Source: Neglectibacter timonensis
GTDB taxonomy: Bacteria > Bacillota > Clostridia > Oscillospirales > Acutalibacteraceae
Length of the DNA stretch: 64,000 bases
Direction of reading: 5' to 3'
Assembly: GCF_900048895.1 (NCBI RefSeq)
Contig: NZ_LT160640.1
Coordinates: forward strand, 496,001 to 560,000
The notes beneath the pieces were generated by a model. That model ran no database searches. It was given only the letters and a program-made list of their open reading frames with translations, and was not told the DNA's origin. The position numbers and the translations under genes are program-made. Of this stretch, positions 1 through 64,000 are shown piece after piece (within the stretch, counting starts at the first letter, position 1; each line of letters begins with the position of its first letter).

Positions 1-428
<428 letters not shown>

Positions 429-443
429 GGAGGAGACGGTTAT

Positions 444-3400
444 ATGGAATTTAACACGTTTGAATCAATAAAGATTGGCTTGGCTTCTCCCGATCAGATC
501 CGTGAATGGTCACACGGCGAAGTGAAAAAGCCGGAAACCATCAATTACCGCACGCTGAAGCCGGAACGCGACGGTCTGTTCTGCGAACGCATTTTTGGGC
601 CGACAAAGGACTGGGAATGCCATTGCGGAAAATATAAGCGGATTCGGTATAAGGGGAAGATCTGCGACCGCTGCGGCGTTGAAGTGACCCGCAGTAAAGT
701 CCGTCGGGAGCGGATGGGACACATCGAGCTGGCGGCTCCTGTATCTCATATCTGGTATTTTAAAGGGATTCCCTCCAGGATGGGATTGATTCTTGATATT
801 TCTCCCAGAGTACTGGAAAAGGTGCTCTATTTTGCTCTGTATATCGTAACCGATCCCGGCAGTGTCCGAGAGCTTTCTAAGATGCAGACACTGACAGAAA
901 AAGAATACCGCGATATGCGGGAAAAATATGAGGATGACTTTGAGGCCAGTATGGGCGCAGAAGCCATCAAGAAGCTGCTGCAGGAGATCGATGTCGACAA
1001 GACCTCTTCGGAGCTGAAGGAAGAACTTGAAACCGCTTCCGGACAAAAGCGTGTTCGTATTCTGAAGCGTTTGGAGGTAGTGGAGGCTTTCCGGCTGTCC
1101 GGAAACCGTCCTGAATGGATGGTTCTGGATGCAGTTCCGGTCATTCCTCCTGACATTCGTCCCATGGTGCAGCTGGACGGCGGCCGCTTTGCCACCAGCG
1201 ATTTAAATGACCTCTATCGTCGCGTCATCAACCGAAACAACCGCTTGAAAAGGCTTTTGGAGCTGGGTGCGCCTGACATCATCGTTCGAAACGAAAAACG
1301 CATGCTGCAGGAGGCTGTAGACGCTCTGATCGACAATGGGCGCCGCGGTAGGCCTGTCACCGGCCCGAACAACCGTCCTTTGAAGTCTTTGTCTGATATG
1401 CTTAAGGGAAAGCAGGGACGTTTCCGGCAGAACCTTCTGGGCAAGCGTGTGGACTATTCCGGCCGTTCCGTTATCGTGGTTGGGCCGGAGCTGAAAATGT
1501 ATCAGTGCGGATTGCCCAAGGAAATGGCGCTGGAACTTTTCAAGCCTTTTGTGATGAAGCGTTTGGTGGAAACCGGTGCGGTGGGCAATATCAAGGCTGC
1601 CAGAAAATCAGTGGAGCGTGCTAAGCCCGAAGTTTGGGATGCTCTGGAAGTGGTGATCAAAAACCATCCCGTTCTTTTGAATCGTGCGCCTACGCTCCAT
1701 CGTCTGGGAATTCAAGCCTTCGAGCCCGTGCTGGTGGAAGGCCGTGCGTTGAAGCTGCATCCTTTGGTATGTACTGCTTATAACGCCGACTTTGACGGCG
1801 ATCAGATGGCGGTTCATGTGCCTCTGTCGGCTGAAGCACAGGCTGAAGCACGGTTTCTCATGCTGGCCGCCAATAACCTGTTGAAGCCCTCCGATGGACG
1901 GCCTGTAGCTGTTCCCACGCAGGATATGGTGCTGGGGTCTTATTATTTGACTCTGGATAAAGAAGGAGAGCTGGGCGAAGGGAAAATATTCCGGAACATG
2001 GAAGAGGCTATGATGGCCTATGATTCCAAAGTGATCAGCCTTCATGCCAAGATCCGTGTTCGCAGAACGGTGGAATTTGATGGAAAGCCTGTGACTGGGT
2101 TGGTGGAAACCACCATGGGTCGTATGATTTTCAACCGGCCTATTCCGCAGGATTTGGGATATGTGGATCGTTCTACACCCGAGGGCGCTCTCCAGTTTGA
2201 AGTGGATTTCCTGGTAGGGAAGAAGCAGCTGGGGAAGATTATAGAAAACTGCATCAAAGTACACGGCACCGAGCGTACTGCCGAGGTACTGGATGAGATT
2301 AAGGCCCAGGGCTATAAGTATTCTACGATCAGCGGTATTACCGTAGCTGTATGCGATGCTACGATACCTTCGGAGAAGAAAGAACTTTTGGCTTCTGCAG
2401 AGAAAGAGATCGATGCGATCAGCAATGATTTTGCAGACGGCTTCCTGTCTGATTCGGAACGTTATAATGCGGTTCTGAGAACTTGGGAGAAATGCACAAA
2501 TGATGTGACCGAAGCGCTGCAAAAAGGTCTCGACCGGTATAATCCCATTTATATGATGGCGGATTCCGGCGCCCGAGGCACGATGAGCCAGATCCGTCAG
2601 CTTGCCGGTATGCGCGGACTGATTGCCAACACTTCCGGTAAAACCATTGAAATTCCCATCAAGGCCAACTACCGCGAAGGCCTGAATATTTTGGAATACT
2701 TTATTTCTTCCCGAGGCGCCCGTAAGGGTTTGGCTGATACGGCTCTGCGGACCGCCGACTCCGGTTATTTGACCCGCCGACTGGTAGACGTTTCTCAGGA
2801 TGTTATCATCCGTGAGGATGACTGCGGCGCGACAGAGGGACTGGAAGTATTTGAAATCACGGCTGGTCCTGAATCCATTGAGCCGTTGAGAGAACGCCTG
2901 ATCGGCCGCTATCTGGTGGATGACTTCTGTGATGAAGCTGGAAATGTGTTGGTCTCCAAGGATAAGCTCATGGGCGATGCGGATGCAGACATTATCATCA
3001 GCAGGGGAGTGGAGCGCATTCAAATCCGTTCTATCCTCAATTGCCGTGCGAAAAATGGCGTCTGCAAGAAGTGTTACGGCGCTTCTCTGGCAAACGGAAA
3101 GCCTGTTACAGTGGGCGAGGCGGTTGGCATCATAGCAGCACAGTCTATCGGTGAACCCGGCACACAGCTTACTATGAGAACCTTCCACACCGGCGGTGTT
3201 GCCAGTGCAGAAGATATTACGCAGGGTCTTCCCCGTATTGATGAGCTGTTTGAAGGCCGCAAGCCCAAGCATGTGGCTATCATCAATGAGATCGATGGAA
3301 AGGTCACCTTTGAGGAGATCAAAAAGAACCGCCATGTTGTTGTCACCAATGATGAGACCGGCGATTCCCGTTCCTATCTGATTCCCTTCGGTTCCCGTCT

Positions 3401-4058
3401 CACGGTAAAGGAAGGCGATTATATCAAGCGCGGCAAGCGCATTACGGAAGGATCGGTCAACCCTCACGACGTACTGGCCATCAGCGGCACACAGGAGGTT
3501 CAGGATTATCTGATCCAGGAAGTGCAGCGCGTTTACCGTATGCAGGGTGTTGATATCAACGACAAGCATATTGAGATCATTGTGCGCCAGATGCTTCGTA
3601 AGGTGAGAATTGACGATGCAGGGGATACGACGCTTCTGGTCAGTTCCCTTGCTGATAAAAACGAGGTGTTTTCCGCCAATGAGGAGATCCGCAGAAGGAT
3701 TGCGAACGGTGAGTCCGAACTGAGGGAGGCAACCTTTACTCCTATCCTTCTGGGTATTACCAAGGCGTCTCTGGCTACGGATTCCTTCCTGTCTGCCGCC
3801 TCTTTCCAGGAAACCACACGCGTGCTTACCGATGCTGCGATTAAAGGTAAGGTGGACACTCTGATTGGTTTGAAGGAAAATGTTATTATCGGCAAGCTGG
3901 TTCCTGCCGGAACGGGGATGAAGTGCTACAGCGATGTCGAAATTGCACCTGCGAATCAGGAAAAGTTTACTGACTCACCCTATTTGGAAGAGGTGCAGGC
4001 AGATTACCCCATGGCTTCTGGCGCGGAAGATTTCAACGTAGAAGAAATTGACTCCTAA
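444..4058 (+). CDS. rpoC: RNA polymerase beta-prime subunit
   Basis: The 1204-residue catalytic subunit of RNA polymerase. The N-terminal zinc-binding domain has Cys59, Cys61, Cys74 and Cys77. The active-site loop NADFDGDQ at 447-454 carries the three Mg-binding aspartates Asp449, Asp451 and Asp453. The second zinc site is formed by Cys794, Cys867, Cys874 and Cys877. Length is normal for Firmicutes, without the large insertions of Gram-negative enzymes. AAGGAGGAG lies about 7 bases before the ATG. Unlike many Bacillota, no L7Ae-like gene lies between rpoC and rpsL; a new promoter does instead. Confidence 0.98.
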
Positions 4059-4081
4059 AGGTTCCAAAGCCAGGAAAACGC

Positions 4082-4111
4082 TTGACAAAAGTAAAAACCT
4101 GGTGTTATAAT
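4082..4111 (+). promoter_or_regulatory. sigma-A promoter of the rpsL-rpsG-fusA operon
   Basis: TTGACA at 4082-4087 and TATAAT at 4106-4111 are separated by 18 bases, both exact consensus hexamers. The promoter begins 24 bases after the rpoC stop, so the str genes can be transcribed independently of rpoBC. Predicted transcription start is near 4118, giving a leader of about 150 bases. Confidence 0.85.
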
Positions 4112-4120
4112 ACAGAACTG

Positions 4121-4180
4121 AGCGGCTTTCCAGTAAATTTTGCCGCTTCCCAGTATTTTCGTGGGAAGCGGCACTTTTAC
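4121..4180 (+). promoter_or_regulatory. rpsL leader hairpin, possible attenuator
   Basis: Bases 4141-4152 and 4162-4173 form a perfect 12-bp stem with a 9-base loop, followed by a short T run (4175-4178). It lies inside the rpsL leader, just after the promoter. The upstream segment AGCGGC (4121-4126) is complementary to the 5' arm (GCCGCT, 4142-4147), so a competing pairing that would open the hairpin is possible. The T run is short, so termination efficiency is uncertain. It could instead be a ribosomal-protein binding site. Confidence 0.5.
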
Positions 4181-4269
4181 GATTTGAGGAAAGCGGTATG
4201 AAATGGTGTCTGGACGGGCATTCTAAGTGCTGTGTCTGAACATATAAATTTTTTATAAGGAGGTGCACT

Positions 4270-4698
4270 ATGCCAACCTTTAATCAGCTGATTCACAATG
4301 GACGTGCCGTTGCGGAAAAGAAGAGCAAGGCCCCTGCGCTGCTCAAGGGATGGAATTCCAAGAAGAGAACTGCAATTGATCAGGATTCCCCCCAGAAGCG
4401 TGGTGTCTGCACGACGGTAAAGACCACAACTCCGAAGAAGCCGAACTCTGCTCTGAGAAAAATTGCGAGAGTCAGGCTTTCCAACGGAATTGAGGTTACC
4501 GCTTATATTCCGGGCGTCGGCCATAACCTGCAGGAGCACAGTGTCGTCATGATCCGCGGCGGCCGTGTACGCGACCTTCCTGGCGTGCGTTATCACATTA
4601 TCCGTGGTACGTTGGATGCTCAGGGCGTTGCAAAGCGTATGCAGGCTAGGTCCAAGTACGGCGCGAAGAGACCTAAGGCGGGCGCAAAGAAGGCGTAA
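4270..4698 (+). CDS. rpsL: 30S ribosomal protein S12
   Basis: S12, the decoding-centre protein of the small subunit; 142 residues. The conserved core is visible: [20 protein letters not shown], then [12 protein letters not shown] and [24 protein letters not shown] precedes the ATG. The first lysine of the PKKP motif (residue 56, equivalent to E. coli K43) is wild type. The residue equivalent to E. coli K88 is arginine (R101, codon CGC at 4570-4572), a change that causes streptomycin resistance in E. coli and Mycobacterium. It is the first gene of the str operon. Confidence 0.98.
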
Positions 4699-4884
4699 GA
4701 GCTTTGACCGCAAGGTTTCCAAACACATTCGTAAGGCAGAATTCGTATGGCTTACCGCGCCGATAGGCGTGGATTTGGCATTTTATATAGATTCCGTATC
4801 GGGGTCGGGTAATTTGCCTTTCTGGCCAGCGGGAGTTTGTACTTTCGAGTACCGATGATATCATTTTATGAAGGAGGGAAGATT
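4699..4884 (+). promoter_or_regulatory. long structured rpsL-rpsG spacer
   Basis: The 186-base gap between S12 and S7 contains no plausible gene. It has potential RNA structure: CCGATA (4761-4766 region) can pair with TATCGG near 4797-4802, and GTACT-TTCG-AGTAC (4839-4852) is a 5-bp stem closed by a TTCG tetraloop just upstream of the rpsG ribosome binding site. In E. coli the equivalent spacer is the S7 autoregulatory target. Whether the same holds here is inference. Confidence 0.35.
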
Positions 4885-5355
4885 ATGCCAAGAAGAGGCA
4901 ATGTGGCAAAACGTGATGTTTTGCCTGATCCTATGTATCATTCCAAGCTTGTCACCCGTTTAATCAATAATATCATGTATGACGGTAAGAAGGGTGTTGC
5001 CCAGAAAATCGTATATGGTGCATTTGATATCGTAGCGGAGAAGACGGGCAAAGAGCCGCTCGAAGTTTTCGAGCAGGCGATGGAAAATGTGATGCCCAGT
5101 CTGGAGGTAAAGGCCCGCCGTGTCGGCGGTTCCACCTATCAGGTTCCTATGGAAGTACGTCCTGAGAGACGTCAGACTTTGGGACTGCGCTGGCTCACGA
5201 ATTATTCCAGGCTCCGTTCGGAAAAAACCATGAGAGAGAGACTGGCCGGAGAAATCCTCGACGCGGTTAACGGCGCAGGCGGCGCAGCTAAGAAGCGTGA
5301 CGATACACACAAGATGGCAGAGGCCAACAGGGCGTTTGCTCATTACAGATGGTAA
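4885..5355 (+). CDS. rpsG: 30S ribosomal protein S7
   Basis: S7, the primary assembly protein of the 30S head; 156 residues, the normal bacterial length. The start at 4885 is set by AAGGAGGGAAGATT before the ATG and by the family N-terminus [15 protein letters not shown]; an upstream in-frame ATG would add 16 unconserved residues. The conserved stretches [27 protein letters not shown] and RLAGEILDA are present. It lies between rpsL and fusA, 18 bases before the latter. Confidence 0.98.
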
Positions 5356-5373
5356 TGTATTAAGGAGGAAATT

Positions 5374-7470
5374 ATGGCCAGGCAGGTACCACTCGAATTA
5401 ACCAGAAACATCGGCATCATGGCTCACATCGATGCCGGTAAAACTACCACCACAGAGCGTATCCTGTTTTACACAGGCGTCAATTATAAAATTGGCGAGA
5501 CCCACGAGGGCGCTGCTACCATGGACTGGATGGCCCAGGAGCAGGAGCGCGGCATTACGATTACGTCCGCTGCTACCACCTGTTTTTGGCCGGACCGCAA
5601 CGGCAACCAGAACCGCATCAACATTATCGACACTCCCGGCCACGTGGACTTCACCGTGGAAGTGGAGCGCTCTCTCCGCGTTTTGGACGGTTCTGTAACC
5701 GTTTTCTGCGCGAAGGGCGGTGTTGAGCCCCAGTCTGAAACCGTGTGGCGCCAGGCGGAGGAATATAAGGTCCCCCGTATGGCTTACGTCAATAAGATGG
5801 ACATCATGGGCGCCGATTTCTATCGTGTCGTACAGATGATGAAAGACCGTCTCAAATGCAATGCAGTGCCGATTCAGCTTCCTATCGGTAGCGAAGATAC
5901 CTTCAAGGGAATCATCGACCTGGTGGAGATGAAAGCCTATGTCTATTATGACGACTTGGGCAAAGATATCCGCTGCGAGGAGATCCCTGAAGATATGCAG
6001 GAGCTTGCAGAAAAATATCACGAAGAACTCGTGGAGCATGTTGCCGAGCAGGATGACGTGATTATGGACAAGTATCTCTCTGGGGAAGAGATCGAAGTGA
6101 ACGACATTAAGGACTGCATTCGTAAATCTACGATTGGCAATCATATGGTGCCTGTTACCTGCGGTACTTCCTACAAGAATAAGGGTGTACAGAAGCTGCT
6201 GGATGCAATTGTGGATTATATGCCCGCCCCGACGGATGTCCCTGCAATTAAGGGAGTGAATCCCGATACAGAAGAGGAAGAAGTACGTCATTCTTCTGAT
6301 GACGAGCCTTTCTCTGCCTTGGCGTTTAAAATTGCTACCGACCCCTTTGTCGGCAAGCTGTGCTTCTTCCGTGTGTATTCTGGCTCCATTGAGGCAGGTT
6401 CTACAGTATACAACTCTGTGAAGGACAATAACGAGCGCATGGGCCGTATTGTACAGATGCACGCAAATGACCGTAAAGATATTGATCGTGTGTACGCTGG
6501 CGATATCGCTGCTGCAGTGGGTCTGAAAAATACCACAACGGGCGATACCCTTTGCGATGAGAAGCATCCCATCATCCTGGAGTCTATGGAGTTCCCGGAT
6601 CCCGTTATCCGTGTGGCGATTGAGCCGAAAACCAAGGCCGGCCAGGAGAAAATGGGAGTTGCCTTGGCAAAGCTTGCTGAAGAGGATCCGACCTTCAAGG
6701 CTTATACGGATGAAGAGACGGGCCAGACCATCATTGCAGGTATGGGTGAGCTGCACTTGGAGATTATTGTAGACCGTCTGCTCCGTGAGTTTAAGGTGGA
6801 AGCCAATGTTGGCAAACCTCAGGTTGCTTACAAAGAGACGATCCGCAAGGGCGCCGATGTGGATACCAAATATGCGCGTCAGTCCGGCGGTAAAGGCCAA
6901 TATGGTCATGTTAAAATCCGCATTTCTCCGAATCCGGGTCAAGGCTACGAGTTTGTCAATGCCGTTGTCGGCGGTGCAATTCCGAAGGAATATATTCCTG
7001 CTGTAGATCAGGGCATTCAAGGCGCTATGCTGGCGGGTGTGTTGGCTGGCTACAATGTTGTAGACGTGAAAGTAGAGCTTTATGACGGTTCTTATCATGA
7101 AGTTGACTCCTCTGAAATGGCGTTTAAGATCGCCGGTTCTATGGCTTTCAAAGAGGCAATGCGGAAAGCCGATCCCGTTCTGATGGAGCCCATTATGAAG
7201 GTCACGGTTATCACGCCTGAAGAGTATATGGGCGATGTAATCGGTGATTTGAACTCCCGCCGTGGTATGATTCACGGTATGGATGCTCTTCCGGGTGCTC
7301 AGCAGGTCAACTCAGAAGTTCCGCTTTCTGAAATGTTCGGCTATGCTACTGATATGCGTTCTAAGACACAGGGCCGCGGCCAGTATACCATGGAACCTGC
7401 GCATTACGCAGAGGTTCCGAAGAACATTTCCGAGAAGATTATTTCCGAGCGTGGCAAAAAGTCGGATTAA
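5374..7470 (+). CDS. fusA: Elongation factor G
   Basis: Translational GTPase catalysing ribosomal translocation; 698 residues, full length. G1 (AHIDAGKTT, near residues 17-25), G2 ([11 protein letters not shown]), G3 (DTPGHVDFT) and G4 (NKMD) are all intact. Domains II-V follow, with the domain IV segment [10 protein letters not shown] and the C-terminal [13 protein letters not shown] motif. AAGGAGGAAATT precedes the ATG, 18 bases after rpsG. Canonical FusA rather than the FusA2/Tet paralogues, judging from operon position and motif conservation. Confidence 0.98.
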
Positions 7471-7483
7471 CCTGATTTAGCAC

Positions 7484-7512
7484 TTGATTTTTCATAGCTT
7501 TGTTGTTAAAAT
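7484..7512 (+). promoter_or_regulatory. candidate tuf promoter
   Basis: TTGATT (7484-7489) and TAAAAT (7507-7512) are spaced by 17 bases in the fusA-tuf gap. This would allow extra tuf transcription independent of the upstream operon, as is usual for this very abundant protein. No terminator separates fusA from tuf, so read-through probably contributes as well. Confidence 0.55.
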
Positions 7513-7566
7513 GAAGCGTATGAGGCTGGATAATTATTTTCATTGAATAAAAAGGAGGCAATTCCA

Positions 7567-8769
7567 ATGGCAAAGGAAAAATTTGAAAGAAGCAAACCGC
7601 ATGTCAATATTGGCACCATCGGACACGTTGACCATGGTAAGACCACGCTGACTGCGGCTATCACGAAGGTCCTGGCAATGAAGGGCGACGCGGACTTCAT
7701 GGATTATGCCAATATCGACAAGGCTCCCGAAGAGAGAGAGCGCGGCATTACCATTAACACCGCTCACGTAGAATATCAGACTGATTCTCGTCACTATGCG
7801 CACGTTGACTGCCCCGGTCATGCTGACTATGTAAAGAACATGATTACTGGTGCTGCTCAGATGGACGGCGCAATTCTGGTTGTTTCCGCAGCTGACGGCC
7901 CCATGCCTCAGACTCGTGAGCACATTCTGCTGGCCCGTCAGGTTGGCGTGCCCTATATCGTAGTTTTCATGAACAAGTGCGATCAGGTAGATGACGAAGA
8001 GCTGCTCGATCTCGTCGAGATGGAAATTCGCGATCTGCTGAATGAGTACGAGTTCCCCGGCGACGATACTCCTATCATCCGCGGTTCTGCTCTGCAGGCT
8101 CTGGAGTGCGATTCCAAGGATCCTAACGATCCTATCTATGCGCCTATCCTTGAGCTCATGAGCGCAGTTGACGAGTATATCCCCACTCCTGAGCGCAAAG
8201 CTGACCTCCCCTTCTTGATGCCTGTCGAGGACGTGTTCACCATCACTGGCCGCGGCACTGTTGCTACTGGCCGTGTAGAGCGTGGACAGGTTAAGATGTC
8301 TGAGGAAATTGAGATTGTCGGTCTGGCCGAGGAGACCAGAAAGTCTGTTGTTACCGGTATCGAAATGTTCCGGAAGCTTCTTGATTACGCTGAGGCTGGC
8401 GACAATATCGGTGTGTTGCTTCGCGGCATTCAGAGAACCGACATTGAGCGCGGACAGGTTCTGGCAAAGCCCGGAACCATTCATCCTCACACCAAGTTCA
8501 AGGGTCAGGTTTATGTTCTGACTAAGGATGAAGGCGGCCGTCATACTCCGTTCTTCAACAACTATCGTCCTCAGTTCTATTTCAGAACGACAGACGTGAC
8601 TGGCGTTATCTCTCTGCCCGAGGGCACTGAGATGTGCATGCCTGGCGATAACGTTGATATGGATGTGGAACTGATCACTCCTATCGCCATCGAGGAAGGC
8701 CTCCGTTTTGCTATTCGTGAAGGCGGCCGTACTGTTGGCTCCGGCGTTGTTACCGCTATCAATACCTGA
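7567..8769 (+). CDS. tuf: Elongation factor Tu
   Basis: GTPase that delivers aminoacyl-tRNA to the ribosome; 400 residues, normal length. G1 [10 protein letters not shown]2 [13 protein letters not shown]3 DCPGHADY and G4 NKCD are intact, and domains 2 and 3 follow. The start is placed at 7567 ([14 protein letters not shown]) because AAAGGAGG lies at 7551-7558; an in-frame TTG at 7543 would put the binding site inside the gene. Codon use is strongly biased, as expected for high expression. A strong terminator follows. Confidence 0.98.
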
Positions 8770-8783
8770 TTATAGCTTTGTTG

Positions 8784-8820
8784 ACTATCCTGCGCATTTG
8801 CGCAGGATAGTTTTTTTCTT
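8784..8820 (+). terminator. rho-independent terminator after tuf
   Basis: ACTATCCTGCGCA (8784-8796) pairs perfectly with TGCGCAGGATAGT (8799-8811), followed by a run of T. It ends the str operon. Confidence 0.9.
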
Positions 8821-8852
8821 TTTAACCTGTCAATGAGAGGAGGCTGAATTCG

Positions 8853-9452
8853 ATGGACTTGTTTCTTGCGAGACACGGAGAAACGGTATCCAATGCTGTA
8901 GGCCGGGCTTTGGGAGGCGGGGGAGATTCTCCCTTGACAGCCAACGGAGTCCGCCAGGCGGAGGAGATGGGAAAATTGCTTGCCGGGATAACATTTGACG
9001 CGGTCTACAGCAGTCCCCTAGGCCGAGCGGTAGATACGGTGAGAATTGCGTTCCAAGGGAACGTTCAGCCAATCCAGGACGAGCGCCTGCTGGAAATCGG
9101 GCTGGGGGATATGGAGGGGCTGACCTGGAAAGAAATCGTTCGGCAGTATCCGCAGTCCAGCACGTTTATGGCGGACCCTGCGGCCTATGTCCCGCCGCCC
9201 AACGGGGAACCTTTACAGGAAATGATTGCCAGGATTGATGATTTCTTGTGTGACCTGGCTGAGAAAGACTACCGCCGTGTGTTGATACAGACACATGGCT
9301 ATGTGCTGCGCGTCTTTTACGCCTGTATGACAGACCATACCGTGGCCGCCATCGGCAGGTCGCCCGGTTACGGAAATTGCGAGGTTGTATCATATCGCGT
9401 CAAAAAGCAGCTATATGTCCGGAGCTCAGGTCTTTCCGAAAAGCAGGAGTGA
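8853..9452 (+). CDS. Histidine phosphatase family protein (phosphoglycerate mutase-like)
   Basis: A 199-residue member of the histidine phosphatase superfamily. The catalytic RHGET motif starts at residue 7 with phospho-acceptor His8; the second active-site histidine is in the TH.Y segment near residue 149. Such proteins dephosphorylate small phosphorylated metabolites such as sugar phosphates or the alpha-ribazole/CobC type of substrate; the substrate cannot be read from sequence. GAGGAGG precedes the ATG at 8853. It follows the tuf terminator and appears monocistronic. A true phosphoglycerate mutase is unlikely because the protein is short. Confidence 0.85.
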   Translation: MDLFLARHGETVSNAVGRALGGGGDSPLTANGVRQAEEMGKLLAGITFDAVYSSPLGRAVDTVRIAFQGNVQPIQDERLLEIGLGDMEGLTWKEIVRQYPQSSTFMADPAAYVPPPNGEPLQEMIARIDDFLCDLAEKDYRRVLIQTHGYVLRVFYACMTDHTVAAIGRSPGYGNCEVVSYRVKKQLYVRSSGLSEKQE

Positions 9453-9492
9453 TTCTATTGTGGTTCCCACAACCTAAAACAGAGAGAGGAGT

Positions 9493-9681
9493 ATGGGAAT
9501 GTTTAATGCAAAGCCGTTTTGGGAGGAGACTTACCCACAGTTTGTTCGATGTGGGCGAGCTGCCCGAAAAATATGCGGGCTGGGAAATCGTGGCGCACGA
9601 AGAGGGGACATTCCGGGACACTATCCTGGGAATATCCATCATGAGCACGCCTTTGAACGCATTGTGGCCAGAAAACCTTGA
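9493..9681 (+). pseudogene. Decayed SAM-dependent methyltransferase remnant
   Basis: Three pieces of one small class I methyltransferase are visible in two reading frames. The N-terminus (MGMFNAKPFWEETY, frame of base 9493) is followed, one frame over, by a C-terminal-half segment (HSLFDVGELPEKYAGWEIVAH, then EEGTF). Frame 1 then resumes with a typical end (HHEHAFERIVARKP) before TGA at 9679-9681. The start has a good GAGAGGAG site. The glycine-rich SAM-binding core is missing between the first two pieces, so a large internal deletion plus at least two frameshifts are inferred. Family assignment rests on the FWEE and GWE..H.EEGTF patterns. Confidence 0.6.
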
Positions 9682-9699
9682 GTATTCCATGGCATAAAA

Positions 9700-9742
9700 G
9701 AAGCCGCCGTACCCGGCATTGCTCGGGTATGGCGGCTTTTTT
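9700..9742. terminator. bidirectional terminator between the methyltransferase remnant and purC
   Basis: AAGCCGCCGTACCCG pairs with CGGGTATGGCGGCTT (one G-U pair) around a 6-base loop, with A-rich and T-rich flanks on both sides. It serves the plus-strand genes and the convergent purC. Confidence 0.85.
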
Positions 9743-9756
9743 GTATCTTGATAGGC

Positions 9757-10434
9757 TTACTTCAAAAGCAAGGCGGTAAGATCCATGGGCTCCAGAGTCT
9801 TTCCGTCTTTGTAGGCGCGCATGTTGCCGCTGGCGATCTCATCGATCAAGATGACCTCCTGGCCGTTGAAACCGAACTCAAATTTGATATCGTAGAATTC
9901 CGCACCGGCTTTTTCCACCTCTGCCGCTACAATCGCGGTGATCTCCTTGGTGGCCTTCACGATGGCATCGAACTGCTCGCCGGTCATGATGCCCAAAACT
10001 TCCAGGCCTTCCTTGGTGATCAGCGGGTCGCCCCGGTCATCGTCCTTGATGGTCATTTCCACGTAAGCGGGAAGCTTGGCTCCATCTTCGATATAAGCGC
10101 CGTAACGGCGGATAAAACTGCCCACAGCACGATACCGGCAGATTACTTCCAGGCCTTTACCGAACGGTTTTGCAGGAAGGACTTCCATGGTGGCGTTATC
10201 GATATCGGCGCTGACGTAATGGGTTTTGATGCCCGCCGCGTTGAGCATTTCAAAAAACTTGACACTGACACGGAGGTTTTCACGGCCGATTCCCTCAATA
10301 TGTGCGCCGACAGTATTGGCGCCAGGATCGAATACGCCGTTTTCACCGGTCATATCGTCCTTGAATTGGAGCATATAGTTGCCGTTTTCCAGTTCGTAAA
10401 CATCTTTCGTTTTACCTGTGTAAATTTTTTTCAT
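9757..10434 (-). CDS. purC: Phosphoribosylaminoimidazole-succinocarboxamide synthase (SAICAR synthetase)
   Basis: 225 residues. Catalyses the ATP-dependent joining of CAIR and aspartate in purine synthesis. The N-terminal [11 protein letters not shown] loop, the [11 protein letters not shown] substrate-binding segment near residues 94-105 and the KFEFG and LIDEI motifs near 181-195 are intact. AGAAGGATT lies upstream of the ATG. It stands alone, not in a pur operon, and is divergent from metK. No purine riboswitch or PurR-like box was seen in the 130-base upstream region. Confidence 0.95.
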
Positions 10435-10567
10435 GTGTTACCCAATCCTTCTTTCTTGGAAAATGAGTTCCAATTTGCTTTTTTATTATATCATTTTCTG
10501 TTCCATACAGCAATCCATTCCGTCGAAAAAGATTAGATTTTCAGGATTTGATGGGAAATTTAGCCCA

Positions 10568-10596
10568 TTGACAAAGCAGGAGGGCAATGCTACAAT
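10568..10596 (+). promoter_or_regulatory. metK promoter upstream of the S-box
   Basis: TTGACA (10568-10573) and TACAAT (10591-10596) are spaced by exactly 17 bases. The predicted start (about 10603) falls just before the riboswitch aptamer. Confidence 0.85.
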
Positions 10597-10618
10597 AAGA
10601 AGCAGAAAACAGAATAAA

Positions 10619-10742
10619 TCCTTATCAAGAGTGGCGGAGGGACAGGCCCTGTGATGCCCGGCAACCTGTGGCGTAAGCTGCAAGGTGCTAATTCCTGCGG
10701 TGAAGCCCCCTTTTTTGTGGGGTACCGAAAGATGAGGCTGGA
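10619..10742 (+). promoter_or_regulatory. SAM-I (S-box) riboswitch aptamer
   Basis: The S-box core is clear: CTTATCAAGAGTGGCGGAGG, then GACAGGCCCTGTGATGCCCG and GCAACC, GGTGCTAATTCC, and the closing GATGAGG. It binds S-adenosylmethionine and controls the downstream terminator. It sits between a consensus promoter and metK, so high SAM shuts off SAM synthesis. Confidence 0.96.
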
Positions 10743-10744
10743 TA

Positions 10745-10779
10745 AAAGGACCCTCGTTTTTCGAGAGGCCCTTTCTTTA
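10745..10779 (+). terminator. SAM-riboswitch expression-platform terminator
   Basis: AAAGGACCCTCG and CGAGAGGCCCTTT form an imperfect stem (one bulge, one mismatch) followed by TTTCTTTAT, immediately after the aptamer. This is the SAM-dependent off switch for metK. Confidence 0.8.
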
Positions 10780-10847
10780 TGGGATTTATCTGGAAGAAAA
10801 CTGATGTGGCAAATTGCCGCAGTTTGAGAGAAAGGAAGTATGTGTTT

Positions 10848-12023
10848 GTGAAACTATTTACATCAGAATCTGTTACGGAAGGCCATCCTGATAAACTCTG
10901 CGACCAGATTTCAGACGCCGTGTTGGACGCCATTTTACAGGAAGACGCGGAGGCCCATGTGGCATGTGAGGTTACAGCCACAACAGGGATGATCCATGTC
11001 ATGGGAGAGATCACCACATCCTGTTATGTGGATATCCCGGCAATCGTACGTGATGTAGTGCGTGAGGTGGGGTATGATGACCCTAAATGCGGCTTTAACG
11101 GCAATACCTGTGGAGTGGTCACTTCCATAGATACACAGTCTCCGGACATTGCTTTGGGGGTCAATGAGTCTTTGGAGGCCAAAAAGGGCGAGACCGACGA
11201 AAACAGTTTGATTGGCGCCGGAGATCAGGGCATGATGTTCGGCTATGCCTGTGATGAAACACCGGAATATATGCCTATGGCAATTTCGCTGGCGCATAAG
11301 CTGGCAAAGCAGTTGGCAGCGGTGCGTAAGGACGGTACGCTGAAATATCTGCGGCCTGACGGAAAAACCCAGGTTACCGTAGAATATGACGGGGATCAGG
11401 TAAAGCGAATCGATGCCATTGTGGTATCCACCCAGCATGATGAGGAAGTCAAGCAGGAAAGATTGAAAAAGGACGTTGTTAAGTATGTTATCAAACCTAT
11501 CGTTCCGTCGGAGCTGATCGATTCCAATACCCGAATTTATATCAATCCAACCGGGCGTTTTGTTATCGGCGGCCCTGTAGGAGACAGCGGATTGACTGGC
11601 CGAAAAATCATTGTGGATACCTATGGCGGGTATGGCCGTCACGGCGGCGGGGCGTTTTCTGGAAAAGACCCCACCAAGGTGGACCGTTCTGCGGCTTATG
11701 CGGCCCGGTATGTGGCAAAGAATATTGTTGCGGCAGGACTGGCCAGAAAATGTGAGGTAGAACTTGCCTACGCCATTGGGGTAGCTCGTCCCGTGTCTAT
11801 TATGGTGGATACCTTTGGCACCGGCACTGTCGATGACGGAAGGCTGGCGGAAGCGGTTCAGAAAGCATTTGACCTGCGTCCGACTGCCATTATCAAAGAA
11901 TTGGATTTGAGACGACCGATTTACAGGCAGTTGGCTGCTTATGGCCATATGGGCCGTGAGGATCTGGATATCACCTGGGAAAGAACCGATCGCACGGAAG
12001 CACTGCTGAATGCGTTGAAATAA
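10848..12023 (+). CDS. metK: S-adenosylmethionine synthetase
   Basis: 391 residues. Makes SAM from methionine and ATP. The N-terminal [14 protein letters not shown] motif, [25 protein letters not shown] and [14 protein letters not shown] are all intact. GTG at 10848 is taken as the start because AAAGGAAG (10831-10838) lies 9 bases upstream and the family begins only a few residues before LFTSES. A GTG 6 bases earlier is too close to that site, and an ATG at 10779 would lie inside the terminator. Expression is controlled by the SAM-I riboswitch. Confidence 0.97.
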
Positions 12024-12035
12024 GAGATGGGGAAA

Positions 12036-12068
12036 AGAGTGGCGACTGAGGTTGTCCACTCTTTTTTT
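12036..12068 (+). terminator. terminator after metK
   Basis: AGAGTGG (12036-12042) pairs with CCACTCT (12056-12062), followed by seven T residues. Confidence 0.85.
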
Positions 12069-12151
12069 ACTGTTACACAGAACCGAAGTTTTTTCTGAAA
12101 TCACGCGGACAATCTGCCTGACATAACATAGAAAGAAGTGAGGTGAACTTT

Positions 12152-12499
12152 GTGAACATAGTGATCTTTGTTCTGTGTGCGGTGTTGATGGTATTCGGAA
12201 TTGCAGAATTGGTGAGGCTGCTGGTTTTTTGGTGGCTGAAACCGGAAACAGCGCAGGAATTCTCCATTGTCGTATCCCCTGGAAGCGCTGACAGCTGCGA
12301 GTATTTGGTTCGCTCAGCTGCAGAAAGGATGCGGTGGCTGAATTTGAAAGCACCCTGCAGATTGGTTTGCGTCAATTTGTCCGATGATCCGGAGATTGAC
12401 AGTATCTGCCGTTTTCTTGCCCTGCGATATCCATATTTGAAGGTTTCCAAAAGAGAAGATCTGGTGTATACTATTTTAGACAGGGATGAAGACCCCTGA
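12152..12499 (+). CDS. Small membrane protein of unknown function
   Basis: About 115 residues. The N-terminal third is one hydrophobic helix (IVIFVLCAVLMVFGIAELVR and following residues), so the protein is probably membrane-anchored with a cytoplasmic domain of about 85 residues. No known motif was recognised. The start at GTG 12152 is chosen for the GAGGTG at 12140-12145; GTG 12143 lies within that site. Its end overlaps the region between the two possible recD2 starts, so it is translated in one unit with the helicase. Whether it has any role in DNA repair is unknown. Confidence 0.6.
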   Translation: MNIVIFVLCAVLMVFGIAELVRLLVFWWLKPETAQEFSIVVSPGSADSCEYLVRSAAERMRWLNLKAPCRLVCVNLSDDPEIDSICRFLALRYPYLKVSKREDLVYTILDRDEDP

Positions 12500-12527
12500 A
12501 CGGGAAACAGAGAAAGGAAATCGGGAC

Positions 12528-14744
12528 GTGGCGGAAGACAGGCTGTTGGAATTATGCGGATCTGTTGAAACGGTAGTGTACCATAATGACAAAAATCAAT
12601 ATACAGTGTTGGAGATGAATGCCGGCAACGAAAATGTCACCGTTGTCGGCGCATTTCCCTTTGTCAGTGTAGGGGAAGAACTGCATGTATATGGAAAGTG
12701 GAGCAGTCACCCTTCCTTTGGCGATCAGTTCAAGGCAGAGGCTTTTGAAAGATCCAGGCCTGCTACTACGGCAGCCATGCTGAAATACCTCTCCTCTGGA
12801 GCAGTAAAGGGAATTGGCCCTGCTACAGCAAGGAGAATTATTGAAACCTTTGGCGGCAAAGCGCTGGAAATCATCGAAAATGAACCGGAACGTTTAGCAC
12901 AGATAAAGGGGATTACCAGGGAGAAAGCACTGGAAATTAATACTGAGTTAAAACGTGTTTATGGAATTCGGGAGCTGATGGCCTTCTTGGGCGCTTATGG
13001 GGTACGCCCGGAAGAGGCGGTTCTGGTGTGGAAACAATTTGGGGAAGGCTCTGTCGGCTGCATTCAGGAAGATCCTTATTGCCTTTGCGGCGATGGTTTG
13101 GATATCAGCTTCAGCATAGCGGATTCTATTGCGGAATCCATGGAAAAGCCCCGGAATGATGACGGCAGGGTTCAGGCGGGAGTACTCTATGTCCTGAGGC
13201 ATAACCTGAATAATGGACATACCTGCCTGCCTGCGGACAAGCTCTGTCAGGCCGCCCAGCGCCTGTTAGGAGTAGAGCTTTCCGATGTGCAGGACGCTTT
13301 ACTCCTGCTGTGTGAGCACTACCAGACAGTCTGTGTGAACTTTGATGGAAGAGACTTTATCTTTTTGAAAAAGCAATACCAGTCGGAAGAATACATTTCC
13401 AGACGAATGCAGGGGATGCTGCAAATGCCGCCGCAATCGATTTGCGGTGCAGAGAATATGATTGCCGATGTGGAGCGGACGCAGGGAATCGCCTATGCGG
13501 AAAAGCAGCGTGATGCGATCCGGGCTGCTTTGGATAAGGGAATTTTGATTCTTACAGGCGGTCCTGGAACAGGAAAGACTACCACGCTTAACGCCATTAT
13601 CCGAATTCTCAAAGAGATGGGGGAACGCGTCTTCCTGGCAGCCCCCACTGGCCGGGCGGCAAAGCGGATGAGTGAGCTGACCGGGGAAGAGGCGAAAACG
13701 ATCCACCGCATGCTGCAGGTAGACTGGGATGAACAGGATAACCCGGTATTCACCCGGAATGAACGAAATCCACTGGAATGCGACTGCCTTGTCATCGATG
13801 AGCTCTCCATGGTAGATTCTTATGTATTTGAAAGCGTGCTTCGCGCTCTTCCCATTTCCTGCCGGCTGATCTTGGTAGGGGACAGCGATCAGCTGCCCTC
13901 TGTGGGCGCAGGCAATGTTTTGGGGGATCTGGTCGCTTCCGGCCTGTTTCCCACTGTGCAGCTCAAAGAGATTTTCAGACAGTCCATGGCAAGCCTGATC
14001 GTGATGAATGCCCATCAGATCGTAGAGGGGAAAATGCCAGACCTTTCCCGCAGGGACAGCGATTTCTTTTTTATGCCGGTTGCCGAACCGGAGGATGCCG
14101 CAAAACTAATTGTTTCTCTCTGCTCTCAGCGTTTGCCTAAAAGTTACGGCTATTCCAGTGTCTCGGATATTCAGGTCCTCTGCCCAGGACGGAAGGGTGA
14201 ATTGGGAACTGCAGAACTGAATAAACTGCTGCGTGAAGCGATTAATCCGCCGTCAAAGGATAAGACGGAAGTAAAGATTAATGGCACATTGTTTCGGCTG
14301 GGTGATAAAGTGATGCAGGTGCGCAACGACTATAATCTTCCATGGACAAAGGAGGATGATACCAGCGGAGAAGGCGTCTTTAACGGGGATATGGGGGTAG
14401 TCACGGAAATTGACCGACCGGGAGGTGTGCTGCGGGTTCAAATAGACGACAAAGAGGTGCTCTATGATTTTGAGCACGCTTCCAATGAATTGGAACCTGC
14501 ATATGCGGTCACGGTACACAAAAGCCAGGGCAACGAATTTACTGCCGTGGTGATCCCTGTTTTAAAACCGCCTATGCAGCTTTGTTACCGGAATTTGTTG
14601 TATACAGCAGTGACCCGTGCGAAAAAACTGCTCATTTTGGTGGGGACGAGAGGAACTATAGAGGCGATGGTGGAAAACGACAGGAAAACACGGCGCTATA
14701 CTGGGCTTGCCCGTTTTCTGGCAAGGCCGGAGGAGTTGGAATAG
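12528..14744 (+). CDS. recD2: RecD2-type ATP-dependent DNA helicase
   Basis: 738 residues from GTG 12528; ATG 12486 would add 14 residues, but AGAAAGGAA at 12511-12519 favours the later start. Superfamily 1B 5'-3' helicase acting without RecBC in Firmicutes. An N-terminal OB-like segment precedes helix-hairpin-helix motifs (KGIGPATARRI), Walker A GGPGTGKTT at 344-352, Walker B VIDELSMVD, the motif III GDSDQLPSVGAG, and the C-terminal UvrD-like motif VTVHKSQGNEF with VTRAKKLL. Length matches the RecD2/YrrC family. Confidence 0.93.
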   Translation: MAEDRLLELCGSVETVVYHNDKNQYTVLEMNAGNENVTVVGAFPFVSVGEELHVYGKWSSHPSFGDQFKAEAFERSRPATTAAMLKYLSSGAVKGIGPATARRIIETFGGKALEIIENEPERLAQIKGITREKALEINTELKRVYGIRELMAFLGAYGVRPEEAVLVWKQFGEGSVGCIQEDPYCLCGDGLDISFSIADSIAESMEKPRNDDGRVQAGVLYVLRHNLNNGHTCLPADKLCQAAQRLLGVELSDVQDALLLLCEHYQTVCVNFDGRDFIFLKKQYQSEEYISRRMQGMLQMPPQSICGAENMIADVERTQGIAYAEKQRDAIRAALDKGILILTGGPGTGKTTTLNAIIRILKEMGERVFLAAPTGRAAKRMSELTGEEAKTIHRMLQVDWDEQDNPVFTRNERNPLECDCLVIDELSMVDSYVFESVLRALPISCRLILVGDSDQLPSVGAGNVLGDLVASGLFPTVQLKEIFRQSMASLIVMNAHQIVEGKMPDLSRRDSDFFFMPVAEPEDAAKLIVSLCSQRLPKSYGYSSVSDIQVLCPGRKGELGTAELNKLLREAINPPSKDKTEVKINGTLFRLGDKVMQVRNDYNLPWTKEDDTSGEGVFNGDMGVVTEIDRPGGVLRVQIDDKEVLYDFEHASNELEPAYAVTVHKSQGNEFTAVVIPVLKPPMQLCYRNLLYTAVTRAKKLLILVGTRGTIEAMVENDRKTRRYTGLARFLARPEELE

Positions 14745-14837
14745 GCGGAATGGAAACAGTACGCGAACAGAGGCGTTTACTGGGCAGGTTCTGTCTGCGG
14801 AGAATACTCTTTTAGCACTTCACTGAGAGTTAAAAAA

Positions 14838-14890
14838 CAAACGTCCTGAAACCATCGGATTAAAACCGGTTTTCAGGACGTTTGCTTTTT
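14838..14890. terminator. bidirectional terminator between recD2 and a convergent acetyltransferase gene
   Basis: CAAACGTCCTGAAACC and GGTTTTCAGGACGTTTG pair with a single bulged T. Flanked by an A run upstream and CTTTTT downstream. Confidence 0.85.
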
Positions 14891-14913
14891 CAGAATGCTG
14901 CTATTTCCCTTTT

Positions 14914-15471
14914 CTAGCGGAAAAATTTTCCCATGGTATACAGATCACGATAGGATCCATCCGGCATTTTTGCTTGCTGTTTCAGTGTGCCTTCTACAAC
15001 AAACCCTAAACTTAAATAGAGTCCCAGGGCGCGAAGGTTCTCTGTGTCTACAGTGAGGCAGAGCTTTTCGATCTCTTTCTGCCGGCACCAGTCAAATTGT
15101 ATTTGAAACAGTCTGCGCCCCAGGCCCATACGCCAGAAATCCTGTCTCACAGAGATGGCAATTTCTGCCAGATGGCGAGTCCGCCGCCTGCCGATGTTTC
15201 TGGTACAACCGCAGGTTGCCGCAATTTCACCGCTTTTCGTTTCAGCGACCAGAAACAGTTTGTCCTCTCCCGCCGACCAGGATTTTAACAGTGCGGCCTC
15301 GGATTCCAAGGAAAAGGAAGCTTCAAATTCTCCCGGTTCTCTGGCAAGAAATGTTGTTTCGCTGTCTACATGCCGCATAAATTCAAACATCTTTTGAGCG
15401 TCGTTTTCTTCAGCGTTCCGCAGCAAGAAAAACTGCCCCTTTGTCTCAAAGCTTTCCTGATATTTTGACAC
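14914..15471 (-). CDS. GNAT family N-acetyltransferase
   Basis: 185 residues with the GNAT fold: the acetyl-CoA pyrophosphate-binding motif A is the segment QDFWRMGLGRRLFQIQFDW near residues 110-128, followed by the motif B pattern NLRALGLYLSLGFVVEGTL. This last pattern is typical of Rim/SpeG-like enzymes acting on amines or protein N-termini; the substrate is unknown. The start is GTG 15471, preceded by GGAAGG at 9 bases. It is monocistronic, convergent to recD2, and divergent from the lysine-riboswitch transcript. Confidence 0.85.
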   Translation of the reverse strand: MSKYQESFETKGQFFLLRNAEENDAQKMFEFMRHVDSETTFLAREPGEFEASFSLESEAALLKSWSAGEDKLFLVAETKSGEIAATCGCTRNIGRRRTRHLAEIAISVRQDFWRMGLGRRLFQIQFDWCRQKEIEKLCLTVDTENLRALGLYLSLGFVVEGTLKQQAKMPDGSYRDLYTMGKFFR

Positions 15472-15604
15472 GTTATCAAACCTTCCATCTTCTCAGCGAT
15501 CGGAGTCAATATTTTCAGCAGTATAGCATGAAAAAAGTATCCTGTCAAATTGAACTGATGTTCCTTGTTTTCTCTATTTATTTTGCCGAAAGTCAACGAA
15601 AATA

Positions 15605-15634
15605 GTTGACTTTTCTGTTTTTTTCCTCTAGTAT
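15605..15634 (+). promoter_or_regulatory. candidate promoter of the lysine riboswitch transcript
   Basis: TTGACT (15605-15610) and TAGTAT (15629-15634) are spaced by 18 bases, placing transcription start just before the aptamer. The -35 also lies in a small inverted repeat (AAAGTCAAC...GTTGACTTT, 15590-15612) that with its following T run may terminate upstream transcripts. Confidence 0.5.
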
Positions 15635-15647
15635 TAAAGAACTTAAG

Positions 15648-15822
15648 CATGATAGAGGCGCGAATGACAAGAGTATGTTCTTCTACACTCAGGCAAGAGG
15701 AGAACGGAAAGGGGAATTCGCCGAGGTTCTGCGTCTGTTGCCTGGCAGCGCAGCGCCGGGTTGTAGGAGAATATCCTGCAGACTGTCGCTTTCCGGAGAG
15801 GAATGCGGAGCGCTGTTATGAA
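15648..15822 (+). promoter_or_regulatory. Lysine riboswitch (L-box) aptamer
   Basis: The ordered L-box core matches the B. subtilis lysC leader: GATAGAGGCGCGAA with AAGAGTATG (15650-15677), GAAAGGGGAATTCGCCGAGG (15707-15726), GCCGGGTTGTAGG with CCTGCAGACTGTC, and the closing GGAGCGCTGTTAT (15807-15819). The five-way junction helices can be drawn. A terminator follows directly, so lysine should reduce expression of the transporter gene. Confidence 0.93.
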
Positions 15823-15843
15823 TTCATATGGATACAGAATATG

Positions 15844-15873
15844 AAGTCATGACAGAGTGTCATGACTTTTTTT
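15844..15873 (+). terminator. lysine-riboswitch terminator
   Basis: AAGTCATGAC (15844-15853) pairs perfectly with GTCATGACTT (15859-15868), loop AGAGT, followed by T residues; located between the aptamer and the start codon of the transporter gene. Confidence 0.9.
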
Positions 15874-15893
15874 ATGGAATGAGGATGGTAAAC

Positions 15894-17516
15894 ATGAGAT
15901 GGAATGGTAAGAAGGCGCTGCGGGCGGGTATCCTGGCAGTAGTCCTGCTGGCGGCGCTGATTGTGCCGCCTTTGGTAGGGGGAACGGTTAGCGCTGCGGA
16001 GGGCGGCGGTTTTTATGGAACCATCTGGTCCCTTTTGCCTCCCGTAATAGCAATTGCCCTGGCTTTGATCACTAAGGAGGTATATTCCTCCCTGTTTGTC
16101 GGTATTGTGATCGGTGGTCTGCTGTACTCCGGATATGGTTTTGAAGGAACGGTTCTCCACGTGTTTCAGGATGGCGTCGTGGGTGTGTTGTCCGATGGTT
16201 ATAATGTGGGGATTTTGATTTTCCTGGTCATTTTGGGCGCCATGGTTTCCCTTATGAATCGGGCTGGAGGTTCGGCAGCGTTTGGACGCTGGGCTGCCCG
16301 GCATATCAAAACGCGTGTCGGAGCGCAGCTGGCCACAGTGGTCTTGGGCGTTTTGATCTTTATTGATGACTATTTTAACTGCCTGACAGTAGGTTCCGTC
16401 ATGCGGCCGGTAACCGATGAACACAAAGTGTCCCGTGCTAAGCTTGCTTATCTGATCGATGCGACAGCTGCTCCCGTCTGCATTATAGCGCCAATCTCTT
16501 CCTGGGCTGCAGCTGTTGCGAGCTATGTGGAAGACGGAAATGGACTTTCGCTGTTTATCCAATCGATCCCGTTCAATTTCTATGCGATTCTTACGATCAT
16601 CATGATGGTGGGCATGGCGCTGATGAAAGTGGAGTTTGGGCCCATGGCGGGATTCGAACGCAATGCCCAGGAAAATGGAGATCTGTTTTCCGGTAAAAAT
16701 CCCTATGCCAATCTGACGGAGGAATCAGAGGAGGAAAAAGGGGCTGTCATCGATTTGGTCCTGCCCATCGTCGTGCTGATTATCTCCTGTATTATAGGAA
16801 TGATTTACTCCGGCGGTTTTTTCCAGGGAGCCTCATTTGTAGAAGCCTTTTCTGGTTCCGATGCCTCTGTGGGGTTGATGCTGGGTTCGGTGTTTGCCCT
16901 GCTATTCACTATTGCTTTTTATTGTATCCGCCGTTCCATGACGTTCCGCGAGGCGATGGGATGCGTTCCGGAAGGATTTCGGGCCATGGTGCCGGCCATT
17001 CTGATTTTGACCTTTGCTTGGACGTTGAAGTCCATGACAGATTCACTGGGTGCGGGTGAATTTGTTTCTGCTCTGGTAAAGGGTTCTGCAGGTGGATTCA
17101 AAGCGCTTTTGCCTGCCGTGGTATTCGTTATAGGTTGTTTCCTGGCGTTCGCCACTGGTACCAGCTGGGGTACTTTTGGCATTCTGATTCCCATTACATT
17201 AAATGTGTTTCCGCTTACGGATCCGTTGGGTGTTGTGTGCGTTTCCGCCTGCATGGCGGGCGCTGTCTGCGGAGATCACTGCTCTCCCATATCAGACACA
17301 ACAATTATGGCTTCCGCAGGCGCGCAGTGCGACCATGTTGACCATGTGTCTACGCAATTGCCCTATGCCATAGCGGCCGCCGCAGTGAGTTTTGTCTCCT
17401 ACATCATCGCAGGGTTCATTCCGAATGCATTCATTACCCTGCCTGTGGCAATCCTCCTGATGTTGGGCACTTTGGCTGTGATTAAAGCAGTCCACCGAAA
17501 GAAATCAGTATCCTAA
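15894..17516 (+). CDS. lysW: NhaC-superfamily transporter, probable lysine transporter LysW
   Basis: 540 residues with an N-terminal signal-like helix and about 12 further hydrophobic segments. By sequence it is a Na+/H+ antiporter NhaC-family protein: the FIDDYFNCLTVGSVMRPVTD segment and the GTSWGTFGILIPI and CSPISDTTIMASAGA motifs are characteristic. The lysine riboswitch immediately upstream assigns it to the LysW branch, which comparative work on lysine regulons predicted to import lysine. Direct proof of substrate is lacking. GAGGAT lies 7 bases before ATG 15894. Monocistronic, closed by a terminator. Confidence 0.85.
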   Translation: MRWNGKKALRAGILAVVLLAALIVPPLVGGTVSAAEGGGFYGTIWSLLPPVIAIALALITKEVYSSLFVGIVIGGLLYSGYGFEGTVLHVFQDGVVGVLSDGYNVGILIFLVILGAMVSLMNRAGGSAAFGRWAARHIKTRVGAQLATVVLGVLIFIDDYFNCLTVGSVMRPVTDEHKVSRAKLAYLIDATAAPVCIIAPISSWAAAVASYVEDGNGLSLFIQSIPFNFYAILTIIMMVGMALMKVEFGPMAGFERNAQENGDLFSGKNPYANLTEESEEEKGAVIDLVLPIVVLIISCIIGMIYSGGFFQGASFVEAFSGSDASVGLMLGSVFALLFTIAFYCIRRSMTFREAMGCVPEGFRAMVPAILILTFAWTLKSMTDSLGAGEFVSALVKGSAGGFKALLPAVVFVIGCFLAFATGTSWGTFGILIPITLNVFPLTDPLGVVCVSACMAGAVCGDHCSPISDTTIMASAGAQCDHVDHVSTQLPYAIAAAAVSFVSYIIAGFIPNAFITLPVAILLMLGTLAVIKAVHRKKSVS

Positions 17517-17525
17517 GTTGGAAAA

Positions 17526-17555
17526 AAGAAAGGCCTCCACGGTCTTTCTTTTTTT
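17526..17555 (+). terminator. terminator after the lysine transporter gene
   Basis: AAGAAAGGCC pairs with GGTCTTTCTT (one G-U pair) around TCCAC, followed by TTTTT. Confidence 0.85.
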
Positions 17556-17557
17556 AT

Positions 17558-17940
17558 AGCTTGAAAGCGAAAAATGCTTAAAATGCCCTTGAGTTTTTGC
17601 AGAGTGTCCCTCAAACCCGCATGAAATCAAGGTTTGCGCATATGCCTCTAAAATTAACCCCTGAAAAGTCATCGGGACTTGTTTACAGGCACGGGCCGAA
17701 AAGAGCCAGTATGAGACGTTCCCGTCTCATGCCAGTTCTATTTTCATGCGCGGCGGGAATTCCAATCTCACGCAAAACAATCGCGGCAAGCAGAACAGAG
17801 CGTGTCCTATTCTGTCCTGCTTGCTACTTTTGAAAATAACTAGATAGCATAGTGCGCCATATACCGATAAGGTGGAGCTAAACCAGCACGAGAAACTGGA
17901 AATATAAATTTTGGACTGTACCCCAAAAAGGAGAGCAATT
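17558..17940. other. gene-free stretch with two strong hairpins
   Basis: No convincing coding region was found in these 383 bases. Two inverted repeats stand out: ATGAGACG-TTCC-CGTCTCAT (17711-17730, perfect 8 bp), and a 13-bp stem with one mismatch at 17786-17824 (GCAAGCAG-A-ACAGA with TCTGT-C-CTGCTTGC). Neither has a clear terminator T run or adjoining promoter. The segment lies at the 3' end of two convergent genes; a small RNA or decayed sequence are both possible. Confidence 0.3.
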
Positions 17941-18450
17941 TTATACTTTCTTACGCGTCAGGAAAATTCCAACAATTGCCCCTATCAGGATAATCGGCGC
18001 TAATCTGACAAACAGCCATTCAAATGCGTGAGAAGCTGCTCCGAAAACAGCGGTTTCAGGGTCACTATAATTCCAAGCCAAGTAAGGACTATTTAATGTG
18101 ATTAAGACCGCAGAGATTATAACTATGACCACGCACGATGAGATAAACAGCCAATGAAATATTTTTCGTCTTGTGGTCTTCCTTTGTGCGAGCTGTAAGT
18201 TTATAATCTCCAGTTTTTCAGAAATCGCTTTTAAGTCATCAACCTTTGATTCAATAACGGTTTCCCCAAGTAAAGTGCTTACGGATGTTTCAAGCGCTTC
18301 TGATATGGAAATCAACATGTCAGAATCAGGGACTGACAACCCTTGCTCCCATTTAGAAATTGTTTGCCGCACCACGTTCAGCTTGATAGCAAGCTCCTCC
18401 TGTGAAAGCCCTTTTGATTTTCTGATTGCTTTTATAGTTTCATTTAACAT
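17941..18450 (-). CDS. XRE-family regulator with C-terminal membrane anchor
   Basis: 169 residues. The N-terminal 60 residues form an XRE/Cro helix-turn-helix (IRKSKGLSQEELAIKLNV then RQTISKWEQG), followed by a linker and two hydrophobic helices (IFHWLFISSCVVIVIISAVL near 105-130 and APIILIGAIVGIFL near 150-165). This is the common clostridial design of a membrane-tethered HTH regulator. The start at 18450 is supported by AAAGGAG 10 bases upstream; an upstream in-frame start lacks a binding site. Target genes are unknown; it is divergent from the mreB-like gene. Confidence 0.8.
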   Translation of the reverse strand: MLNETIKAIRKSKGLSQEELAIKLNVVRQTISKWEQGLSVPDSDMLISISEALETSVSTLLGETVIESKVDDLKAISEKLEIINLQLAQRKTTRRKIFHWLFISSCVVIVIISAVLITLNSPYLAWNYSDPETAVFGAASHAFEWLFVRLAPIILIGAIVGIFLTRKKV

Positions 18451-18648
18451 TAGGGACGAACTCCTTTCTTCAGTTGTTAACACGATTGTATGAGAAACTG
18501 CCCGTTGCTGCAAGCAATGAATATTAACATTTCAATTATATCGTCATGGTAGGCTGTTATGTCGGCCGGGAGGAAGAATAAAAACTTGGTAAACTGTTCT
18601 CGAAATCATTTGTAGCTTAAAGGGAACAGCGGAAAATTATTTCTTCGG

Positions 18649-18677
18649 TTGAAAAAGGGATGAGACTGTACTATAAT
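18649..18677 (+). promoter_or_regulatory. promoter of the mreB-like gene
   Basis: TTGAAA (18649-18654), 17-base spacer, TATAAT (18672-18677), about 55 bases before the likely start codon. Confidence 0.75.
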
Positions 18678-18732
18678 AGGAAAGTATCATTATGGGAATT
18701 TGTGACCTCGAATAGTAAGGATGATTAAGAGG

Positions 18733-19758
18733 ATGATTGGAACAGATATTGCAATCGATTTGGGAACATCAAAATTTAAGGTATATTTGGACGGCAAGGG
18801 AATTGTGTTGAGCGAGCCCTCCATTATTGCTGTGGACAATGCCACGGATGAAGTTATCGCAATCGGGAGCGAAGCCTATGATATGTTGGGAAGAACCTCC
18901 GAGCGTATCACTGTTGCCCGGCCGTTGTGCAATGGTGTTATCTCTGATTTCTCTATGGCGGAGCATCTGATCAGCCATTATCTCAAAGAGATCAACAACA
19001 GCAGAGTGTTTATGCCTCGTGTGGTAGTGAGCGTCCCCTGTGGAATCACAGAGGTGGAAAAAAGAGCAGTGGTAGATGCCATTGGTGCGGCGGGCGTACG
19101 CAAGGTTTGTCTGATAGAGGAACCTGTGGCGGCGGCTATCGGCGCCGGGGTGGACATTGCGGTACCGCATGGGACGATGATCGTAGATATTGGCGAGGGA
19201 ACCACAGATATGGCGGTAATTTCCCTAAACGGTATCGCCATTGCCAACTCTACCCATATTGCTGGGGATGATTTCAATGATTCCATCATAAAATACGTCC
19301 GCAAAAAGTTCAACCTGGTGATTGGGGACCGCATGGCGGAAGAGGCGAAAATTGCGATTGGTTGTGCGTATCCCAGGAAAAAGCTGATGACCTTTACATT
19401 AAAAGGACGAAATGCTATGAGCGGACTTCCTGAAACTACAGTGATGAACTCTGATGAGATGATAGAGGCGCTTATCGAGCCGGCTATTTCCATCATCCGT
19501 ACAGTGCAGGCGACTTTGGAAGAGACGCCTCCGGAACTGCTGTCTGATATCTTTACGGACGGCATCTATCTTACAGGGGGTTCGGCAAATCTGTACGGCC
19601 TCTCCACACTTTTGTCAAAGAAAACCAAAATTCCTGTAGTCACCTTTGAAAATCCGGAAAACTGTGTTGTGCTTGGTGCAGGAAAGGCAATTAAGTATAT
19701 TGATAAGATCGACGGACGCACCCATGGAAAGATGAATCCGCTGGTAGCTTATTATTAA
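18733..19758 (+). CDS. MreB/Mbl-family actin-like protein, orphan paralogue
   Basis: 341 residues. Bacterial actin that forms membrane-associated filaments guiding lateral wall synthesis. The phosphate-1 loop (IAIDLGTSKFKVY), the GKGIVL.EPS..A segment, phosphate-2 (IVDIGEGTTDMAVISL) and the adenosine motif (GIYLTGGSANL) are visible. The start at 18733 matches the family N-terminus M.GTDI.IDLGT; ATG 18721 is possible. The phosphate-1 loop is SKFK where typical MreB has ANT, and no mreC/mreD follow, so it is a secondary paralogue of the Mbl/MreBH type rather than the main MreB. Confidence 0.85.
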   Translation: MIGTDIAIDLGTSKFKVYLDGKGIVLSEPSIIAVDNATDEVIAIGSEAYDMLGRTSERITVARPLCNGVISDFSMAEHLISHYLKEINNSRVFMPRVVVSVPCGITEVEKRAVVDAIGAAGVRKVCLIEEPVAAAIGAGVDIAVPHGTMIVDIGEGTTDMAVISLNGIAIANSTHIAGDDFNDSIIKYVRKKFNLVIGDRMAEEAKIAIGCAYPRKKLMTFTLKGRNAMSGLPETTVMNSDEMIEALIEPAISIIRTVQATLEETPPELLSDIFTDGIYLTGGSANLYGLSTLLSKKTKIPVVTFENPENCVVLGAGKAIKYIDKIDGRTHGKMNPLVAYY

Positions 19759-19760
19759 AT

Positions 19761-19803
19761 AGAAAACACCGGAGCCTTACAATGGTTCCGGTGTTTTCTG
19801 TTT
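19761..19803. terminator. bidirectional terminator after the mreB-like gene
   Basis: AGAAAACACCGGA (19761-19773) pairs with TCCGGTGTTTTCT (19787-19799); lies between convergent genes. Confidence 0.85.
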
Positions 19804-19835
19804 AGCTCCAATAACTTCCGTTCCAAGTTGTCCGG

Positions 19836-20375
19836 CTAGAAGCTGATGATGATTTCCTCAACTGTGATTTCTCCATCGATGAGGGTTTCAATCACAGGTT
19901 TTTCATTGGAACAGTCCTTTTTCCAATAATGCCATGCCTTTTCCAAGTTTTCTTCTTCGTTGGGCACGCCGTCGAAACAGTTGCAGGCATCACCATCGAA
20001 AAACCCTCCACCGGCTTTTAGTCTGACAATGGAATACACATCGCGCCCAATATCCTGAAAAAATTTGGCCCAGCTCTGCGCCTCCTGTAAGGTCCTGGAG
20101 GTGTAAAGACAGGCCATACGGGAAGGATAAGTAGGAAAATACTCTTTGCGGATCTTTTCCAGGGCCATTTCACGGTAAGCTACCTTTGACCACTTGTCCA
20201 TATCCGCCTGAAGAAGCCGAACCAGCTTTTCCTCTACCGGTTCCCCGCACAGAAGCGCCTTAAATGCCGTAACCCTATGGTAAACACCGTTGTGATGCTG
20301 CTGGTCAAAAATCAATTTTTGTCCCAATTCCATGGGGCGTTCCGTAACAACGTGATAGACATATTCTGTTTTCAT
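19836..20375 (-). CDS. DUF2441-like protein
   Basis: 179 residues, soluble, no signal peptide or membrane helix. The N-terminal pattern YHVVTERPMELGQK followed by HHNGVYHRV resembles the DUF2441 family, whose role is unknown; members look like single-domain proteins distantly related to ADP-ribosyltransferase-like folds, but no catalytic residues could be assigned here. It starts only 4 bases after the HAD phosphatase stop, so the two are translated as a pair. The family call is from memory of the N-terminal pattern and is moderately secure. Confidence 0.6.
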   Translation of the reverse strand: MKTEYVYHVVTERPMELGQKLIFDQQHHNGVYHRVTAFKALLCGEPVEEKLVRLLQADMDKWSKVAYREMALEKIRKEYFPTYPSRMACLYTSRTLQEAQSWAKFFQDIGRDVYSIVRLKAGGGFFDGDACNCFDGVPNEEENLEKAWHYWKKDCSNEKPVIETLIDGEITVEEIIISF

Positions 20376-20379
20376 ACTT

Positions 20380-21204
20380 TTATCTCTCCATTCTATCCCG
20401 AAAATAGGCTGCAGTTTCCAATTCTTCTGGCGAAATCAGTTCAAAATGAAGCAATGCCTTTTCAATTCCATCATCCCAAACCGCAGCTGTTACATAGTCG
20501 GCAGCTTGCTTGGTTTCCTCCTGTGCATTTTCCATTGCAACTCCGGTTCCAGCCCAGGAAACCATACGGCAATCGTTATCTCCATCGCCAAAAACCATGA
20601 CCTCCTCGCGGTTTAGGCCAAAATGTTCCGCAGTAGCAGCAATTCCTACTTCTTTTCCGCCGCCTTTTGGTATGACGTCGAAGCAGAACGGGCTGGCGCT
20701 GGTGATTTCAATTCCTTTTAATGGGGCCAGCAGTGAGGCGTATTGGGTTGGATTATAAGTGAGAAATTGATAAATTTCATTTGTCTCCAATCTGGCGGCA
20801 TTATATACTTTCGGGACAGGGAGTCCCTGTAAAGCAAAGTGTTCCGCTATTTGGCGTTGATAATTTACCATAAAGGATTCTTCCGCCTCAATTAACAAGC
20901 AGGGGAAAGGCGTCTTCTTTTGAATTTCCAGCAACTGCCGCATATCCTGTTTGGGAATTGCCGTTTTATGTAAGATGTCTCCTTTTCGCGTGAAGCAGTA
21001 CTGACCGTTTAAGGTGACAAAGCCGTCAAATGGAAAATACTCATCCAGAAAGGTCACCATGCTTTTTGGTCTGCCGGTCGCTACAAAAAGTTTGATCTCT
21101 CTTCTTTTCAGAAGGTGAAGAGCGCGAAGGGTAGAAGAAGGGATTCGGTTCGTTTTGGGATTGAGAAGCGTGCCGTCTATATCAAAAAAAATAGCGCGAA
21201 TCAT
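20380..21204 (-). CDS. Cof-type HAD family phosphatase
   Basis: 274 residues. HAD motif I is DIDGTL near residues 8-13, motif II is the T in VATGRP (residues about 40-45), and motif IV is GDGDNDCRM near 210, with the C2B cap between. Such Cof/YcsE-type enzymes dephosphorylate sugar phosphates, pyridoxal phosphate or FMN; substrate cannot be assigned. First gene of a two-gene unit with the DUF2441-like gene. Confidence 0.88.
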   Translation of the reverse strand: MIRAIFFDIDGTLLNPKTNRIPSSTLRALHLLKRREIKLFVATGRPKSMVTFLDEYFPFDGFVTLNGQYCFTRKGDILHKTAIPKQDMRQLLEIQKKTPFPCLLIEAEESFMVNYQRQIAEHFALQGLPVPKVYNAARLETNEIYQFLTYNPTQYASLLAPLKGIEITSASPFCFDVIPKGGGKEVGIAATAEHFGLNREEVMVFGDGDNDCRMVSWAGTGVAMENAQEETKQAADYVTAAVWDDGIEKALLHFELISPEELETAAYFRDRMER

Positions 21205-21287
21205 AAAATTGCGTTGCTCTCCTATACAAATATTTAGACAGGAAAACCGGGCGCCCAGTCCAGCTTCCTTTCCATCTTTTGCGGCGT

Positions 21288-21686
21288 CTAGTCGTGAAAT
21301 GCATCCAGCAGGGCAGTATCTACTCCAAATTCTTCGGCGCAGTCCCGCAGCCCGTCCAGCACTTCGTCCCGTGAGAAGCTACAGGCTTCCAAACGGTCAT
21401 CTGAGAAAGTATTCAAATAGGTGTAGAAATTCAAAGCGATGGACAAGTTTTCAATATCAGAGAAGTCCAATTCTTCGAACAGCATGTCTTCCGCCCGGCC
21501 AATCTCTCCCTGATCTGCCAGTTGATACAGGCATTCAGGAAAACCAAGACCAGAAGAATGCTTTATTTCTGACGCTTCATAAGTGCCGTAAGGCTGCTCG
21601 TACTGCTTTCCAAGAATTTTCGAAAGCAGACGAACCATGTCGTGAATCATACGTATGATATAATCCTCTGTAAGCAATCCGTTCAC
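21288..21686 (-). CDS. DUF6483-like small cytoplasmic protein
   Basis: 132 residues, acidic, mostly helical, without membrane segments. The N-terminal pattern LLTEDYIIRMIHDMVRLLSK followed by a Gly-Lys is like the DUF6483 family seen in clostridia, function unknown. The central repeat-like segment (LYQLADQGEIGRAEDMLFEE) resembles a TPR-type helix pair. GTG at 21686 is the only in-frame start that keeps the conserved N-terminus; no strong binding site precedes it. It lies downstream of murC past a hairpin, so its expression may depend on read-through. Confidence 0.55.
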   Translation of the reverse strand: MNGLLTEDYIIRMIHDMVRLLSKILGKQYEQPYGTYEASEIKHSSGLGFPECLYQLADQGEIGRAEDMLFEELDFSDIENLSIALNFYTYLNTFSDDRLEACSFSRDEVLDGLRDCAEEFGVDTALLDAFHD

Positions 21687-21702
21687 CAGCTTTGCTAGAA
21701 AT

Positions 21703-21732
21703 ACAGGAAGCCGCAGTTCTGCGGCTTCCTGT
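21703..21732 (-). terminator. murC terminator
   Basis: ACAGGAAGCCGCAG and CTGCGGCTTCCTGT are perfect 14-base inverted repeats (effective loop of a few bases) ending at the murC stop codon; on the minus strand it is followed by ATTTCT. Attenuation rather than complete termination before the DUF6483-like gene is possible. Confidence 0.7.
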
Positions 21733-23114
21733 TACTTTTTTGCCTGATACCTGTTAACCATCAGATTTGCACATTTATAAATGTCGCCGCCGCCCAGTGT
21801 AAGAATGAGGTCTCCGGGTTTAGCATGCTCCATCACGTAATCTGCAATATCCTCGAAACTGCCAAACCATCTGCTTCCCGGTATTTTTGCAGCCAAGTCG
21901 CTGGTATGGATCTGGAAAGAGTTTACTTCCCGTACCGCAAGGATCTCCGTCATCACCACATGGTGGGGGATAGAAAGGGCTTTGGCAAATTCGTCCAAAA
22001 GAGTATAGGTACGGGAATAGGTATGCGGCTGAAAAACAGCCCAAACCTCACGGTAACCCATTTTTACAGCGGAGGACAGGACTGCAGTGAGTTCGGTGGG
22101 GTGGTGGGCGAAATCGTCTGCCACAGTAACTCCATCAAAGCTCCCGAGGATTTCAAAACGGCGGTGAACACCTGAAAACTTACTGAGAGAGGAACAGATC
22201 GGGGCGGGGGCAGCTCCAATAGAATGCGCGGCAGCAGCAGCAGCCACAGCATTGAGCATATTGTGCTCCCCGGGAACGATCAGGCTGACCCGGCCAAGCT
22301 TTTCACCACAATGCATGAGAGTGAAATCTTCACAAGCGGTATCTTCTTCATTCATCTCCGCTGGATAATAGTCATTTTTGTCACTGAAGCCGAAAGTGAC
22401 GATTTTAGCGTTTGTAATACCTTCCACACTTTTCATCGCCCTCTCATCATCCCCATTGACAATGATAAGAGCGGAGGTCTGTGTTGCAAATTGATGGAAG
22501 GAGTGTATGATATTATCCACTGTTTTAAAATAATCGAGATGATCCGCATCAATATTCAGAATCACAGAGACCGCGGGATGAAGCTGCAGAAAGGTATCCA
22601 CATATTCACAGGCCTCGCAAACAATGGTATCACTTTTCCCGACCCGGCCGTTACCGCCAATGAGAGGAAGCTTTCCGCCAATAATCGCACTGGGGTCCAT
22701 TCCTGCGTCAATCAAAATCTGCGTGATCATACCGGTCGTCGTCGTCTTGCCGTGAGTCCCTGAGACCGCGACAGGGCAGCGGAATTTTTTCGTCAGCAGG
22801 CCAAGCATAACAGAGCGCTCTAGTGTGGGGATTCCCTTTTCCCGGGCAGCAACCAGTTCGGGGTTATCCTGTTTGCAGGCTGCAGTATAGACCACAGCTT
22901 CCGCATTGCCAATATTTTCAGCCCTGTGCCCCATAAAGACGGGGATTCCATAATTGCGGATACGGTCAAGCGTATCGGATTCATTCACATCGGAGCCTGT
23001 AAGCAGATATCCGTTATGATACAGGATTTCTGCCATAGGGCACATGCCGGATCCCCCAATTCCTACAAAGTGTAATTTTTTGACATGATCCAATATATTA
23101 TCAATTTCATTCAT
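21732..23114 (-). CDS. murC: UDP-N-acetylmuramate--L-alanine ligase
   Basis: 460 residues, full length. Adds L-alanine to UDP-MurNAc, the first peptide-stem step of peptidoglycan synthesis in the cytoplasm. The UDP-binding HFVGIGGSGMCPMAEIL motif is near 14-30, the ATP-binding SGTHGKTTTTGMI near 118-130, the N.DADHLDYF segment near 187, and the DDFAHHPTE motif near 335. GAGGAG lies 12 bases before the ATG, a slightly long spacing. It is divergent from dpaA. Confidence 0.97.
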   Translation of the reverse strand: MNEIDNILDHVKKLHFVGIGGSGMCPMAEILYHNGYLLTGSDVNESDTLDRIRNYGIPVFMGHRAENIGNAEAVVYTAACKQDNPELVAAREKGIPTLERSVMLGLLTKKFRCPVAVSGTHGKTTTTGMITQILIDAGMDPSAIIGGKLPLIGGNGRVGKSDTIVCEACEYVDTFLQLHPAVSVILNIDADHLDYFKTVDNIIHSFHQFATQTSALIIVNGDDERAMKSVEGITNAKIVTFGFSDKNDYYPAEMNEEDTACEDFTLMHCGEKLGRVSLIVPGEHNMLNAVAAAAAAHSIGAAPAPICSSLSKFSGVHRRFEILGSFDGVTVADDFAHHPTELTAVLSSAVKMGYREVWAVFQPHTYSRTYTLLDEFAKALSIPHHVVMTEILAVREVNSFQIHTSDLAAKIPGSRWFGSFEDIADYVMEHAKPGDLILTLGGGDIYKCANLMVNRYQAKK

Positions 23115-23255
23115 ATCGAAAAAGCGCTCCTCAACTTTATTCTACAATTCATCAATCCATAGCTGTTATCTATTATATTGCGAAATGGAGATAAAATAAA
23201 TAGGAAATTTGAAAATATTCTGAAATTGTCTATTTTCGCACAAAGGAGACTGCGC

Positions 23256-23283
23256 ACCAAACCCAGACTGTTGCCATAATATG
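23256..23283 (+). promoter_or_regulatory. candidate sigma-K (mother cell) promoter of dpaAB
   Basis: ACC (23256-23258) is followed after 16 bases by CATAATATG (23275-23283), fitting the sigma-K pattern AC-N16-CATAnnnTA except for the final A. It lies 65 bases before dpaA. In B. subtilis spoVF (dpaAB) is sigma-K dependent, so the position is biologically sensible, but the motif is short. Confidence 0.45.
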
Positions 23284-23347
23284 AAATATCCCTGCGTCCA
23301 TGGGAAACAGGCTCCCACGAAACAACGCCCGAAAGGTTTGAGGATAC

Positions 23348-24205
23348 ATGTCGCGCAATAGCACGTTTGGCATTATTGGTGGGGACGCAAGACAGGTCTA
23401 TCTGGCAAAATCAATCTCGCAGGATGGATATCCAGTATTTGTCAGTTGTCTTGAAAAAGCAGAGGGAATTGAGGAACTGCCTTCGCTTTCTCTGAAAGAA
23501 ATTTCGGAGAAATGCGGCATAGTCATTTTGCCGCTGCCGGCAACAAAAGAGGGAAAATATTTGAATACGCCTTTTACCGATGAGAAAATCGAACTGGACG
23601 ACAGCTTTGCCCAGCTCTTTGAGAACCAGTCGGTCTATGGAGGGATGATGGAAAAGCTTTATGCCGCCTCTGAACTTTGGGAAAGCATACGCACGTATGA
23701 TTATTATACGCGGGAAGAGTTGATGGTGGGGAATGCTTTTCTCACCGCAGAAGCCGCGGTAGGGCTTGCCATTGAAGAAATGGAAGGCGCGTTAAATGGC
23801 GCGTCCTGTCTTGTGGCTGGTTTTGGAAGGATAGGGAAGGCGTTATGTCTTGATTTACGCGGTTTAGGGGCAAAGGTGGATTGTTGTGCCAGAAAGACGG
23901 AAGACCTCGCTGCAATCCGGGCGCTCGGCTGTGAGCCGCTGCAGTACCGGCAAATTTCAAAATGCTATGACGTCATATTCAACACGGTGCCGGCTAAGGT
24001 ACTGACAGCCCTTCCTCTTTCCAGACAGAGTCGTGAGACTTTGGTGATCGAACTTGCTTCTTTTCCAGGCGGAGTGGATATTGAAGCTGCAAAGCGCCTC
24101 GGTATCCGCGTGGTCAACGGCCAATCCCTGCCAGGCAGAATTTCGCCAAAAACATCTGGCGAGTTTATCAAAGAAGCGATTTACAATATGATGGAGGAAG
24201 TTTGA
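23348..24205 (+). CDS. dpaA: Dipicolinate synthase subunit A
   Basis: 285 residues. With DpaB it oxidises a dihydrodipicolinate-pathway intermediate to dipicolinic acid in the mother cell during sporulation; the product fills the spore core with calcium. The N-terminal FGIIGGDARQVYLA motif and the central Rossmann NAD(P)-binding loop (VAGFGRIGKALCLDLRGLGA near residues 156-175) are diagnostic of SpoVFA. GAGGATAC precedes the ATG. dpaB follows 35 bases later. The pair shows that this organism makes endospores. Confidence 0.93.
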   Translation: MSRNSTFGIIGGDARQVYLAKSISQDGYPVFVSCLEKAEGIEELPSLSLKEISEKCGIVILPLPATKEGKYLNTPFTDEKIELDDSFAQLFENQSVYGGMMEKLYAASELWESIRTYDYYTREELMVGNAFLTAEAAVGLAIEEMEGALNGASCLVAGFGRIGKALCLDLRGLGAKVDCCARKTEDLAAIRALGCEPLQYRQISKCYDVIFNTVPAKVLTALPLSRQSRETLVIELASFPGGVDIEAAKRLGIRVVNGQSLPGRISPKTSGEFIKEAIYNMMEEV

Positions 24206-24240
24206 TTTGGATTGATTTCCCAGGAGAAAGGTTGGTTGAC

Positions 24241-24807
24241 ATGATAAAAACGGTTGGTTTTGCCATGTGCGGCTCCTTCTGTACGATGCAGAAGGCCGTG
24301 GATGAAATGCGTACTCTAAGTGAACAATATGCTATTTTGCCGGTAATGTCTCAGAATGTCTATGAAACGGACACGCGTTTCGGCAAGGCGAAGGACTTTA
24401 TAGATGAGGTGGAAAAAATCAGCGGGCGGCAGGTGCTCCATTCTATTGTGAGTACGGAGCCTATTGGGCCCAAAGGGCTGGTAGATGTGATGGTAGTTAT
24501 GCCATGTACCGGAAACACACTTTCTAAAATTGCAAACGGCATTACAGATACATCTGTTACCATGGCGGTGAAATCCTCCCTGCGTATCGGTATCCCGGTG
24601 GTGCTTGGTCTTGCTACAAACGATGCCATGGGCGCTTCCGGAACCAATATCGCGAAGCTGTTCAATACAAAAAATGTGTATCTGGTGCCCTTGCATCAGG
24701 ATGATCCCATAAAAAAACCGTTTTCTCTGGTTTCGGATTTCAGCCTGCTGCCTCAGACGATCGAAGCAGCTTTAAAAGGCAGGCAGCTTCAACCTTTTTA
24801 CCGCTGA
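24241..24807 (+). CDS. dpaB: Dipicolinate synthase subunit B (flavoprotein)
   Basis: 188 residues, a flavin-binding member of the HFCD/flavoprotein family (as are PanB-like decarboxylase subunits). Key motifs: VGFAMCGSFCTM at the N-terminus, VVMPCTGNTLSKIANGITD near residues 82-100 and GLATNDAMGASG near 120. Partner of DpaA in dipicolinate formation. The start at 24241 is set by GAAAGG 9 bases upstream and by the family N-terminus; 24202 would add 13 unconserved residues. Followed by a strong terminator, so dpaAB is a closed two-gene operon. Confidence 0.93.
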   Translation: MIKTVGFAMCGSFCTMQKAVDEMRTLSEQYAILPVMSQNVYETDTRFGKAKDFIDEVEKISGRQVLHSIVSTEPIGPKGLVDVMVVMPCTGNTLSKIANGITDTSVTMAVKSSLRIGIPVVLGLATNDAMGASGTNIAKLFNTKNVYLVPLHQDDPIKKPFSLVSDFSLLPQTIEAALKGRQLQPFYR

Positions 24808-24847
24808 AACAAAACAGACCGGCCGAGCAGATGAGCTCGGATTTGTT

Positions 24848-24886
24848 CGAAAAAGAGGCATGCTGATTTTGCATGCCTCTTTTTCG
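24848..24886 (+). terminator. terminator after dpaB
   Basis: CGAAAAAGAGGCATGC and GCATGCCTCTTTTTCG form a perfect 16-bp stem with a 7-base loop and internal T run. Confidence 0.9.
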
Positions 24887-25100
24887 GGCTTATAGAAAAC
24901 TTCAGTTTACAAAACAGTGATTTTGCTGTATGATAATCAGGAAAAACAGAAAACTGTGCATACGGAAATACTGGCCTAGAAAGTCCTCGGAAATTGCTAC
25001 CGCATTGTCAAAAGCAGAAAATGCAGCAGATACATGATACTGAATTTGGCCCGGTAGAGCTTTCTCAGCTATGTCGATCCGTAGAAAGATGGTCGTATTC

Positions 25101-25580
25101 ATGCTTTATTGTACCAAATGCAGAGCAGTCTGCGAAGACAGTACTCAGAAATGCCCTAATTGTAAAAATGTCAGGTCGTTGAGAATTGTAAATAACGATG
25201 ATTTTGTTCTGGTGCACCGTGTGGACGAATACACAGCACAAAGACTGACGTCGGCGTTTGATGATTTTTCTATTGGCTATCAGTTTGAAAATTTTGGCGA
25301 GGGTAGGGTATCCTATCTCTATGACAGTGAAATCATGCCGACGGATAAAACGCTCTATGTGAGATATGGGGATTTTTCTACCGCTATGGGAATCGCCTCG
25401 CAAATAGAGCAGGAGATAGAACGGGAGAGGCAGGGCGAACCGGAAGAATTTGAGGAAATGCCCAGGAGGAAGCGCATCCTTGTGCAGAGCCTTTCCGTGG
25501 TTGCCTTCCTGCTTTTGGTGATGCTGGCGGTTTTCGGCGCAGATGCCATAGCGAACTGGATACGCGGATTGATGCAGTGA
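25101..25580 (+). CDS. Zinc-ribbon protein with C-terminal membrane anchor
   Basis: 159 residues from ATG 25101. A zinc ribbon with CTKC and CPNC pairs occupies the first 25 residues. A soluble middle domain (about 30-110) resembles the DUF2007 signal-transducer type, with YEFENFGEG-like strands. After a charged stretch rich in Glu and Arg comes one hydrophobic helix (LSVVAFLLLVMLAVFGADAI), so it is tail-anchored. Two earlier in-frame ATGs (25071, 25089) lack binding sites; GATGG precedes 25101 weakly. Function unknown. Confidence 0.6.
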   Translation: MLYCTKCRAVCEDSTQKCPNCKNVRSLRIVNNDDFVLVHRVDEYTAQRLTSAFDDFSIGYQFENFGEGRVSYLYDSEIMPTDKTLYVRYGDFSTAMGIASQIEQEIERERQGEPEEFEEMPRRKRILVQSLSVVAFLLLVMLAVFGADAIANWIRGLMQ

Positions 25581-25617
25581 CAGGACAGGCTTTTTTTAGC
25601 GGCAGCGGCGTCTACAA

Positions 25618-25631
25618 AACGTATATACGTT
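25618..25631. repeat. perfect 14-bp palindrome upstream of metY
   Basis: AACGTATATACGTT reads the same on both strands and lies 39 bases before the metY start. Its size and place fit a repressor operator. No riboswitch was seen in the same gap. Confidence 0.45.
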
Positions 25632-25669
25632 GCATGTTTTTGACGGCAGAATAAGAAAGGAAGAGAAAA

Positions 25670-26950
25670 ATGCAGAATTACAAACCGGATACCTTGTGTA
25701 TTCATGCCGGCTATAAGCCGGGAAACGGCGAGCCTCGTGTAGTGCCTATTGTTCAGAGCACCACTTATACGTATGACAGCTCCAAGGAGATGGGTGATCT
25801 GTTTGATCTGCAGGCAGATGGATTCTTCTACACCCGTATCGGAAATCCCACCAATGATGTGGTGGAGAAAAAGATAGCCGCGCTGGAATGCGGGGTAGGG
25901 GCACTTTTGACCTCCTCAGGGCAGGCCGCTTCGCTGATGGCGGTACTCAACATCTGCACTGCCGGCGACCATGTAGTGAGCTCCAGTGCGATTTATGGAG
26001 GAACATTCAATCTTTTTTACAAAACGATCAAGGAAATGGGAATTGAAACCACCTTTGTTTCTCCAACCAGTACCAGAGAAGAATTAAAAGCGGCAATGAG
26101 GGAGAATACGAAATGTGTATTTGCCGAAACCTTGGCAAATCCTTCGCTCATAGTGGCAGATTTGGAAACCTTTGCGGAGGCGGCCCACGAACATGGTGTG
26201 CCCCTGATTGTGGATAATACTTTTCCAACGCCCATCAATTGCCAGCCCTTTGCGTTTGGCGCGGATATCGTCGTGCACTCAACGACCAAATATATGGATG
26301 GTCATGCCGTCCAGGTTGGCGGCGTGATTGTGGATTCTGGCAAATTTGATTGGCAGAACGGAAAATTCCCGGCGTTGACTGAACCAGATGAGTCCTATCA
26401 TGGCGTGATCTATACAAAGCAGTTTGGCCCTGCTGCGTACATTGCTAAAGTTCGCTGCCATCTGATGAGAGATTTAGGCGCCCAGGCAGCCCCGATGAAT
26501 GCATTCCTGCTGAACCTTGGCCTTGAGACGCTGGCCTTGCGTATGGAACGTCACTGTTCCAACGCGCTGGCTGTAGCAAAGTATCTGGAAGCCGACCCCA
26601 ATATTGCCTGGGTCAATTATCCCGGCCTGGAAAGCAGTCCGTACTATGAGCTTGCGAAGAAATATATGCCTCATGGTTCCTGCGGTGTGGTGTCTTTTGG
26701 TATTAAGGGCGGCAGAGAAGCTGCTACCAGATTTATGGATAGTCTGGAGATGGCATCTGTAGTCACCCATGTGGCAGACTTGCGTACCTGTGTACTGCAT
26801 CCTGCCAGCACTACCCATCGCCAGCTGACTGACGAACAGCTGAAGGAAGCAGGGGTGCCTGCCGATTTGATTCGGTTGTCCGTAGGTATTGAAAATTTGG
26901 AAGATATTCTGAGCGACCTGAAACAGGCCCTTGCAAAATCGGTGCAGTAA
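25670..26950 (+). CDS. metY: O-acetylhomoserine aminocarboxypropyltransferase / O-acetylhomoserine sulfhydrylase
   Basis: 426 residues, PLP-dependent Cys/Met metabolism family. Forms homocysteine from O-acetylhomoserine and sulfide. The N-terminal LCIHAGY.P..GEPRVVPI, the phosphate-binding YTRIGNPT segment, SSGQAA, and the PLP-lysine motif HSTTKYMDGH (Lys near 207) are present, as is the C-terminal LRTCVLHPASTTHRQL motif. Length of 426 and this motif set fit MetY better than methionine gamma-lyase (about 400), though the two cannot be fully separated by reading. AGAAAGGAAG precedes the ATG. Confidence 0.88.
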   Translation: MQNYKPDTLCIHAGYKPGNGEPRVVPIVQSTTYTYDSSKEMGDLFDLQADGFFYTRIGNPTNDVVEKKIAALECGVGALLTSSGQAASLMAVLNICTAGDHVVSSSAIYGGTFNLFYKTIKEMGIETTFVSPTSTREELKAAMRENTKCVFAETLANPSLIVADLETFAEAAHEHGVPLIVDNTFPTPINCQPFAFGADIVVHSTTKYMDGHAVQVGGVIVDSGKFDWQNGKFPALTEPDESYHGVIYTKQFGPAAYIAKVRCHLMRDLGAQAAPMNAFLLNLGLETLALRMERHCSNALAVAKYLEADPNIAWVNYPGLESSPYYELAKKYMPHGSCGVVSFGIKGGREAATRFMDSLEMASVVTHVADLRTCVLHPASTTHRQLTDEQLKEAGVPADLIRLSVGIENLEDILSDLKQALAKSVQ

Positions 26951-26951
26951 T

Positions 26952-27572
26952 ATGGCGATTTCTGTACGGGAAAGCCTGATGGACACTGTGGGGAGTCCTA
27001 GATTTCTAGCTTATCTTTCAGATGTGTCTCTGGAACCGGAACAGATAAAAACTGTCATGATCAACGAGGCTGTTCCCCTGGATCCGGTAGAGGATTTTTA
27101 CGGGAGCGCACTAGCGCCCGCTTATTTGGAAACTGTATTTCCGCTGTTTCGGGAGGCTGGGTGCGAGATTTCCAGGATAGAGGAACTGCTTCACATGGGC
27201 ATTTACCTGACGAATGCGGTAAAATTTCCGAAACGGGATACCACTGTGCCGAAGGAGCTTTTGGAAGAAAGTCTTCCTGTGTTGGAAATGGAGCTTGGCT
27301 TATTTCCAAACCTGCGGACTGTAATGCTGATGGGTGATGTGGCAAAAAAAGCATTCAACGCTATCGCCAAACGGAAGACCGGAAAGGCAGCAGTGCCCTC
27401 TGGTCCCACCTATAAGCTGCGCAGCCAGGAGTTTTGGTGTTGCGGTATGCGGGTATTCCCTTCCTATATCATGACTGGAAAAAATATCCTCATTGAAAAA
27501 TCAAAATTCCAGATGGCGGCGGATGATATACGCCGAATGCTGCAAATGAACGAAGGAAAGGGTATTGCATAA
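26952..27572 (+). CDS. Uracil-DNA glycosylase-like protein
   Basis: 206 residues from ATG 26952, one base after the metY stop, so translation is probably coupled; no good binding site is visible. It fits the uracil-DNA glycosylase superfamily: MINEAVP near the N-terminus, the GIYLTNAVKFPKR strand, VMLMGDVAKKAFN and the late VFPSYIMTGKN loop. The usual GEAPG/DPY motif is altered to NEAVPLDPVEDFYG, so glycosylase activity is uncertain. The gene shares its transcript with metY; a functional link is not obvious. Confidence 0.65.
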   Translation: MAISVRESLMDTVGSPRFLAYLSDVSLEPEQIKTVMINEAVPLDPVEDFYGSALAPAYLETVFPLFREAGCEISRIEELLHMGIYLTNAVKFPKRDTTVPKELLEESLPVLEMELGLFPNLRTVMLMGDVAKKAFNAIAKRKTGKAAVPSGPTYKLRSQEFWCCGMRVFPSYIMTGKNILIEKSKFQMAADDIRRMLQMNEGKGIA

Positions 27573-27595
27573 ATTTGCAATACCCTTTCCTTTTC
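27555..27595. terminator. terminator overlapping the end of the glycosylase-like gene
   Basis: GGAAAGGGTATTGCA (27555-27569) pairs with TGCAATACCCTTTCC (27576-27590), then TTTT. The stop codon lies in the loop. Probably also serves the convergent acetyltransferase gene. Confidence 0.88.
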
Positions 27596-27635
27596 AGTCA
27601 GACTATTTTGCGGATCATTACAAGATGAACTCTGC

Positions 27636-28442
27636 TTAAATATCACTGACGGTTTCTTCCCGTTCTATCGCAAAATAGGGATATTCATGGCTGAAATGAT
27701 AGCCAAGCTTTTCTGCAAGAGAAACAGAAGCTAAATTCGCTGCGTCCCAACTGGGGTAAAGCCCATGGTCAAGACAGTGCAGAATCAAGGCGGAGGCACA
27801 GGCCAGGGCAAGTCCTTTCCTGCGATGGGACAGTTTGGTATCGATTTCTATTTCTATTCCGCCGTGATATACAGTATAGGAAGAAGCACCGGCGGCCAGT
27901 TCATCGCCACACATTACGGCAAAGCCGGCTCCACGATTCTGATAATCTTCGAAAGATTCAAATTGAGAGCAAAAATCAAAGGCCCAGTCTTCCTGTTTTG
28001 TAATATCGTAGATTTCTCTGTCGATGTGAGTCAAGCGATAATGTTCCGGCAGGGTGTATCGGAAGGATTCCAGCATTTCTCGGTCAAAAACATCCGGTTC
28101 CTTTTTTGTTGCATAGCGGACACCGCGCTGTGCTCTTTTACCATATACTGAGACAATCAATTCTGCCCAAGCCTCATCCTGAGGAAGGAATAAGACAGTA
28201 GAGGTACGAGTTTCATGTTGTACAGGCAGGTTCTGGACAAGCGCCTCTGCTTCAACGGATGCGGCATCTCCTGCAAAAAAACAAAAATCGCCAATTATAA
28301 TCTGCGCCGCCCGGGGCGGATTTTTCCCATCGGACCAGGCAGTTCCCATTTCTCCCTGCAGGCAGGACCAAATCAAGGTTTCCTCCCATCCTTCAAATAG
28401 GGGAGCGAGAAGATTCCTGTATTCCTTTGCTACTTTTATCAC
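27636..28442 (-). CDS. GNAT acetyltransferase of the GNAT_acetyltran (ZmaR-like) type
   Basis: 268 residues. The N-terminal half is a divergent domain and the C-terminal half carries the acetyl-CoA site: GGIEIEIDTKLSHRRKGLAL near 208-227 and WDAANLASVSLAEKLGYHF near 236-254. This arrangement matches the family that includes zwittermicin resistance protein ZmaR; the natural substrate here is unknown. Its start overlaps the uridine-kinase-like stop by 4 bases (ATGA type), so the two are translationally coupled. Confidence 0.75.
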   Translation of the reverse strand: MIKVAKEYRNLLAPLFEGWEETLIWSCLQGEMGTAWSDGKNPPRAAQIIIGDFCFFAGDAASVEAEALVQNLPVQHETRTSTVLFLPQDEAWAELIVSVYGKRAQRGVRYATKKEPDVFDREMLESFRYTLPEHYRLTHIDREIYDITKQEDWAFDFCSQFESFEDYQNRGAGFAVMCGDELAAGASSYTVYHGGIEIEIDTKLSHRRKGLALACASALILHCLDHGLYPSWDAANLASVSLAEKLGYHFSHEYPYFAIEREETVSDI

Positions 28443-29038
28443 CTGTTGATTCCCTCACTTCCGTATCCCGTGGGAGCTATTGCCTGATGGTTGAGAAAGT
28501 CCACCAGAATGTTATTGGCCAGGAAAGAAGGGGAAGAGCCGTTGAGAATGAAATCAGCTCGCCACTTGGTGGGCTCAATAAACTGCTCGTGGCGGTAACG
28601 AACCATATCGAGGTAGACCTCGGAGATTTCATCGAAGGAAAGTCCCCGTTCTGCCATATTCCTGCGTAGGCGCCGCACAATGCGTTCGTCAGCCTGGCAG
28701 TCGATAAAAAGCTTGAGGTCAAGCATTTCATAGAGCCAATCATACCAAAGAGCAAAGAGCCCTTCCACCAAGATAAAATCATATTGTCCGTCGCGAGCGG
28801 CTTCCAAATCCCGGCGGAGTTGTTCATGATGAATGGTTTCGGGGCAGTTGTCATCCAAGTAGATTTTCCCCGAAACAGGTGCTTTGGCTTTCGGGCGGAT
28901 TTCCTTTGATTTAAAATAACTGTCCATGTGGAATACCATGATGCGGTATGTCTGCAGCTGTTTTTCAAGGTAGGCAGAGAAGGTGGATTTCCCGCTGGCG
29001 GTTCCGCCGCCGATTCCTATGAGATAAGGCCTTTTCAT
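28439..29038 (-). CDS. Uridine kinase-like P-loop nucleoside/pantothenate kinase family protein
   Basis: 199 residues. Walker A GGGTASGKSTF is at about 10-20, followed by the MDSYF motif (catalytic Asp) near 37 and the Walker B-like FILVEGLFALW. These are the uridine kinase/phosphoribulokinase family marks. The protein is shorter than Udk (about 210) and lacks a recognisable nucleoside specificity loop, so the phosphorylated substrate is open. AGGAGGAAG precedes the ATG. First gene of a two-gene unit with the GNAT gene. Confidence 0.75.
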   Translation of the reverse strand: MKRPYLIGIGGGTASGKSTFSAYLEKQLQTYRIMVFHMDSYFKSKEIRPKAKAPVSGKIYLDDNCPETIHHEQLRRDLEAARDGQYDFILVEGLFALWYDWLYEMLDLKLFIDCQADERIVRRLRRNMAERGLSFDEISEVYLDMVRYRHEQFIEPTKWRADFILNGSSPSFLANNILVDFLNHQAIAPTGYGSEGINR

Positions 29039-29215
29039 AAACGTTTTCTTCCTCCTGGCAGGTGAAAATCTGCTTCTGCTTTGGATTTGTTCTTCCGGAT
29101 ATCACTGCGAAATCAATTTTATCCAACGCTCGCAATTCGCATGTCAGCGCTTTATGCTGGTAATCATCTCTCTTAGACTGGCTTTCTATGACAGATGAGA
29201 GCAGCGCTCATGAGA

Positions 29216-30952
29216 TCAAAGAAAGGGATCCCGAACCGCAGGCAAAGCATTCTCCTTTGTGGAGGCGGTTTGTTCTTCGGTACTCTGTGGTGCGGCGGGA
29301 ACATTCTCTTTTTCCGGATTCGAAACGCTTGGAGAGCCGGAAATACCACCGTTGTACAGCGGATCGGCAGTGGGGATAGGCGCAGCTTTTTTTACCACCT
29401 GGGGGAACTGGACGGTGACGATAAACAGATCGCCGTCCGTGCGGACAAAGAACTTGCCGCCGCAGGCTTCGGTAAAGCTCTTGGCAATGGATAGACCAAG
29501 ACCGCTGCCTTCCGTGGTTCGATTCTGATCTCCGCGGACAAACCTGGCGGTGAGGTCATCACTGTTCATGGTGATTTCGTTGCGGGAGATATTCCGGATA
29601 CTCACCTGCGCCATGCCGTTCTGCGCCGTGAGAGAAACATAGGCGCGGGATCCCTCCAGCGAATACTGCGCGCAGTTGCGAATCAAATTTTGAAAAACCC
29701 GGTAGAGGCGCTGTCCATCAGCATGCACCAGAATTGGAGCTTCCGGAATTTCTACCCGCCATGTCAGCTGAGAGGCGCGCAGCGTTTCGTCCATTTCTCC
29801 AAAGGTCTGCTGAAGCAGTTTTCCAATATCCAAGTCCTCCAGATTCAGGGTGATATTACCCGTAGCTGCTTTGGAAACCTCGAAGACGTCTTGTACAATG
29901 TGGCTAAGCCGGTCAGCCTTGTGTGAGATGGTGCTGATATAATCCATCACATGGGGCGGCAGGTCCGGTTCCTTTTTTAACAGGTCGATATAGCTGATGA
30001 TGGAGGTCAACGGGGTTTTGATGTCATGTGATACGTTGGTGATCAGCTCGACTTTGGTCCGGTCGGCTTTAGTCCCTTCTTCTACCGCCTTTTGAATCCC
30101 AGTACGGATCATGTTCAGCTGCATCGCGCAATCATAGAGGTTGGAGGTGGGGGGAACATGGTTTACTGCATTCAGATTGCCCCCGTACATTTCTGCGATT
30201 TGAGCCATTAAGACATTCCAATCTTTCAGATCGCGTTTAAGCGCCAGCGTATACCATAAAATGGTGCCAACGATCCCTACGACGGCAAATAGAACCACTG
30301 CGGAGGCCAGAAAACCCTTTATCGGCCCCCAATAAGCCCGGGAAAGGGTAAATAACGCGATTGCCGACACTCCACCGACCCCAAGAATTACGGCCAGGGA
30401 AGAAAGCAGCCGTCTCATACTGCGCTGTTCAAAGCTTGTCATTTCCCTATAGCTGTTCAATGCGACCAGCAGAGAGTGAATGATGTTATGACGAAAAAAA
30501 CGCTTGTTGTGCCCGATATCCAGGCAAAGGAAATAAAGCAGCAGCACTATGGCTACGACAAAGGCGGGACCGGATAATCCCCCGCCCAACATCAGGCAGA
30601 ACATCAAAGTCAAACAGATGAACAGGAATTTCAGTTCAACCCATACTCTGGATAGTCCCTGGGCAATAAACGCTTCAAACTGCCGTCTGTCCTTCCGGAA
30701 TACAAAGACAAACACCACCGCTGCTGCGAACAGTGAACAGGCGCATACAATGGGAACCAGAAGCGGATAGGGCAGTTCCTTGTAACGTTCTAAATAGACC
30801 AAGATGTCGCTGATATTTTCCGCCATACCAGGATCCAGGATGACAAACAAAAGATAGACAATTCCCAGGGTGACGCTGCAGAGCACCAAAATCATGCAGA
30901 ACCAGGAAACCAACCCTTTGAACATATCAGTGTTTTTCGATTTTGTAGCCAA
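29216..30952 (-). CDS. Sensor histidine kinase
   Basis: 578 residues. The N-terminal half has five to six hydrophobic helices without a large extracellular domain, suggesting sensing in or at the membrane. HisKA carries the phospho-acceptor in NVSHDIKTPLTS (His309), and the HATPase domain shows the N-box RNCAQYS and the G-box GSGLGLSIAKSF. A proline/serine-rich tail of about 50 residues follows. The TTG at 30952 has AAGGTGG at a good distance and overlaps the regulator gene by 26 bases; ATG 30925, one base after the regulator stop, is the alternative. Confidence 0.88.
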   Translation of the reverse strand: MATKSKNTDMFKGLVSWFCMILVLCSVTLGIVYLLFVILDPGMAENISDILVYLERYKELPYPLLVPIVCACSLFAAAVVFVFVFRKDRRQFEAFIAQGLSRVWVELKFLFICLTLMFCLMLGGGLSGPAFVVAIVLLLYFLCLDIGHNKRFFRHNIIHSLLVALNSYREMTSFEQRSMRRLLSSLAVILGVGGVSAIALFTLSRAYWGPIKGFLASAVVLFAVVGIVGTILWYTLALKRDLKDWNVLMAQIAEMYGGNLNAVNHVPPTSNLYDCAMQLNMIRTGIQKAVEEGTKADRTKVELITNVSHDIKTPLTSIISYIDLLKKEPDLPPHVMDYISTISHKADRLSHIVQDVFEVSKAATGNITLNLEDLDIGKLLQQTFGEMDETLRASQLTWRVEIPEAPILVHADGQRLYRVFQNLIRNCAQYSLEGSRAYVSLTAQNGMAQVSIRNISRNEITMNSDDLTARFVRGDQNRTTEGSGLGLSIAKSFTEACGGKFFVRTDGDLFIVTVQFPQVVKKAAPIPTADPLYNGGISGSPSVSNPEKENVPAAPQSTEEQTASTKENALPAVRDPFL

Positions 30953-31634
30953 TGCCCCACACCACCTTCAGATATTCCGGTTCTCCTGGGTTGATTTCGA
31001 TTTTTTCCCGGATACGCCGGATGTGCACCATTACGGTATTTTCGGTAGAATACGCAGACTCGTTCCAAATTTTACTGTAGATTTCTTCCGCCGGGAAAAT
31101 TCTGCCGGGGTTCCGCATTAAAAGCTCCACAATCTTAGTCTCTGTAGCAGTCAGCTTCACGGGTTCGCCATCTGCATAAAGGACATGTTCATCCAGATTG
31201 AAGCACAGCCGTCCGTTGACAATGGTGTTTTCACCGTTTGAGTTGATGTCGCCGAGGCTGGTGTAGCGCCGCAGTTGAGATTTTACCCGGGCCGTAAGCT
31301 CCATCGGATTGAAGGGCTTTGTGACGTAGTCGTCCGCTCCCATGGAAAGGCCGATGACTTTATCACTGTTTTCGCTTTTAGCTGAGAGCACGATGATGGG
31401 AAGATTTTTTTTCTCCCTGATTTTCATAATGGCGGAAAGCCCATCCAGCTTCGGCATCATGACGTCGATGATGATCAGATGAATCTCTTTTGTCATTGCG
31501 ATATCGAGAGCTTCCATGCCATCGTACGCCTTAAAGACGTTATATCCTTCACTCTCTAAATTTAAGGCGATTGCCCGGACAATTTCCCTGTCATCGTCCA
31601 CTACCAGAATAGTCTTTTTGTCTGTCGTATCCAT
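30927..31634 (-). CDS. OmpR/PhoB-family response regulator
   Basis: 235 residues. Receiver domain with acidic pocket Asp13-Asp15, phospho-acceptor Asp57 (IIIDVMMP), Ser84 and Lys106 (TKPF). The C-terminal winged helix (ETKIVELLMRNPGRIF, then TENTVMVHIRRIREKIE) binds DNA. GGAGGGAATTTT precedes the ATG at 31634; an upstream in-frame start is unsupported. Forms a two-component system with the overlapping kinase gene; layout and the multi-helix kinase recall VanRS-like and cell-envelope-stress systems. Targets are unknown. Confidence 0.93.
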   Translation of the reverse strand: MDTTDKKTILVVDDDREIVRAIALNLESEGYNVFKAYDGMEALDIAMTKEIHLIIIDVMMPKLDGLSAIMKIREKKNLPIIVLSAKSENSDKVIGLSMGADDYVTKPFNPMELTARVKSQLRRYTSLGDINSNGENTIVNGRLCFNLDEHVLYADGEPVKLTATETKIVELLMRNPGRIFPAEEIYSKIWNESAYSTENTVMVHIRRIREKIEINPGEPEYLKVVWGIGYKIEKH

Positions 31635-31804
31635 AAAATTCCCTCCTATACAGCAAAAGGATACGCCTGTATCCTTAAAAACTGTGAAATGAATTCTTAA
31701 GAAAATCATACATTATTTTATAGGCTAAAGCAATCGATATTTTGTGCTAACCATGGGAAAGAAATCATATCAGTGAATGAATCCATGGAAAGGACAGGTG
31801 CGGT

Positions 31805-32629
31805 ATGATGGAACGTTGGAGAAGCCTTTTGAAAAGGCATCGGGCGGTTTTATTCTCTTTAGCTGTAGTATTGGCGGTTGCAGGCCTGCTGACACTGTCT
31901 ACGGTTAAAAATGGAGGGGCAGTGTTGACTGCAGCAGAAGTCACAAACTGGGGACTGAGCTTTCAAGAAGAAGGAAAACCTCCAGTGGGGAATGCTACTG
32001 CTGAGTATCTTCAACAGTATGATTCCCTGTATTGCGTACCCACGGAAGAAAAGGTGCTGTATCTGACCTTTGATGCGGGTTTTGAAAATGGCAATACAGG
32101 GAAAATTCTAGATGCACTAAAAAAGCATCAGGTGAAAGCCACGTTTTTTCTGGTTGGCAATTATTTTGAAACACAACCCGATCTGGTGAAAAGAATGGTA
32201 GAGGAAGGGCATACGGTAGGAAATCATACCTACAGCCATCCTGATATGTCGAAAATTGCAGATAAAGCCAGCTTTCAGGCAGAACTGCAGAAAAATGAAG
32301 AGTTGTACCAAAATATCACAGGGCAGGAAATGAAAAAAATTTACCGGCCCCCACAGGGAAAATTTTGTCAAAGTAATTTGGAAATGGCAAAATCATTGGG
32401 ATACGAAACGGTTTTTTGGAGCCTCGCTTATGTTGACTGGTATGAAAACCAACAGCCCACCAAAGAAGAGGCGTTTGGAAAGCTTCTGCCCAGAGTGCAT
32501 CCCGGCGCAGTAGTGCTGCTTCATAGCACCTCTCAGACCAACGGAGAAATTCTTGACGAACTGTTGACGAAATGGGAAGAAATGGGTTATACCTTCGGTG
32601 ATTTGGAAGCCTGCCTTGGGATAGAATAG
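31805..32629 (+). CDS. Polysaccharide deacetylase, PdaA-like
   Basis: 274 residues with an N-terminal membrane anchor (residues about 14-32), so the catalytic domain is outside the membrane. The NodB domain has motif 1 LTFDAGFENGNT, motif 2 GNHTYSHPDM (metal-binding His), motif 3 YRPPQGKF, and motif 5 LLHS. Motif 1 resembles PdaA, which makes muramic delta-lactam in the spore cortex, more than chitin-type enzymes; the usual second Asp of TFDD is Ala here, as in the PdaA branch (TFDNG). A role in spore cortex maturation is inferred. Confidence 0.8.
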   Translation: MMERWRSLLKRHRAVLFSLAVVLAVAGLLTLSTVKNGGAVLTAAEVTNWGLSFQEEGKPPVGNATAEYLQQYDSLYCVPTEEKVLYLTFDAGFENGNTGKILDALKKHQVKATFFLVGNYFETQPDLVKRMVEEGHTVGNHTYSHPDMSKIADKASFQAELQKNEELYQNITGQEMKKIYRPPQGKFCQSNLEMAKSLGYETVFWSLAYVDWYENQQPTKEEAFGKLLPRVHPGAVVLLHSTSQTNGEILDELLTKWEEMGYTFGDLEACLGIE

Positions 32630-32741
32630 TAAGGAATATTTCAAATAATAATTCTTTTGAGGAAATAACATAGGCTTAATTCCCTGTAAAATGAGTAAAA
32701 ATGAAAATGTTGGAATAAATTAAAAAAAGGAATTAAAAAGT

Positions 32742-33236
32742 ATGGAAGGTATCGTTCAATCTCTCGTTGACTTTTTCAGTAATACGATCCCGGCAGAGCT
32801 TACGGTGTTCACGCTTTCCCTGATGCCGATCATTGAACTCCGGGGCGGTATACTGGCGGCAAAGCTGCTGGATTTAAACATGTGGAGGGCATTTTTCATC
32901 TGTCTTGTGGGAACAATTTTGCCTACGCCGTTTATTCTTCTGTTTATCAATAAGATCTTCGATTGGATGCGCAATACCCGCTTTGTCAAACTGGTTAACC
33001 GTTTGGAAGCTAAGGGAAGAAGCAAATTTGATAAAATTAATCGATACAAAACTTTGGGCCTGCTAATTTTTGTCGCAATTCCGCTGCCGGGGACCGGCGC
33101 CTGGACCGGTTCCCTTGCGGCGGCTTTGATGAAGATGGATTTCAAATCCGCCATGATTTCAGTGGCAGGAGGAACCTTGGTAGCAGATATTATCATGTGT
33201 TTGCTTTCTTACGGTGTGTTGGGGATGGTGCTGTGA
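32742..33236 (+). CDS. COG2426-family small multi-drug export protein
   Basis: 164 residues with four to five hydrophobic segments. The family signature is visible: LMPIIELRGGI near residues 27-37, and AIPLPGTGAWTG in the second half. The family is annotated as small multidrug export proteins, but transport has not been well shown, so the function is open; it shares the P.PG.GA-type motif with SNARE-like/DedA membrane proteins. Its stop overlaps the GTG of the next gene (GTGA), so it is coupled with the two flavoprotein genes. Confidence 0.75.
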   Translation: MEGIVQSLVDFFSNTIPAELTVFTLSLMPIIELRGGILAAKLLDLNMWRAFFICLVGTILPTPFILLFINKIFDWMRNTRFVKLVNRLEAKGRSKFDKINRYKTLGLLIFVAIPLPGTGAWTGSLAAALMKMDFKSAMISVAGGTLVADIIMCLLSYGVLGMVL

Positions 33237-34537
33237 AAGCGGATTATGATATTGCGGTGGTGGGAGGCGGAGCTGCCGGACTGATGGCTGCGCGGAGCGC
33301 TGCGATCACTCAGCAGAGGGGAGGACGGCGGACCTCTGTTGTTCTGTTGGAAGGCAATCCAAAGTTTGGGAAGAAACTGCTGGCCACCGGAAACGGACGT
33401 TGCAATCTCTCGAACTTGGAGCTTTCGATTGGGCATTATCATGGCGACAGGGAATTGGCTGCGGCGGTCATCGAAAAATTCCCTACGCAACGGATTATAG
33501 ATGAATTTGAGAAAATGGGGCTTCTTTGCCGGGCCGATCAGGAAGGGCGGTTGTACCCAAATAATTTGCAGGCCGCTGCCGTGCTGCAGGCCCTGCGCTT
33601 CTCCTGTGAAGAGGCTCAGGTGCAGTGTGTCTGCGGCTTTTTGGTGTCTTCCATCACCAAAGAGGAAAAAGAATTTGTTCTGGTCTCTGATAGCGGAGAG
33701 AGAGTAAGGGCAGGAAGGTGTATTCTGGCCAGCGGAGGGATGGCGTCCCCACGGCATTCCTGCAGTCAAAACGGATATACGCTAGCTCGAGAGTTGGGGC
33801 ACAGTATTGTGAAATGCCTGCCGGTTTTGGTTCCTGTGAAAAGCAGCAGCAAGCTTTTAAAGCCGTTGAAGGGAATGCGGAGCAAAGTATATGCGGCTTT
33901 GCTGGCTGATGGGAAAAAAGTAGCAGGAGAAAGCGGCGAAGTGATCTTCAATGAAGGCGCGCTTTCTGGCATCTGCATTTTTAACCTGTCTTCTCTGGTT
34001 GGAGAATGGCAGCGCACCGGCAAATTACAGGATAAGGCCGTAAAAAAGCTGGAAATTTCTTTGGATTTTGCAGAAAATTATTCCTGGGAAGAATTGCTGC
34101 ATTATCTCCGGCAGATAAAGACCAGGCATTCTAGCCTGCCTGGGGGAGAACTCTTTTCTGGCCTTCTGAATTTAAAAGTCGGACAGGAGTTGGCGAAGAG
34201 CTTTGGCATAGACAGACAGCGTCCTGTTGCTGGGATAACAGACGCGGAGTTGAAAAAAATGACAGCCGGTATTAAATCTCAAAAATTTGAAGTCTCAGGC
34301 CTCTCGTCTTTTGAAAATGCTCAGGTCACTTCCGGGGGGATCCCATTGTCAGAAGTGACCGTACAGACCATGGAATCTAAAATCTGTTCCGGGCTGTACA
34401 TGGCAGGAGAACTGCTGCACGTCAATGGAGATTGCGGCGGATATAATCTTCACTGGGCGTGGGCTACGGGCCTTTGCGCAGGGAGCAGCGCCGCTAAGTC
34501 TGGTTGTGAAGGATTGGGGGAGAGAAAACAATGCTGA
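33233..34537 (+). CDS. FAD-dependent oxidoreductase, HI0933/YhiN family
   Basis: 434 residues from GTG 33233, which overlaps the previous stop codon. The dinucleotide-binding motif is AVVGGGAAGLMAA near residues 8-20, followed by the family signature FGKKLLATGNGRCNLSN near 48-64, and the C-terminal motif GELLHVNGDCGGYNLHWAWATG. Members are annotated as aminoacetone oxidase-like or simply NAD(P)/FAD-dependent oxidoreductases; no reaction is established for most. It overlaps the next flavoprotein gene by 7 bases. Confidence 0.85.
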   Translation: MKADYDIAVVGGGAAGLMAARSAAITQQRGGRRTSVVLLEGNPKFGKKLLATGNGRCNLSNLELSIGHYHGDRELAAAVIEKFPTQRIIDEFEKMGLLCRADQEGRLYPNNLQAAAVLQALRFSCEEAQVQCVCGFLVSSITKEEKEFVLVSDSGERVRAGRCILASGGMASPRHSCSQNGYTLARELGHSIVKCLPVLVPVKSSSKLLKPLKGMRSKVYAALLADGKKVAGESGEVIFNEGALSGICIFNLSSLVGEWQRTGKLQDKAVKKLEISLDFAENYSWEELLHYLRQIKTRHSSLPGGELFSGLLNLKVGQELAKSFGIDRQRPVAGITDAELKKMTAGIKSQKFEVSGLSSFENAQVTSGGIPLSEVTVQTMESKICSGLYMAGELLHVNGDCGGYNLHWAWATGLCAGSSAAKSGCEGLGERKQC

Positions 34538-36129
34538 GAATTTCTGGCCTGCACCTTCCTCTGGATTTCAAAGAGATAGAGTTGAGGCGAGCGGCGGCGA
34601 AACGGCTTCGTCTTTCAGAGACAGAAGTGAGGGAAGTCGGGCTTTTCAAAAAATCAGTGGATGCCCGGAAAAAGGACAATATTGTATTTGTCTGTACGGC
34701 AGATATCACCTTGGACGGGAATGAGGAAAAATTGCTGCGCCGTATCAATGACAACGGGATCCAAAAGGTGCAGCAATATCGTTATGAACTGCCGAAGCCT
34801 GTATCTCTTTCCCAAAGACCGGTGGTGATCGGCTTTGGACCTGCCGGAATGTTTGCCGCGCTGATTCTGGCTCAATGCGGTGCGCGGCCCATCGTTCTGG
34901 AGCGCGGCGAATCTGTAGAAATGCGAAAGAAAACGGTAGAAGATTTTTGGACTTCGCGCAGGTTGAATCCCAAATCCAATGTGCAGTTTGGAGAGGGCGG
35001 CGCTGGAACTTTTTCAGACGGCAAACTGACCACTGGCACTGGAGACGTGCGCATTCGGAAAGTGTTGGAAGAGCTGGTCAAAGCGGGGGCGCCGGAAGAA
35101 ATCCTTTATGAGGCAAAACCGCATGTGGGAACAGACAAGCTGCCTGGCACTGTGAAGAACATCAGAGAGCAGATCCGCTCCTTGGGCGGAGAGGTATACT
35201 TTGAAACCCTTGTCAGCAATTTCTTTTTTCGTGATGGAAAATTGGAAGCTCTGGAAGTTGTAGGAAAGGATGGAAAAAGAAAGCGTCTGGAGTGCAGCCA
35301 GGCCATCCTGGCGATCGGACACAGCTCTCGAGATACCTTTGAAAGGTTATCCTCTTTAGCAGTGCCGATGCAGCCGAAAGCATTTTCAGTCGGAGCGCGT
35401 ATTGAACACCCTGCGGAGCTGATAAACCGGTCTCAATACGGCAGATTTGCAGGGCATCCTGCTCTTGGAGCTGCTGATTATAAGTTAAACAGGCATTTGG
35501 AAAACGGCCGAGGTGTCTACACCTTCTGTATGTGTCCGGGCGGAACTGTGACCGGGGCAGCCTCCGAACCGGGAGGCGTGGTAACCAATGGCATGAGCTC
35601 CTGGGCCAGAGATGGAAGGAACAGCAACGCCGCGGTGCTTGTGGGAGTGACTCCAGACGACTTTCAGGAAGAAGGACCTTTGGCAGGGGTGGCGTTTCAG
35701 CGAAAACTGGAACAAGCTGCTTTCCGCCTGGCAGGGGGGAATTACAACGCTCCGGCACAGCGTGTTGCCGACTTTTTGGAGCGAAGGCCGTCAAAGGCTT
35801 TCGGCGGTGTGCTTCCCAGTTATTGTCCAGGGGTCGTTCCGGCCTCTCTGGATGGCTGTCTGCCGGAGTTTGTGACGGATTCTTTGAGACTGGCTATACC
35901 CCAGATGGGAAAATCGCTGCGGGGATTTGACGAAGGGGACGCGGTTCTTACGGCCCCTGAGACGCGCAGTTCTTCTCCTGTGCGGATTTTAAGGGGTGAA
36001 GATATGCAATCACTTTCTTTGAAGGGGCTGTATCCCTGCGGGGAAGGCGCCGGGTATGCAGGGGGAATTGTCTCCGCAGCGGTGGACGGCATCAGATGTG
36101 CTGAGCAGTTGCTTGCGAAAAATCGGTAA
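34531..36129 (+). CDS. FAD-dependent dehydrogenase, COG2509 type
   Basis: 532 residues. A basic N-terminal domain of about 85 residues precedes the FAD-binding motif VVIGFGPAGMFAAL near residues 94-107. The signatures NVQFGEGGAGTFSDGKLTTG and the C-terminal GEGAGYAGGIVSAAVDG are typical of the COG2509 family of predicted FAD-dependent dehydrogenases. No substrate is established. Its overlap with the preceding flavoprotein suggests they work in a common path; both often lie together in clostridia. Confidence 0.85.
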   Translation: MLRISGLHLPLDFKEIELRRAAAKRLRLSETEVREVGLFKKSVDARKKDNIVFVCTADITLDGNEEKLLRRINDNGIQKVQQYRYELPKPVSLSQRPVVIGFGPAGMFAALILAQCGARPIVLERGESVEMRKKTVEDFWTSRRLNPKSNVQFGEGGAGTFSDGKLTTGTGDVRIRKVLEELVKAGAPEEILYEAKPHVGTDKLPGTVKNIREQIRSLGGEVYFETLVSNFFFRDGKLEALEVVGKDGKRKRLECSQAILAIGHSSRDTFERLSSLAVPMQPKAFSVGARIEHPAELINRSQYGRFAGHPALGAADYKLNRHLENGRGVYTFCMCPGGTVTGAASEPGGVVTNGMSSWARDGRNSNAAVLVGVTPDDFQEEGPLAGVAFQRKLEQAAFRLAGGNYNAPAQRVADFLERRPSKAFGGVLPSYCPGVVPASLDGCLPEFVTDSLRLAIPQMGKSLRGFDEGDAVLTAPETRSSSPVRILRGEDMQSLSLKGLYPCGEGAGYAGGIVSAAVDGIRCAEQLLAKNR

Positions 36130-36220
36130 GCCTTGTGGTTTCAACATTCCTGAATAATGGCAAATGAGAGTGAGCCGTGAGAGAATTTTTGTACAGTCCT
36201 CCTGTTTTTTCTGTTTTCAG

Positions 36221-36251
36221 TTGACTGCGACACGATGTCGTCCTTTATACT
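36221..36251 (+). promoter_or_regulatory. MerR-type promoter and operator with a 19-base spacer
   Basis: TTGACT (36221-36226) and TATACT (36246-36251) are separated by 19 bases, longer than the optimal 17. The spacer holds the inverted repeat CGACA-CGA-TGTCG. An overlong spacer containing a dyad is the hallmark of MerR-family regulated promoters, where the activator untwists the DNA. It drives the MerR gene that starts at 36274, so the gene is autoregulated. Confidence 0.8.
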
Positions 36252-36273
36252 ACTGTCAGAAAGGAGACAGCGT

Positions 36274-37275
36274 ATGGAACAGTTTTTAACTGTGAGCCAG
36301 ATCTCAAGGGAGCTGGGCCTCTCGACCAGAATGCTTCGCTATTATGAAAAAATCGGATTGGTCCAGAGTCAAAGAAAAGAGGGATATGCTTACCGTATCT
36401 ATGACGAGGAAGCAGTTGCGCGTCTCAGGCAGATTGTGGTCTTGAGAAAGCTGAGGATTCCTCTAAAGCAGATCGATAGAATTTTTCAGGATCCGCAGGC
36501 CTCCACGGCTCTTGAGATTCTGCAGGAAAATCTTCGAAACCTGGAAGAGGAGACCGCTTCGCTTTCAGCGGTCCGGGAGGTGTTGCAGAAATTTGTAGAA
36601 GCTTTGAAAGAAAGAGCATATCTGCCGGCGCCAACAGTGCTTCTAAAAGACGACAATTTGCAAAAACTGATTCATTCGCTGTCTCCTGTTAAAAATCAAT
36701 TTCAAGAGGAGCGTGTCAGCGACATGGAAAAATTAAATCAGGCAGAAGAAAACTTATCGAAACTGAAAGACGTGCGCATCATTCACATCCCGCCTGCGAC
36801 GGTGGCAGCGGCCCATTTTATCGGAGAAGAGCCGGAGAATCAGGTGGGAAAATGGATTTCGGATTTTGCACGGCAAAGCCGGATTTGGGAGATTTATCCG
36901 CAAGTGAGGTTATTTGGCTTCAACGCACCAAACCCGGTGGATGAAACCGGGTGTCACGGCTATGAGATGTGGCTGACGATTCCGGAAGATATGGAAGTGC
37001 CGGAACCACTGGAAAAGAAAAGATTTGAAGGTGGAGTTTATGCAGCGCATATGATTCGAATGGGCAACTTCTACGAGTGGGCCTGGCTGGACAGATGGGT
37101 TCAGGAAAATGGGGAATACGTCTATCGCGGTTCCGGAAATCCGGAAAATATGTTCGGGTCTTTGGAAGAGCATTTGAATTATTTCACGCTTGTTCAGGAA
37201 ATGCAGGAAGGAGAACCAGAAGTTTTACAGCTGGATCTGCTGATACCTGTAATAAAAAGGAAAACTGAAAAATGA
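36274..37275 (+). CDS. MerR-family regulator with GyrI-like effector domain
   Basis: 333 residues. The N-terminal MerR winged helix (VSQISRELGLSTRMLRYYEK, then IGLVQS) is followed by a dimerising coiled coil (about 75-125) and a C-terminal domain of the GyrI/AraC effector-binding type (residues about 175-330, with WEIYP..RLFGFNAPNP and GNFYEWAW). It resembles BmrR/TipA-like drug-binding regulators. AAAGGAG lies 7 bases before ATG 36274. Expressed from its own 19-base-spacer promoter and closed by a long terminator, so no target gene other than itself is visible nearby. Confidence 0.85.
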   Translation: MEQFLTVSQISRELGLSTRMLRYYEKIGLVQSQRKEGYAYRIYDEEAVARLRQIVVLRKLRIPLKQIDRIFQDPQASTALEILQENLRNLEEETASLSAVREVLQKFVEALKERAYLPAPTVLLKDDNLQKLIHSLSPVKNQFQEERVSDMEKLNQAEENLSKLKDVRIIHIPPATVAAAHFIGEEPENQVGKWISDFARQSRIWEIYPQVRLFGFNAPNPVDETGCHGYEMWLTIPEDMEVPEPLEKKRFEGGVYAAHMIRMGNFYEWAWLDRWVQENGEYVYRGSGNPENMFGSLEEHLNYFTLVQEMQEGEPEVLQLDLLIPVIKRKTEK

Positions 37276-37320
37276 TAGAAGGATGCTGCAAAAATTGTCT
37301 TTTTGCAGCATCCTTCTATC
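37274..37320. terminator. long bidirectional terminator
   Basis: A perfect 21-bp stem (37274-37294 with 37300-37320) around the loop TTGTC. It contains A and T runs serving both directions and overlaps the MerR stop codon. Confidence 0.88.
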
Positions 37321-37378
37321 CAATTGAAACCGTATTTTGGACAGGCCTAGGTTGTTAAATTCATTCTGGTAAGAGCCC

Positions 37379-37693
37379 TTATTCCTCGTTTCCTCCGTGC
37401 CAGAGATGTTCTTTTAAATCAACCCGTCCATCCGGCAGAAAAGTTATTCCTTCCGCTTCCAGCATCTGGCGCTGTATTTCTTTTCCACCGAAGGCCTGAT
37501 CACAACACAGAGTGCCGTCCCGATAGAGCACCCGATGGCAAGGCAGCCCGGCCGGAGCTCTGAACATGGCGGCTCCCACAATGCGGGAAGCTCTGGGACT
37601 TCCTGCCAACATGGCGATTTGCCCATAGGTAGCTACTTTTCCTTTTGGAATTTGACGGACAATTTGATAGACTGCTTCCGGAAAGGTAGACAT
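37379..37693 (-). CDS. MGMT-family protein (single methyltransferase domain)
   Basis: 104 residues, only the C-terminal DNA-binding domain of O6-alkylguanine methyltransferases. It has the HTH (VATYGQIAMLAGSPRASRIVG), with an Arg at the arginine-finger position, and the acceptor-cysteine loop PCHRV near residue 51. Alkyltransferase-like (Atl) proteins of this size usually have Trp or Ala in place of that Cys, so this one may still transfer an alkyl group. It lacks the N-terminal domain of Ogt. Monocistronic. Confidence 0.85.
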   Translation of the reverse strand: MSTFPEAVYQIVRQIPKGKVATYGQIAMLAGSPRASRIVGAAMFRAPAGLPCHRVLYRDGTLCCDQAFGGKEIQRQMLEAEGITFLPDGRVDLKEHLWHGGNEE

Positions 37694-37816
37694 ACTGGCC
37701 CTCTTTTCCTGTTTGTTTTAGTAGATAAAAATAGCTGCTTTCATCTTATCGTTCTCCCGCTGTTTCGTCAAGTAAGAACATAGCAAATAAGTAAACTAAA
37801 AGAAAGGTGATTTTTG

Positions 37817-38287
37817 ATGAGGAGAGTTGACCGGGAGGTTACAGAACGATCCGAATTGCTTGGAATTTTGAAAGGCTGCAGAGTCTGCCATATCGGAATG
37901 ACAGAGGGAAACCGTCCCTATGTCATTCCGATGAATTTTGGAGCAGAATGGGAAGAAAACGGTGTGGTTATTTATCTCCATTGTGCAAGAGAGGGGAAAA
38001 AGCTGGAAATTCTAAGGGGGAATCCCAATGTCTGCTTCGAGGCGGACTGCAGCCATAACCTAATAGAAGCGAATAAAGCTTGTGGCTATGGTTACGAGTT
38101 TTCCAGTGTAATCGGAAGCGGACGTGTGGAAATTTTGGAAGACCCAACTGAAAAAGCTCATGGCCTTTCCTGTTTGATGTTTCACCAAACAGGAAAGCAT
38201 TTTTCCTTTACAGACACAGAGACAGATTCCGTCTCTGTGTTAAAAATTAAATTGGAGGATATTTCCGGAAAGAGACATACCGGCTGA
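37817..38287 (+). CDS. Nim-like pyridoxamine 5'-phosphate oxidase family flavoprotein
   Basis: 156 residues, split-barrel FMN-binding fold. The pattern ILKGCRVCHIGMTEGNRPYV then IPMNFG, the segment IYLHCAREGKKLEILR and NPNVCFEAD are typical of the clostridial NimA-like group, some members of which reduce 5-nitroimidazole drugs. Whether this protein confers resistance is not known; many chromosomal homologues do not. AGAAAGGTGA lies upstream of ATG 37817. Single gene with its own terminator. Confidence 0.8.
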   Translation: MRRVDREVTERSELLGILKGCRVCHIGMTEGNRPYVIPMNFGAEWEENGVVIYLHCAREGKKLEILRGNPNVCFEADCSHNLIEANKACGYGYEFSSVIGSGRVEILEDPTEKAHGLSCLMFHQTGKHFSFTDTETDSVSVLKIKLEDISGKRHTG

Positions 38288-38337
38288 ATCCACAGCGCTT
38301 AAGGCAGGCTTCAGGTTGGTAAGTATCATAATTCCAG

Positions 38338-38374
38338 AAAAAACGGACTATTTCATGAAATAGTCCGTTTTTTA
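38338..38374. terminator. bidirectional terminator
   Basis: AAAAAACGGACTATTTCA and TGAAATAGTCCGTTTTTT form a perfect inverted repeat, between the convergent Nim-like and SDR genes. Confidence 0.88.
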
Positions 38375-38475
38375 TTTGATAGGAGATAGGCATTGTTTTT
38401 CATTTCGCGGTCTCAGAGTAAAGAAGTGGGCGACTCGCCGTTCCTATCGAGAAGTGAGAACGAAAATTCCTGTTA

Positions 38476-39330
38476 TTATACGCCGGAGTAAGCAGAAAAA
38501 CCGCCGTCGATGGGGAGCACTACACCGGTCACGAAGCTTGCAGCTGGCTTACTCAACAGGAAGAGAACCCCGCCAATCAACTCTTCCGCATCCCCAAATC
38601 GTTTCATAGGGGTGCCTGCCAAGATTTTATCCGTACGGGGAGTCGGACTGCCGTCCTCATGGAAGAGAAGCGCACGGTTTTGGTTGGAAACCAGGAAGCC
38701 GGGAGCTATTGCGTTGACCCGGATGCCTGAGTCGGCGAAATGTACGGCAAGCCACTGTGTGAAATTGCTGATTGCAGCCTTGGCGCCTGAATAGGCGGGA
38801 ATTTTGGTCAGCGGCGTATAGGCGTTCATTGATGAAATATTCAGGATGGACACGTCCTCTTTTCCGAGCATATCAGGTGCAAATACCTGCGTGGGAATCA
38901 GGGTGCCCAGAAAGTTCAGATTGAAGACGAACTCCACGCCTGCCGGATCTAGATTGAAGAAAGTTTTAATGTCCTCCCGGGAAATATCGCCCGGCTCGTA
39001 ATATTCCTTGTCAGTGGTTGCCCTGGGATTATTGCCCCCCGCGCCATTGAGGAGGATATCACAGGTACCGAAATCCAGACGAATATGTTCTCTGGCAGCC
39101 TCACAGCTGGCCTTTTCCAAAACGTTGCATGCATAGCCTTTGGCTGTAAAGCCCTCGCTGTTGATTTCCTCGGCATTCTTTTTTGCCGCCTCTTCGTTGA
39201 TATCCAGCAGTGCCACCTGAGCGCCGCACTGGGCGAGGGCACGTGCAAACATGCTGCACAGTACGCCGCCCGCTCCTGTGACAACTGCCACCTTTCCATG
39301 GAGATCTACTGTAAAGGGTAACTGTAGCAT
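38476..39330 (-). CDS. SDR-family fructuronate reductase / D-mannonate oxidoreductase
   Basis: 284 residues. The N-terminal pattern LPF..DL.GKVAVVTGAGG then VLC and the Rossmann glycine motif near 18-24, NGAGG near 93-98, Ser (NISSMNA) and the YSGAK catalytic Tyr-Lys pair near 177-181 mark an SDR like B. subtilis YjmF (UxuB). Such enzymes interconvert fructuronate and mannonate. The linked uxaC gene supports this role. AAAGGAAAGG lies 12 bases before the ATG. It is last in a minus-strand cluster of four genes. Confidence 0.82.
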   Translation of the reverse strand: MLQLPFTVDLHGKVAVVTGAGGVLCSMFARALAQCGAQVALLDINEEAAKKNAEEINSEGFTAKGYACNVLEKASCEAAREHIRLDFGTCDILLNGAGGNNPRATTDKEYYEPGDISREDIKTFFNLDPAGVEFVFNLNFLGTLIPTQVFAPDMLGKEDVSILNISSMNAYTPLTKIPAYSGAKAAISNFTQWLAVHFADSGIRVNAIAPGFLVSNQNRALLFHEDGSPTPRTDKILAGTPMKRFGDAEELIGGVLFLLSKPAASFVTGVVLPIDGGFSAYSGV

Positions 39331-39356
39331 AAATAATCAAGACCTTTCCTTTAAGG

Positions 39357-39713
39357 TTACGACGCTTTTTCCTGCGTCATTTTATCAAGAAGTTTTCCGG
39401 TTACCTCCGGCCCTTTCTGAAGAAGGCGGTAGCCTTCCTGTGCATTTCCGGCATACTCCAGCCCATATTCTCCGTCCCCCTCCTCTGAGCGATAGGTAAA
39501 TACAACAATAATATGGGAGGGATCGGCGTTTTTGATATAGATCGATTTTTGTTCCCATTGAAAGCCTGCAATATCTGCAAATTCCTCATCTAGCTGCTGT
39601 TGTGCCAGTACAGATACTTGAGTGGTATCCAAAACTGAGGACTCCGGCTCCACGGCAGAACAGCCAGAAAACAACAATAAAACAGAAAGAATGAAAGGCA
39701 GTAAACACTTCAT
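39357..39713 (-). CDS. Small lipoprotein of unknown function
   Basis: 118 residues from ATG 39713. A lipoprotein signal peptide ends in LLFSGC with the lipidated cysteine at residue 18. The mature part is about 100 residues, acidic, with strand-like segments (SIYIKNADPSHIIVVFTYR). The start shares ATGA with the stop of the upstream GNAT gene and is preceded by GGGAGG at 9 bases; an ATG 6 bases earlier is too close. No family recognised. It is inserted between hexuronate genes, but a role there is not implied by sequence. Confidence 0.65.
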   Translation of the reverse strand: MKCLLPFILSVLLLFSGCSAVEPESSVLDTTQVSVLAQQQLDEEFADIAGFQWEQKSIYIKNADPSHIIVVFTYRSEEGDGEYGLEYAGNAQEGYRLLQKGPEVTGKLLDKMTQEKAS

Positions 39714-40231
39714 AGACATTTTCCTCCCTTTCCAATATCAGGTTCCCGGCGGTCCTCGATCAGCAGAGGAAGTTTCATCTCTGTATAATGTGACGACTTT
39801 TTGAGAAAGCCCAGCTTTTCATAGAGAGAAAGACCGGCAGGAGTAGCTGAGAGTTCAAGAAAGGACAGAAAATATGTAGGGGCATCTGCTATTACCTGTC
39901 TGATCAAGGCACTAGCGAAACCTTTCCGGCGGAATTCCGGCCGTGTGTAAACGTTGAGAAGAGTTCCCGTTCTGCCGGTGGGAAAACTGAAATTTGGCGG
40001 CCGCTCTACCACCTGCAGCAGCACGATAGAGACAATCTGTCCAAGAGTGGGTTCCTTTATCGAATAGGCAAACAGGCCTTTATTTAAGTGCTCTTGAAAA
40101 TAGGTGAAAAGCCGCTCAGAAAAAACGCTGCGCTGTGACAGATCCAAAGGACCGCGATCTTCTTCCAGATACACCAGGCGAAGTTCAACAAGCTGTGGAA
40201 TGTCAGCGAAACCTGCCAATAGAAATTCCAT
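39710..40231 (-). CDS. GNAT family N-acetyltransferase
   Basis: 173 residues from ATG 40231, preceded by TGAGG and GGGAGG; ATG 40243, overlapping the uxaC stop as ATGA, is the alternative. Motif A of the GNAT fold is LLNVYTRPEFRRKGFASALI near residues 101-120, and LSLYEKLGFLKKSSHYTEM near 145-163 is motif B with its family-typical ending. Substrate unknown. It overlaps uxaC upstream or nearly so, and the lipoprotein gene downstream, so all are in one operon. Confidence 0.78.
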   Translation of the reverse strand: MEFLLAGFADIPQLVELRLVYLEEDRGPLDLSQRSVFSERLFTYFQEHLNKGLFAYSIKEPTLGQIVSIVLLQVVERPPNFSFPTGRTGTLLNVYTRPEFRRKGFASALIRQVIADAPTYFLSFLELSATPAGLSLYEKLGFLKKSSHYTEMKLPLLIEDRREPDIGKGGKCL

Positions 40232-40239
40232 GGCCTCCC

Positions 40240-41643
40240 TCATTTTAACCCGAAATACGCAGCGGAATTTCCGAAACAAATATTCGCAATCATTTCCCCG
40301 ATAAGAGACTCATCACTGGGAATATCTCCCTGTTCCATCCAGCTTCCCAACAGGTCGCAAAGAACCCGGCGGAAATATTCATGTCTAGCATAAGACAGGA
40401 AACTGCGGGAGTCAGTGAGCATGCCAATAAAACCGGAAAGCAGGCCGGTATTTGCCAGGGCCTTCATCTGTTTGCGCATACCGTCACGATGATCTGAGAA
40501 CCACCACGGCGCACCCAACTGCATTTTCTGTGGGAAGCTACCCTCCTGGAAACAACCTAGGACGCTGGCCAGCTTGTCATCATCGCCTGCGTTCAGAGAA
40601 TAGACCACAGTAGGGGGGAGCTCGTCCGTACGGTTCAGTTTATCAAAAAATGCTGCAACCGAAGCAGCGCTGATACCATCCCCGGTGCTGTCAAATCCGG
40701 CGTCGGGTCCGGTACGGTAGAAAAGACGGGAGTTGCAGTTTCTCAACACTCCAAAATGCAGCTGCATCACAAATCCCATCCTATGATAGAGTCTGCCCAG
40801 GAAGAGCATCAGTTGGGTCTGATATGCATTCAATTCAGCAGCGGTCAGCTGGGAACCGGATAGGGCTTTGCAGTAGGCGGATTCGGCCTCTTCTCTGGTT
40901 CCGCATGTAAAATTAGGGGAGAGCAGGCTTTGATCGGCGATCAGGCAGCCATTTTCCCGAAAGTAAAGCGCACGCTTTTCCAATGCGTTTTCCAATTCAG
41001 AAAGAGTGGCCGCCTTTTGACCGCACACCTCTTCAAGCTTGGCAATCCAAGCCTGGAAATTGGGCTGTTCAGGATGAAGGGCCGTCTCGGGACGGTAGGC
41101 GGGGAGAACTTTTACAGGAAAGCTTTCGTCTGCGGCCAAAGCACGGTGGCAGGCCAGGTCGTCAGCCGGGTCGTCAGTGGTGCAAAGCGCTTTGACACCA
41201 CTTTTTACGATTAAGTTTCTAGCGGAAAATTCCGGCTTCTGCAGTTTTTCATTGCAGCTATTCCAGATAGCAGGGGCAGATTCAGAATTCAGAAGCTCCG
41301 TCACTCCAAAGTAATTTTTCAATTCCAGGTGGGTCCAGATATAGAGAGGATTCCCTATGGATTTTTCTACGGTCTGCGCCCATCGTAAGAATTTTTCATA
41401 AGGATCAGCGTTTCCTGTGATGTATTCCTCAGGGATACCGCAGGCTCTCATAAGACGCCATTTGTAATGATCCCCCGAAAGCCATACGTCGGAAATATTG
41501 GAAAATTTGACGTCCTCTAATATTTCTTTGGGACTTAGATGGCAATGAAAGTCAAAGATAGGTTCTTTTTCGGCATACCGGTGATAAAGCCTGGCAGCAG
41601 TCCTGGTGTGGAGCATAAAGTCTTCATCAATGTAGCTTTTCAA
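40240..41643 (-). CDS. uxaC: Glucuronate isomerase
   Basis: 467 residues, the usual length. Isomerises D-glucuronate to fructuronate (and galacturonate to tagaturonate). Key features: FDFHCHLSPKEI near residues 30-41 with metal-binding histidines, GDHYKWRLMRACG, TTDDPADDL and QLHFGVLRN. TTG 41643 is the start because AAAGGAGG lies 7 bases upstream (41651-41658) and the length then fits the family; an earlier ATG would add 35 unconserved residues. First gene of the cluster with the SDR fructuronate reductase; uxuA and kdgK are not in this window. Confidence 0.94.
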   Translation of the reverse strand: MKSYIDEDFMLHTRTAARLYHRYAEKEPIFDFHCHLSPKEILEDVKFSNISDVWLSGDHYKWRLMRACGIPEEYITGNADPYEKFLRWAQTVEKSIGNPLYIWTHLELKNYFGVTELLNSESAPAIWNSCNEKLQKPEFSARNLIVKSGVKALCTTDDPADDLACHRALAADESFPVKVLPAYRPETALHPEQPNFQAWIAKLEEVCGQKAATLSELENALEKRALYFRENGCLIADQSLLSPNFTCGTREEAESAYCKALSGSQLTAAELNAYQTQLMLFLGRLYHRMGFVMQLHFGVLRNCNSRLFYRTGPDAGFDSTGDGISAASVAAFFDKLNRTDELPPTVVYSLNAGDDDKLASVLGCFQEGSFPQKMQLGAPWWFSDHRDGMRKQMKALANTGLLSGFIGMLTDSRSFLSYARHEYFRRVLCDLLGSWMEQGDIPSDESLIGEMIANICFGNSAAYFGLK

Positions 41644-41763
41644 TACAGTGCCTCCTTTTTGAACAAAGAACTTGGGATTCAGGCTAATTTTGTGTTCATC
41701 CCTATTATAATCTCTTCTTTGGGGAGACTGCAAGAAAATCCTCAACATTCTAAATAAAAATAG

Positions 41764-41799
41764 AGGAGCGGTCCGAACTTCCCAGTTCAGACCGCTCCT
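41764..41799 (-). terminator. copA terminator
   Basis: AGGAGCGGTC-C-GAACT and AGTTC-A-GACCGCTCCT pair with a single C-A mismatch; on the minus strand it is followed by CTATTTTTATTT. It separates copA from uxaC. Confidence 0.88.
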
Positions 41800-41809
41800 G
41801 CGAAGATTA

Positions 41810-44092
41810 TCATCTTCGAAAAAATTTCAGTCGAAGGGCGTTGATCACAACACAGACACTGGATAGACTCATTGCAGCTGCGGCGAACATGGGGTTCAGT
41901 TTCAGACCGAGCCATACGAAAAAAACGCCCGCAGCCAAAGGAATACCAATAGAATTGTAGAAAAAAGCCCAGAACAAATTCTGACGGATATTTCGCATGA
42001 CAGCTCTGCTCAGCTTGATAGCGGTCACCGCGTCCAGAAGATCGCTTCTGACGAGAACGATGTCCGCGCTTTCAATGGCCACATCAGAACCGGCGCCTAT
42101 GGCGATTCCCACATCGGCCCGTGTCAGGGCAGGAGCGTCATTGACACCGTCACCGATCATGGCAACCCGGTGCCCCTGCGCCTGGAATTCGGCAATTTTC
42201 CGTTCCTTGTCCTGAGGTAGGACTTCGGCAATTACTTGGGGGATTTTGAGCTTTCGGCGAATTGCCTCAGCTGTGCGTGCGTTGTCTCCGGTAAGCATTA
42301 CCGTTTCCACACCCAGATTTCGAAACTGATTGATGGCTTCCTGGCTGGTCGGCTTGAGGGTGTCGGCGACGGCGATGATACCCAGCAGGCGCCCTCCGCC
42401 GGCAAACAACAGCGGCGTTTTCCCTTCATCAGAAATCTGTTCCATGACTTGGAATGCAGACTCCTCCCAAAGCCCCAGTTCCCTCATATATGCCTCGTTG
42501 CCTGCATGACAGAGAACATCGTCCAGCTTGCCCGATACACCTCGGCCGAATTTTGCTTGAAATGCTTCCACTTCCCGGAAAGGAACCCCGTTTTCCTCTG
42601 CATAGACAACCACTGCTTCAGCCAGAGGATGCTCACTTTGGCGTTCCAAACTGTAAGCGACGGTGAGCAGCTGCTCCTTATTTGCGCTCAGTGGCAGGAT
42701 ATCTGTGACTTTGGGACACCCTTGGGTGATGGTTCCTGTTTTATCCAGTACCACAGTATCTACACTGTGAGCGGTTTCCAAGGCTTCGCCTGATTTGATG
42801 AGGATCCCGTTTTCCGCGCCCTTTCCGGTTCCAACCATAATAGCGACTGGGGTTGCCAAACCCAGAGCACAGGGACAGGAGATGACGAGAACAGAAATGC
42901 CAATGGAGAGAGCAAATTCTACAGTGGCGCCCATGAACAGCCAGACGCCCGCTGCTAACACAGCAATCAAAATGACTGCTGGAACAAAGATACCAGAAAT
43001 TTTGTCAGCCAATTTGGCGATAGGCGCTTTGCTGGCGCTGGCCTCCTCCACCAATCTGACTATTTGGGAAAACGTGGTATCTTCTCCCACCTTGGTGGCC
43101 CGAAAACGAATATAGCCTGTTCTGTTTATCGTGGCAGAGAGGACGGAATCCCCAACTTTCTTCTCTACAGGAATGCTCTCTCCAGTAAGGGCGGATTCAT
43201 CGACATTGGTGGATCCAGATTCGATTACGCCGTCAACAGGAATGGACGTGCCAGGCTTAACGGCGATCAGATCTCCCAAAGAGATCGTTTCAACGGGAAC
43301 TTCCTGCTCTTCGCCGTCCCGGACCACCAGTGCGGTTTTTGGAGCCAGACCGATCAGTCTTGTAATAGCTTCGCTGGTACGGCCCTTGGACTTTGTTTCC
43401 AAATATTTTCCAAGGGTGATCAGCGTCAGGATGGTACCCGCGGATTCAAAATAGAGTTCCATACTGTAATGCTCTGCAACAGCAAATTCCCCATGTCCTA
43501 ATCCATATCCGATCCGGAAGAGGGCAAAGATCCCATAAACAATAGCCGCAGCGGAACCGATGGCAATCAAGCTGTCCATATTCGGAACACCCCGGAACAA
43601 AGAGCGGAAGCCCCTGGTAAAGTAGCCGAAATTGATAAAAACTATGGGCAGCAGCAACAGAAGCTGTGTAAGCGCAAAAACAGCGGCATTTTCTGTTCCG
43701 TGAAAATACTGAAGAATAGCCGAGGGTACCGGCAGGCGAAACCATTCCCAGAACATATGGTACATAGAGAGATACATCAAAGGAATCAGAAAGCAGAGGG
43801 AGACAATGAACCTGATCTTCATTTCTTGCCCTTCATCTGCCCGCGCCGAAGAGTGATGACTAGGCTTTGTTTTGCCCGCGTTCTCCACTGAAGCACCATA
43901 GCCAGATTTTTTTACGGCCGCAATAATTTCTTCAGCCGAAACAACAGCCTCGTCGTACTGCACTGTCATGCTGTTGGTAAGCAAGCTGACCGCGGCGGCT
44001 TTCACCCCTTTTAGAGAAGCTACCGCCTTCTCCACATGTGCCGAACAAGCAGAACAGCTCATGCCTGTGACAACAAATTTTTCTTTGACCAT
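41810..44092 (-). CDS. copA: Copper-translocating P1B-type ATPase
   Basis: 760 residues. One N-terminal heavy-metal-associated domain with GMSCSAC (Cys13, Cys16), then eight membrane helices. TGES actuator, the CPC metal motif in helix 6 ([19 protein letters not shown]), the phosphorylation site DKTGTIT and SEHPL and [10 protein letters not shown] motifs are intact. CPC with the helix 7/8 N/MxxSS pattern (MSLSSVCVV) indicates Cu(I) export. No good binding site is visible before ATG 44092, and no CsoR/CopY gene or CopZ chaperone is adjacent. Confidence 0.94.
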
Positions 44093-44417
44093 AGAACAGA
44101 CCGTGTGTACCGCTCCTGTATCTCCCGCGAAAAGTCGTTAGAAAAGTTGCGGTTCCCTTTCTTTTGATACTTATGAGCCGCCGTCCATATCGCCGGATAG
44201 TGCGTACAAGGGTTTCCTGAGTCATGCGTATCTGGAAGTTCAGATTATTCCGGGAAGAGCGTGATTTGGCGGCAGCGTCTTTCTCTATTGTGTCCGCATT
44301 TCTATTGATTTTCAGGGGTTATTCAGAAAATGAAGCTTTGGCGTGCCATTAGGAGGAGAATCCGATCCTAAATCAGCCCTGTGTGCTGAAAGTAAGGCTT
44401 TCCCACGATTTTCGGCG

Positions 44418-44446
44418 TTGATTTTTTCCATTGCATAGACTATAAT
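44418..44446 (+). promoter_or_regulatory. fba promoter
   Basis: TTGATT (44418-44423), 17-base spacer, TATAAT (44441-44446). It sits in the 393-base gap between the divergent copA and fba genes, whose remainder (44093-44417) shows no supported gene. An 18-base Rex-like inverted repeat lies just downstream (44455-44472). Confidence 0.8.
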
Positions 44447-44485
44447 AAAACCAGTTGGTAAAAATTTATCATTGGAGGCAATGCT

Positions 44486-45349
44486 ATGTTGGTTTCTGCT
44501 CAGGAAATGCTCACAAAGGCCAAAGCAGGCAAATATGCAGTCGGTCAGTTCAACATCAACAACATGGAATGGACTAAGGCCATTCTTCTTACCGCTCAGG
44601 AAAATAACTCTCCCGTTATCCTGGGTGTATCAGAAGGTGCGGGCAAATACATGTGCGGATATAATACCGTTACCGCTATGGTAAAAGGCATGATCGATAC
44701 TCTGGGAATCACGGTCCCCGTTGCCCTGCATTTGGACCACGGCTCCTATGAGGGCGCTCTGAAGGCCATGGACGACGGTTTCTCCTCCGTTATGTTTGAT
44801 GGATCTCACTACGGCATCGAAGAGAATATTGAGAAGACGAAGGAAATTATCCGCCTTGCTGCAGAAAAGGGGATTTCTGTGGAAGCGGAGGTCGGTGCTA
44901 TCGGCGGTGAAGAAGACGGCGTAGTCGGCGGCGGCGAAGTGGCTGATCCCGATGAATGCAAAATGATCGCCGATTTGGGTGTGACCATGCTGGCGGCCGG
45001 TATCGGCAACATCCATGGCGTGTATCCTGAAAATTGGCAGGGTTTGAACTTTGACGTCCTTGCCCAAATCCAGGAAAAGACAGGCACAATGCCTCTGGTG
45101 CTTCACGGCGGCACCGGCATTCCCGATGAAATGGTTAAGAAGGCCATTACATTGGGTGTTTCCAAAGTCAATGTTAACACGGAGTGCCAGCTCGCTTTTG
45201 CTGCGGCTACCCGTAAGTATATTGAAGATGGGAAGGACAAGCAGGGTAAGGGCTTTGATCCCCGTAAGCTGCTGGCACCTGGTTTTGAGGCGATTAAGGC
45301 TACCGTCAAAGAAAAAATGGAGCTTTTTGGTTCTATCAATCAGGCGTAA
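44486..45349 (+). CDS. fba: Class II fructose-bisphosphate aldolase
   Basis: 287 residues. Zinc-dependent aldolase of glycolysis. The substrate and zinc residues are visible: VALHLDHGSYEG near residues 77-88 (His of the metal site), VGAIGGEEDGV, HGVYP and LVLHGGTGIPDE, then VSKVNVNTE. ATTGGAGG precedes the ATG. It is monocistronic between its own promoter and terminator. The possible Rex site near its transcription start would link glycolytic flux to NADH/NAD ratio. Confidence 0.96.
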   Translation: MLVSAQEMLTKAKAGKYAVGQFNINNMEWTKAILLTAQENNSPVILGVSEGAGKYMCGYNTVTAMVKGMIDTLGITVPVALHLDHGSYEGALKAMDDGFSSVMFDGSHYGIEENIEKTKEIIRLAAEKGISVEAEVGAIGGEEDGVVGGGEVADPDECKMIADLGVTMLAAGIGNIHGVYPENWQGLNFDVLAQIQEKTGTMPLVLHGGTGIPDEMVKKAITLGVSKVNVNTECQLAFAAATRKYIEDGKDKQGKGFDPRKLLAPGFEAIKATVKEKMELFGSINQA

Positions 45350-45363
45350 AAAAAGGGAAGTCC

Positions 45364-45395
45364 AAGAACGGCGCAAAACGCGCCGTTCTTTTTAT
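45364..45395 (+). terminator. terminator after fba
   Basis: AAGAACGGCG (45364-45373) pairs with CGCCGTTCTT, followed by TTTATTTT. Confidence 0.88.
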
Positions 45396-45427
45396 TTTGG
45401 ATTGTCACCTCCGCTCTGAAGTTTTCG

Positions 45428-45456
45428 TTGACAATATCTTGGGGCTATGTTATTTT
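45428..45456 (+). promoter_or_regulatory. promoter of the birA-bioY-DUF1284 operon
   Basis: TTGACA (45428-45433), 17-base spacer, TATTTT (45451-45456), 45 bases before birA. No BirA operator of the GTTAAC inverted-repeat type was recognised nearby. Confidence 0.6.
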
Positions 45457-45500
45457 TTATTGGAACTGAATTTGGAAATATTTCAGGGGGCGTTTTGTTT

Positions 45501-46523
45501 ATGAATGTGACAGAACAGGTGTTGGAATTGCTGCAGCAGGGTTCAGGGCCTATCTCTGGAGAGGAGATGGCAGAACGCCTGAAGGTGAGCCGCAACGCTG
45601 TTTGGAAAGCGGTAAAGAAGCTGAAGGAAGATGGTTATAAAATCGGGGCGCGTACCAATTGCGGATATGAACTGCTTTCGGAAAGCAATGTGCTCAATCC
45701 TGCCAATATCCGCCGCATGCTTACCAAAGCGGCCTCCTGTGTGGCGATCGACGTAAGAAGCAGCGTCAGCTCTACCAATACGGTGCTCAAGGAAATAGCC
45801 GAGCAAGGCGGGGCGGAAGGCATGGTGCTTATCGCAGAACAGCAAACCATGGGAAAAGGGCGTTTGGGCCGTTCTTTTTACTCTCCCAAAGGAGATGGTC
45901 TTTATCTGAGTATTCTGCTGCGCCCCCAATTTTCAGCAGAGGAATCTCTTTCCATCACTACCGCCGCCGCAGTTTCTGTTGCGGGTGCAGTGGAAGCTGT
46001 AACTGGAGAACGGGCTTTGATCAAATGGGTGAATGACGTGTATCTTCGGGGAAGGAAAATATGTGGCATTTTAACCGAAGCTTCGGTCGATTTTGAAACC
46101 AAGGGACTCCACTATGCTGTTTTGGGAATCGGTGTCAATATCCTGGAGCCTGAAGGGGGATATTCAGAACAATTGAGGGACGTCGCGGGGGCGCTTTATC
46201 ATCGTGATGATGCGCCGGCTGGCGTGCGAATCAGGCTGGCGGCTGAAATCCTGAATCGATTTTTCTCCTTTTATAACGCTCTGCCTGAACGCTCATTTAT
46301 GGAGGAATATAAACAGCGTTCGCTGCTGACAGGAATGGAGATTACATATTTGCGGGGCGAGTCTGTACAGGAAGGCCGAGTGTTGGGCGTGGATGACGAG
46401 GCACGGCTGATTGTGCAGCGTGGGGACGGAGAGACGCAATTATTTTCTGCAGGGGAGGTCAATATCAAAAAGGATTTTCTCGATCGACTTCGCAGCCAGC
46501 CTAAGGAAAGGGGAGCAAAGTAA
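45501..46523 (+). CDS. birA: Bifunctional biotin ligase / biotin operon repressor BirA
   Basis: 340 residues. The N-terminal winged helix (ISGEEMAERLKVSRNAVWKA near 15-34) makes it the regulatory type. The ligase domain has the biotin-binding SSTNTVLKE, the GKGRLGRSFYSP adenylate loop near 116-127 and KWVNDVYLRGRKICGILTE near 172-190. A C-terminal SH3-like domain follows. Start at 45501 is set by AGGGGGC at 9-10 bases; an earlier in-frame ATG lacks one. It attaches biotin to carboxylases, and with BioY next door biotin is scavenged. Confidence 0.94.
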   Translation: MNVTEQVLELLQQGSGPISGEEMAERLKVSRNAVWKAVKKLKEDGYKIGARTNCGYELLSESNVLNPANIRRMLTKAASCVAIDVRSSVSSTNTVLKEIAEQGGAEGMVLIAEQQTMGKGRLGRSFYSPKGDGLYLSILLRPQFSAEESLSITTAAAVSVAGAVEAVTGERALIKWVNDVYLRGRKICGILTEASVDFETKGLHYAVLGIGVNILEPEGGYSEQLRDVAGALYHRDDAPAGVRIRLAAEILNRFFSFYNALPERSFMEEYKQRSLLTGMEITYLRGESVQEGRVLGVDDEARLIVQRGDGETQLFSAGEVNIKKDFLDRLRSQPKERGAK

Positions 46524-46524
46524 G

Positions 46525-47079
46525 ATGAAACTGACATTTCAAAATAAAATTCAAAAGCTCGTGGTAACAGGGGTGTTTACGGCGGTGCTTGCCGTGCTCT
46601 CTCAGTTGTCTATTCCGATGCCCACTGGAGTTCCGGTCACCTTGCAGACTTTTGGGGTAGCGCTGTGCGCGTTTGCCCTAGGACCTAAGCTGGGCACTAT
46701 TTCGGTTTTTTTGTACTTGGTAATGGGCGCTGTGGGAATACCGATATTTTCCGGTTTCAGCGGCGGCTTTGGGATTTTGCTTGGAATGACCGGTGGTTTC
46801 CTTTGGGGGTTTTTGCTCATGGCTGTTCTCTGCGGTATAGGTGTGCAGCTGAATCGCCGTCTCTGGGCTATTGTTCTGGGGCTTTCCGGCTTGGCGCTTT
46901 GTCATATCTGCGGCACATTTCAGTTTATGCTGGTGACGGGCTCACCTGTCCTGCAGTCGTTTTTGACTGCTTCTGCGCCATATCTAATCAAGGATGTCAT
47001 ATCAGTTGTTTTAGCTTTTCTGGCTGCGGAGGCGATTTTGTTCAGTTTGAAAAAGGCAAAGGTGGTTTCCACAAAATGA
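46525..47079 (+). CDS. bioY: Biotin transporter BioY (ECF substrate-binding subunit)
   Basis: 184 residues, six hydrophobic helices. The BioY signatures are present: SIPMPTGVPVTLQTFGVALC near residues 28-47 and the PKLGTISVFLYLVMGAVGIP segment. S component that binds biotin and needs the shared ECF energising module (not in this window), or works alone at low rate. AAAGGGGAGC precedes the ATG at 46525, one base after the birA stop. The stop overlaps the next gene by ATGA. Confidence 0.93.
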   Translation: MKLTFQNKIQKLVVTGVFTAVLAVLSQLSIPMPTGVPVTLQTFGVALCAFALGPKLGTISVFLYLVMGAVGIPIFSGFSGGFGILLGMTGGFLWGFLLMAVLCGIGVQLNRRLWAIVLGLSGLALCHICGTFQFMLVTGSPVLQSFLTASAPYLIKDVISVVLAFLAAEAILFSLKKAKVVSTK

Positions 47080-47492
47080 AGAAGATTCGTGGTCACCATC
47101 TGTTTTGCATGACGCTATTCTCAGGCCATGGGTATGACGCGGCATTTACTAATGCTATGAAGAATACTATCTTTTCCCTGCAGGGCGGCGAAAGTATTCT
47201 GCTGTGTTCAGGTGAGGACGAAATTTGCCAAAGTTGCCCTAACCAGCGTCAGGCAGGAGGCTGCGCTCTCGGTACGGAAGACGCCCTGCAGAGAGATGAA
47301 GCCGCTTTTGCGGAGCTTCAATTGCAGGAAGGAGAACTCTCCGGGTGGATGGAAATTTCGGAAAGGCGTCTTTTGATTACCAAAGATGCCTTGGAGCATG
47401 TCTGCGGGGGATGCTGTTGGAAGGAGCAGGGAATCTGCAGTTGGGAGCTTTGGCAGAAACGGGCAGAAAACAGGAATTTGGAGTTTCAATAG
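47076..47492 (+). CDS. DUF1284 cysteine-rich protein
   Basis: 138 residues. The N-terminal IRGHHLFCMTLFSGHGYD and the DEICQSCP.....GGCALG pair identify DUF1284. Nine or so cysteines in all, including HVCGGCCWKEQGICSW at the C-terminus, suggest a metal or Fe-S site; function unknown. The start is the ATG at 47076, which shares ATGA with the bioY stop and is preceded by AGGTGG. Translational coupling with bioY is therefore expected; a role in biotin metabolism is only inferred from position. Confidence 0.8.
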   Translation: MKKIRGHHLFCMTLFSGHGYDAAFTNAMKNTIFSLQGGESILLCSGEDEICQSCPNQRQAGGCALGTEDALQRDEAAFAELQLQEGELSGWMEISERRLLITKDALEHVCGGCCWKEQGICSWELWQKRAENRNLEFQ

Positions 47493-47510
47493 AGACACAC
47501 GATAAAACGC

Positions 47511-47564
47511 AGCGGGCTGTTTTTCCGGTTGGAAGAATAACCCGCGCTTTCTTTTATTTTTAAC
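47511..47564 (+). terminator. terminator after the biotin operon
   Basis: AGCGGG and CCCGCGCT pair with a bulged G, the inner arm TTTTTCC-GGTT-GGAAGAA extends the stem; followed by TTTCTTTTATTTTT. Confidence 0.65.
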
Positions 47565-47740
47565 TTGCTTTCACGCCAGGGATGTACTAAAATAGAAACC
47601 GAATGAAATATAGTTAAAAAATTCATATTTTACATGGAATTTCTAGAGGTTGTTAACGAGGCTTTCTTGTTGAGTTTCGACAGACAGCAATTTATACAAA
47701 TTATATCGCTAGCGTAATATCGATATATCATTACTACCAA

Positions 47741-47777
47741 TTTACTTTTCGAGAAACGAATGTTAAAATATTATCAA
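47741..47777 (+). promoter_or_regulatory. rex promoter overlapped by a Rex operator
   Basis: TTTACT (47741-47746), 17-base spacer, TAAAAT (47764-47769). The -10 box lies inside ATGTTAAAATATTATCAA (47760-47777), which matches the Rex operator consensus TTGTTAAnnnnTTAACAA at 12 of 14 defined positions. Bound Rex would block the polymerase. A second possible promoter (TTGAGT-17-TATACA, 47670-47698) lies upstream, where Rex would act as a roadblock. Confidence 0.75.
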
Positions 47778-47799
47778 AGTCAGGAAAGGGGTGAATGGA

Positions 47800-48438
47800 A
47801 TGCCAAGCCAGTGCGTGTCGAAGCAGACACTGCAGCGGCTTCCCACATATCTGGATTACCTGAAACGGCAGGGCACAGACCCGCCGAAGAATATTTCGGC
47901 GACGGCTATTGCGGATGCCCTGAATATGAACCATGTTGTGGTAAGAAAGGATTTGGCCTCCATCAGTACGTCCGGCAGACCGAAGGTTGGATATGACCGC
48001 GTCAATCTGATTCGGGAGTTGGAAGAATTCCTGGGATATGACAACGCTGACGATGCCATACTTGTAGGAGCCGGGAAGCTGGGCAGAGCATTGCTCTCTT
48101 ATGATGGATTTCTGCAGTACGGCCTCAACATCCTGGCAGGATTTGATACCGATCCTAAAGCGGTGAACCTTGAGGTTGGCGGGAAACCTATTCTTCCGAT
48201 GGAAAAGCTGGAAGACCTTTGTGAGAGGACGCGTGTCCGGATTGGGATCATTACAGTTCCTGGCGATTATGCTCAGGCTGTGTGTAATCTTCTGATTAAA
48301 AGCGGGATTCTTGCAGTCTGGAATTTTGCTAATGTCCATTTGGACGTTCCGGAAGGCATCTTGGTACAAAATGAAAATATGGCAGTTTCCCTGGCTCTGC
48401 TCTCCAATCATCTAAAAGAAAGATTCAGCACAAAATAA
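47800..48438 (+). CDS. rex: Redox-sensing transcriptional repressor Rex
   Basis: 212 residues. The N-terminal winged helix (KQTLQRLPTYLDYLKRQG, then SATAIADALN.N.VVVRKDLA) binds DNA when NADH is low; the Rossmann domain has the GAGKLGRALL motif near residues 88-97. NADH releases Rex from operators and induces fermentation genes. ATG 47800 is chosen because AAAGGGG lies 8 bases upstream. It is followed after 22 bases by adhE, its classic target, and its own -10 region carries an operator. Confidence 0.94.
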   Translation: MPSQCVSKQTLQRLPTYLDYLKRQGTDPPKNISATAIADALNMNHVVVRKDLASISTSGRPKVGYDRVNLIRELEEFLGYDNADDAILVGAGKLGRALLSYDGFLQYGLNILAGFDTDPKAVNLEVGGKPILPMEKLEDLCERTRVRIGIITVPGDYAQAVCNLLIKSGILAVWNFANVHLDVPEGILVQNENMAVSLALLSNHLKERFSTK

Positions 48439-48460
48439 ATAAAAAAGGATGGATCATTTC

Positions 48461-51067
48461 ATGAACACGAAAATGAACTTCGAAATCGTGGAAAACGCGG
48501 AAACATTCGAAAGAATGCTTGCCCGGGTCAAGGAAGCACAGAAGATCTATGCTTCCTACACGCAGGAGCAGGTCGATAAGATTTTCCGTGCAGCAGCAAT
48601 GGCTGCCAACCAGCAGAGAATCCCGCTGGCTAAAATGGCGGTAGAAGAAACCGGTATGGGCGTAGTGGAAGATAAGGTTATCAAAAACCACTATGCAGCC
48701 GAGTATATCTACAATGCTTATAAGGATACAAAGACGTGCGGTGTCGTCGAAGAGGATCCGGCTTACGGCATCAAGAAAATTGCTGAACCGATCGGTGTTA
48801 TCGCGGCGGTTATTCCGACCACGAACCCTACGTCTACCGCTATTTTTAAGACGCTGCTCGCATTGAAGACACGCAACGGCATTATCATCAGTCCTCATCC
48901 CCGTGCCAAAAAGTGCACGATTGAGGCGGCTAAAGTGGTGCTTGAGGCGGCAGTGAAAGCAGGTGCTCCTGAAGGGTTGTTCGGCTGGATTGACGTGCCC
49001 TCCCTGGAACTGACAAATACTCTGATGGCTGAAGCCGATATCATCTTGGCGACTGGCGGCCCCGGCATGGTAAAAGCCGCTTATTCTTCCGGTACTCCGG
49101 CATTGGGCGTGGGCGCCGGCAATACGCCTGCCATTATCGATGACACTGCGGACGTAATCCTGGCAGTGAACTCCATCATCCATTCCAAAACTTTTGACAA
49201 CGGCATGATCTGTGCGTCCGAGCAGTCTGTTATAGTATTGGAAAAAGTATATAAGCAGGTGAAGGACGAGTTCCAGAAGCGCGGCTGCTATTTCCTCAAT
49301 AAAGCTGAAACCGAGAAAGTTCGCAAAACCATCATCATCAATGGCGCTCTGAATGCAAAAATCGTGGGTCAGAAAGCGCATACCATTGCTGCCTTGGCCG
49401 GAGTTAATGTACCGGAGGAGACCAAAATTATCATCGGTGAAGTGGAGAGTGTGGATATCTCCGAGGAGTTTGCCCATGAGAAGCTTTCTCCCGTGCTGGC
49501 TATGTATAAAGCAAAGAATTTTGATGACGCTGTGGAAAAAGCCGAACATCTTATCGCAGACGGCGGTTACGGCCATACCGCTTCCCTTTATATTCATGTT
49601 TCCGAAAAAGAAAAGATGGCCAAGCATCAAGCTGCTATGAAGACCTGCCGTATTCTTGTCAACACCCCGTCCTCCCAGGGCGGCATCGGCGACCTGTACA
49701 ACTTTAAGCTGTCTCCCTCTCTTACGCTGGGCTGCGGTTCCTGGGGCGGCAACTCCGTTTCCGAGAACGTGGGCGTTAAGCACCTCATCAATATCAAGAC
49801 GGTTGCCGAGAGGAGAGAGAATATGCTGTGGTTCAGAGTACCTGAGAAGGTTTATTTCAAGAAGGGCTGCATGCCTGTTGCCCTTGACGAATTGAAAACC
49901 GAATACAACAAGAAAAAGGCGTTTATCGTCACCGACAGCTTCCTGTATAAGAACGGATACACGAAGCCGATCACCGATAAGCTGGACGAAATGGGGATTC
50001 AGTATTCCTGCTTCTGGGACGTTCAGCCTGATCCCACATTGGCCAATGCCCTGGCGGGTACGGAACGGATCCGCAGCTTTGAGCCCGACGTGATTATCGC
50101 CCTGGGCGGCGGTTCCGCCATGGACGCTGCTAAGATCATGTGGGTGCTGTACGAGCATCCTGATGCCGATTTCGAATCCATGGCCATGGACTTTATGGAT
50201 ATCCGCAAGAGAATCTATAAGTTCCCCAAGATGGGTGAGAAGGCCATGATGGTCGCCATTCCTACCTCCTCCGGTACGGGCTCTGAAGTAACTCCCTTTG
50301 CTATCATCACCGACGAAAAAACCGGTACCAAGTGGCCGTTGGCCGATTACGAGCTGCTGCCCAATATGGCTATTGTGGATGTGGACAACATGATGAGCCA
50401 GCCCAAGGGTCTGACCAGTGCTTCCGGTATTGATGTTATGACCCATGCCGTCGAGGCCTATGTCTCCATTATGGCGACCCAGTTTACCGATGGATTGGCT
50501 TTGAAAGCGATCAAAGCCGTGTTTGATTACCTGCCGTCCGCCTATGAGAACGGCGCGAATGATCCGATTGCCCGTGAAAAAATGGCAGAGGCTTCCTGTA
50601 TGGCTGGTATGGCGTTCGCCAATGCTTTCCTGGGCTTGAACCACTCTATGGCTCATAAGCTGGGCGCGTATCACCACCTGCCCCACGGCGTAGCCAACGC
50701 CTTGCTCCTCACAGAGGTCATCCGCTACAACGCCGCTGATGTTCCCACTAAGATGGGAACCTTCTCTCAGTATCAGTATCCTCATGCCAAAGAGCGTTAT
50801 ATTGAGGCAGCCCGCTTTGCCGGCATTCAGGGCAAGAACGACGACGAGGTCTTTGAAAACTTCATCAAGGCTCTGGAAGAGTTGAAGGACAAAATCGGCA
50901 TCAAAAAGACCATCAAGGAGTATGGCGTAGACGAGAAGTATTTCCTGGAGACGCTGGACGAGATGGTGGAAAATGCTTTCAACGACCAGTGCACCGGCGC
51001 CAATCCGAGATATCCGCTGATGAGCGAGATCAAAGAAATCTATCTGAAATGCTACTACGGTAAATAA
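48461..51067 (+). CDS. adhE: Bifunctional acetaldehyde-CoA / alcohol dehydrogenase
   Basis: 868 residues. The N-terminal aldehyde dehydrogenase domain carries the catalytic Cys251 (NGMICASEQ), and the C-terminal iron-dependent alcohol dehydrogenase domain has GGGSAMDAAKIM and the HSMAHKLGAYHH-type metal motif. It reduces acetyl-CoA to ethanol with two NADH, and forms spirosomes. Start at 48461 with AAGGATGG upstream; ATG 48449 is too close to that site. It is co-transcribed with rex, so autogenous Rex control includes adhE. Confidence 0.95.
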   Translation: MNTKMNFEIVENAETFERMLARVKEAQKIYASYTQEQVDKIFRAAAMAANQQRIPLAKMAVEETGMGVVEDKVIKNHYAAEYIYNAYKDTKTCGVVEEDPAYGIKKIAEPIGVIAAVIPTTNPTSTAIFKTLLALKTRNGIIISPHPRAKKCTIEAAKVVLEAAVKAGAPEGLFGWIDVPSLELTNTLMAEADIILATGGPGMVKAAYSSGTPALGVGAGNTPAIIDDTADVILAVNSIIHSKTFDNGMICASEQSVIVLEKVYKQVKDEFQKRGCYFLNKAETEKVRKTIIINGALNAKIVGQKAHTIAALAGVNVPEETKIIIGEVESVDISEEFAHEKLSPVLAMYKAKNFDDAVEKAEHLIADGGYGHTASLYIHVSEKEKMAKHQAAMKTCRILVNTPSSQGGIGDLYNFKLSPSLTLGCGSWGGNSVSENVGVKHLINIKTVAERRENMLWFRVPEKVYFKKGCMPVALDELKTEYNKKKAFIVTDSFLYKNGYTKPITDKLDEMGIQYSCFWDVQPDPTLANALAGTERIRSFEPDVIIALGGGSAMDAAKIMWVLYEHPDADFESMAMDFMDIRKRIYKFPKMGEKAMMVAIPTSSGTGSEVTPFAIITDEKTGTKWPLADYELLPNMAIVDVDNMMSQPKGLTSASGIDVMTHAVEAYVSIMATQFTDGLALKAIKAVFDYLPSAYENGANDPIAREKMAEASCMAGMAFANAFLGLNHSMAHKLGAYHHLPHGVANALLLTEVIRYNAADVPTKMGTFSQYQYPHAKERYIEAARFAGIQGKNDDEVFENFIKALEELKDKIGIKKTIKEYGVDEKYFLETLDEMVENAFNDQCTGANPRYPLMSEIKEIYLKCYYGK

Positions 51068-51081
51068 TGGAGGAGTTTACA

Positions 51082-51834
51082 ATGAAACTGGAAAAGGTCA
51101 TCGCAGTCAGAACATCCAAAACCATTTACAGGGATGGCAAATATGCGATCAAAGTGTTTGACGAGGGCTACTCCAAGGCTGATATCCTCAACGAAGCCCT
51201 GAATATTGCCCGAGTAGAGGAGACGGGTCTCTCTATTCCGGGCGTGGAGGAAGTCACCAAGATCGATGGCAAGTGGGCAATCGTCACGGATTACGCTGAG
51301 GGCAAAACCATTGCCCAGCTGATGGCGGAGGATCCCGACAAGAAGGATGAGTATTTGGAGCGTTTTGTGGATATCCAGATGGAGATCCATTCCAAGACCG
51401 CTCCCATGCTCAACAAGCTCAAGGATAAGATGAAGCGCAAGATCTCCCAGACCGGCCTGGACGCCACCACCCGTTATGAGTTGGATTCCCGTCTGGAGAG
51501 CATGCCTAAGCACAATAAGCTTTGCCACGGCGATTTCAACCCTACCAACGTGGTGATCAGCAAGGACGGCGAGAGCTATTCCATCCTGGACTGGGCCCAT
51601 GCCACCCAGGGCAATGCCAGCGCCGACGCCGCCCGCACGTACCTGCTGTTCTGGCTCAGCGGAGATATCGATTCCGCGGAGAAGTATCTGAATCTCTTCT
51701 GCAGGAAGAGCGATACTGCCAAGCAGTATGTACAGAAGTGGCTGCCGATTGTAGCCGCCTCTCAGTCTGTCAAGGGGAAACCCGAGGAAAAAGAGTTCCT
51801 GATGCACTGGGTTAACGTAGTAGAGTACGAATAA
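51082..51834 (+). CDS. Phosphotransferase (APH/choline-kinase-like fold) of unknown substrate
   Basis: 250 residues. Brenner's motif HGDFNPTNVVI (catalytic Asp) near residues 150-160 and the metal-binding ILDWAHATQGN near 169-179 place it in the APH/choline kinase superfamily; the lysine-bearing N-terminal lobe (GKYAIKVFDEG) is also visible. It starts at 51082 after GGAGGAG that begins 2 bases beyond the adhE stop, so it lies in the rex-adhE transcript. Aminoglycoside resistance is unlikely: such short adhE-linked forms occur in many gut clostridia and have no established role. Confidence 0.7.
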   Translation: MKLEKVIAVRTSKTIYRDGKYAIKVFDEGYSKADILNEALNIARVEETGLSIPGVEEVTKIDGKWAIVTDYAEGKTIAQLMAEDPDKKDEYLERFVDIQMEIHSKTAPMLNKLKDKMKRKISQTGLDATTRYELDSRLESMPKHNKLCHGDFNPTNVVISKDGESYSILDWAHATQGNASADAARTYLLFWLSGDIDSAEKYLNLFCRKSDTAKQYVQKWLPIVAASQSVKGKPEEKEFLMHWVNVVEYE

Positions 51835-51910
51835 AAATTTCGGGAAACCGAAATTCCTGCATTGCTTCAGAAACAAGTCTGCGCAGGCGGTTTTTTCCCC
51901 GCAACTTGTT

Positions 51911-52032
51911 CAGCTTGGCAAAATGCGTGTTTTGCCAAGCTGGGAGCGCTCCGGATCCGGAGCGCTCTTTCCTGAAGCTTCAAGCGATTGAAAAGTTTTC
52001 CGGATGCACTGCAGCAGAGGGCGCTGCAGTGC
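51911..52032 (+). promoter_or_regulatory. three tandem perfect hairpins before the hydrogenase operon
   Basis: Three perfect inverted repeats lie within 122 bases. 51911-51942: a 13-bp stem, loop TGCGTG. 51944-51967: a 24-base perfect palindrome, GAGCGCTCCG-GATC-CGGAGCGCTC, followed by TTT. 52006-52032: a 10-bp stem, loop AGAGGGC. The second may terminate the adhE transcript. The third lies 56 bases before the first hydrogenase-operon gene. Terminator cluster, RNA-processing sites or a structured leader are all possible. Confidence 0.6.
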
Positions 52033-52088
52033 TGAAGGACTATTTACCGGCTGCAAAAATCCGGAAACACAATATTAGGAGGATCATT

Positions 52089-52331
52089 ATGAAGATTACC
52101 ATTTGTATTGGCAGTTCCTGTCATTTGAAAGGTTCCCGTCAGATCGTGGAGCAGCTTCAGTACCTTGTCGCAGAAAATAATCTGAAGGATAAGGTGGAAC
52201 TCAGCGGCACTTTTTGTATGGGAAATTGTGTCAATGGCGTCAATGTAACGGTAGATGATAAACTCTATTCGCTTTCACCCGAGACGACGAAGGACTTTTT
52301 TGAAAAAGAAATCCTTCCCAAAGTGAAATAA
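52089..52331 (+). CDS. Thioredoxin-like [2Fe-2S] ferredoxin (NuoE-type domain)
   Basis: 80 residues. The 2Fe-2S cysteines are in CIGSSC (C-X4-C, near residues 5-10) and CMGNC (C-X3-C, near 44-48), the arrangement of NuoE/HndA-type thioredoxin-fold ferredoxins. TTAGGAGG precedes the ATG. It heads the hydrogenase operon and likely passes electrons between the hydrogenase-like proteins and another partner; its small size means it lacks the helical N-terminal domain of NuoE proper. Comparable small subunits occur beside sensory-type [FeFe] hydrogenases. Confidence 0.85.
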   Translation: MKITICIGSSCHLKGSRQIVEQLQYLVAENNLKDKVELSGTFCMGNCVNGVNVTVDDKLYSLSPETTKDFFEKEILPKVK

Positions 52332-52350
52332 GACCGAAAGGATTGATTTC

Positions 52351-52749
52351 ATGCTTGCCGTAGGCACAACAGGAAGGGCTGCCTGCCGTGTGGAAAGCGC
52401 CAACACGGCCCCAAATATGGGAAGCGGAGATCTGGCGGTGTTCGCGACTCCATCAATGATTGCATTGATGGAGTCTGCTGCCAGTAAAAGCGTTTTACCT
52501 TTGCTCAATCCCGGCGAGACCACTGTGGGAACGCATATGGATGTCACGCACACCTCTGCCACTCCGGTAGGAATGGAAATCAGGGCGGAAAGCCGCCTTG
52601 AGGAGATTGACGGACGCAGGCTTGTCTTTTCGGTAAAGGCATACGATGAGACTGGTACCATAGGAGAGGGAATCCACGAGCGGTTTATCGTACAAAAAGA
52701 AAAATTTATGTTGAAAGCGGAAGCGAAGAAAGGTCACGCTCATGACTGA
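52351..52749 (+). CDS. Hot-dog fold thioesterase, fluoroacetyl-CoA thioesterase (FlK)-like
   Basis: 132 residues. Residues Thr33, Glu41 and His67 fall at the same spacing (8 and 26) as the FlK catalytic triad Thr42, Glu50 and His76, in the motifs FATPSMIALMESA and GTHMDVTHTSATP. It should hydrolyse a short acyl-CoA or acyl thioester; the substrate is unknown, and fluoroacetate is not implied. It starts 19 bases after the [2Fe-2S] gene and overlaps the hydrogenase start by 8 bases, so it is truly part of the operon. The reason for a thioesterase here is unclear. Confidence 0.85.
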   Translation: MLAVGTTGRAACRVESANTAPNMGSGDLAVFATPSMIALMESAASKSVLPLLNPGETTVGTHMDVTHTSATPVGMEIRAESRLEEIDGRRLVFSVKAYDETGTIGEGIHERFIVQKEKFMLKAEAKKGHAHD

Positions 52750-54415
52750 ATATCTAAAGCTTAAAAAATCAAACTGCGTCAACTGTTATAAGTGTATCCG
52801 GCACTGCCCGGTGAAGTCTATCAAATTTTCATCGGATCAGGCGCAGATCGTCAGCGACGAGTGCATTTTGTGCGGACAATGTTTTGTGGTATGCCCACAG
52901 AATGCCAAGGAAATTCGGAATGACATTGACAAGGCATCCGCGTTGATTCGCGGCAGTAGGGTGATTGCCAGCGTAGCGCCTTCTTTTGTGGCGAACTATC
53001 CCGGCGCAACCATTAAAACTTTAGAAAAGGCTCTGAGAAAATTGGGATTTGAATCCGTTGAGGAAACGGCGATCGGCGCTTCTTTGGTAAAAACCCAGTA
53101 TGAAGAGCTTGTCCGGCAGAACAGGCAGGAAATTATCATCTCCTCCTGCTGCCATTCGGTCAATCTCCTGATAGAAAAATACCATCCCGAGGCGCTGCCC
53201 TATCTGGCGGCAGTCGTTTCACCGATGCAGGCTCACTGTCGAAAGATAAAGAAAGAGAATCCTGATGTCAAGACTGTTTTTATCGGGCCTTGTATCTCCA
53301 AGAAGGCAGAAGCAGAAGAATACCCTGGAGATGTGGATTGTGTGCTCACCTTTGAAGAGCTTTCTCTCTGGCTGCAGCGTGAAGATATCACTGTCGAGGC
53401 AGGAGAGGATCACCTGAACGAGAGCAAAGCCCGTCTTTTCCCGACTTCAGGAGGAATTCTCCGTTCGATGCTCTGCGATTCTAAGGATTACACTTACCTC
53501 ACTGTAGACGGAATCGATAACTGCATTGCTGCTTTGAATGATATTAAGGAAGGCAGACTGAAAAAATGCTTTATTGAAATGTCTATCTGCGCAGGAAGCT
53601 GTATCGGCGGTCCGGCTATGGAACGGAATCACAGACTGCCTGTCCGGGATTACATAGCAGTCGACCGGTATGCCGGTAAAGAGGACTTCCAAGTTTCTAT
53701 GCCGGAGGAACGGGAACTGATCAAGGACCATAAGTTTATCGGCCTTCACCGTCAGATGCCCGGGCAAAGTGATATTGAAGAAATTCTGCATAAAATGGGA
53801 AAGCACACGCCGGATCAGGAGCTTAACTGCGGCGCCTGTGGGTATAACACCTGCCGTGACAAGGCGGTTGCCGTATATCTGGGGAAAGCCAACATCAGCA
53901 TGTGCCTGCCTTTCCTGAAGGACAAAGCGGAATCGTTCTCGGATACCATCATCAACAATACGCCCAACGGTATCATTGTGTTGAACGAGGCTCTGGAAGT
54001 ACAGCAGATCAACTCTGCCGCCAGAAAAATCATGAATATCCGCAATGCGTCAGATGTTCTGGGAGATCAGGTGATTCGCATTCTGGATCCCAAGGTGTTT
54101 CTGGACGTCATGCAGACGGGGAGAAGCATTCATGATGAGAAGGTTTATCTCGCTGAGTATCAGAAATATGTGGAACAGTCGGTAATCTATGACAAGAGCT
54201 ATCGTATTGTAATGTGTATCATGCGCGACGTGACTGAAGAAGAGCATGAACGCATACAGAAAGAAAAGATCAGTCAGCATACGATTGAAGTCACAGACCG
54301 GGTCATCGAAAAACAGATGCGCGTGGTGCAGGAAATCGCTTCCCTTTTGGGAGAGACGACGGCAGAAACCAAAATTGCGCTGACAAACCTAAAGGATTCG
54401 CTGAACGATGAATAA
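52742..54415 (+). CDS. Putative sensory [FeFe] hydrogenase (group C-like) with C-terminal PAS domain
   Basis: 557 residues. Two [4Fe-4S] ferredoxin motifs come first (Cys12, 15, 18, 22 and Cys41, 44, 47, 51). The H-cluster domain follows with modified loops: SSCCHS (134-139) for TSCCP, IGPCISKK for MPC..K, and EMSICAGSCIGG for E.MACPGGC. Then a Cys-rich module (NCGACGYNTCRDKA) that could bind another cluster, a PAS domain near 400-500 and a coiled-coil end. The order matches group C hydrogenases, thought to sense H2 or redox rather than produce gas. Its stop overlaps the phosphatase start by 8 bases. Confidence 0.9.
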   Translation: MTEYLKLKKSNCVNCYKCIRHCPVKSIKFSSDQAQIVSDECILCGQCFVVCPQNAKEIRNDIDKASALIRGSRVIASVAPSFVANYPGATIKTLEKALRKLGFESVEETAIGASLVKTQYEELVRQNRQEIIISSCCHSVNLLIEKYHPEALPYLAAVVSPMQAHCRKIKKENPDVKTVFIGPCISKKAEAEEYPGDVDCVLTFEELSLWLQREDITVEAGEDHLNESKARLFPTSGGILRSMLCDSKDYTYLTVDGIDNCIAALNDIKEGRLKKCFIEMSICAGSCIGGPAMERNHRLPVRDYIAVDRYAGKEDFQVSMPEERELIKDHKFIGLHRQMPGQSDIEEILHKMGKHTPDQELNCGACGYNTCRDKAVAVYLGKANISMCLPFLKDKAESFSDTIINNTPNGIIVLNEALEVQQINSAARKIMNIRNASDVLGDQVIRILDPKVFLDVMQTGRSIHDEKVYLAEYQKYVEQSVIYDKSYRIVMCIMRDVTEEEHERIQKEKISQHTIEVTDRVIEKQMRVVQEIASLLGETTAETKIALTNLKDSLNDE

Positions 54416-55580
54416 TCTTTGTACAGATATTGGATTTATGAGCCTCAACAAATGGGGCGAACAGCTCTGCGGCGACCGTGTTGAAATCGTGGAGCAGGGA
54501 GAAAATTCTACCGTTATCGTTTTGGCAGATGGTATGGGCAGCGGCGTTAAGGCCAACATCCTCTCTTCTCTGACTTCCAAGATCATTTCTACGATGATGG
54601 CGGCTAATATGAAAATTGAGGACTGTGTATCTACCATCGCTGCAACGCTGCCTATTTGCGCAGTGCGTGGAGTGGCTTATTCCACTTTTACGATCATCCG
54701 TATCATTGAGAACGAAGAGGCTGAAATCATTCAGTATGATAATCCTTTTCTCATCCTGCTGCGCAATGGTAAATTTGTGGAGATTCCCAAGGTTGGAAAT
54801 GAAATCGAAGGCAAAATGATCTACAAGTCGAAAATCAAACTCCAGGAAAATGATTTCCTGGTGGTCACCAGCGATGGCGCCATCCATGCGGGAATCGGCT
54901 CTTCACTTAATTTTGGCTGGGAACGGAAAGACATCGTCCAGTTTTTGGAGCAGATGTATGATGAGAGTTATACCGCTAAGACCTTTGGCACGATCCTGCT
55001 GGAAGAGTGCAATCATCTGTATGGAGAAAAGCCAGGGGATGATACAACCGTCTGCGTTGTGAAAATCAGGAACCGTTCTCCTGTCAATTTGATGATTGGT
55101 CCGCCTTCCGACAGAAATGACGTGAATAAAATGCTGTCCCTCTTTTTTTCCAAGGAGGGAAAACATATTGTCTGCGGCGGAACCACCTCTACCATTACGG
55201 CGGAGTTCCTCCAGAAGCCCATGGTGGCAAATCTTGATTATCTTGATCCCGAAATACCGCCTACGGCTGCCATTGAAGGCGTAGATCTGGTGACGGAGGG
55301 TGTTATTACCATCAGTAAGGTGCTGGACTACGCTAAGGACTATCTCCAGGATAATGAGACCTACACGGAGTGGGGTTACAAGCGGGACGGCGCCTCCCTG
55401 ATCTCCCGCATGCTGTTTGAAGAGGCTACCGACATTAACTTCTTTGTGGGAAGAGCCATCAATCCTGCTCATCAGAATCCGAATCTGCCCATCAATTTCA
55501 ATATCAAGATGCGTTTGGTGGACGAGCTCAGCGAATGCTTGCAGAAGATGGGGAAGAAGATTAAAGTAAGCTATTTTTAA
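54408..55580 (+). CDS. SpoIIE/PP2C-type serine phosphatase
   Basis: 390 residues. The N-terminal 220 residues form a PP2C-like domain with the metal-binding ADGMGSGVKA near residues 39-48, TSDGAIHAG near 149-157 and PGDDTTV near 210. The remaining 160 residues are unassigned. Soluble, without signal peptide. It overlaps the PAS-hydrogenase gene, and AAGGATT lies upstream of ATG 54408. Such phosphatase genes are known partners of group C hydrogenases, so it is the likely output of H2/redox sensing, dephosphorylating an unknown protein. Confidence 0.85.
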   Translation: MNNLCTDIGFMSLNKWGEQLCGDRVEIVEQGENSTVIVLADGMGSGVKANILSSLTSKIISTMMAANMKIEDCVSTIAATLPICAVRGVAYSTFTIIRIIENEEAEIIQYDNPFLILLRNGKFVEIPKVGNEIEGKMIYKSKIKLQENDFLVVTSDGAIHAGIGSSLNFGWERKDIVQFLEQMYDESYTAKTFGTILLEECNHLYGEKPGDDTTVCVVKIRNRSPVNLMIGPPSDRNDVNKMLSLFFSKEGKHIVCGGTTSTITAEFLQKPMVANLDYLDPEIPPTAAIEGVDLVTEGVITISKVLDYAKDYLQDNETYTEWGYKRDGASLISRMLFEEATDINFFVGRAINPAHQNPNLPINFNIKMRLVDELSECLQKMGKKIKVSYF

Positions 55581-55604
55581 GTGGATAATGGAAGGAAAAA
55601 GCAA

Positions 55605-57047
55605 ATGGCAATGAAACCCCTACAGCTCAGAAAGTTTGATACAAAGGTACAGTACTTAAAATACAAGGTACTCCGCGAAGTGGCGCGGTATGCCTTTGAA
55701 GATAAGCTGCTCGAAAGTTACACGGAGATTCCAAAAATCATCGTGAAAAACGGCAAGCCGACCATGCGGTGCTGTATCTATAAGGAACGTGCCATTGTGG
55801 AAGAACGCATTAAAATGGCTATGGGCGGGGATAAGAATAATCCCAATGTGATTGAGGTTATCGATATCGCCTGCGACGAATGCCCAGTGAGCGGCTACAA
55901 TGTTACCAGCGCCTGCAGGGGATGTCTGGCACATCGCTGTGAAGATGTGTGCCGAAGGGGAGCTATCACATTTGACGAGCATCAAAAGGCTCATATCGAT
56001 AAGTCAAAATGTGTAGAATGCGGCCAATGTGCGAAGGTCTGTCCTTACAGTGCGATAGCCAATGAAAAAAGGCCCTGTGAAAAGGCCTGTAAAATCAAGG
56101 CTATCAGCATGGGGGAAGACGGGGCCGCCTCCATTGACAATGAAACCTGTACTTCATGCGGCGCCTGTGTGTATCAGTGCCCCTTTGGCGCTATTATGGA
56201 CAAGTCTTTTATCCTTGATGTGGTGGACCTGATCAAAAAGAGCGGAGACAACCAGAATTACAAGCTCTATGCGGTAGTAGCGCCTTCTATTTCCAGCCAG
56301 TTCAGCTACGCTAAGCTTGGTCAGGTGATCTCTGGGATTAAAAAGCTTGGTTTTTTCACAGTTGTAGAGGCAGCCTTGGGAGCAGATATGGTGGCATATT
56401 TGGAATCCCAGGAACTGGCAGAAAAGGGATTTCTTACAAGCTCTTGCTGCCCTGCTTTTGTCAGTTATATTGAGACGCAGTTTCCGCAGCTGAAAGAGAA
56501 TATTTCTCACAATCTTTCACCGGCAGCAACGATTGCAAAATATATCAAAGAAAAAACGCCCGGCGCAAAAGTAGTTTTCATTGGACCGTGTACTGCCAAA
56601 AAGATGGAATTTCAAAAGGAGGACGTCCGTCCCTATATCGATTCTGTCATCACCTTTGAAGAATTGCAGGCGCTGTTTGACAGTCGTGATATTGACATAA
56701 ATACGCTGGAGGAGGATGTTTTGGATAACGCTTCCTATTACGGTCGTATTTTTGCCCGCAGCGGCGGTCTCAGCGATGCGGTGAAAGAGGCTATGAAAGA
56801 ACAGAACATTGAATTCGATCTAAAGGCATTGCCCTGCGATGGAATAGAAGCTTGCAGGATGGCTCTGCTGAAAGCGAGTAAAGGCGTGTTGCCGGCAAAC
56901 TTTATCGAAGGAATGGCCTGTATAGGCGGCTGCATTGGCGGAGCAGGCTGTTTGACGCACGGAGAGAAGAATAAGGCCGATGTGGATAAATACGGTATGG
57001 AAGCCTATGAGAAAACCATTACCGATGCCATCGGTGTCATGAAGTAA
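55605..57047 (+). CDS. Monomeric [FeFe] hydrogenase (group B-like)
   Basis: 480 residues from ATG 55605 with GGAAGG 9 bases upstream; GTG 55581 lacks a site. An N-terminal domain of about 90 residues is followed by Cys-rich clusters (CDECPVSG, CRGCLAHRCEDVC, two 4Fe-4S ferredoxin motifs CVECGQCAKVCP and CTSCGACVYQCP). The H-cluster domain has TSSCCPAF (278-285), IGPCTAKK and EGMACIGGCIGGAGC. These are group B signatures, widespread in gut clostridia; it should couple ferredoxin oxidation to H2, though group B enzymes are little characterised. Confidence 0.9.
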   Translation: MAMKPLQLRKFDTKVQYLKYKVLREVARYAFEDKLLESYTEIPKIIVKNGKPTMRCCIYKERAIVEERIKMAMGGDKNNPNVIEVIDIACDECPVSGYNVTSACRGCLAHRCEDVCRRGAITFDEHQKAHIDKSKCVECGQCAKVCPYSAIANEKRPCEKACKIKAISMGEDGAASIDNETCTSCGACVYQCPFGAIMDKSFILDVVDLIKKSGDNQNYKLYAVVAPSISSQFSYAKLGQVISGIKKLGFFTVVEAALGADMVAYLESQELAEKGFLTSSCCPAFVSYIETQFPQLKENISHNLSPAATIAKYIKEKTPGAKVVFIGPCTAKKMEFQKEDVRPYIDSVITFEELQALFDSRDIDINTLEEDVLDNASYYGRIFARSGGLSDAVKEAMKEQNIEFDLKALPCDGIEACRMALLKASKGVLPANFIEGMACIGGCIGGAGCLTHGEKNKADVDKYGMEAYEKTITDAIGVMK

Positions 57048-57073
57048 GATTTGAACGAAAGGGAGGTCGGAAG

Positions 57074-57145
57074 GAGACTGTCCCTGCGGGACGATGTGGC
57101 CTGTCCGCAACAATCCTGCAGGAGTCTCTTGCGGCCTTCTTCTTT
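57074..57145 (+). terminator. terminator after the hydrogenase operon
   Basis: GAGACT-GTC-CCTGC pairs with GCAGG-AGTCTC across a 30-base loop, followed by CTTCTTCTTTTTTCC. Imperfect but well placed. Confidence 0.5.
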
Positions 57146-57330
57146 TTTCCGTACATCGAACGGTTTATCTGAAAGTCACTCAATTCCATCTTATTAAGAC
57201 TCTTGTTTACTGTCTTTACAAATTTGTGCGAAAGATCAAACAGAACATATCTATTATTCAGTAGACCTTGATAGCTGGATTTCTAAATTTATGGTATTTG
57301 CTGTCCAGAAAAAAGGAGGAAAGTGTAAAA

Positions 57331-58371
57331 ATGAAAGCGTGCTATTTCCTTGGTGACAAGAACTTTGAAGTGCAGGATATTGATATTCCAGAAGCGCTGC
57401 CCGGAACTGTTGTCATAAAAAACATGGTATGCGGCATCTGTGGTACGGATGTACATATCTATCATGGAGAGCCCGGTTCAGCGGATGTGACTCCGCCCAT
57501 TGTGCTCGGGCACGAGTATTCCGGAGAGGTGGTTGCCGTAGGAGAGGGGGTTACAGGTATCTCTTGCGGTGATCATGTGACGATTGACCCCAACATTTAT
57601 TGCGGTAGCTGCGTTGCTTGTCGGAGCGGTAAAAAACAGATGTGCGACTCAATGGAGGCTATTGGTGTTACCCGGGACGGAGGATTCGCCCAATACAGCA
57701 GAGTGCCTGCTTCACAGGTGTATGTTCTCTCTCCGGAAATTTCTTTTGAAGCGGGGGCTATGGCGGAACCGGTTGCCTGTTGCCTGCATGGAATTGATCT
57801 GGCTGGAATTCGTGCTGGAGACCGTGTTTGTGTGGTAGGCGGCGGCGCAATCGGCCTCATCATGGTACAGCTTGCTAGGCTTTCCGGTGCATCGAAAATT
57901 ATTTTAAGCGAGCCGAACGAAAAGCGTCGTAGCGCGGCACTCTCGCTGGGGGCAGACGCTGCGTTCAACCCCCTGGAGGAAGGTAGTCTGGAGCGGTTTC
58001 TTGCCCAAACCGATGATATGGGCGCAGATGTTGTTATTGAATGTGTCGGAAACCTTTCCGCAGTGCGAAGCGCATTTCAGTTTGCGCGCAGAGGAGCTAC
58101 AATCCTGCTATTCAGTGTGCCGAAAGTGGACGCCACATTTGAGCTGCCGCTCTTTGAGGTATTTAAAAAAGAGTTGACTATTAAGGGTTCTTTTGTGAAC
58201 CCGGACACCCATGGCAGAGCGGTACAGTTGATCAATTCAGGAAAACTGCGTTTTGATACATTGATTACGCATCGTTATACAGTGGAGGAACTACCGGAAG
58301 CAATTGCAATGCAAATGAGCGATGCATCGATAAAAGTGGTGGTTTGTCCTAATCATTTGGATGCAGAATAA
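57331..58371 (+). CDS. Zinc-dependent medium-chain alcohol dehydrogenase
   Basis: 346 residues. Catalytic-zinc residues in CGICGTDVH near residues 34-42 and GHEYSGEV; the structural-zinc loop CGSCVACRSGKKQMC has four cysteines; the Rossmann glycine motif is VVGGGAIGLIMVQLA near 169-183. Closest in type to sorbitol/threonine/2,3-butanediol-type dehydrogenases; substrate is undetermined. AAGGAGG lies 11 bases before ATG 57331. It lies downstream of the hydrogenase terminator and appears to be a separate unit. Confidence 0.85.
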   Translation: MKACYFLGDKNFEVQDIDIPEALPGTVVIKNMVCGICGTDVHIYHGEPGSADVTPPIVLGHEYSGEVVAVGEGVTGISCGDHVTIDPNIYCGSCVACRSGKKQMCDSMEAIGVTRDGGFAQYSRVPASQVYVLSPEISFEAGAMAEPVACCLHGIDLAGIRAGDRVCVVGGGAIGLIMVQLARLSGASKIILSEPNEKRRSAALSLGADAAFNPLEEGSLERFLAQTDDMGADVVIECVGNLSAVRSAFQFARRGATILLFSVPKVDATFELPLFEVFKKELTIKGSFVNPDTHGRAVQLINSGKLRFDTLITHRYTVEELPEAIAMQMSDASIKVVVCPNHLDAE

Positions 58372-58485
58372 AGGTTCAAAACGGTTAAATTATTGAAAAA
58401 GAGTCTCGTTTTCTTTTAAGGGGAGGAGGCTTTTTTTTCGCCGGAAAACGGATGCTCAAAACTTTAGGAACGGTTTTTATTTTTA

Positions 58486-58514
58486 TTGTAAATAGATCCA
58501 ATTTATGGTAACAT
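58486..58514 (+). promoter_or_regulatory. promoter of the receptor / c-di-GMP operon
   Basis: TTGTAA (58486-58491), 17-base spacer, TAACAT (58509-58514), 29 bases before the solute-binding protein start. Confidence 0.6.
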
Positions 58515-58543
58515 AGAAGAAATCATTGGGGGAGTAGAAGAAA

Positions 58544-60049
58544 ATGAAGAAAGCAATCGCTCATATTACAGCACTTGTGTTAGCTGTTTCTCTTATTTTA
58601 ACGATGTTTACTGCCTGCGGGGAAGACAAAACGCATGGCCTGAAGAAAAGCGATCCGGTAAGTATTACGCTTTGGCATTATTATAACGGCCCCCAACAGC
58701 AGGCATTTGATTCTTTAGTATCCAAATTTAACGATACCCTGGGCAAAGAAATGGGGATCCTTGTTCAAGCCTCTGCGCAAGGAACCGTCAATGAGCTGAT
58801 TGACAAAGCCATGGATTCTTTGGATCAGGAGGTGGGTGCAGAATCATTTCCCGATATTATTGCCGCTTATGCAGATACCGCCTATACCATTAACAGCCGT
58901 GGAATGGCTGCGGATATCAGTCAATATCTGACGGAGGAAGAACAGAATTCCTATGTTGAGGAATACCTGGAAGAAGGGAAGTTTTCTGAAGAGAGCGGAA
59001 TCCAGTTGTTTCCCATAGCAAAAGCAACAGAGGTGTTGATGCTCAATGAAACGGATTGGGCGGCTTTTTCTGCCGCAAGCGGTGCAACGGAAGAAGCGCT
59101 TTCCACCTGGGAAGGGATCGTCACAACAGCAGAAAAATACTACAATTATACGGATGCTCTAACCCCGGATGTCCCCGATGATGGAAAAGCTTTTTTTGGC
59201 AGGGATGCTGTAGCCAACTATCTTCTTGTGGGTTCTATGCAACTGGGAGAAGAAGTTTTCCAAGTCAAAGACGGTAAAGTTACTTTTCATATGGATCCGG
59301 AAATTTTTAAGCGCTTGTGGGATAATTACTATGTTCCCTATATCAACGGCTGGTTTACTGCGTCCGGGCGATTTCGCAGCGATGATGCCAAGACTGGGGA
59401 ACTGATTGCTTTCGTGGGTTCGACCAGCGGAGCGATGTATTTTCCAACACAGGTCACACGCGAAGATGCTACAGTTTATGATATTACCTGTAAGGTGCTT
59501 CCTCTGCCCAATTTTGAAGGAACACAACCCTATGCTGTACAGCAGGGGGCAGGAATGCTTGTCACGAAAAGTGAAGAAAAAAAGGAATACGCTGCTACTG
59601 TTTTTCTGAAATGGTTCACAGAGGAGGAAAACAATCTCGCCTTTTGTCTTGGCAGCGGCTACCTTCCGGTCAAGAAAGAGGCCAACAGTGTAGAGCAAAT
59701 TAAAAAAGCCCTGTCAGACGAAGAAGATGGAAATTCTATTTTGCGCCAAACTGTGGAAAACTCCGATCTGTTTACAGAAAATTCTGCCTTGTATCAGACT
59801 CTTACAATAGGGGTTGAGATGGTAAATGATTATACCCTGTATACCAACAAAGCTTTTGAAAACGGTACAAAGGCCAGAAATCTTCTGAGTGATTCGTTGA
59901 CGGAAAAGCTGGAAGAGGATTTGAATCAGATTCAGAAATTGGTGGACGGTGGAATGAGCCGTTCTGAGGCGGCTGCACAGTATGCTACAGACGAAAATTT
60001 CGAATCCTGGTATCATACCCTGCAGCAAGGGTTGGAGGAGCTGAAATAA
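58544..60049 (+). CDS. Extracellular solute-binding lipoprotein without a linked permease
   Basis: 501 residues. Signal peptide with lipobox MFTAC; lipidated Cys25. The mature part is a family 1-type solute-binding protein (ITLWHYYNGPQQQAFDSL at the N-terminus, GSTSGAMYFPTQV and LVTKSEEKKEYAATVFLKWF later), the fold used for sugars. No ABC permease or ATPase gene is adjacent; instead the next gene encodes a diguanylate cyclase, starting 7 bases after. It is therefore more likely a ligand-presenting receptor than a transport component. GGGGGAG precedes the ATG. Confidence 0.85.
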   Translation: MKKAIAHITALVLAVSLILTMFTACGEDKTHGLKKSDPVSITLWHYYNGPQQQAFDSLVSKFNDTLGKEMGILVQASAQGTVNELIDKAMDSLDQEVGAESFPDIIAAYADTAYTINSRGMAADISQYLTEEEQNSYVEEYLEEGKFSEESGIQLFPIAKATEVLMLNETDWAAFSAASGATEEALSTWEGIVTTAEKYYNYTDALTPDVPDDGKAFFGRDAVANYLLVGSMQLGEEVFQVKDGKVTFHMDPEIFKRLWDNYYVPYINGWFTASGRFRSDDAKTGELIAFVGSTSGAMYFPTQVTREDATVYDITCKVLPLPNFEGTQPYAVQQGAGMLVTKSEEKKEYAATVFLKWFTEEENNLAFCLGSGYLPVKKEANSVEQIKKALSDEEDGNSILRQTVENSDLFTENSALYQTLTIGVEMVNDYTLYTNKAFENGTKARNLLSDSLTEKLEEDLNQIQKLVDGGMSRSEAAAQYATDENFESWYHTLQQGLEELK

Positions 60050-60056
60050 GCCGGAT

Positions 60057-62267
60057 ATGGTAGGGCTTCAAGAGAAAAAAGTGAAAAGCCAAGAACGTTC
60101 TATCCGAAGCAGAATCGCCGTGCCGATTCTTTTCGTTCTGGCTATCCAAACACTTCTGTATGTGGTATTTCTCTCTCAAGGAGGAATCGTGTCGCATATG
60201 GACGGCAATGCCTTTGACATTTTTTCTCGACAAACAGATAATTTGGGCTTATATTTCGACAATGAAATGATCCATCGATGGTCTAATATCAACCAATCTG
60301 AAGAAGAGATTTTGAACAGTGTCGCTGAAGTTTTGGAAGAGAATGGATCGGATTACAGTGATATTCCCACCGATGCGGCTTTAAATGAAAAAATTTTGTC
60401 TTCTGCTGCACCTCATATTATTGAACTGTTGCGCAGAAATTCTGTAACAGGAGCCTTTTTTGTGTTGGATGGGATCGGTGTCGCAGGAGAAAACACCGAA
60501 GGGAATCGGGCTGCTTTCTATGTACGTGATAATGATCCCTCTACTTTTACTTCAAAGAACAGCGACTTACTTCTGGAACGCGGCCTGCCTGCCATTGCAA
60601 AGGAACAAGAACTTCCTTTAGACTCTTTTTGGTCAGCTTTGATCTATGAGGGAGACGAAAATTCCTTTTTTATGCGTCCTATTGAAGAAGCTAGAAAATC
60701 CTCTCATCCCAAAAGCAAGAATTATGGTTATTGGTCCGGCCCTTTTCGTCTTTCTGCCATGGATCACGCAGCAGTGGCTTACACAATTCCTTTGATTTCC
60801 GCCGATGGTACTGTGTTTGGAGCATTAGGGGTAGATTTGAGTTTGGATTATTTGACTTCCAGGATCAAAATGAACCGGTATTCCCAAGGCGGCGAGGTGA
60901 CTTTTGCTCTTGTTAAAGATGAAGGTGACCAGACCCCTTTGACCGTAATCGCACAGGATGGTGAGCTGCTCCGGCAATACTATGCTACCGAAGAGGAAAT
61001 CAGGATTTCAGCTGAAAAGAAAGCACAAAACAGCGAGGTTTCCATATTAGACGCTGTTGAGCAGGGAAAGGGCGGGCTTTACTGTACGATCCATGACATT
61101 AAGCTTTACAATACCAATACCCCCTTTGAACAGGAACGCTGGCGGGTGATAGGCGTACAGGAAGAACATACCTTGTTGAGGCTAACCAGGCAGTTGAAGC
61201 TTCTGGTTTATGTCATTTCATTGATCACCCTTCTTGTGGGCACAGTAGCTGTTTCTATGGTGGTGATTTCCATAACAAGGCCTATGAAAACATTGATGTC
61301 AGAGTTGGAAAGAAGCAACCCACTTCAGCAAGTGCTGCTTCCCAAATTAGGTATTCAGGAAATAGACCGGCTCTCTGAATCGATTGAAGAACTCAGCCGT
61401 TCAGTGGCTGAATCTGCCTCCCGTTTTTCAAAGATAATTCAAAAAACAAATATACAGCTTGGCGTCTTTGAATACCAAATGGACGGAAGTCTGGCTTACT
61501 GCAGCGAAAAACTGTTCGATGTTCTCTGCTGGCAAAACGAAATGGGGGGAGACCGATATCTGGAGCTCTCGGTTTTCCTGGATCGTATGAAAGAACTGCG
61601 GCAGTATGATACGATGGGGGATGTGAGCACTTATCAAATTACTGAAAAAGATGGAAAAGAACGTTGGGTAAGCATCACTTCTCAGGCTGATGGGAATACC
61701 TGCTCGGGAGTTGCAGTCAATATCACATCACAAGTTGCTGCGCGGAAGAAAGTGGAATACGAACGGGACTTTGACCCGCTGACCGATCTACATAACCGCC
61801 GTGCTTTTATGAGGGAGCTTGACCGATTGTTTCAAAATCCAGATCAGCTGAAAAACGCTGCAATGGTTATGTGGGATTTAGATAATTTAAAGTATGTCAA
61901 CGATACCTACGGCCATGATTTTGGGGATCGGTATATCATCAATTTTGCACAGGCGCTTCAGGCTCAGCTGGACGATAACTGTCTGTTGGCACGCCGTTCC
62001 GGTGATGAATTTTATATGTTCTTCTATGGAGCCGACAACAGAGAGGAGATACACCGGCGAATAGCAGCAGTATGGAAACAGATTGAACAGGGCTGCTTCC
62101 GGCTTCCCAATGGTAATGATTATAAAATCAGGGCTTCCGGCGGAATCTCTTGGTATCCACAAGATGCAGATAATGCTTCTGACCTGATTCGCTTTGCTGA
62201 CTTTGCCATGTATAGTGTGAAGCATTCCACGAAGGGCTCTGTCGAAGAATTCAGCAAGGAGGATTAG
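60057..62267 (+). CDS. Cache-HAMP-PAS-GGDEF diguanylate cyclase
   Basis: 736 residues. One N-terminal membrane helix (about 20-42), an extracellular dCache-type sensor (to about 375), a second helix (382-405), HAMP, a PAS-like region (about 455-560) and a GGDEF domain. The signature is SGDEF (648-652), an active-site variant found in working cyclases; the DFDPLTDLHNRRAF motif is intact. The RxxD inhibitory site is absent (DDNC at that spot), so no product feedback is expected. ATG 60057 has no strong binding site; coupling with the upstream gene is likely. Confidence 0.9.
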   Translation: MVGLQEKKVKSQERSIRSRIAVPILFVLAIQTLLYVVFLSQGGIVSHMDGNAFDIFSRQTDNLGLYFDNEMIHRWSNINQSEEEILNSVAEVLEENGSDYSDIPTDAALNEKILSSAAPHIIELLRRNSVTGAFFVLDGIGVAGENTEGNRAAFYVRDNDPSTFTSKNSDLLLERGLPAIAKEQELPLDSFWSALIYEGDENSFFMRPIEEARKSSHPKSKNYGYWSGPFRLSAMDHAAVAYTIPLISADGTVFGALGVDLSLDYLTSRIKMNRYSQGGEVTFALVKDEGDQTPLTVIAQDGELLRQYYATEEEIRISAEKKAQNSEVSILDAVEQGKGGLYCTIHDIKLYNTNTPFEQERWRVIGVQEEHTLLRLTRQLKLLVYVISLITLLVGTVAVSMVVISITRPMKTLMSELERSNPLQQVLLPKLGIQEIDRLSESIEELSRSVAESASRFSKIIQKTNIQLGVFEYQMDGSLAYCSEKLFDVLCWQNEMGGDRYLELSVFLDRMKELRQYDTMGDVSTYQITEKDGKERWVSITSQADGNTCSGVAVNITSQVAARKKVEYERDFDPLTDLHNRRAFMRELDRLFQNPDQLKNAAMVMWDLDNLKYVNDTYGHDFGDRYIINFAQALQAQLDDNCLLARRSGDEFYMFFYGADNREEIHRRIAAVWKQIEQGCFRLPNGNDYKIRASGGISWYPQDADNASDLIRFADFAMYSVKHSTKGSVEEFSKED

Positions 62268-62285
62268 AAGAGAAATGCCCTTCTG

Positions 62286-63077
62286 GTGAATGGCCAGGAA
62301 GCATTCGACCGCTTGATTGATGAAGCCTTAATAGAGTTTGCTTTCCAGCCCATTGTGGAAGTGGAGAGTGGAAAGGTCTATGGTTATGAGGCACTAATGC
62401 GTTCACAACTGCCTCAGTTTTCCAGTCCTGAAGATATCCTGAGGGTGGCGCGTTCTCAGTCCAGGCTTTTAGCAATTGAAAAGTTAACAATTTATGGCGC
62501 TATTAAAGCTTATGCCAGAATGAGAGCGGAAGGTAAAATCAGCCCTGACAGCAAAGTCTTTATCAATTCTCTCCCCAACCAAAGTCTGTCCGAACAGGAA
62601 TTGGATCAATTGGCCGATCAATATGGAGGCATCCTTTCCAATATCGTTCTTGAAATTACAGAAAGCGAGGCAATGGACAGCAGTGTTCAAAGCCGAAAGC
62701 ATATTGTTATCCGGGAAAAATGGGGCGGGCAGATCGCTGTTGACGATTATGGGTCGGGTTATAATGGGGCGTCTGTTTTACTGCATGTTGTGCCTGATAT
62801 TCTGAAAGTGGATATCAGTATTATCCATCATGTCAACCAAAAGGCGGATAACTTAAAAATTCTGGAAAGTATTATCTCCTATGCCAGACACCAGGGAATC
62901 AAAGTGCTGGCCGAAGGTGTAGAATCAAGGGAAGAAGTGGAAGCTTGTATTGCCGCCGGCGTAGATATGCTGCAGGGATATTATGTTGGAAAACCCGCTT
63001 ACGAAATAACCCCAGTCTCAAAACAGGCATTGCAGAATATTGCCGCTATAAAAAGATCGTCTCAGAAAATGTTCTGA
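62286..63077 (+). CDS. EAL-domain c-di-GMP phosphodiesterase (stand-alone)
   Basis: 263 residues, one EAL domain only. The signature is EAL at 35-37 in YGYEALMRS, with INSLPNQ, EITESE, DDYGSGY, ILKVDIS, EGVES and the QGYYVGKP end, so the metal and catalytic residues look complete. It linearises c-di-GMP and opposes the cyclase before it. GTG 62286 starts 18 bases after the cyclase stop with only a weak binding site. Short spacing and the same strand indicate one operon: lipoprotein, cyclase, phosphodiesterase. Confidence 0.92.
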   Translation: MNGQEAFDRLIDEALIEFAFQPIVEVESGKVYGYEALMRSQLPQFSSPEDILRVARSQSRLLAIEKLTIYGAIKAYARMRAEGKISPDSKVFINSLPNQSLSEQELDQLADQYGGILSNIVLEITESEAMDSSVQSRKHIVIREKWGGQIAVDDYGSGYNGASVLLHVVPDILKVDISIIHHVNQKADNLKILESIISYARHQGIKVLAEGVESREEVEACIAAGVDMLQGYYVGKPAYEITPVSKQALQNIAAIKRSSQKMF

Positions 63078-63078
63078 C

Positions 63079-63121
63079 AAAAAAGGTTCTGCACAAGTGT
63101 TACTTGTGCAGAACCTTTTTT
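63079..63121. terminator. bidirectional terminator
   Basis: A perfect 20-bp stem (63079-63098 with 63102-63121) around GTT, with A6 and T6 flanks, between the convergent EAL and HD genes. Confidence 0.92.
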
Positions 63122-63138
63122 GTCCTATTTGGAGTAAA

Positions 63139-63813
63139 TTAAAGAAGACGGGTATTGTTGATCAGCAATTCGAATTGCAGCCCTAAAGTCTGCGCCGCCT
63201 TTCGACAAAGTACCATACGGTCTAGAAAAATTTCAAAATATTCCATGACTGGGCATATTTCTGTCGCAATGGTAATAAGAAAGATACAGACCTTGTTTTC
63301 TGGATCGATCTCCAATTTGGTGTTTTCGACGGCATAATTTACCCGATCATGAATGTCAGCGTCCAAAATGGCGTTCTTGCGAACCCTCGTACGCCGGACG
63401 TCACTTTTATCGGATAGAATCAGCGCGGCAGCCAAAGGATTGACAGGGTAGGCTGTTTTTTCATCATGATGCCCTATAGCAGAACAAATCAACGCAATCT
63501 CTTCCGGCGGCATTTTCAGTTTATTCAGGATGGTAAAAGCCATCAAAGCGCCGCTATGCGCGTGATCCGCACGGTTTACTGTGTTTCCGATATCATGCAT
63601 GTATCCGGCGATTGCAGCAAGCTGACACATGCGCTCCGGATAGTTGAGATCCGCTAAAATATCCCGTGCATAGTTGCTGCTGCGTTTTGCGTGGGCAAAA
63701 CCATGTTCTGTGAAGCCGATTGCCCCAAGGCAATTGTTGCCGCATTCGATATAGCTGTGAATCTCCCTGTTGGAGAAAATTTCTTCCGGCAGAATCGTCC
63801 TATATTCCGACAT
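63139..63813 (-). CDS. HD-domain phosphohydrolase
   Basis: 224 residues. The HD motif is GYMHDIGN near residues 72-79, with the upstream His in EHGFAHAKRSS (near 36-46) and GHHDEK later, consistent with a metal-dependent phosphohydrolase of the HD superfamily. It is not an HD-GYP protein: the GYP motif is absent, so c-di-GMP is not an evident substrate. ATG 63813 is used because GGAG overlaps the upstream stop codon at the right distance; an earlier in-frame ATG (63858) would lie inside the dipeptidase gene. Substrate unknown. Confidence 0.82.
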   Translation of the reverse strand: MSEYRTILPEEIFSNREIHSYIECGNNCLGAIGFTEHGFAHAKRSSNYARDILADLNYPERMCQLAAIAGYMHDIGNTVNRADHAHSGALMAFTILNKLKMPPEEIALICSAIGHHDEKTAYPVNPLAAALILSDKSDVRRTRVRKNAILDADIHDRVNYAVENTKLEIDPENKVCIFLITIATEICPVMEYFEIFLDRMVLCRKAAQTLGLQFELLINNTRLL

Positions 63814-63818
63814 ATGCT

Positions 63819-64000
63819 TTACTCCGCTGTGAACATGCGATACATAGCTTCCAGACAAATCTGTGCATGAAGCTTAAAACGCCTTAAATCCAGGTATTCA
63901 TTGCTGTTGTGAGCACGGCTGTCATCCTGATCCGAGAAGGTGCCACCGAAAGCCACCCCTTTGCCGTGCATCTGCCGTGCATAAGTTCCGCCGCCCATGG
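63819..64000 (-). CDS. M20-family dipeptidase (PepV/Sapep-like), C-terminal part (partial)
   Basis: Truncated by the window end; about 60 residues visible on the minus strand up to TAA (63819-63821). The GGGTYARQ motif with the later VAFGGTFSDQDDSRAHNSNE (metal-binding His in the H.NE pattern) marks the C-terminus of Sapep/PepV metallopeptidases that cleave dipeptides. The HD gene begins 6 bases downstream of the stop, so they form a transcript. Confidence 0.85.
   Translation of the reverse strand, partial: MGGGTYARQMHGKGVAFGGTFSDQDDSRAHNSNEYLDLRRFKLHAQICLEAMYRMFTAE

Follow-up and report, generated by a model that had tools for sequence, protein, structure and literature searches.

The gene cluster on plasmid pRumal01 of Ruminococcus albus 7 was reportedly the subject of Zheng et al. 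2014. It is also treated by Greening et al. 2019, and our account of this and other cited papers follows excerpts of them. In the rumen bacterium R. albus, transcripts of an eight-gene cluster of this kind were 111-fold lower in low-H2 co-culture, and the cluster—with its sensory hydrogenase, phosphatase, and second hydrogenase—has been proposed to act in fermentation routing (PMC6776011). We count the excerpted PMC10838669 among the literature favoring such a hydrogen switch. The hfsABCD genes of Thermoanaerobacterium saccharolyticum and T. thermosaccharolyticum are described as encoding a PAS hydrogenase (HfsB), a serine phosphatase (HfsC), and a ferredoxin-linked hydrogenase (HfsD), in the order found in the locus studied here (PMC5707799, PMC11837493). 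The hfs operon affects adhE and ethanol yield in Thermoanaerobacterium: deletion of hfsB, the HydS-like gene, raises ethanol and the adhE transcript, while deletion of hfsC or hfsD does not (PMC5707799). We liken hfs to our locus by descriptions rather than by sequences; in the excerpts, HfsA is without a stated counterpart in the window, and rex, adhE, and a kinase gene are not named as members of the hfs operon.

How does our locus compare with these systems? The window—the whole stretch of 64,000 nucleotides that was analyzed—carries at 47791-57047 the order rex, adhE, kinase-fold phosphotransferase, [2Fe-2S], FlK-type thioesterase, hydS, PP2C, monomeric [FeFe] hydrogenase, with these features:

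47760..47777, + strand: Rex-operator-like inverted repeat in the rex promoter region, two mismatches to TTGTTAANNNNTTAACAA, which we take to be the Rex operator consensus
47791..48438, + strand: rex, NADH/NAD-responsive repressor (NF003994, 277 bits, cut-off 130)
48449..51067, + strand: adhE, bifunctional acetaldehyde/alcohol dehydrogenase (74% to the R. albus pRumal01 adhE product)
51067-51834, + strand: APH-fold phosphotransferase/kinase gene, a candidate kinase (PF01636, 48.5 bits, cut-off 23.2)
51835..52088, + strand: intergenic region of 254 bases with two strong hairpins and interspersed-repeat pieces (folding z -7.56)
52089..52331, + strand: thioredoxin-like [2Fe-2S] protein (PF01257, 35.9 bits, cut-off 24.8)
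52351..52749, + strand: FlK-type acyl-CoA thioesterase, located where R. albus has the second [2Fe-2S] gene (PF22636, 135.6 bits, cut-off 27)
52742..54415, + strand: hydS, sensory-type [FeFe] hydrogenase (N-terminal Fer4, H-domain (Fe_hyd_lg_C), C-terminal FeS, PAS)
54408..55580, + strand: PP2C gene, made up of the two parts below
54408..55073, + strand: PP2C/SpoIIE-type phosphatase domain, residues 1-222 (PF07228, 57.9 bits)
55074..55580, + strand: phosphatase C-terminal domain, about 168 residues, without a named family (ten invariant residues in 33 sequences)
55605..57047, + strand: monomeric [FeFe] hydrogenase, R. albus HydA2 orthologue, HfsD-like (TIGR04105, 570.6 bits, cut-off 450)
57049..57150, + strand: terminator-like hairpin with a T-rich tail at the end of the unit (scan 57116-57134; z -3.47)

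From rex to the monomeric hydrogenase, gene content and order are those of R. albus 7 pRumal01, at 49-76% identity (Rex, 49%; kinase-fold protein, 67% to WP_013483408.1; [2Fe-2S] protein, 71% to the first of R. albus; HydS, 60%; monomeric hydrogenase, 76% to HydA2). All eight genes lie on one strand in the R. albus order except in one slot, where R. albus has a second [2Fe-2S] gene and the window the thioesterase gene. The cluster is thus not new: it is a further copy of the R. albus-type cluster, orthologous to rex-adhE-kinase-[2Fe-2S]-hydS-PP2C-hydA2, and its sporadic accessory gene is the thioesterase. The initial annotation, which did not identify it as a known cluster, had delimited a five-gene unit running from the [2Fe-2S] gene to the monomeric hydrogenase, beside Rex/AdhE. 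All five open reading frames, their coordinates, and their spacings (a 19-base gap, two 8-base overlaps, and a 24-base gap) were reproduced, profile scores agree with its domain calls, and the gene order bears out the adjacency to Rex/AdhE. Its delimitation was nonetheless too short, as the conserved unit starts at rex, 10 bases ahead of adhE. Two further differences concern setting and spacing: the R. albus cluster lies on a plasmid and the window copy on a 1.67-Mb contig, and the gap after the kinase-fold gene is 17 bases in R. albus versus 254 hairpin-rich bases here. Repeat pieces of this gap are present elsewhere in the same genome, and GC-rich hairpins also occur in the kinase-[2Fe-2S] gap of several genus relatives. 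The terminator scan gave no entry in the gap, its hairpins notwithstanding; it is possible that they partly terminate transcription after rex-adhE-kinase, ahead of the hydrogenase genes, and in this genome the unit may be split there.

How widespread is this arrangement? We compared 60 loci from relatives (of 62 places below 1e-20 besides the window, two contig-edge fragments of genome G098 being dropped), 100 loci of the wider phylum chosen from 147 places (own genome and G107, both covered already, set aside; by our choice, we also dropped fragments, near-duplicates, and part of the weaker full-length hits), and 80 of 581 confirmed named candidates. Neighborhood thresholds, including that for kinase-[2Fe-2S] spacing, were our own, and loci with too little sequence on one side were set apart. 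PP2C is the next gene after hydS in 157 of the 158 loci with enough sequence (58/58 relatives and 99/100 phylum loci). The 8-base hydS/PP2C overlap, shared with R. albus, was found in 42 of 59 relatives (16 with a start that was not assignable, 1 with 4 bases) and, among the matches listed, in 78 of 79 named loci (1 not assignable), but in only 4 of 99 wider-phylum loci (84 not assignable, 11 with other spacings). Because the overlap recurs in relatives and named loci, the arrangement exceeds chance. The monomeric hydrogenase follows PP2C in 50 of 59 relatives; across the survey, the pair adjoins either this gene or bifurcating-type hydrogenase genes, which indicates that HydS and the phosphatase form a module. 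Phosphatase relatives occurred in 120 of 398 sampled phylum genomes. Of the five genes that the initial annotation had joined, and for which it had proposed such a survey, four—the hydS-PP2C pair, the group B gene, and the [2Fe-2S] gene—recur together in relatives, whereas the thioesterase is irregular and rare.

HydS has the makings of the group-C-like sensory hydrogenase first suggested for it: judged from its sequence, the H-cluster Cys ligands, the C-terminal FeS site, and the PAS domain are all present. The four ligand Cys are kept in 154-155 of 155 sequences (these and the other hydrogenase counts were taken from the alignment rather than from regular-expression motifs). TmHydS, the group C protein of Thermotoga maritima, likewise combines the H-domain with a C-terminal FeS site and PAS, and both proteins have Ser at the CpI M497 position and Gly at M353. 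They differ at the proton-relay position, which is Ala131 in TmHydS versus Cys (C136) in the window HydS; Cys stands there in 89 of 155 sequences and is missing from most sensory ones, a point that weighs against the sensory reading. The second hydrogenase, called group-B-like, scores above the curated TIGR04105 cut-off, as does R. albus HydA2 itself (577.4 bits), and its relay Cys and Met are kept in 70/70 sequences. Published labels differ in the excerpts, the R. albus enzyme being placed in group A1 (PMC6776011) and TsHfsD in group B (PMC8924675). Bifurcating-type HydABC-like genes (names assigned by eye) are present elsewhere in the genome. Separately, one hydrogenase gene in this genome lies ~40 bases behind sigF, an arrangement that we rejected as recurrent since it was not adjoining sigF in the other genomes tested.

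Both the metal-binding Asp residues and the fold bear out the PP2C identity of the phosphatase: D41, G42, D156, G157, D211, and D212 are invariant in 40 sequences, and VIA-align matches the domain to 3pu9 at Z 25.1. The C-terminal domain, the least known part of the cluster, is alpha/beta in the AF2 model and carries the conserved motifs GPP, CGGTT, EG-DLVTEG, and G-A-N--H. The window copy had no Pfam or NCBIfam match, and a PDB profile search returned only 3trj (E 0.11), which was not convincing and was left unused; Foldseek and VIA fold lists for the whole phosphatase were filled by the phosphatase domain and so barely probed this part. An RsbW-type kinase/STAS partner was also considered and rejected: a tblastn search that took four proteins of the same genome as queries, two HATPase-like ones plus the SpoIIAA- and SpoIIAB-like ones, gave no STAS, anti-sigma, or HATPase match beside hydS-PP2C in the window region and 160 loci. 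In L314, one of the 80 listed named loci, genes for a HATPase-like protein and a group-D-like HydS diverge from the hydS-PP2C pair.

What might the cluster do? Taken as a whole, an H2-responsive fermentation switch, leading from HydS through PP2C to ethanol versus acetate, is in our judgment its probable role. HydS would read H2, or a redox state set by H2, at the H-cluster, and the signal would travel via its C-terminal FeS site and PAS domain to the PP2C, whose gene overlaps hydS. The phosphatase might then change how far a regulator, or AdhE itself, is phosphorylated, possibly opposing the upstream kinase-fold protein. At high H2, adhE and the ferredoxin-only hydrogenase would be made, with electrons passing to ethanol and, from ferredoxin, to H2; at low H2, the cluster would be off, and the separate bifurcating-type hydrogenase and acetate formation would take over. 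The thioesterase would be a passenger that the cluster can do without, and it may trim acyl-CoA. Routing of fermentation by redox or H2 sensing, as originally suggested, fits the published R. albus reading and hfs genetics in part: the excerpted hfs data agree on the link to adhE, but they do not match the simple R. albus picture in the sign of control, because hfsB deletion raises ethanol and the adhE transcript. The cluster is a candidate mechanism by which clostridia of the gut and rumen would choose ethanol versus acetate as H2 rises, a choice that bears on interspecies hydrogen transfer and on biofuel strains.

Other explanations fit parts of the same evidence. HydS could instead be an electron-transfer or catalytic partner, with the [2Fe-2S] protein, HydS, and the monomeric hydrogenase forming a ferredoxin-linked complex tuned by the phosphatase. 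Its intact H-cluster ligands and C136 would suit such a complex, as would the near-constant [2Fe-2S] genes (present in 57/58 relatives) and the excerpted suggestion that HfsABC could work as a hydrogenase in the absence of HfsD (PMC13277313). We consider this unlikely, however, given that HydS carries a PAS domain, that the excerpts treat HydS and HydA2 of R. albus as separate hydrogenases, and that hfsB deletion alone raised benzyl viologen hydrogenase activity (PMC5707799). It is also improbable that Rex and NADH are the real switch and that the hydrogenase and phosphatase genes merely ride with the Rex regulon. Rex lies inside the fetched locus (~7 kb each side) in 20 of 60 relatives and 36 of 100 phylum loci, and a Rex-like site stands in the rex promoter region. 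Yet rex expression in T. saccharolyticum is described as rising with ethanol, the reverse of what a simple repressor would give (PMC5707799). Moreover, the rex site is weak, because the window has 4 matches at ≤3 mismatches versus 2.9 expected; at this threshold none was found in the window before the [2Fe-2S] gene or the other genes of the five, and we rejected Rex control of them.

A functional place for the thioesterase in the circuit, for example in reporting or lowering an acyl-CoA that would signal overflow, seems very improbable. Its family score and its Thr/Glu/His residues both place it among FlK thioesterases, T33, E41, and H67 aligning with T42, E50, and H76 of FlK, which are presumably catalytic; its gene overlaps hydS by 8 bases, and it occupies the same slot in six genomes including the window, always alongside a single [2Fe-2S] gene. 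However, the slot contains it in just 5 of 56 relatives with enough sequence (51 lack it), in 0 of 93 other phylum loci, and in none of the 80 named loci among the matches listed. A homologue occurs in 45 of 148 relatives, in 39 of these elsewhere than in the slot. These counts do not support the earlier inclusion of the thioesterase in the unit, of which it is not a regular member; it is a sporadic insert.

Returning to the hydrogen switch, which kinase might oppose the phosphatase? The initial annotation had stated that no kinase is in the window, which is unsafe, as the gene between adhE and the [2Fe-2S] gene encodes an APH-fold kinase. Its start is likelier ATG 51082, because most homologues begin there. 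In the AF2 model (pLDDT 91.7), the nearest folds by structure comparison are APH(3') and choline kinases (Z about 17-20); the HGD D156 is kept in at least 90% of 39 sequences, and N161 and the LDW D175 are invariant. The R. albus neighbor is labeled a Ser/Thr protein kinase; catalytic residues are present in the window protein, but its nearest solved folds are small-molecule kinases, and profile matches to PDB protein kinases are short and weak. The gene lies <30 bases before the [2Fe-2S] gene (between alignment ends) in 25 of the 41 named loci having it there, among the matches listed; it is missing from this position in 33/58 relatives and 94/95 phylum loci and often stands behind adhE without hydrogenases. 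Because of these absences and settings, it cannot be a universal partner. Among 148 genomes, 48 have both the kinase-fold gene and the phosphatase, 14 the phosphatase only, 24 the kinase only, and 62 neither (Fisher P = 3e-9); without the window's genus, the counts are 25/14/22/58 (P = 3e-4). This co-occurrence, from lists compiled by hand, is suggestive only, because the test ignores relatedness. We put forward, as a doubtful extension, that the kinase-fold protein and the phosphatase coupled to HydS work against each other, one adding and the other removing phosphate on AdhE or a cluster regulator, with a metabolite-sensing C-terminal domain whose conserved motifs look like a ligand pocket and could give the phosphatase a second input. 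If true, the switch would combine H2 with a small-molecule signal. The survey also points to two testable parts, the kinase-fold gene and the phosphatase C-terminal domain.

Unbiased clustering of all open reading frames within 6.5 kb in 161 loci recovered hydrogenase, PP2C, [2Fe-2S], NuoF-like, Rex, AdhE, and kinase-fold clusters; the other clusters in >11 loci were opposite-strand shadow frames. A zinc alcohol dehydrogenase (57268-58371 in the window) belongs to a cluster that reaches 11 loci.

Is the five-gene unit a recurring arrangement? Positions and spacings in the initial annotation match the ORF coordinates, and Pfam and NCBIfam place the products as a thioredoxin-like [2Fe-2S] protein, an FlK thioesterase, a hydrogenase (HydS, with Fer4, Fe_hyd_lg_C, a C-terminal FeS site and PAS), a SpoIIE/PP2C phosphatase, and a TIGR04105 monomeric [FeFe] hydrogenase. 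The layout is:

start 47791, strand as the unit: rex, upstream of the unit
10 bases past rex, strand as the unit: adhE
51067-51834, strand as the unit: phosphotransferase (kinase-fold) gene, upstream of the unit
52089-57047: the five-gene unit
57116-57134: terminator-like hairpin, 3' of the unit

A zinc alcohol dehydrogenase gene (57268-58371) follows downstream on the shared strand; genes of its cluster occur close to the HydS–PP2C pair in 11 of the 161 loci, all but one belonging to the window or relatives.

The cluster is real, conserved, and already described in Ruminococcus albus and, in part, in Thermoanaerobacterium; the present analysis adds a survey across the phylum, the sporadically occurring thioesterase, the kinase-fold neighbor, and an unnamed C-terminal domain of the phosphatase. 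Searching the plasmid collection at the protein level gave three matching records, among them R. albus 7 pRumal01, whose annotated order is Rex, AdhE, phosphotransferase, two [2Fe-2S] proteins, [FeFe] hydrogenase, SpoIIE phosphatase, and 4Fe-4S dicluster protein. Identities to the window are 49% (Rex), 74% (AdhE), 67% (phosphotransferase), 71% (first [2Fe-2S]), 60% (HydS), 67% (PP2C), and 76% (HydA2, the R. albus monomeric hydrogenase). The other annotated record, Monoglobus pectinilyticus, carries the [2Fe-2S], HydS, PP2C, and hydrogenase genes but lacks rex, adhE, and the phosphotransferase within 9 kb flanks. PMC6776011 proposes the R. albus group C protein as an H2 sensor and mentions the phosphatase; we infer that its eight-gene cluster is the eight pRumal01 genes annotated from Rex to the 4Fe-4S dicluster protein. 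PMC10838669 gives a 90-fold change for HydA2 and places it with HydS on pRumal01.

How far does the arrangement extend? PP2C relatives (E <= 1e-20) were found in 120 of 398 phylum genomes and 62 of 148 relatives (the latter a hand count), and 60 relative and 100 phylum loci were read. HydS lies directly upstream of PP2C in 58/58 determinable relatives (two had too little sequence) and 99/100 phylum loci, and the monomeric hydrogenase directly downstream in 50/59 and 23/97. A [2Fe-2S] gene precedes the pair in 57/58 relatives and 81/94 phylum loci; Rex falls inside the read locus in 20/60 and 36/100, and bifurcating-type HydA-, NuoF-, and NuoE-like genes occur in 48, 48, and 47 of the 100 phylum loci. 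The same core recurs in 80 named loci, one of them from Ruminococcus bromii (L297) and others from records under the names Anaeromassilibacillus, Neglecta, and Acutalibacter. One contig (L159; G313 contig 37) holds two HydS–PP2C pairs ~7.5 kb apart, one with a monomeric hydrogenase behind it and the second with a match of group A type; several other phylum genomes also have two PP2C matches.

The thioesterase, counted initially as a unit member, did not hold that place: besides the window, it occupies the slot between the first [2Fe-2S] gene and hydS in 5/56 relatives, 0/93 phylum loci, and 0/80 named loci. It keeps the active-site residues of FlK. Homologues occur in 45/148 relatives, six of them (window included) in the slot, and all six genomes carry one [2Fe-2S] gene, against two in the R. 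albus type; two are present in 43/79 named loci.

The window had also been said to contain no kinase, overlooking the kinase-fold gene at 51067-51834. This gene lies upstream of the pair in 25/58 relatives and 1/95 phylum loci; among the 69 named loci with enough sequence to judge (11 of 80 had too little), 41 have it before the [2Fe-2S] gene. In 26 of these 41 it sits behind adhE, nine lack adhE despite >1.5 kb of upstream sequence, and six have too short an upstream region; gaps to the [2Fe-2S] gene, measured between alignment ends, are 14-332 bases and <30 in 25/41. It was also read at 20 other places, 18 of them in genomes that lack the phosphatase and two being second copies; 17 of the 20 have it behind adhE. 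The order is adhE-kinase-hydrogenase at L224, adhE-kinase-[2Fe-2S] at L238 and L240, and rex-kinase-hydrogenase at L227. Given these positions, the gene is part of the cluster's rex-adhE side and a plausible, though not a universal, partner. Because the solved structures nearest to its AF2 model (pLDDT 91.7) come from kinases acting on aminoglycosides, homoserine, and choline (Z about 17-20), a small-molecule substrate is as likely as a protein one.

Do the five genes share a transcript with the genes upstream? The abstract of Zheng et al. 2014 is said to describe, in R. albus, a Ser/Thr kinase, phosphatase, Aad, and redox repressor as one transcriptional unit. There, 17 bases separate the kinase-fold gene from the next gene, whereas the window has a 254-base gap with two strong hairpins (folding z -7.56); several relatives of the genus show GC-rich hairpins in the same gap, some with short T-rich tails. 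Because of this hairpin-rich gap, the five genes in the window may form a separate or attenuated transcript. Parts of the gap are repeated elsewhere in the genome: 51855-51956 holds pieces of an interspersed repeat, one of 48-66 bases with copies at five further sites and one of 33 bases next to four of these (81-85% identity).

HydS from the window, R. albus, and survey loci (n = 155) keeps the H-cluster Cys ligands in 155, 155, 155, and 154 sequences. At the relay position, 89 sequences (window included) have Cys, 30 Ala, and 24 Ser; at the CpI M497 position, 50 have Ser (again including the window), 48 Leu, 26 Asn, and 24 Met. The monomeric hydrogenases keep relay Cys and Met in 70/70. According to PMC10055695, TmHydS likewise has Ser at the M497 position and just 17% of sensory sequences have the relay Cys; with 89/155, our set lies well above this. 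The relay Cys would make a purely sensory role for the window HydS less likely, yet is compatible with one.

The PP2C catalytic Asp residues are invariant in 40 diverse sequences, and residues 1-222 of the phosphatase AF2 model (pLDDT 84.7) align with PP2C structures (3pu9: 217 residues aligned, Z 25.1, rmsd 2.6). Its C-terminal part has ten invariant residues across 33 sequences; the window copy matched no Pfam or NCBIfam family, other members gave single weak matches, and a PDB sequence search returned no convincing match. The domain is present in 76/249 genomes, in all but six cases within ORFs of 379-504 residues, the phosphatase's size, by which identity was judged. The exceptions are two pieces in G261, a partial match in G177, and three lone ORFs of 159-168 residues from one genus:

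G265:C3:175625-176071: lone C-terminal-domain ORF
G297:C26:242965-243411: lone C-terminal-domain ORF
G349:C1:2420643-2421098: lone C-terminal-domain ORF

As described in PMC5707799, deleting hfsA or hfsB (HydS-like) in T. saccharolyticum raises ethanol and, two- to threefold, the adhE transcript, and deleting hfsC (phosphatase) or hfsD brings no such rise. Because NADH-ADH but not NADH-ALDH activity rose, its authors see a hint of post-transcriptional control. PMC11837493 finds that high ethanol requires the loss of hfsB together with intact hfsD, hydAB, and nfnAB.

Other hydrogenase loci occur in the window's own genome. On the minus strand, L263:8097-10922 holds a 446-aa [FeFe] hydrogenase ORF starting ~40 bases past the sigF gene of an operon resembling spoIIAA-spoIIAB-sigF (named by eye). 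Hydrogenases of this type (1e-60) occur in 7/60 genomes, own included; the adjacency is absent in the three others where both genes were found (G021, G035, G097); there they lie on different contigs or ~1.6 Mb apart. At L262:4673-13359 (C14:360672-369358), a bifurcating-type hydrogenase operon includes a 446-aa group-D-like HydS that lacks PAS, two HATPase-like proteins of 143 and 190 aa, and DRTGG-like and PHP-like proteins, again named by eye. A HATPase-like serine kinase beside this second sensory-type hydrogenase may be a partner of PP2C. In one of the 80 named loci (L314:1032-6466), group-D-like HydS and HATPase-like homologues lie divergently beside the HydS–PP2C pair.
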